Below are positions 1 to 16,957 of a stretch of 16,957 nt of DNA, piece after piece; positions within the stretch are counted from its first letter, which is position 1, and the number at the start of each line of letters is the position of its first letter. The stretch lies in the NCBI GenBank assembly GCA_013001485.1, contig JABDMN010000075.1, forward strand, positions 1-16,957. The letters are read 5' to 3'. The notes beneath the pieces are model-generated. The model did not search any database. It was not told the origin of the DNA and saw nothing but the letters and a program-made list of their open reading frames with translations. The stretch comes from Acidimicrobiia bacterium. Lineage in GTDB: Bacteria > Actinomycetota > Acidimicrobiia > Spongiisociales > UBA5794. Position numbers and translations under genes: made by a program.

Positions 1-1165
1 CGGGAAGCCCACACTCCCCCATGGCGTCGGACACCTTCTTGGAGCCGTTTCCGATGTCGATTCGCTCACCATCGACAGCCGCTCTCACCTCGATCCCCGA
101 CTCCACGAGTTCCGCCGGCAAGACGATGCCGGATCGCCCGATCGGGCGAGCAGTATCTCGCCGGGCATCGATCCGATACGGCCCGAACCGGGTGACTCCC
201 GGGGTCTCGAGCCGAACCGGTTCCGGGACGGCAAGCACGGGAGTGGTGGTGATGACGACCCAGGGCCCCTCACGAACCACAGACCAGGCGCCAGAAAGAT
301 CGAGACGGTCGGCGTTCCCAGACGCGGCCGAGCGAACGGCATCCACCTCGCCGGCGTCCCCGGGGAGCCCGCCGTGGACCACTCGCAGGATCCGGCGGAT
401 GGCGCGCGCGGCAACCGCTGGGTCGGCCACCGTCACCTCGGCCGCGGACAGATACCACTCGCCAAGAGACGAACGAGCCTCGATCGACGCGGCAGCAGCC
501 TCGAGGGCGGCGTCATCGGCCCCCAGCAACCGGGCGCTGCGCGCCAGGCCGGCGAACGCTTCGGAGCCAAGCACGTCCTCCAGCACCGGTCCCGCAATGG
601 ACCTGATGCGGTTGCGTCGGTGACCCAGGTCAGCGTTGGATGGGTCGTCGTCGTAGGGCAATCCCAGCGCCTCAGCGATCATCCGCACATCATCTCGAGA
701 CATGGCGAGTAGAGGCCTCACCCAGCGACCATCGACAGGCCGGAGAGCTGCAAGACCCGTCGACCCGGATCCGCGCCCAAGCCGATCAAGCACGGTCTCG
801 GCGACGTCATCGCGCTGATGACCGGTGACGATCCAGTCCTGGGGACCGGCCGTCGACTCGAGCGCAGCCCGTCTCACCGACCGCGCCTGGGCCTCGGGGG
901 ACGGCCCTGCCGGCACCTCGACATGAATCGACTCGAACTCGATGTCGAAGCTGGCGGCGACAGCCTTGGCCGCCAGTTCCATCTGGTCTGAGTCGGGGAG
1001 ACCGTGGTGAACGTGAACCGCTCGCACTTCGCCGCCTCTGTCAGCTGCGACCCGGGCGGCGACCGCCGAATCGGCTCCACCGCTGAGGGCAACGACCAGT
1101 GGACCGGCGGGCACACCGGCGACCGCATCGTCGAGAAGGCGCTTCAGCCGACCCGTGACAGCCAT
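1..1165 (-). CDS. tilS: tRNA(Ile)-lysidine synthase TilS (3' end cut by window edge)
   Basis: TilS attaches lysidine to C34 of the CAU-anticodon tRNA-Ile in the cytoplasm, so that it reads AUA. About 388 codons are visible, and no stop occurs before base 1. The PP-loop ATP-pyrophosphatase motif SGGADS is at residues 28–33. The family motif GHQRDDVAET is at 115–124, and DDPSNAD followed by HRRNRIR is at 173–188, a TilS hallmark. The reading frame continues into a C-terminal part containing GSKKVSDAMG, which matches the TilS C-terminal tRNA-binding region, so only a short tail is missing. The ATG at 1165 lies inside the end of the upstream metallopeptidase-like gene (22-base overlap), indicating translational coupling. 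Identification is by motif order and is strong; the true C-terminus is not visible. Confidence 0.93.
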   Translation of the reverse strand, partial: MAVTGRLKRLLDDAVAGVPAGPLVVALSGGADSAVAARVAADRGGEVRAVHVHHGLPDSDQMELAAKAVAASFDIEFESIHVEVPAGPSPEAQARSVRRAALESTAGPQDWIVTGHQRDDVAETVLDRLGRGSGSTGLAALRPVDGRWVRPLLAMSRDDVRMIAEALGLPYDDDPSNADLGHRRNRIRSIAGPVLEDVLGSEAFAGLARSARLLGADDAALEAAAASIEARSSLGEWYLSAAEVTVADPAVAARAIRRILRVVHGGLPGDAGEVDAVRSAASGNADRLDLSGAWSVVREGPWVVITTTPVLAVPEPVRLETPGVTRFGPYRIDARRDTARPIGRSGIVLPAELVESGIEVRAAVDGERIDIGNGSKKVSDAMGECGLP

Positions 1166-2175
1166 GCGACGGGATCCTCGATTTCGGACAGCGTCGGAAG
1201 GTGCTCCGGCGACTCCCAGGCGTGAGAGACGGCGTCCCACCCACCGATCCTCTCAACCCCGTCGATGAACTTCGCCCCCAGGTCGTATTGACGCATCTTC
1301 ATCTCCAGCCCGATCAGACGAAAGAGACCAGCGGTTCGGGGGTCCTGGCGTCGCGCCTTGAGCATGTGTGACATACGGGCCTGACCGACCAGCTCACGGG
1401 CGCCGATGCGGTCCATGACGACGTGACCGTGTCCCTCGAGCAACGACATCAGGGCCTGCACCCGGTCGACGGCTACGACCTGGTCGGGAGTGGCGAAGAG
1501 TCCGAACAGCCCGCGCTCGTCGACGATGGGTCGTCCCTCGGACGCGGCGGCCCGGGCCTCGGCAGTAATGCGTCTCACCCGCCCCGGCTCCGGCTTGGTC
1601 GAGCCGACCAGTTCCTTGACCAGCGACATGAAGTACCCGCGGAGCCAGGGAACCCCAACGAACTGGAGGCGGTGGGTGCACTCGTGAAGAGCCACCCAGA
1701 ACCTGAATTCGTCAGGACGGAATTCGAACTGCCGTTCCATCCACAGCACGTTGGCGCCTACGAACATCACTGTGTCACCGAACTCGCGGTCCTCGGATGG
1801 CAACACCAGCTCGTATTGACCAAGCACCCGCTTCGCCAGGAATCCCATCACGGCGCCGATTTCGGCACCCATCACGCTGCCGGCGATCTTGGGGCCGAAG
1901 CCCGACTGTGACTCGAGGCGCTCTTCGAGCGGCTCGGTGAGAACGGCCATGGAGGCAAGATTGGCTTCGACCCACTCGGAGCGGCTGACGACGGCGACCT
2001 CCGGCTGACCCGGCGCTCGTAGCCCCGTCTCGGCCTCGACCATCTCACCGGCCCGGGCCACCAGGTCGGGCGCCTGGCGAGCAAACCGGGTCTCGTGATA
2101 GGTCCCCGCCAACGGATAGGAGCCGGCGAAACGACTGGCAACCGAAGTGGCGAGCGACCACCGGACGCTGCTCAC
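1144..2175 (-). CDS. DUF2342 zincin-like metallopeptidase (F420-biosynthesis-associated family)
   Basis: This 343-residue protein belongs to the actinobacterial zinc-dependent metalloprotease/hydrolase family (DUF2342), sometimes labelled coenzyme F420 biosynthesis-associated. Its substrate is not established. The zincin signature HECTH is at residues 164–168, inside FWVALHECTHRLQF. A second conserved block, EGHGHVVMD, is at 247–255 and probably supplies further active-site residues. A short Ala/Gly-rich stretch at about 97–114 (GSVMGAEIGAVMGFLAKR) is typical of the family. The start is GTG at 2175, 13 bases after the stop of the small membrane protein gene, without a clear Shine-Dalgarno sequence. 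The gene overlaps tilS by 22 bases. Its place directly before tilS is a recurring actinobacterial arrangement, which supports the family call but says little about function. Confidence 0.85.
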   Translation of the reverse strand: MSSVRWSLATSVASRFAGSYPLAGTYHETRFARQAPDLVARAGEMVEAETGLRAPGQPEVAVVSRSEWVEANLASMAVLTEPLEERLESQSGFGPKIAGSVMGAEIGAVMGFLAKRVLGQYELVLPSEDREFGDTVMFVGANVLWMERQFEFRPDEFRFWVALHECTHRLQFVGVPWLRGYFMSLVKELVGSTKPEPGRVRRITAEARAAASEGRPIVDERGLFGLFATPDQVVAVDRVQALMSLLEGHGHVVMDRIGARELVGQARMSHMLKARRQDPRTAGLFRLIGLEMKMRQYDLGAKFIDGVERIGGWDAVSHAWESPEHLPTLSEIEDPVAWLSRVG

Positions 2176-2188
2176 GCCCTGGTCGCTT

Positions 2189-2446
2189 TCACTCTGCGAC
2201 GGTGTAGCGGCGCTTGACGCGCCCCAGATAGATGACGATGGATGCCACGATCGACAGAATCGCGATCACCACGAAGAGCGGAGCGAGGAAACGAGCGGTC
2301 CACGGTTGCTCCTCTTCGGCCTCTTCGACGATCTCCACCTCGACGGCGGGTTCGGATTGAAGCGCGATGTTGGTTGCGCCAGCCACCGCTGGAAATGCGG
2401 CGACCAGGGCAACGCCGAGTATCAAAGATGCGAGCAGCCGTTTCAC
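2189..2446 (-). CDS. Small secreted/anchored membrane protein (hypothetical)
   Basis: An 85-residue protein with an N-terminal signal peptide (MKRLLASLILGVALVAAF, likely cleavage after AVAGA at about 20–24). A short acidic stalk follows (EVEIVEEAEEEQ, about 36–47), then one transmembrane helix (about 55–75), and a basic tail with GRVKRRYTVAE. Topology is therefore a short acidic extracytoplasmic segment, one membrane anchor and a cytoplasmic basic tail. No enzymatic motif is present and I do not recognise a named family. It lies 13 bases upstream of the DUF2342 gene and 42 bases downstream of the Cys/His mini-protein gene, all on the same strand. The signal peptide and anchor, together with tight spacing, argue that it is real. 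Confidence 0.7.
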   Translation of the reverse strand: MKRLLASLILGVALVAAFPAVAGATNIALQSEPAVEVEIVEEAEEEQPWTARFLAPLFVVIAILSIVASIVIYLGRVKRRYTVAE

Positions 2447-2488
2447 CGGCCGAGAGCCTAGCCAAGAACCCGGAGATTCCGGCTGGCC

Positions 2489-2683
2489 TCAACTCTCAGG
2501 AACGACTCTGCCTCGCAGACGCGGGTATTTCACGGGTGCGTGGCTGTAGCAATACTCACGCTTGTTGTATCGCGAGAGCCGGGTTTCGCAACTCTCACGA
2601 GCACACTTGCGAGCCTCCGTCGTGGCCTTGGGGGCCCGGGAGGTTCCGAATACCCGCTTTCCCTTCATCACGTTGTCAGACAT
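2489..2683 (-). CDS. Cys/His mini-protein, putative zinc-binding (hypothetical)
   Basis: A 64-residue basic protein. The centre contains CARESCETRLSRYNKREYC followed by YSH, which places cysteines at 27, 32 and 45 and a histidine at 48 (C-x4-C-x12-C-x2-H). This spacing fits a small zinc knuckle. The TRLSxYN...C..H pattern recurs, from memory, in short actinobacterial proteins. Lysine- and arginine-rich segments flank the knuckle, so nucleic-acid or ribosome binding is possible, but this is inference. The gene starts with ATG 30 bases after the anti-sigma factor gene and is probably part of the same transcript as sigR–rsrA. No function is assigned. Confidence 0.68.
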   Translation of the reverse strand: MSDNVMKGKRVFGTSRAPKATTEARKCARESCETRLSRYNKREYCYSHAPVKYPRLRGRVVPES

Positions 2684-2713
2684 GCGTAATCACTCTCTTC
2701 GCATGAGGGACGC

Positions 2714-2956
2714 TCAAGGTCCCTCGGTACCCTCTTCATGTATCAACGCACGAAGGCGGTCGAGAAGTTCCGGCGGGACTTCGTCGCCGCCGCCCTTGTC
2801 ACGAATCACCGACTTGAGATGAGCTTCGAACTCGTAGGCGCCGTCGCATCCCTGGCACCGACGGAGGTGCCATTTCACCCGGGTCGCCTTCCACCGTCCC
2901 ATCTCGCTGTCGAGGTAGGGGTAGATCTGCTCGATTGCGTTTCTGCAGCCGGTCAT
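2714..2956 (-). CDS. rsrA: RsrA-like zinc anti-sigma factor (thiol redox sensor)
   Basis: An 80-residue ZAS-family anti-sigma factor expected to hold the adjacent sigma factor inactive until thiol oxidation releases it. The ZAS motif H30-x3-C34-x2-C37 is clear (WHLRRCQGC), and C4 precedes [13 protein letters not shown]. Aligned from memory to Streptomyces RsrA, C4, H30, C34 and C37 match C11, H37, C41 and C44, the residues needed for zinc binding and the redox disulfide. The non-essential extra cysteines of that protein (3, 31, 61, 62) are not kept. The C-terminal part ([15 protein letters not shown]) matches the family. The ATG at 2956 overlaps the sigma factor stop in an ATGA, which fixes the start and implies coupled, stoichiometric synthesis. 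A longer in-frame reading upstream is a shadow of the sigma gene. Confidence 0.88.
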
Positions 2957-3507
2957 AAGATCCCGCGTTCGCTTGCAACGTTCCACAACTTCTTTTGGAG
3001 CGCTTTTCTTCCCCGATGAAGTCGCGACATGACGGTTCCGATCGGAATATCGAGAATCTCGGCGATTTCCTTGTACGAGAAGCCATCTACGTCGGCGAGC
3101 AGAACCGGCATCCGGAAGTTGTCGGGCAGGCCCTCGAGAGCGCCTTTGATGTCGGTGTCGACAATCCCGTCCAGCGCCTGGATCTCGGCCGACGGCGAGG
3201 CGCCGCCGGTGGAGTCTCCGAGTCGCTTGAACAGGTAGAGGTCTTGCAGCTCCCCCAGCTCGACTTCCGATGGACGGCGTTGGCTCTTCCGGTACCGGTT
3301 GATGTAGGTGTTGGTGAGGATGCGATACAGCCATGCCTTGAGGTTCGTGCCGGCCTGGAACGTGTGATAGGACCGGTAGGCCTTGAGGAACGTCTCCTGG
3401 ACGACGTCCTCTGCGTCGGCCGGATTTCGGGTCATGCGCAGGGCGGCGGCATAGAGCTGCGGAGCGAACTCCATCGCATCGCGCTCGAAGTCTGCCTGAT
3501 CCGCCAC
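2953..3507 (-). CDS. sigR: ECF RNA polymerase sigma factor, SigR/SigH type
   Basis: A 184-residue ECF sigma factor for thiol-oxidative stress genes. Region 2 covers about residues 10–75, with [16 protein letters not shown] at 31–46 and the -10-recognition segment [18 protein letters not shown] at 54–71. Region 4 is at about 122–170, with [19 protein letters not shown] and the helix-turn-helix [20 protein letters not shown], typical of SigR/SigH. The start is taken as GTG at 3507 ([10 protein letters not shown]), preceded by a modest purine-rich element (GAGAGCAGG). The immediately following ZAS anti-sigma gene is the expected partner. The last sense codon is TTA, rare in such GC-rich genomes. 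I see no clear SigR-type promoter (GGAAT/GTT) in the 58 bases back to the tRNA gene, so an upstream promoter may serve both. Confidence 0.92.
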
Positions 3508-3534
3508 GGCTGCCTGCTCTCACTCCTGCCGGTA

Positions 3535-3561
3535 GCTGGCAGCCTGATGCTGGCAGCCTGA
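3535..3561. repeat. Two tandem copies of a 13-base word (period 14)
   Basis: The plus-strand word GCTGGCAGCCTGA occurs at 3535–3547 and again at 3549–3561, separated by one base. It fills about half of the spacer between the tRNA-Thr 3' end and the sigR start, so it lies in the probable 5' leader of sigR. It could be a regulator site pair or a replication-slippage remnant; nothing decides between these. Confidence 0.8.
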
Positions 3562-3565
3562 ATCG

Positions 3566-3638
3566 AGCCGGAGACGGGAATCGAACCCGTGACCTACGCA
3601 TTACGAGTGCGTCGCTCTACCGACTGAGCTACCCCGGC
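3566..3638 (-). tRNA. tRNA-Thr (anticodon CGT)
   Basis: Read on the minus strand, the cloverleaf folds fully. The acceptor stem GCCGGGG pairs with CTCCGGC (one G·T). The D arm begins TAGCTCAGTCGGTAGAGC. The anticodon stem ACGCA/TGCGT encloses the loop CTCGTAA, giving anticodon CGT for threonine codon ACG. The T arm is ACGGG-TTCGATT-CCCGT. The discriminator base is T, and CCA is not encoded. Length is 73 bases. It sits 58 bases upstream of sigR on the same strand. Confidence 0.96.
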
Positions 3639-3649
3639 GATGGCCGGGG

Positions 3650-3655
3650 AGGATA
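3650..3655 (-). promoter_or_regulatory. Possible -10 box for tRNA-Thr
   Basis: The minus strand reads TATCCT 11 bases before the tRNA 5' end, a sensible distance for a -10 element giving a leader of a few bases. No good -35 is visible at 16–19 bases further upstream (the best is TTCTGG or CTGGCG), so this is a weak call. Confidence 0.3.
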
Positions 3656-3690
3656 CCGCACCGTTCTCCAGGCGCCAGAAACGCCGGCGA

Positions 3691-4656
3691 TCAGCCCTTG
3701 ACGCTGCCGGCCAGGATGCCTCGTACGAAGTACCGCTGGAGCGCGAAGAACACAGCCAGTGGGAACACGGTCTGGACGAACGCCCCCGCCGCGAGCACGT
3801 GTTCTCGTAATCCGAACTCACCAGCGAGTGACGCGATCGCCACAGTCGCAGGTAGCGCGTCACGGTTGCCGCCGATCATCGTGAGTGCGATCAGATAGTC
3901 GTTCCAGGTCCACAGGAACTGGAAGATGGCGAACGCAGCCAGCACGGGCACCGACAACGGAACCACGAGCCGCCAGAAGATCGTGAAGTGGTCGGCACCG
4001 TCGATGCGGGCAGACTCGAACAGATCACTTGGCAGTCCCGAGATGTAGTTGTGCAGCAGGAAGATGGCGAACGGGAGCGCGAACCCGGTGTGGGTGAGCC
4101 AGACCGCAGGGATCTCACCCGCCAACCCCATATCCGGGAACAAAGTGAGCGTCCTGTCGAGGAACGGAATCGTCAACGCCGCGCCATTCGAGTAGAGCTG
4201 GAGCAACGGGATCAGCGACATCTGGAGCGGAATCGCAAGCAACGAGACGGTGACGATGAACAACCACTCACGGCCCTTGAAGTCGATCCAGGCGAATGCG
4301 TACGCCGCAAACGCTGCGATCGCAATCGGGATGATCGTGGCGGGGATCGCAATGGCAAACGAGTTGACCAGCGCCTGGCCGAGCCCTCCCGTGGCGCCGG
4401 ATCCCAGCACCTCCGTGTAGTTGTCGAGCGTGAACCCACCCTCAGTGAACGCGTTCCAGAAGCCCGAGTTGCGCTGAGCGTCGCGGGTTCTGAATGAGTT
4501 GATGAACAAGCTGAAGGTGGGCAGCGACCACACCATGACCAGCAGCCACAACACCCATGTCGGGATCGACCTGAGGACCCGGTATACCCGCGACCCGAGC
4601 GCCTGCTCGGTCTCGCCTGCAATGTGTACGTCTTGGGGGTTTGTTGTCACTGCCAT
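3691..4656 (-). CDS. Carbohydrate ABC transporter permease, MalG/AglG-like
   Basis: A 321-residue inner-membrane permease of the MalG type with six membrane segments: about 32–52, 97–125, 130–150, 185–205, 236–258 and 290–310. The EAA loop that docks the ATPase is at about 210–232 (DLFESARIDGADHF then TIFWRLVVP). The C-terminus ...QRYFVRGILAGSVKG is typical of AglG-like alpha-glucoside permeases, as is YTEVLGSG near residue 80. The ATG at 4656 shares its A with the stop of the large permease (TGATG), so the two permeases are translationally coupled. It is the last gene of the transporter set, and no ATPase follows before the tRNA. The substrate family is inferred from resemblance and not proven. 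Confidence 0.9.
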   Translation of the reverse strand: MAVTTNPQDVHIAGETEQALGSRVYRVLRSIPTWVLWLLVMVWSLPTFSLFINSFRTRDAQRNSGFWNAFTEGGFTLDNYTEVLGSGATGGLGQALVNSFAIAIPATIIPIAIAAFAAYAFAWIDFKGREWLFIVTVSLLAIPLQMSLIPLLQLYSNGAALTIPFLDRTLTLFPDMGLAGEIPAVWLTHTGFALPFAIFLLHNYISGLPSDLFESARIDGADHFTIFWRLVVPLSVPVLAAFAIFQFLWTWNDYLIALTMIGGNRDALPATVAIASLAGEFGLREHVLAAGAFVQTVFPLAVFFALQRYFVRGILAGSVKG

Positions 4657-6764
4657 CAGGCTGCCGCCTTCTGCATCCGCCGGATATTGATGTACATGAT
4701 CGGGAGCACCGACACGAAGAGGATCACGGCGAGCGCCGAACCGAGCCCGAAGTCGAGCTCAGTGAAGGCTCTCTGCCACATTTCATTGGCGATCACCTCC
4801 GTGTCGAAGTTGCCGTTGGTCATGACCTTCGGAATATCGAACACCTTCATGACCAGCACGATCAGGGTGGTCACCACCACCCCGATGGTGGGAGCAATCT
4901 GCGGAATCACCACGCTCCAGAACGTCTGGTTCTCAGTCGCACCGTCGACCTTCGCCGCCTCGATGAGCTCGGCAGGAACCGCTTTGATGGCGGCCGAGAA
5001 GATGACCATCGTGAAGCCGGTCTGAATCCAGATCAAGACCACCATCATCCACACGTTGTTGAAGGGCGACTCGGTGAGGAACTTCACTGTGTCTGCCTCG
5101 ACGTCGGCACCTAGGCCGGGGCCGATGAACCGCCACGCCAGCCAGAGGAACGGAATCGCCGTGATCACCGACCCCCAGGCGACCCCGGGGACGTTGTGGC
5201 TGAATCCGCGATAGGCGAGATAGCCGAGCATGGCCACGACGACGAGCATGATGCCGGCGGCGATGGCACTGCTTCCACCTGAGCCGCTGACATCGCCTAA
5301 CCACACCCAGATTGCGTTGAAGACACCGGTCTGGACCTCGCCCTCGGGTCGGGCGATGTACATGAACCGCCAGATGATGGCGGCCCCGACGAACGAGATG
5401 GCCATCGGCATGAAGATGATCGACTTGGCGAGGCTCTCCATCGCGGATCGATCGGCGAGGACGGCGATCGCAAGACCGAACACCGTCGCCAGGATCGTCA
5501 CGGTGAAGACCCACCACAGGTTGTTCATGATCGTGCCCCGAAGCACGGTTCCGAGCGAGAACACGCCGATGAACGAGCCGACGGCAATCGAGCCCGTCGA
5601 TGCGCCGCCCGACTGGAACCGTTGGCCGCGATTGGCGCCAGCCACGAAACCGACCAGAACGCCGATCAGGGCGATCACGACACCGATCTGGAACAGCTGG
5701 CTCGTGAAGATGTCCGTCCAGTTGCTCAGGTTGATGGTGTTCGGGTCGGTGAAGAGATTTCCGTAGTTCTCCCCGCCGACGAATTCTGCGGTGTCGGTGA
5801 AGATGAACAGCGAGAAGATGAACAGAGTGGCCCCGCCCAGGTAGGTACCGAGCGAGATGCCATTGCCCTTGTAGCCACCGCCATTGCGACTGCCCTGGTA
5901 GAAGCCGTAGCCGACGCCGATCAGCACGAGCACGACAGCGGCAATGAAGAACGGCTCACCGAAGATGCCGGTCCAGGTCGAGTAAGGCTCGCGCTCAGCC
6001 GTCTGGGAGAAGAACGCCAGGTTGAACAGCGAGAGGTAGATCGTGCGCACGGTCGGGATGACCAGAGTGATCCCGATGAAGATGAGAGCCGGGGCCACGA
6101 AGATGATGGCGCGAGCTCGCTCGGACAGCATCGTGCGGTCCTTGTGTGTGTACACCTTTGCCATCCCGGCATACACGCCGAGTCCGGCACCAACGATGAG
6201 GCTCACGATGACGGCCTGAGCCGCCGTGCCGCCATCGCCCGGGCCTCCCCAGGCTCCGAGCGCGAACCCGAGGGTGCCTCCGAGGACGAGGGACCGGATG
6301 GTGCCCTTGCGGAGGAACATGATGGCGCCGCCGATCACGAGACCTGCCACCAGACCGGTGATTGTGGGACCGACGTCGAGGCGAGGTCGGGCTTCCTCGA
6401 CGAGCGTGAGTCCGAGGATCAGCCCCAGAACGGCGCCGCCACCGACACCGACCATGAGCCGTTGGTTTCGATCAGTCAGCCGGGCGAGGAAGAAGCCCAC
6501 GGCACCGCCGACGATGGCCGCGACGATCGCCTGCCACGGGATCTTGGTCGGGTTGCGGCCGCCTCCAACCTCGAGAGCGGTAATGGCCCGGTTCCCAAAC
6601 AGCCAGAAGAAGAAGATGAGCACGAGCCCGCCACCCGCTACCGCACCGAAGATCTCCCACCTGGTGGGAGCGAGGTCGAAGAGGAGGTTGGCTCCAATGA
6701 AGATCACGGCGCTCAGCCCTACGGCAATCAGCGTCCCGATCACCATCTCGAGAATCTTCTCCAC
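4656..6764 (-). CDS. Greatly enlarged carbohydrate ABC permease, MalF/AglF-like
   Basis: A 702-residue permease; ordinary AglF/MalF-like permeases of this group have about 300 residues. The recognisable core is split. Residues about 213–245 hold the first core helix (RARAIIFVAPALIFIGIT). EFVGGENYGNLFTDP is at about 327–341. NNLWWVFTVTILATVFGLAI, about 414–433, begins the central helices. The EAA loop is at about 599–623 (ELIEAAKVDGATENQ). The rest is added membrane protein: an N-terminal extension of about 210 residues with six or seven Gly/Ala-rich helices, two similar modules at 264–319 and 349–404, and another helix pair at about 500–546. I chose GTG 6764 because GGAGGGAGG lies six bases upstream. 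The earlier in-frame start at 6815 falls inside a strong hairpin. It is coupled to the next permease by TGATG. The core permease identity is certain; the role of the additions is unknown. Confidence 0.9.
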   Translation of the reverse strand: MEKILEMVIGTLIAVGLSAVIFIGANLLFDLAPTRWEIFGAVAGGGLVLIFFFWLFGNRAITALEVGGGRNPTKIPWQAIVAAIVGGAVGFFLARLTDRNQRLMVGVGGGAVLGLILGLTLVEEARPRLDVGPTITGLVAGLVIGGAIMFLRKGTIRSLVLGGTLGFALGAWGGPGDGGTAAQAVIVSLIVGAGLGVYAGMAKVYTHKDRTMLSERARAIIFVAPALIFIGITLVIPTVRTIYLSLFNLAFFSQTAEREPYSTWTGIFGEPFFIAAVVLVLIGVGYGFYQGSRNGGGYKGNGISLGTYLGGATLFIFSLFIFTDTAEFVGGENYGNLFTDPNTINLSNWTDIFTSQLFQIGVVIALIGVLVGFVAGANRGQRFQSGGASTGSIAVGSFIGVFSLGTVLRGTIMNNLWWVFTVTILATVFGLAIAVLADRSAMESLAKSIIFMPMAISFVGAAIIWRFMYIARPEGEVQTGVFNAIWVWLGDVSGSGGSSAIAAGIMLVVVAMLGYLAYRGFSHNVPGVAWGSVITAIPFLWLAWRFIGPGLGADVEADTVKFLTESPFNNVWMMVVLIWIQTGFTMVIFSAAIKAVPAELIEAAKVDGATENQTFWSVVIPQIAPTIGVVVTTLIVLVMKVFDIPKVMTNGNFDTEVIANEMWQRAFTELDFGLGSALAVILFVSVLPIMYINIRRMQKAAA
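5127..5267 (-). repeat. Third inserted membrane hairpin in the large permease
   Basis: Encodes residues about 500–546, two helices joined by a short loop, placed between core segments FNAIWVWLGD and FNNVWMMVVLIWIQTGF. GYLAYRG in it resembles GYGFYQG of the first duplicated module, but wider similarity is weak. It may be a diverged third copy or an independent insertion. Confidence 0.4.
5553..5720 (-). repeat. Internal protein repeat, copy 2 (large permease)
   Basis: Encodes residues 349–404, beginning WTDIF and ending GVFSL. It aligns without gaps to residues 264–319 of the same protein (offset 85) with 22 identities in 56 positions by my count, including WT.IF, VV..LIGV..GF..G and FSL. It lies between EFVGGENYGNLFTDP and the core helix NNLWWVFTVT. 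Confidence 0.75.
5808..5975 (-). repeat. Internal protein repeat, copy 1 (large permease)
   Basis: Encodes residues 264–319, beginning WTGIF and ending FIFSL: a helix, a Gly-rich polar loop (QGSRNGGGYKGNG), and a second helix. It is the partner of the copy at 5553–5720. It sits just after the first core helix, before EFVGGENYGNLFTDP. Confidence 0.75.
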
Positions 6765-6770
6765 CGAATT

Positions 6771-6779
6771 CCTCCCTCC
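6771..6779 (-). promoter_or_regulatory. Strong ribosome binding site deciding the large permease start
   Basis: The minus strand reads GGAGGGAGG, then six bases (AATTCG), then GTG at 6764–6762. This strong match with ideal spacing is why the GTG is preferred over the upstream in-frame ATG at 6815. Confidence 0.75.
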
Positions 6780-6802
6780 GCGAGTGGGTCTGGAAGCTAA
6801 CA

Positions 6803-6830
6803 GGGGCGCCTGCACGAATGCAGGCGCCCC
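6803..6830 (-). terminator. 12-bp perfect hairpin with UUCG loop between binding protein and permease genes
   Basis: In the transcript the arms are GGGGCGCCUGCA and UGCAGGCGCCCC around the tetraloop UUCG, an extra-stable combination. It follows the binding-protein stop by 26 bases and precedes the permease GTG by 38. No uridine run follows (UGUUAGC), so full intrinsic termination is doubtful. The placement suggests an mRNA-stabilising or attenuating element that raises binding protein over permease, as is known for malE–malF regions. Confidence 0.7.
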
Positions 6831-6856
6831 CGTTGTTGGGTTAGTGGTTCAGCGGC

Positions 6857-8140
6857 TTACGGCCACGAAGCGTCGATGGCGGCAAGTGCATCTGCCACCG
6901 ACTTGTCGCCGTTCACAGCGCTCGTTGCCTCGGTCCAGAACGAACCGCCACCGACCGCTGCCGGCATCAGGTCCGAAGCATCGAACCGCACCACGTCGGC
7001 GCCGGAAAGGATGCTGACCAACGACTGCTCGAGCGGCGTGTACACGCTGGTGTCCAGGCCGTTGGCTGCCGAGAGGAAGCCGGAGAGCACGTCGCCGCCA
7101 CCCTTACGGGCGGCCTGAGCCTTCTGACGCTCTTCGGCGTACTCGGCGGTCGAGAAGTACTCCATGACTTCCCACACCTCGGGAGCGTCACGGAAGGACG
7201 CCACCAGGGTGCCTGCACCGAGAACCGGAGCGTTGGCCGGGTCGACTGCGGGGAAGTAGAAGACGTCCACGCCGTCGGGTCCGGTCACCGTGTTCTCAGG
7301 CAGGAATGCCGAGTAGAACGACGCCTGGCGGTGCATGAGGCACTTGCCGTCGACGAGAGGCTGACCGTTGTCACCAAACGGGGTTGCTGCGATCGTGCCA
7401 CCGGCGGCGAACACTGCGCCATCGGTGTTCCACAGATCGAGAACCTCGTTCCACGCCTGCTCGACGCGGGAGTCGGTGAACGGAATGGTGTGATCGACCC
7501 ACTGGTCGTACACATCAGCTCCGTGGAAACGCAGCATCAGGTCCTCGACCCAGTCGGTGAAGGTCCAGCCGGTCGCAGGACCGGACTCGATGCCGACGCA
7601 CCACGGGGTGTCGCCGTTGGCGATCATCTCGTTGGAGAGCGCCTTCAAAGCGTCCCAGGTCTCGGGAACCTCGTAGCCCTTGGCCTCGAAGCTGCCCGGG
7701 ACGTACCACACGAGCGACTTGAGGTCGGTCTTGGTGGGGATGGCGTACTGGGTGCCGTCGACGATGCCGAAGGCATTCCAGGCGGCCGGCCAGTTGTCGG
7801 TCGCCGCATCAGCGACGTCCTCTGGCAAAGCAATCACCAGTCCCTGACGAGCGAAGTCGGCGACCTTGCCAGGCTGCGGGAAGACCGCGATATCAGGTGG
7901 GTTACCACCAATCGCCTGGGCGTTGATCTGATCTGAAAAGTCACGGGCACCGGTGTAGACGATGTCGATACCCGTGCGCTCCGCGAGGATGTCGAGGGCG
8001 TCTTGCAACGCTCCCGCTTCTTCCTCGGAGCTCTCGGGTCCGAATACCGTGACGGATGTGCCTTCCAAGTCGTCGCCACCACACGCTGCTGCGATGAGGG
8101 CAAACGCCAGGACGAGCACAATCCACACGTGCTTACGCAT
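6857..8140 (-). CDS. Carbohydrate ABC transporter substrate-binding lipoprotein, AglE-like
   Basis: A 427-residue extracytoplasmic solute-binding protein that delivers a sugar to the downstream permeases. The lipoprotein signal is MRKHVWIVLVLAFALIAAAC, with lipid attachment expected at C20, followed by GGDD. The mature protein has the family-1 solute-binding pattern. It includes GNPPDIAVFPQPGKVADFA (79–97), YAIPTKTDLKSLVWY (132–146) and ESGPATGWTFTDWVEDLML (185–203), the last strongly reminiscent of alpha-glucoside-binding AglE proteins. The start ATG 8140 has GGAGG nine bases upstream; a longer in-frame reading from 8170 would spoil the signal peptide. A stable hairpin follows the stop, then the two permeases. 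No ATPase gene is in the window. The actual ligand is unknown; an alpha-glycoside such as a sulfoquinovosyl compound is my inference from neighbouring genes. Confidence 0.9.
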   Translation of the reverse strand: MRKHVWIVLVLAFALIAAACGGDDLEGTSVTVFGPESSEEEAGALQDALDILAERTGIDIVYTGARDFSDQINAQAIGGNPPDIAVFPQPGKVADFARQGLVIALPEDVADAATDNWPAAWNAFGIVDGTQYAIPTKTDLKSLVWYVPGSFEAKGYEVPETWDALKALSNEMIANGDTPWCVGIESGPATGWTFTDWVEDLMLRFHGADVYDQWVDHTIPFTDSRVEQAWNEVLDLWNTDGAVFAAGGTIAATPFGDNGQPLVDGKCLMHRQASFYSAFLPENTVTGPDGVDVFYFPAVDPANAPVLGAGTLVASFRDAPEVWEVMEYFSTAEYAEERQKAQAARKGGGDVLSGFLSAANGLDTSVYTPLEQSLVSILSGADVVRFDASDLMPAAVGGGSFWTEATSAVNGDKSVADALAAIDASWP

Positions 8141-8170
8141 TATGGGGTTCCTCCATTTGGGTTTCTCCAA

Positions 8171-8190
8171 CCGGGTCCCGAAGGGACCGG
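8171..8190 (-). other. Hairpin in the presumed leader of the binding-protein gene
   Basis: GGTCCC (8174–8179) and GGGACC (8183–8188) pair around a three-base loop, extended by two outer pairs past a bulged base. It is 31 bases before the ATG. It has no U tract, so it is more likely a leader structure than a terminator. Confidence 0.4.
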
Positions 8191-8237
8191 CGCACCGGAC
8201 GTTAGTGCGAGGCTAGGAAGGGGACCACCCAGCGTAT

Positions 8238-8250
8238 CCCAGATTCTGGG
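8238..8250. promoter_or_regulatory. 13-base palindrome upstream of the transporter operon (candidate operator)
   Basis: CCCAGATTCTGGG is a perfect 6-bp inverted repeat with one central base. It lies in the 113-base gap between the Gfo/Idh stop and the binding-protein start, about 100 bases before that ATG. A regulator site is possible, but it does not match the usual LacI-type core, and no regulator gene is nearby. Confidence 0.3.
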
Positions 8251-8253
8251 AGG

Positions 8254-9327
8254 TCATCGCATGACCTCAGACAGCGCCACCGCTCTCCCCTCCTCGATCG
8301 ACCGATGACCGGCGACGCCCATGGCCACCGACCACAGGCCGTCGTCGAGAGTGACCTTCGGCGATGCCCCTTCCCGGATGGCCCCCAGGAAGTCGATGTG
8401 CTCGAGATATGAGGATCCCTCGTGGAGTCCCTGGTAGACGACATGGTCGTCGTCGACCACGATCTCGCGAACCTGACGCCCCTCGGTGCGGCGCCCCAGC
8501 CGCACAAGATTCTGCGGAACAAAGGCCTCGACCTTCCCGGTGTCTCCGGTGACGGCGATCTCCTGCTCGTTGAGTGAACCCTCCGCGAACATGCACAGAT
8601 CCAGCATGGCTCGGGACCCGTTCTCGTAGTCCACAACGACGAACGCGTTGTCGAGGATGTCAGGCACCTCGCCCTCGTACTCCTCGTCGAGATGGTTCAC
8701 GTCCTGGGCCCCGGAGGCCATGACGGTCTTTGGGCGCGACCCGATGATCAGGTTCATCAGGTCGAAGAAGTGACAGCACTTCTCCACCAGGGTGCCGCCG
8801 GTGTTCCGGCTGAACCGGTTCCAGTCGCCGACCTTGGGCAGGAAGGGGAAGCGATGCTCACGGATCGCCACCATGCGAACCGGCCCCGCGGCCCCGGCTT
8901 CCACCTCGGCGATGAGCCTGGCTATCGACGGCTTGTAGCGGTACTCCAAACCCATCCAGACGATGCCGCTCCGGCTCTCAGCAAGGTCGATGACCTGCTG
9001 GCAGTCCTCGACGGTCGTGCACAAGGGTTTCTCCACGAGCACATGCACGTCGTCATCGGCCCGCAGGACGTCGCTGAGGACATCGACATGGGTCATGTTT
9101 GGAGAGGCGACGACCACTGCATCGACATTGCCGTGCTCGAGCAGGGACGTGTGATCGTGGAACACGGCGAGGTCGTCTGAGCCGACGGCCGCGGCGGCTG
9201 CCTGGCGCGACTCCTCGTGTGGGTCGGCGATTGCGGCGACGGACGCCCCATCGATCGCGGCGATGTTGAGGATGTGCTCGATGCCCATCATCCCGGTTCC
9301 GATGACGCCGTATTTGAACTCGCTCAA
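8254..9327 (-). CDS. Gfo/Idh/MocA-family NAD(P)-dependent oxidoreductase
   Basis: About 357 residues from the preferred TTG. Proteins of this family use NAD(P) on sugars or inositols, and some catalyse NAD-dependent glycoside cleavage. The N-terminal Rossmann motif is GTGMMG at 10–15. The catalytic-lysine motif EKPLCT is at 99–104. The C-terminal domain has GGTLVEKCCHFFDL, in which H186 and D189 match the usual catalytic His/Asp positions. AGGAGG lies four bases upstream of TTG 9327 (giving MSEFKYGVIG), whereas the in-frame GTG at 9351 has no such site, so the TTG is chosen with moderate confidence. The gene lies upstream of the transporter genes in the same direction and divergent from the AKR–monooxygenase pair. 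Substrate and reaction are not readable from sequence alone. Confidence 0.88.
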   Translation of the reverse strand: MSEFKYGVIGTGMMGIEHILNIAAIDGASVAAIADPHEESRQAAAAAVGSDDLAVFHDHTSLLEHGNVDAVVVASPNMTHVDVLSDVLRADDDVHVLVEKPLCTTVEDCQQVIDLAESRSGIVWMGLEYRYKPSIARLIAEVEAGAAGPVRMVAIREHRFPFLPKVGDWNRFSRNTGGTLVEKCCHFFDLMNLIIGSRPKTVMASGAQDVNHLDEEYEGEVPDILDNAFVVVDYENGSRAMLDLCMFAEGSLNEQEIAVTGDTGKVEAFVPQNLVRLGRRTEGRQVREIVVDDDHVVYQGLHEGSSYLEHIDFLGAIREGASPKVTLDDGLWSVAMGVAGHRSIEEGRAVALSEVMR

Positions 9328-9331
9328 CTGC

Positions 9332-9337
9332 CCTCCT
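9332..9337 (-). promoter_or_regulatory. Ribosome binding site supporting a TTG start for the Gfo/Idh gene
   Basis: The minus strand reads AGGAGG, then GCAG, then TTG at 9327–9325. The four-base spacing is short but usable. If the GTG at 9351 were used instead, this element would lie inside the coding region. Confidence 0.5.
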
Positions 9338-9352
9338 GCCTCGGTGTCCACC

Positions 9353-9358
9353 TACGAT
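9353..9358 (+). promoter_or_regulatory. Candidate -10 element for a leaderless AKR transcript
   Basis: TACGAT ends seven bases before the A of the AKR ATG at 9365, and no Shine-Dalgarno sequence precedes that ATG. This layout is typical of actinobacterial leaderless mRNAs. No clear -35 is present. It lies in the roughly 37-base divergent gap. Confidence 0.4.
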
Positions 9359-9364
9359 ACGACG

Positions 9365-10264
9365 ATGCTCATCGACCCGGTTGCACGCACGATCGGTGGC
9401 CTCGAGGTCGCCGCTGGACCACTCTCGTTTGGATGCTGGAGGTTCACGACCGCCGACGTCGGCGAGGCCAGCGGATTGGTCGAGACTGCGCTCGACCTCG
9501 GCATGACGCTCATCGACAACGCCGACGTCTACGGCCTCGACTGGGGTGGGACCGGGTTCGGTGCTGCCGAGGAGCTCCTGGGACGCGTCATGGCTGCGCA
9601 GCCGGGACTTCGCGATCGCATGATCCTCACCACCAAGGGCGGAATCATCCCGGGAGTTCCGTACGACTCGTCACCACAACACATCCGCGGTGCCGTCGAT
9701 GCCTCGTTGCAGCGGCTCGGAGTCGACACCATCGATCTGTATCTGATCCACCGCCCCGACATGTACACCCACCCCGAAGCGGCGGCAACCACGCTGAGCG
9801 AACTCCGCGATGCAGGCAAGGTGCGTGAGGTCGGCGTGTCCAACCACACCCCGACTCAAACAGAGGCTCTGGCAGCCCACCTCGACTTCCCGCTGGCAAC
9901 CACACAGCCTCAGTTCTCGGCCGCTCACCTCGACCCCCTCTTCGACGGCACGATGGACCAGGCCATGCGGCTCGGCGTGGTGCCGCTGGCGTGGAGCCCG
10001 CTGGCAGGTGGCTCACTGGCGACGGGTGAGGGCGTACGGCCCGAGCTGATCGCTGTGCTCGATCGTCTGGCAAACCGGGAGGGTGTGTCACGGTCTGTGA
10101 TCGCTTACGCCTTCGTGCTCGCCCACCCTTCCCGCCCGATCGCCATCGTCGGGACTCAGCGACCCGAGCGGCTCGAAGAGGCGGTCCAGGCCCTCGACGT
10201 GACGCTGGTTCACAGCGACGTATACGACATCATCGAAGCATCGACCGGCACACCGCTGCCGTGA
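9365..10264 (+). CDS. Aldo/keto reductase
   Basis: A 299-residue cytoplasmic NADPH-dependent aldo/keto reductase resembling the YdhF group. The catalytic tetrad is complete: D51 and Y56 in IDNADVYG, K91 in TTKGG and H129 in LYLIHRPD. GKVREVGVSN and the late AWSPLAGGSL segment fit the barrel strands that bind cofactor. The start is ATG 9365 (MLIDPVARTIGG). The in-frame reading from 9263 extends through the divergent Gfo/Idh gene and is not used. The stop is 19 bases before the SsuD-like monooxygenase, so the two form a bicistronic unit. In sulfoquinovose oxidative desulfonation an AKR reduces the 6-oxo-glucose left after sulfite release. That role here is an inference from the neighbour. Confidence 0.88.
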   Translation: MLIDPVARTIGGLEVAAGPLSFGCWRFTTADVGEASGLVETALDLGMTLIDNADVYGLDWGGTGFGAAEELLGRVMAAQPGLRDRMILTTKGGIIPGVPYDSSPQHIRGAVDASLQRLGVDTIDLYLIHRPDMYTHPEAAATTLSELRDAGKVREVGVSNHTPTQTEALAAHLDFPLATTQPQFSAAHLDPLFDGTMDQAMRLGVVPLAWSPLAGGSLATGEGVRPELIAVLDRLANREGVSRSVIAYAFVLAHPSRPIAIVGTQRPERLEEAVQALDVTLVHSDVYDIIEASTGTPLP

Positions 10265-10283
10265 AGACGAAGGAGACAACGAC

Positions 10284-11339
10284 ATGACCATCGAGGTGGC
10301 CTGGTTCGGAGCTCTGTGCGACGACGACTACGAGTTCCTCGGAGTTCCGGAGCCGGCCCTCCGCAGTTCGTGGGATCACTGCTCGGACATCGTCAAGACA
10401 GCCGACCGCAATGGCTTCGACAACGTCTTGTTGCCGTCCGGGTACACGCTTGGAATCGACACAGTTGCCTTTGCCTCGGCCATCGCCACGCACACCGAGA
10501 ACATCAAGCTGCTGGTCGCAGTGCGCATGGGCGAGATGCACCTCCCCCAGCTGGCCCGTCAGTTGGCAACCATCGACCAGATGTCGGGGGGGAGGCTCAA
10601 CATCAACATCATCTCTTCCGACATCCCGGGCGAGAAGCTCGCCAGCGAACCCCGGTACCAGCGAACCGCCGAGTGGATGCAGGTCCTGCGGTCGCTGCTC
10701 AATGGAGAGTCGGTGGACTTCCACGGCGACTTCGTGGACCTCGCGATCGATCCGCCACGCGTCAGAACTGTCTCAGGGACCAGCCCCCCGTTCTACTTCG
10801 GGGGCTTCTCGGAGCCGGCGAAGGAAACCGCGGCGGCCCACTCCGACGTTTTTCTCACGTGGCCCGACACCGTGGCTGCGGTGGCCGAGACGGTCACCGA
10901 CATGCGCCAGCGAGCGGAGCGCCACGGTCGCGAGCTGCGCTACGGGCTCCGGAGCCACGTCATTGTGAGAGAGACCGAGGCCGAAGCGCGAGCGGCGGCT
11001 CAGCACCTCATCTCGAAGCTCGACACCGACACGGGAGAGACGATCCGTAAGAAGTCGCTCGATGCAGCGTCGGTCGGTGTGCAACGACAATCGGCGTTGC
11101 GAGAGGAAGCTGATGACGGGGGCTACGCCGAGCCCAACCTGTGGACCGGTGTGGGCCGCGCCCGATCCGGCGCCGGTGCCGCCATCGTCGGCGACCCCGA
11201 CCAGGTAGCCGCCAAACTCGAGGCCTACCGGGAGGTCGGCATCGAGGCGTTCATCCTGTCGGGATACCCCCACGTCGACGAGTGCGACCTCTTCGCCGAG
11301 CACGTGCTGCCGAAACTCGACCACGGCCCACTCTCCTAG
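10284..11339 (+). CDS. SsuD-like FMNH2-dependent sulfonate monooxygenase (LLM class)
   Basis: A 351-residue luciferase-like monooxygenase closely related to alkanesulfonate monooxygenase SsuD, which uses FMNH2 and O2 to release sulfite and leave an aldehyde. Conserved SsuD blocks are IKLLVAVR (74–81), PPFYFGGFSEPAKETAAAH (168–186), VFLTWPD (189–195), LRSHVIVRET (222–231), NLWTGVGRARSGAGAAIVGD (285–304) and FILSGYPH (323–330). H225, R223 and Y328 match SsuD residues known to matter for catalysis (His228, Arg226, Tyr331). The SsuD Cys54 position is Leu56 here (PSGYTLGID), and the loop after NIISSD is shorter, so the substrate probably differs. AAGGAG lies eight bases before the ATG. It is paired with the AKR; no flavin reductase gene is in the window. 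Sulfonate oxidation is likely; the exact substrate is open. Confidence 0.9.
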   Translation: MTIEVAWFGALCDDDYEFLGVPEPALRSSWDHCSDIVKTADRNGFDNVLLPSGYTLGIDTVAFASAIATHTENIKLLVAVRMGEMHLPQLARQLATIDQMSGGRLNINIISSDIPGEKLASEPRYQRTAEWMQVLRSLLNGESVDFHGDFVDLAIDPPRVRTVSGTSPPFYFGGFSEPAKETAAAHSDVFLTWPDTVAAVAETVTDMRQRAERHGRELRYGLRSHVIVRETEAEARAAAQHLISKLDTDTGETIRKKSLDAASVGVQRQSALREEADDGGYAEPNLWTGVGRARSGAGAAIVGDPDQVAAKLEAYREVGIEAFILSGYPHVDECDLFAEHVLPKLDHGPLS

Positions 11340-11346
11340 GTGGACC

Positions 11347-12240
11347 TCACCGCGCTGCTTGGTTGAGAAGCGCGTCGAGCGCCTCCGGAAGCTCGGGGTG
11401 TGAGAACTCGAATCCGTCTTCGGCAAGTCGCGAAGGAATGACTCGGGCAGATGTGAACAGCAGGGCCTCGGCGAGCTGCTTGCCGAGAAGGGCGTTCAAG
11501 GCGAGACGCGGTGTTGGGATCACGGTCGGGCGCTCCAGGACATCACCGAGAATCCTGGTGTACTCGACGTTGGTGACCGGCTCGGGTGCGGTGAGATTGA
11601 CGGCGCCGTCCATCTGTGAGGTGAGCAGGTGCTCGATGGCACGGACCGTGTCGATCACCGTGATCCAGCTCCACCATTGGTCACCGGCGCCGAGCCGTCC
11701 TCCCAGACCGAACTTGAACGGCATCAGCATCCTTCCCAGTGCGCCGCCGTCCTCGTCGAGCACGATCCCGGTGCGGAGGCAGACCACCCGCGCCCCCGCC
11801 TCGGCGGCCGGCTCCGTGGCTGCCTCCCACTCGACGCATACCCGGGCCAGGAAGTCGTCGCCCGGAGGCTCGGGCTCCTCGAGCACGTCTGAGCCGCGAT
11901 CCCCGTAGTAGCCGATGGCCGAACTGGACAGCAGCATCGGTCGATTCGGGGCTGCAGCAACGGCGCGAGCAACGAGGTCGGTGCCCTTGATGCGCGACGA
12001 GCGGATGGCCGACTTGCGGGCCGATGTCCACCGCTTGTCTCCGATACCCGCACCGGCCAGGTGAATGACCGCGTCGAAGTCGTCGAGGGGATCGATCGCG
12101 TTGCGGTGCGGGTCCCAGAATGCTTCTCCCTCCCCGGGGTCCCGCCGGACATACGCCACGACATCATGTCCTGTGGCCTCGAGCCGGGGTACGAGGTGGG
12201 AGCCGATGAGGCCCGATGACCCGGTGACGGCGATTCTCAT
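11347..12240 (-). CDS. TIGR01777-family epimerase-like NAD(P)-binding protein
   Basis: A 297-residue extended short-chain dehydrogenase/epimerase-like protein of the TIGR01777 (SulA/YfcH-like) family, with no firm substrate. The Rossmann motif TGSSGLIG is at 6–13. The family blocks HLAGAGIGDKRWT (60–72), SSSAIGYYGD (105–114) and LRTGIVLDEDGGAL are all present. The C-terminal DUF1731 domain covers about the last 50 residues (LLGKQLAEALLF...SRLAEDGFEF). The start ATG 12240 overlaps the stop of the polymerase-like gene in an ATGA; the longer in-frame reading to 12504 is rejected. It ends eight bases from the convergent SsuD-like gene, with no clear terminator between them. It is last in the tmk–holB–plsC run. 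Confidence 0.88.
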   Translation of the reverse strand: MRIAVTGSSGLIGSHLVPRLEATGHDVVAYVRRDPGEGEAFWDPHRNAIDPLDDFDAVIHLAGAGIGDKRWTSARKSAIRSSRIKGTDLVARAVAAAPNRPMLLSSSAIGYYGDRGSDVLEEPEPPGDDFLARVCVEWEAATEPAAEAGARVVCLRTGIVLDEDGGALGRMLMPFKFGLGGRLGAGDQWWSWITVIDTVRAIEHLLTSQMDGAVNLTAPEPVTNVEYTRILGDVLERPTVIPTPRLALNALLGKQLAEALLFTSARVIPSRLAEDGFEFSHPELPEALDALLNQAAR

Positions 12241-13598
12241 CCGGGGGAGTCGCGGGTCACCGGGGCGAGGATCATGACGATGACACCCAGAGCAAGACCG
12301 TGAGTGACGAGCGAGGTCAACAGGCCGGTGTTGACGAGCGGAAGCAGTGGAGCGACGAGGAGGAGCGCCGGGACGACCAGCGACCGGCCACGCAAGAAGC
12401 TGTCCGCCAGGTACAAGCCGAACACAAGAAGAACCGTCATGGCGATGATCCCGACGAACCCGAAGTTGGCGAAGCCATCGGCCCAGAGGTTGCCGTTCGC
12501 CCATGGCGACGAATCAGGGAAGTACGTCGTACCGATCAACACGGGCGGCGGATCGACGTAGGGCGTTTCGACAAAGGGGCCGAGGATGCTGTGGTCCAGG
12601 TTCGCTTTGGGGCGCCCGGAGAAGAAATCGAAGTACAGACCCGTCATCAGACCCGGGGTGGCGAGCGCCCTCCGGAACAGCAGCGACAGAATCCACGAGG
12701 ATCCCGCCGTCGCCACTGGACCAGACGTCGTGATGTGAGCGAGGGTCACGGCCCCCAAGGCGCCTGATGAGCCCCAGGCCATGGCGGTTCCAAGCGGAGT
12801 CCGCCAGGACCGCAGCAGAACGTATAGCCCGAGCACAACGGCGAGCAAGGCAACCGCGCCCTTCAGGCCCGTGGCAGCGAACACCAGATACTGCAGGCCG
12901 AGTCCGACGGTCACGAGATACCAGCGCCGCGTGTGGAGACCCCACACAACCAGGGCTGGATTGATGACGTTGGCCTGCCATCCCACCAGGTAGGCGACGG
13001 CCCGACCGGCCTCACCAACCGCATCGGCGTAGTCGGCCCGGACGTCGTACACCGCTCCGATGTCGGCCAGGGAAAACGAGAAGTTCAGCTTCCAGACCAT
13101 CACGGTGACAGTGACGACGCTCATTGCCCCGAGCAGCCCAATAAACGAACGGGGGCTCAGCGAAACCTGCGGCAGGCGCAGGAGCGGAACCCGACGAGCC
13201 AGCGGGAACACGGCCAGTGCGAGGCCGAGGACGGTCGCAAGCTGGAGCTGATCCGCAGTCGCCGCACCGACGGCGTACAGCGGGACCGTCATCGATGGGA
13301 CGAACACGACGAGGTACAGAATCCACTCAGCAACTCCCGAAACGCGACCCAGGCGTGTCGGCAGCCAGATCGCAGGAAAGACCGAGAACACCAACAGGAC
13401 AGCCCACACACCGAAACCCGGTCGGGCGTACCCGTAGCCCTGGTCGGTGAACACATCGCCGACGAAATGGACATAGGTCAAGTTGAACAAGGCCACGTAG
13501 GCGATGACGCCTCCGGCAACCAGTGCTCGCGGCGAGATCGCTCGCTCCCAGCTCATCCCGAGCCGGGCTAGAACGGCCGATCTCGTCACCTCAGGCAC
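12237..13598 (-). CDS. Multi-pass membrane protein, Wzy/O-antigen-polymerase-like
   Basis: A 453-residue protein with about eleven hydrophobic segments spread over its whole length. A long extracytoplasmic loop at about 330–380 contains NLDHSILGPFVETPYVDPP and WANGNLWADGFANFGFVG. That last pattern (N-x-A-D-x-x-x-N-F-G) is characteristic of oligosaccharide repeat-unit polymerases that join glycan units on a lipid carrier at the outer face of the membrane. The start is GTG 13598, overlapping plsC by eight bases, and the stop overlaps the next gene as ATGA. No glycosyltransferase or flippase lies beside it, which is unusual for a polymerase. Membrane topology is certain; the polymerase assignment is moderate. 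Confidence 0.75.
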   Translation of the reverse strand: MPEVTRSAVLARLGMSWERAISPRALVAGGVIAYVALFNLTYVHFVGDVFTDQGYGYARPGFGVWAVLLVFSVFPAIWLPTRLGRVSGVAEWILYLVVFVPSMTVPLYAVGAATADQLQLATVLGLALAVFPLARRVPLLRLPQVSLSPRSFIGLLGAMSVVTVTVMVWKLNFSFSLADIGAVYDVRADYADAVGEAGRAVAYLVGWQANVINPALVVWGLHTRRWYLVTVGLGLQYLVFAATGLKGAVALLAVVLGLYVLLRSWRTPLGTAMAWGSSGALGAVTLAHITTSGPVATAGSSWILSLLFRRALATPGLMTGLYFDFFSGRPKANLDHSILGPFVETPYVDPPPVLIGTTYFPDSSPWANGNLWADGFANFGFVGIIAMTVLLVFGLYLADSFLRGRSLVVPALLLVAPLLPLVNTGLLTSLVTHGLALGVIVMILAPVTRDSPG

Positions 13599-14253
13599 GA
13601 GCGGGAGTCCCGTCGCGATCCACCTGACCGAGGTGACCGTTCATCCACTCGAACCACTCGTTCATCATCGCTGTCGCGGGATCGACATGATCGAGATACG
13701 AATCTGGATCCCAGCCCTCACCGACCCAGACACGGACAGGGCCCCGTCGTGGTCGGCTGGCATCGACCGGCCAGACGATCTCAGTGCCGGAGATGGCGAT
13801 CGGGATGAGGGGAACGCCTGCCCGGAGGGCGAGCCACGCCGCACCCTTCTTGGGTGCATTCTCGCCCCACTCCCGCACCCGCCTACCTTCGGGGAACAGG
13901 CACACCAGACCCCCTTGCTCCAGGGTGCGTAAGGACTCGCGCATCGCCCCGAGAGGGGCTCGCTCCCGCGACATCGGGATGGTGCCGAGGCTCAAGGTCA
14001 ACCAGTCGAAGAACCGGGAGCGCCCGAACAGCTCGTCGAGCGCCAGGTACCGGGTGAAGCGATCGACAGCGACGCCGACGAACAACGGATCGAGAAACGA
14101 GAAGTGGTTGGCGGCGAGTACTGCAGGCCCGGGAGGCACGCTGCCAGTGATCTCGAGGTCGGTGAGAAGGCGACCCACGCGGCCGACAACGATCCCACCG
14201 TGATCGTGGGTCGCTCGGGCGAGGGGCCCGACGTCGCGTTTAGGCGTCGCCAC
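13591..14253 (-). CDS. plsC: PlsC-type 1-acyl-glycerol-3-phosphate acyltransferase
   Basis: A 220-residue acyltransferase of the PlsC/LPLAT family, expected to make phosphatidic acid at the cytoplasmic membrane face. All four family blocks are present: NHFSFLD at 49–55 (H50-x4-D55), GTIPMSRER at 90–98, FPEGRR at 120–125 (FPEGTR in most members) and VPLIPIAISG at 147–156. The start is GTG 14253, inside the end of holB (14-base overlap), and the gene overlaps the next by eight bases. The normal length and motif set indicate an active enzyme. Related LPLAT proteins acylate other lipids, so the acceptor is not certain. Confidence 0.88.
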   Translation of the reverse strand: MATPKRDVGPLARATHDHGGIVVGRVGRLLTDLEITGSVPPGPAVLAANHFSFLDPLFVGVAVDRFTRYLALDELFGRSRFFDWLTLSLGTIPMSRERAPLGAMRESLRTLEQGGLVCLFPEGRRVREWGENAPKKGAAWLALRAGVPLIPIAISGTEIVWPVDASRPRRGPVRVWVGEGWDPDSYLDHVDPATAMMNEWFEWMNGHLGQVDRDGTPARA

Positions 14254-15304
14254 CGAGCTCCGCGAACAGCGCAGCGAGGGCTAGCTGCGGGCGCTGGTTC
14301 GCCTCCAGCGACTCGATCGTCTCGAGGACCCGGTCGGCGTGGCGCATCGCCTCACCTGGCATGACCTGGGTCAGCTGCGAGACCGGGATGTCGGTGTTGC
14401 GCACGGGTGCGCCCACCTGGGCAGCGGCCACATCCCGATAGAACCCGGCGAGGATCTCCAGCCCCGTTGCCCACAAAGATGCCGCGGCACGCTTCAATTG
14501 CCGGTCGTGACGTTCCTTGAGCGTCTTGGTGGAAGCGCCATCGGCGACCGCGACCGCTGCTTCGGCCGCCTGACGCTCCTTGAGGGCCGCGAGCAGGGGG
14601 TCGACGGCCGACAGGAGGTCGCCCGCGAGGCGGAAAGAATCCCCCGGATGCCCGGTGACCTGGCCCGGGACTCCCAGCCACTGGCGCCGGTACTCGGCAA
14701 CATCGGGTTCGGTGACGAGCGCAAGGGCCAAGCCGGGTCGCCCCCCCGAGATGCGCGCCGCCTGGACGGCTCGATCGACGTCGGCTCCCCTGGCGACAAG
14801 AGCATCAACGATCTCCTGTTCGCCGACTCTCCCGAACACGATGGTCCGACTGCGTGAGGCGATGGTCGAAGGGAGGTCATCCTCGGACGTGGCAACCAGG
14901 ATGAACACCGATGTCGCCACGGGTTCCTCGAGGGTCTTGAGAAGCGCGTTGGCAGCCTCATCGTTCATGAGCCCACCCTCCTCGAACAGGAAGACCCGCC
15001 GCGCCGCCTCCAGCGGAGCCCGGGTCGAGCTCGAAACCACGGTCCTGGCCTGATCGACGGTGATCGATGCGGTCCCCGACGGCTCGACGATGGTGAGGTC
15101 GGCGTGGACCCCCTCGAGCGCCCGGCGAAACGGCTCGGGTCGGCCATCGGCGAGAAGGGCGGCGGCAAACCTGCGAGCCACCGTCGCCTTCCCAGCACCG
15201 TCGGGACCGACGAAGAGGTATGCCTGGGCCGGCGACTCAAGCTCGGCAGCCAGGAGCCCTATCACCTTGGGGTGGCCGATCACGGCGTCGAACGGCGTCA
15301 CCAT
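14240..15304 (-). CDS. holB: DNA polymerase III delta' subunit (HolB)
   Basis: A 354-residue clamp-loader subunit of AAA+ type. A P-loop-like GPDGAGKAT is at 33–41. ALLKTLEEP is at 120–128, the strongest delta'/DnaX signature, and TIASRSR at 147–153 replaces the usual SRC sensor. The C-terminal third is helical, as expected for the collar domain. The protein has no cysteine at all, so the four-cysteine zinc module found in many DnaX/delta' proteins is absent. The start ATG 15304 overlaps the tmk stop by seven bases (GTG 15301 is an alternative). Position directly after tmk is the standard actinobacterial order. Confidence 0.92.
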   Translation of the reverse strand: MVTPFDAVIGHPKVIGLLAAELESPAQAYLFVGPDGAGKATVARRFAAALLADGRPEPFRRALEGVHADLTIVEPSGTASITVDQARTVVSSSTRAPLEAARRVFLFEEGGLMNDEAANALLKTLEEPVATSVFILVATSEDDLPSTIASRSRTIVFGRVGEQEIVDALVARGADVDRAVQAARISGGRPGLALALVTEPDVAEYRRQWLGVPGQVTGHPGDSFRLAGDLLSAVDPLLAALKERQAAEAAVAVADGASTKTLKERHDRQLKRAAASLWATGLEILAGFYRDVAAAQVGAPVRNTDIPVSQLTQVMPGEAMRHADRVLETIESLEANQRPQLALAALFAELGGDA

Positions 15305-15903
15305 CGTTGTTCGACAGCCTTCAGGATCGCCTCCACGACGTCATCTACCGGCAGCGATGCGTCCACCGTTACAAACCTCTGCGGGTCGTCAGCGGCCATG
15401 GCTGCGAACGCATCAGCGACCGATGACTGAAAGGCAACGCCTTCGGACCCGATCCGGTCGGCATCATCCTGCCGATCCAGTCCGGTGTGAGGGTCGACGT
15501 CCAGAACCACGACAAGGTCGGGCCAGACACCCCCGAGGCCGGCTCGATTGACGGCGGCCACCTCCCCGATCCCGAGTTCGCGCCCTCCACCCTGATAGGC
15601 GAGAGACGAATACACGCTGCGGTCACCGATCACCCAGGCGCCGCGGTCGAGGGCTGGGCCGATGACCTCGGCAGCGAGCTGGGCTCGAGACGCCGCAAAC
15701 AGCATCGCCTCGGTCCAGGGAGCTACGACGCCGTCAGGATGCAGCAACACCTCGCGGATCGCCTCGCCAGTGGGTGTCCCACCTGGCTCCCTGACCAGCA
15801 CGACGTCGTGCCCCTGGCTTTCCAGGGCACGACCCAGCAGGCGGGCGACTGTGGACTTTCCGGCACCTTCGATGCCTTCAAGGGCTATGTAGCGGGGGTT
15901 CAT
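15298..15903 (-). CDS. tmk: Thymidylate kinase
   Basis: A 201-residue dTMP kinase making dTDP for DNA synthesis in the cytoplasm. The P-loop GIEGAGKST is at 10–18, REPGGTP at 38–44 and the DRSVYSSLAYQGG block at 94–106. The lid segment RQDDADRIG is at about 144–152. Length is typical. The ATG 15903 overlaps the MFS stop as ATGA, and its stop overlaps holB by seven bases. Confidence 0.96.
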   Translation of the reverse strand: MNPRYIALEGIEGAGKSTVARLLGRALESQGHDVVLVREPGGTPTGEAIREVLLHPDGVVAPWTEAMLFAASRAQLAAEVIGPALDRGAWVIGDRSVYSSLAYQGGGRELGIGEVAAVNRAGLGGVWPDLVVVLDVDPHTGLDRQDDADRIGSEGVAFQSSVADAFAAMAADDPQRFVTVDASLPVDDVVEAILKAVEQRW

Positions 15904-16957
15904 TCGGTGTCCTCCTCGGCGCCGTCATGATCGCGCAGTTCTCCCTTTGAGGACGTGGTCGCGATGACCCGCCGGTACGCCTCGCCGACCCGCGGACGGG
16001 TAAGAGACTCTCTCACCGAGAAGAGAGTGGCTGCACCGGCGAGCGTGATCGTCAGGCCACCGGTGAGCAGCACCATCCGTGACCCGTCGCCAAACAGCCC
16101 GGGGAGATCGAGGGTTCGGAAGAAGCCGGCCAACGGGACCGCCACAGCCATGGACACAAAGAGCCCGATCCGCATCAGCGTGAACACCGCGGCAAACACC
16201 CGTCCCCGCATCTCCTCGTCTACCTCTTCGTGCAGGTGGGAGAACCCCATGACGTAGGCCGCCCCGGCCCCGAAGCCGAATAGCGCGAGCCACGCGGCGG
16301 CTCCGGCCACCGTTGACGTCATCGACCCGGCCGCGAGGCCAAACCCCGTGATCACGGTTGCCGCGGCGAACGCCACGTCGCGACGAGTCAGCCGATCCGA
16401 AGCGAGCGACACGCTGGCGATACCCGCCGCGGCGCCAAAACCGAGCGCAGCCACGACGGCGTAGAAACCTCTCGTGTCGGCGGCGAGCACCTCCTCGACG
16501 AACTGGATACCGATGACGGTGACGGTCCCGCCGCCGAAGAGAGCCGTGGCGAGCCCCAGGATCACGCGGCGGATGGGCTTGCGGCTCCACAGGTAGGTCG
16601 CCCCATCGCGGACGTCATGCCATGTCCTTGCCAACGCGCCCTCGTCCTCGTCGACGTCGCGCGACGGCGGGGCCACCAGCGAGGGGAGCGTCATGACAAT
16701 GGCCCCGGATAACAAGAAAGTCACCGAGTCCAGGAAGAACGCCAGCGCAATAGACGTGTTTTCGACGGGCACGAGACCGAACAAGGAGACCGCAGGCAGG
16801 AAGCCGATGACGAAGTTGAACATCGCCCCCACCGGGATCGTGCCGTAGGCCGCACCCATGGTCAGCGAGTTGGCAGTGACGATGTTGCGCGGGTGAACGA
16901 TCGAAGGGATGACGGCGGCACGCGGGGTTTGGCCGAGCACGGCGAGCATCTCGAGCC
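15900..16957 (-). CDS. MFS transporter (5' part outside the window)
   Basis: The C-terminal 352 or so codons of a major facilitator transporter; the frame is open to the right edge, so the true start lies beyond it. Eight or more hydrophobic segments are visible. RNIVTANSL matches the fourth–fifth helix region of MFS drug or macrolide-efflux-type carriers. A cytoplasmic mid-loop follows at about residues 90–120 of the visible part (RDVDEDEGALARTWHDVRDG). HEEVDEEMRGRVFA is the classic late motif of MFS_3-type efflux carriers. The stop overlaps tmk as ATGA. An MFS gene before tmk is a known actinobacterial order, often with topA further upstream. The substrate is unknown. Confidence 0.88.
   Translation of the reverse strand, partial: LEMLAVLGQTPRAAVIPSIVHPRNIVTANSLTMGAAYGTIPVGAMFNFVIGFLPAVSLFGLVPVENTSIALAFFLDSVTFLLSGAIVMTLPSLVAPPSRDVDEDEGALARTWHDVRDGATYLWSRKPIRRVILGLATALFGGGTVTVIGIQFVEEVLAADTRGFYAVVAALGFGAAAGIASVSLASDRLTRRDVAFAAATVITGFGLAAGSMTSTVAGAAAWLALFGFGAGAAYVMGFSHLHEEVDEEMRGRVFAAVFTLMRIGLFVSMAVAVPLAGFFRTLDLPGLFGDGSRMVLLTGGLTITLAGAATLFSVRESLTRPRVGEAYRRVIATTSSKGELRDHDGAEEDTE

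Follow-up and report, generated by a model that had tools for sequence, protein, structure and literature searches.

Does the group of six genes on this contig of an Acidimicrobiia-type genome encode the uptake and oxidative desulfonation of sulfoquinovose, the sulfur-containing membrane sugar of plants and algae, or have a sugar importer and a sulfonate monooxygenase come together by chance? The window (the whole stretch analysed, 16,957 nucleotides) is one complete contig of a 2.25 Mb genome assembled in 405 contigs and 83% complete. The first-pass annotation had noted a sugar ABC importer, a Gfo/Idh protein, an aldo/keto reductase (AKR) and an SsuD-like monooxygenase lying together, the last two 19 bases apart, and had read them as a locus for sulfosugar import and desulfonation. 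All these genes were confirmed (Table 1), and the reading gained support from the monooxygenase tree, from the identity of the Gfo/Idh protein as a GH188 member and from co-occurrence in other genomes. We consider it very probable that the locus encodes breakdown of sulfoquinovose by the sulfo-SMO (sulfo-ASMO) pathway, entered through a GH188 enzyme.

Organization of the locus

Table 1. Features of the candidate sulfoquinovose locus, in window positions.
Feature	Position	Strand	Supporting match
ABC importer permease, GlcU/UgpE/MalG type	3691-4656	-	PF00528 (BPD_transp_1), 52.7 bits
Unusually long ABC importer permease (719 aa)	4656-6815	-	PF00528, residues 549-705 only
Lipoprotein-type solute receptor, AcbH-like	6857-8170	-	SBP_bac_1
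Gfo/Idh-fold protein, predicted GH188 sulfoquinovosidase (SqgA)	8254-9351	-	GFO_IDH_MocA; 8qc3, 335 bits
Short divergent region between GH188 and AKR genes	9328-9364	.	possible -10 elements
Aldo/keto reductase, predicted SmoB/SquF role	9365-10264	+	Aldo_ket_red PF00248, 184 bits
Flavin-dependent monooxygenase, predicted SmoC/SquD role	10284-11339	+	Bac_luciferase; 7olf, 364 bits

The genes are arranged divergently. The Gfo/Idh protein, the receptor, the long permease and the second permease are read leftward from 9351, and the AKR and the monooxygenase rightward from 9365. The AKR stop codon ends at 10264 and the monooxygenase ATG lies at 10284. The third-position G+C content is 0.78-0.84 across all six genes. 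The alignment of homologues makes the ATG at 9365 a more likely AKR start than 9263; for the GH188 gene, a TTG at 9327 behind an AGGAGGG sequence is a possible start in place of the GTG at 9351. Within the spacer, TACGAT (+ strand) and TATCGT (- strand) resemble -10 sequences and could act as promoter elements, and a stretch of 19 bases is identical in a congener (G001; L065 2150-2180). So short a divergent spacer suggests short-leader or leaderless divergent transcripts. The flanking genes (a SigH-type sigma factor, tRNA-Thr and a TIGR01777 protein) look unrelated to the locus, and a 453-aa protein at 12237-13598 matched nothing in Pfam or NCBIfam at 0.001.

The top NCBIfam matches of the shorter permease are GlcU, UgpE and MalG, each below its cut-off, and copies 59-80% identical to it were found on 15 GH188-bearing pieces from relatives. 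The long permease has 17 hydrophobic segments (Kyte-Doolittle); its homologues measure 640-719 aa in most uncut relatives and 448 aa in one.

The predicted enzymes

Against PDB sequences the Gfo/Idh protein scored 331-335 bits with 8qc3, 8zn9 and 8qc2, and 103 with the next entry, 3ezy. Its identity to ArSqgA (8qc3) is 48.3% (168/348); 8QC2 and 8QC3 are described as SqgA structures in PMC10755693. All eight mapped ArSqgA ligand residues are kept: the sulfonate triad Arg166/Leu170/Lys172 of that paper corresponds to R167, L171 and K173, and the ligand/catalytic residues Lys107, Tyr136, Glu189, His193 and His321 to K108, Y137, E190, H194 and H310. The counterpart of Glu190 is reported there to contact the C4-OH. 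Glu163 of the same paper aligns to Val/Arg, with the neighbouring Glu (E165) kept. Residue 171 is Leu, in contrast to the Tyr of the actinobacterial Tyr-variant GH188. The eight residues are invariant in all 27 aligned GH188 rows of the same order (uncut genes from genomes other than G046 and G032). The sulfonate motif R-x-P-[FYL]-L-x-K is absent from eight control rows, which represent six distinct Gfo/Idh ORFs of the same genome and its relatives, one of them a 103-aa piece too short for the motif. By PDB scores and ligand residues the protein thus belongs to GH188 and is a predicted NAD-dependent sulfoquinovosidase, the glycosidase role that the first-pass annotation had suggested for it.

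The monooxygenase scored highest with 7olf (364 bits) and 7oh2 (363 bits), which we take to be SmoC structures (their PDB names are methanesulfonate sulfonatase and alkanesulfonate monooxygenase), followed by MsuD (254 bits) and SsuD (226 bits). The corresponding identities are 50.3/50.4%, 41.2% and 39.1%. In a tree of 29 rows a branch with 100/100 support splits the window protein, 24 relatives hand-chosen from the best 80 of 489 loci and 7olf/7oh2 from SsuD/MsuD, a group represented by two rows only; the root was placed between these two and the rest. Bootstrap was unsettled and 14 of the 26 inner branches are open. An inner 99/96 branch unites 7olf/7oh2 with 14 rows, most of them from outside the Acidimicrobiia; the window protein lies outside this branch with 10 rows and SsuD/MsuD, and 7olf/7oh2 themselves sit on a long branch (2.16). 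At the 121 alignment columns that separate 7olf/7oh2 from MsuD/SsuD, the window protein agrees with SmoC in 50, with SsuD/MsuD in 29 and with neither in 42. The protein therefore belongs to a subgroup apart from 7olf/7oh2, and a shared substrate is a prediction. The residues that we take to form the SsuD-type active site (R226, H228, R297, Y331, H333) are kept as R223, H225, R294, Y328 and H330, a set common to SmoC and SsuD, and the position of SsuD Cys54 is occupied by Leu56. On sequence grounds the enzyme is of the SmoC type and falls in a separate subgroup, with a predicted substrate and activity; tree and identities part it from SsuD/MsuD, in keeping with the sulfo-SMO kind of SsuD-like enzyme first proposed.

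For the AKR, residues D85, Y90, K125 and H163 (numbering from the 9263 ORF), presumably the AKR tetrad, are invariant in 7/7. Its PDB scores are equal with 7bby, which we take to be SmoB (143.6 bits), with 4r9o (143.8 bits) and with YdhF-type reductases (YdhF 1ur3, 139.8 bits), so that its assignment to SmoB derives from its pairing with the monooxygenase. Homology and this pairing form the basis of its proposed SmoB/SquF role.

No flavin reductase or ATPase was found among the scanned genes of the locus. Other contigs of the genome carry two Flavin_Reduct genes, one FMN_red gene and one MalK-type ATPase, and TauE-type genes are present in the genome, unlinked; candidates for the flavin reductase, ATPase and sulfite exporter that the first-pass annotation had advised looking for are thus all found away from the locus. 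The ordinary glycosidase GH31, which it had not seen, was not found anywhere in the genome (83% complete) and was rejected as the glycosidase of this locus. Among the best 80 of 489 SmoC loci, an ATPase is linked in 32 and Flavin_Reduct in one. The Flavin_Reduct profile was built from 10 rows and recognised 10/10 of them when left out; the single hit (L167) is a contig of G080, whose own protein was part of the profile.

Linkage across genomes

Co-occurrence was followed in 99 genomes (the source genome and those of the same genus, family and order). GH188 was found in 32, SmoC (E 1e-40) in eight and the AKR (E 1e-30) in seven, the latter all within the eight SmoC genomes (Fisher 5e-10, a test that ignores kinship). 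SmoC, AKR and GH188 are all adjacent in six of the eight. Two SmoC-bearing genomes, G087 (86% complete) and G082 (77%), gave no GH188 match at 1e-40. In G087 (L070 11713-15704) genes for SmoC, a GNAT protein, SmoB and an alpha/beta hydrolase adjoin an importer of the oligopeptide type (SBP_bac_5 receptor), and G082 (L071) has the same importer type next to a cut SmoC and a serine-esterase-like gene. These loci possibly serve a different sulfonate or an acylated substrate.

A wider scan of named GTDB genomes with two SmoC motifs yielded 489 confirmed loci, of which the best 80, including four contigs of G001, G010, G042 and G080, were analysed. A same-strand AKR lies at most 2.6 kb from SmoC in 74 of these 80, and GH188 at most 4 kb away in 54; among the 58 loci whose flanks reach 4 kb or more before the gene and 3 kb or more after it, 39 have linked GH188. 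The gene set thus co-occurs as the first reading had demanded of a genuine locus, and its recurrence in other genomes makes the grouping more than chance. GH31 adjoins SmoC in six of the best 80 loci, all Caulobacter and sphingomonad-type records, and never together with GH188 (Fisher 8e-4, again ignoring kinship). Note that GH31 was sought with ORFs from three G025 loci as queries and not with a family model; PF01055 was confirmed on one of the six. Twelve of the 26 loci without linked GH188 were followed on longer contigs, and GH188 was present elsewhere in 12/12 of their genomes (one match is partial), compared with 32/99 in the source genome and its relatives. The remaining 14 include the six with GH31. 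Eleven of these unlinked GH188 places were fetched (one piece is 3.7 kb long); with weak LacI matches set aside, none of the other reference proteins had a match there at 1e-15. Six of the best 80 loci have no AKR. Long flanks without a neighbouring SmoB-type AKR surround the SmoC-type genes of L162, L165, L169 and L173; GH188 is still adjacent in L162, L165 and L169, and the neighbours in L173 are siderophore-uptake-type genes.

GH188 also occurs next to other cassettes. Among 26 relatives with GH188 and no SmoC, 14 have an isomerase homologue beside GH188; the sole NCBIfam match of the reference isomerase at 1e-20 is the sulfoquinovose isomerase SftI (264 bits against a cut-off of 700). These 14 pieces bear varying sets of PfkB kinase, LacD-type aldolase, FSA-type transaldolase, GAPDH-type, threonine-synthase-type and 2-hydroxyacid-dehydrogenase or sulfolactate-dehydrogenase-like genes. 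In seven others (L079, L080, L084, L089, L090, L094, L095) GH188 adjoins GH13 genes, together with GH1 in six and a 2-hydroxyacid-dehydrogenase match in three; matches to SmoBC, isomerase, kinase, aldolase and transaldolase were all absent nearby, and the five that were aligned retain an intact sulfonate motif. The last five have no cassette by GH188, four of them on pieces shorter than 6.3 kb.

The receptor of the window is nearest AcbH, which we take to be a galactose receptor: a PDB profile search at 1e-15 returned AcbH rows only, and no SmoF row was seen among the 50 PDB entries listed in the comparison. Its proposed ligand is sulfoquinovosyl glycerol or sulfoquinovose. Near SmoC in the best 80 of 489 loci, the receptor was found 26 times and the permeases 35 and 36 times. 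Importer genes of the window type also occur on 11 of the 14 isomerase pieces and on four of the seven GH13 pieces. This distribution is the best evidence on the importer substrate, and the spread over isomerase, GH13 and SmoC loci leaves GH188 as the common partner. It is the ground for a broader view, to which we give an even chance: that the importer, whose AcbH-like receptor would be of a type new for sulfoquinovosides, forms with GH188 an entry module in this actinomycetotal order, to which cassettes of varying kind are attached (smoBC for C-S cleavage, isomerase-kinase-aldolase or isomerase-transaldolase sulfoglycolysis, or a GH13/GH1 set perhaps for glucosylglycerol-like analogues).

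Predicted pathway and its alternatives

In the proposed pathway the ABC importer would take in sulfoquinovosyl glycerol or related sulfoquinovosides, a role suggested by its context. GH188 would cleave the glycoside through a transient NAD+-linked oxidation at C3, the chemistry described in PMC10755693, and free sulfoquinovose. Using reduced flavin and O2, the SmoC-type monooxygenase would then break the C-S bond to give sulfite and 6-dehydroglucose, which the AKR would reduce to glucose; both roles are predictions based on homology and on the pairing of the two genes. Genes on other contigs would provide reduced flavin and ATP hydrolysis, and sulfite would leave by an unlinked TauE-type exporter or be oxidised. 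F420 in place of FMN was also considered as a conceivable reductant.

The alternatives concern the importer, the sugar and the pathway itself. The importer might mainly serve alpha-glucosides such as glucosylglycerol, with sulfoquinovosides incidental and GH188-SmoBC fed by leakage or by a second importer. The AcbH-like receptor, whose close homologues some sources name alpha-glucoside receptors, would fit this idea, as would the four GH13-type pieces on which the importer stands by GH188 and alpha-amylase-type genes; the presence of same-type genes on most isomerase pieces and at many SmoC loci among the best 80 of 489 speaks against it, and we hold it to be unlikely. Still less probable is that the monooxygenase and AKR act on another 6-sulfonated sugar or glycoside, for instance sulfofucose, by the same logic of import, hydrolysis and desulfonation. 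The separate monooxygenase subgroup, 50% identical to 7olf/7oh2, and a receptor closest to a presumably galactose-specific one would allow for such a substrate, against which stand the eight sulfoquinovose-contact residues kept in GH188, Glu190 among them, and the sulfoquinovose-isomerase homologues of 14/26 sister loci.

An ordinary SsuD-type pair for scavenging alkanesulfonate sulfur, placed by chance near a sugar importer and an unrelated Gfo/Idh dehydrogenase, could account for SsuD being the best NCBIfam model of the monooxygenase (298 bits, below the cut-off of 518) and for the name alkanesulfonate monooxygenase that sources give to some homologues. Sequence identities, the tree and the GH188 residues argue against it, and so does the linkage of GH188 in 54 and GH31 in six others of the best 80 of 489 loci. 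On identity, tree and linkage we rejected this explanation, which we regard as highly improbable.

Relation to described systems

The predicted sulfo-SMO pathway of the window resembles the systems described with SmoC/SquD and SmoB/SquF (PMC9594981, PMC12890257) in combining an SsuD-type monooxygenase and an AKR with a sugar importer and a glycosidase. It differs from them, as there described, in the actinobacterial host, GH188 without GH31, the AcbH-like receptor and the absence of a linked flavin reductase or ATPase. According to PMC9594981 a flavin reductase is linked in many but not all sulfo-SMO clusters and is missing in N. aromaticivorans. GH188 in sulfo-SMO clusters is reported in PMC10755693, where it is near-universal in the Roseobacter clade, with the same ligand residues and pairing as here; the host differs, Arthrobacter being the sole actinobacterium among the ten organisms of its Fig. 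5 legend. Of the first-pass proposal that a Gfo/Idh partner and an unlinked flavin reductase make this a variant form, the two features therefore stand and the variant status is weakened, both having been published (PMC10755693; PMC9594981, N. aromaticivorans). Frequent sulfo-SMO clusters in Actinomycetota among aquatic genomes were called from smoB and smoC within ten reading frames of each other in PMC13372026, a spacing also found here; its main text has no mention of Acidimicrob-, Ilumatobacter, GH188 or SqgA, and families 31 and 188 appear in words. The sulfo-EMP-type clusters of Arthrobacter and of Tyr-variant actinobacteria (PMC8873060, PMC11465081) likewise combine an actinobacterial GH188 with an ABC importer, but as described there they cut the carbon chain, whereas C-S cleavage is expected here. 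A literature search of limited reach found no publication on sulfoquinovose in Acidimicrobiia or Ilumatobacter. The pairing of sulfo-SMO with GH188 and clusters without flavin reductase are thus already known; what is new here lies in the host, from the Acidimicrobiia, a group for which the pathway has been little described, and in the AcbH-like receptor.

Sulfoquinovose is produced at a gigaton scale yearly (PMC10755693, PMC13372026), and its use by C-S cleavage has been placed mainly in alpha- and beta-proteobacteria (PMC9594981, PMC12890257). Among the best 80 of 489 SmoC loci, 49 come from records with Acidimicrobi-, Ilumatobacter-, Microthrix or MedAcidi in the title and another 11 from records with other actinobacterial titles (hand count), a sample biased to the Acidimicrobiia-type group because the query came from it. 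It includes a named strain, Ilumatobacter nonamiensis YM16-303, whose GH188 is unlinked and in which the pathway can be put to the test. Annotation of sulfonate cycling would benefit from knowing that smoBC is accompanied by either GH188 or GH31, and that different cassettes adjoin one importer.
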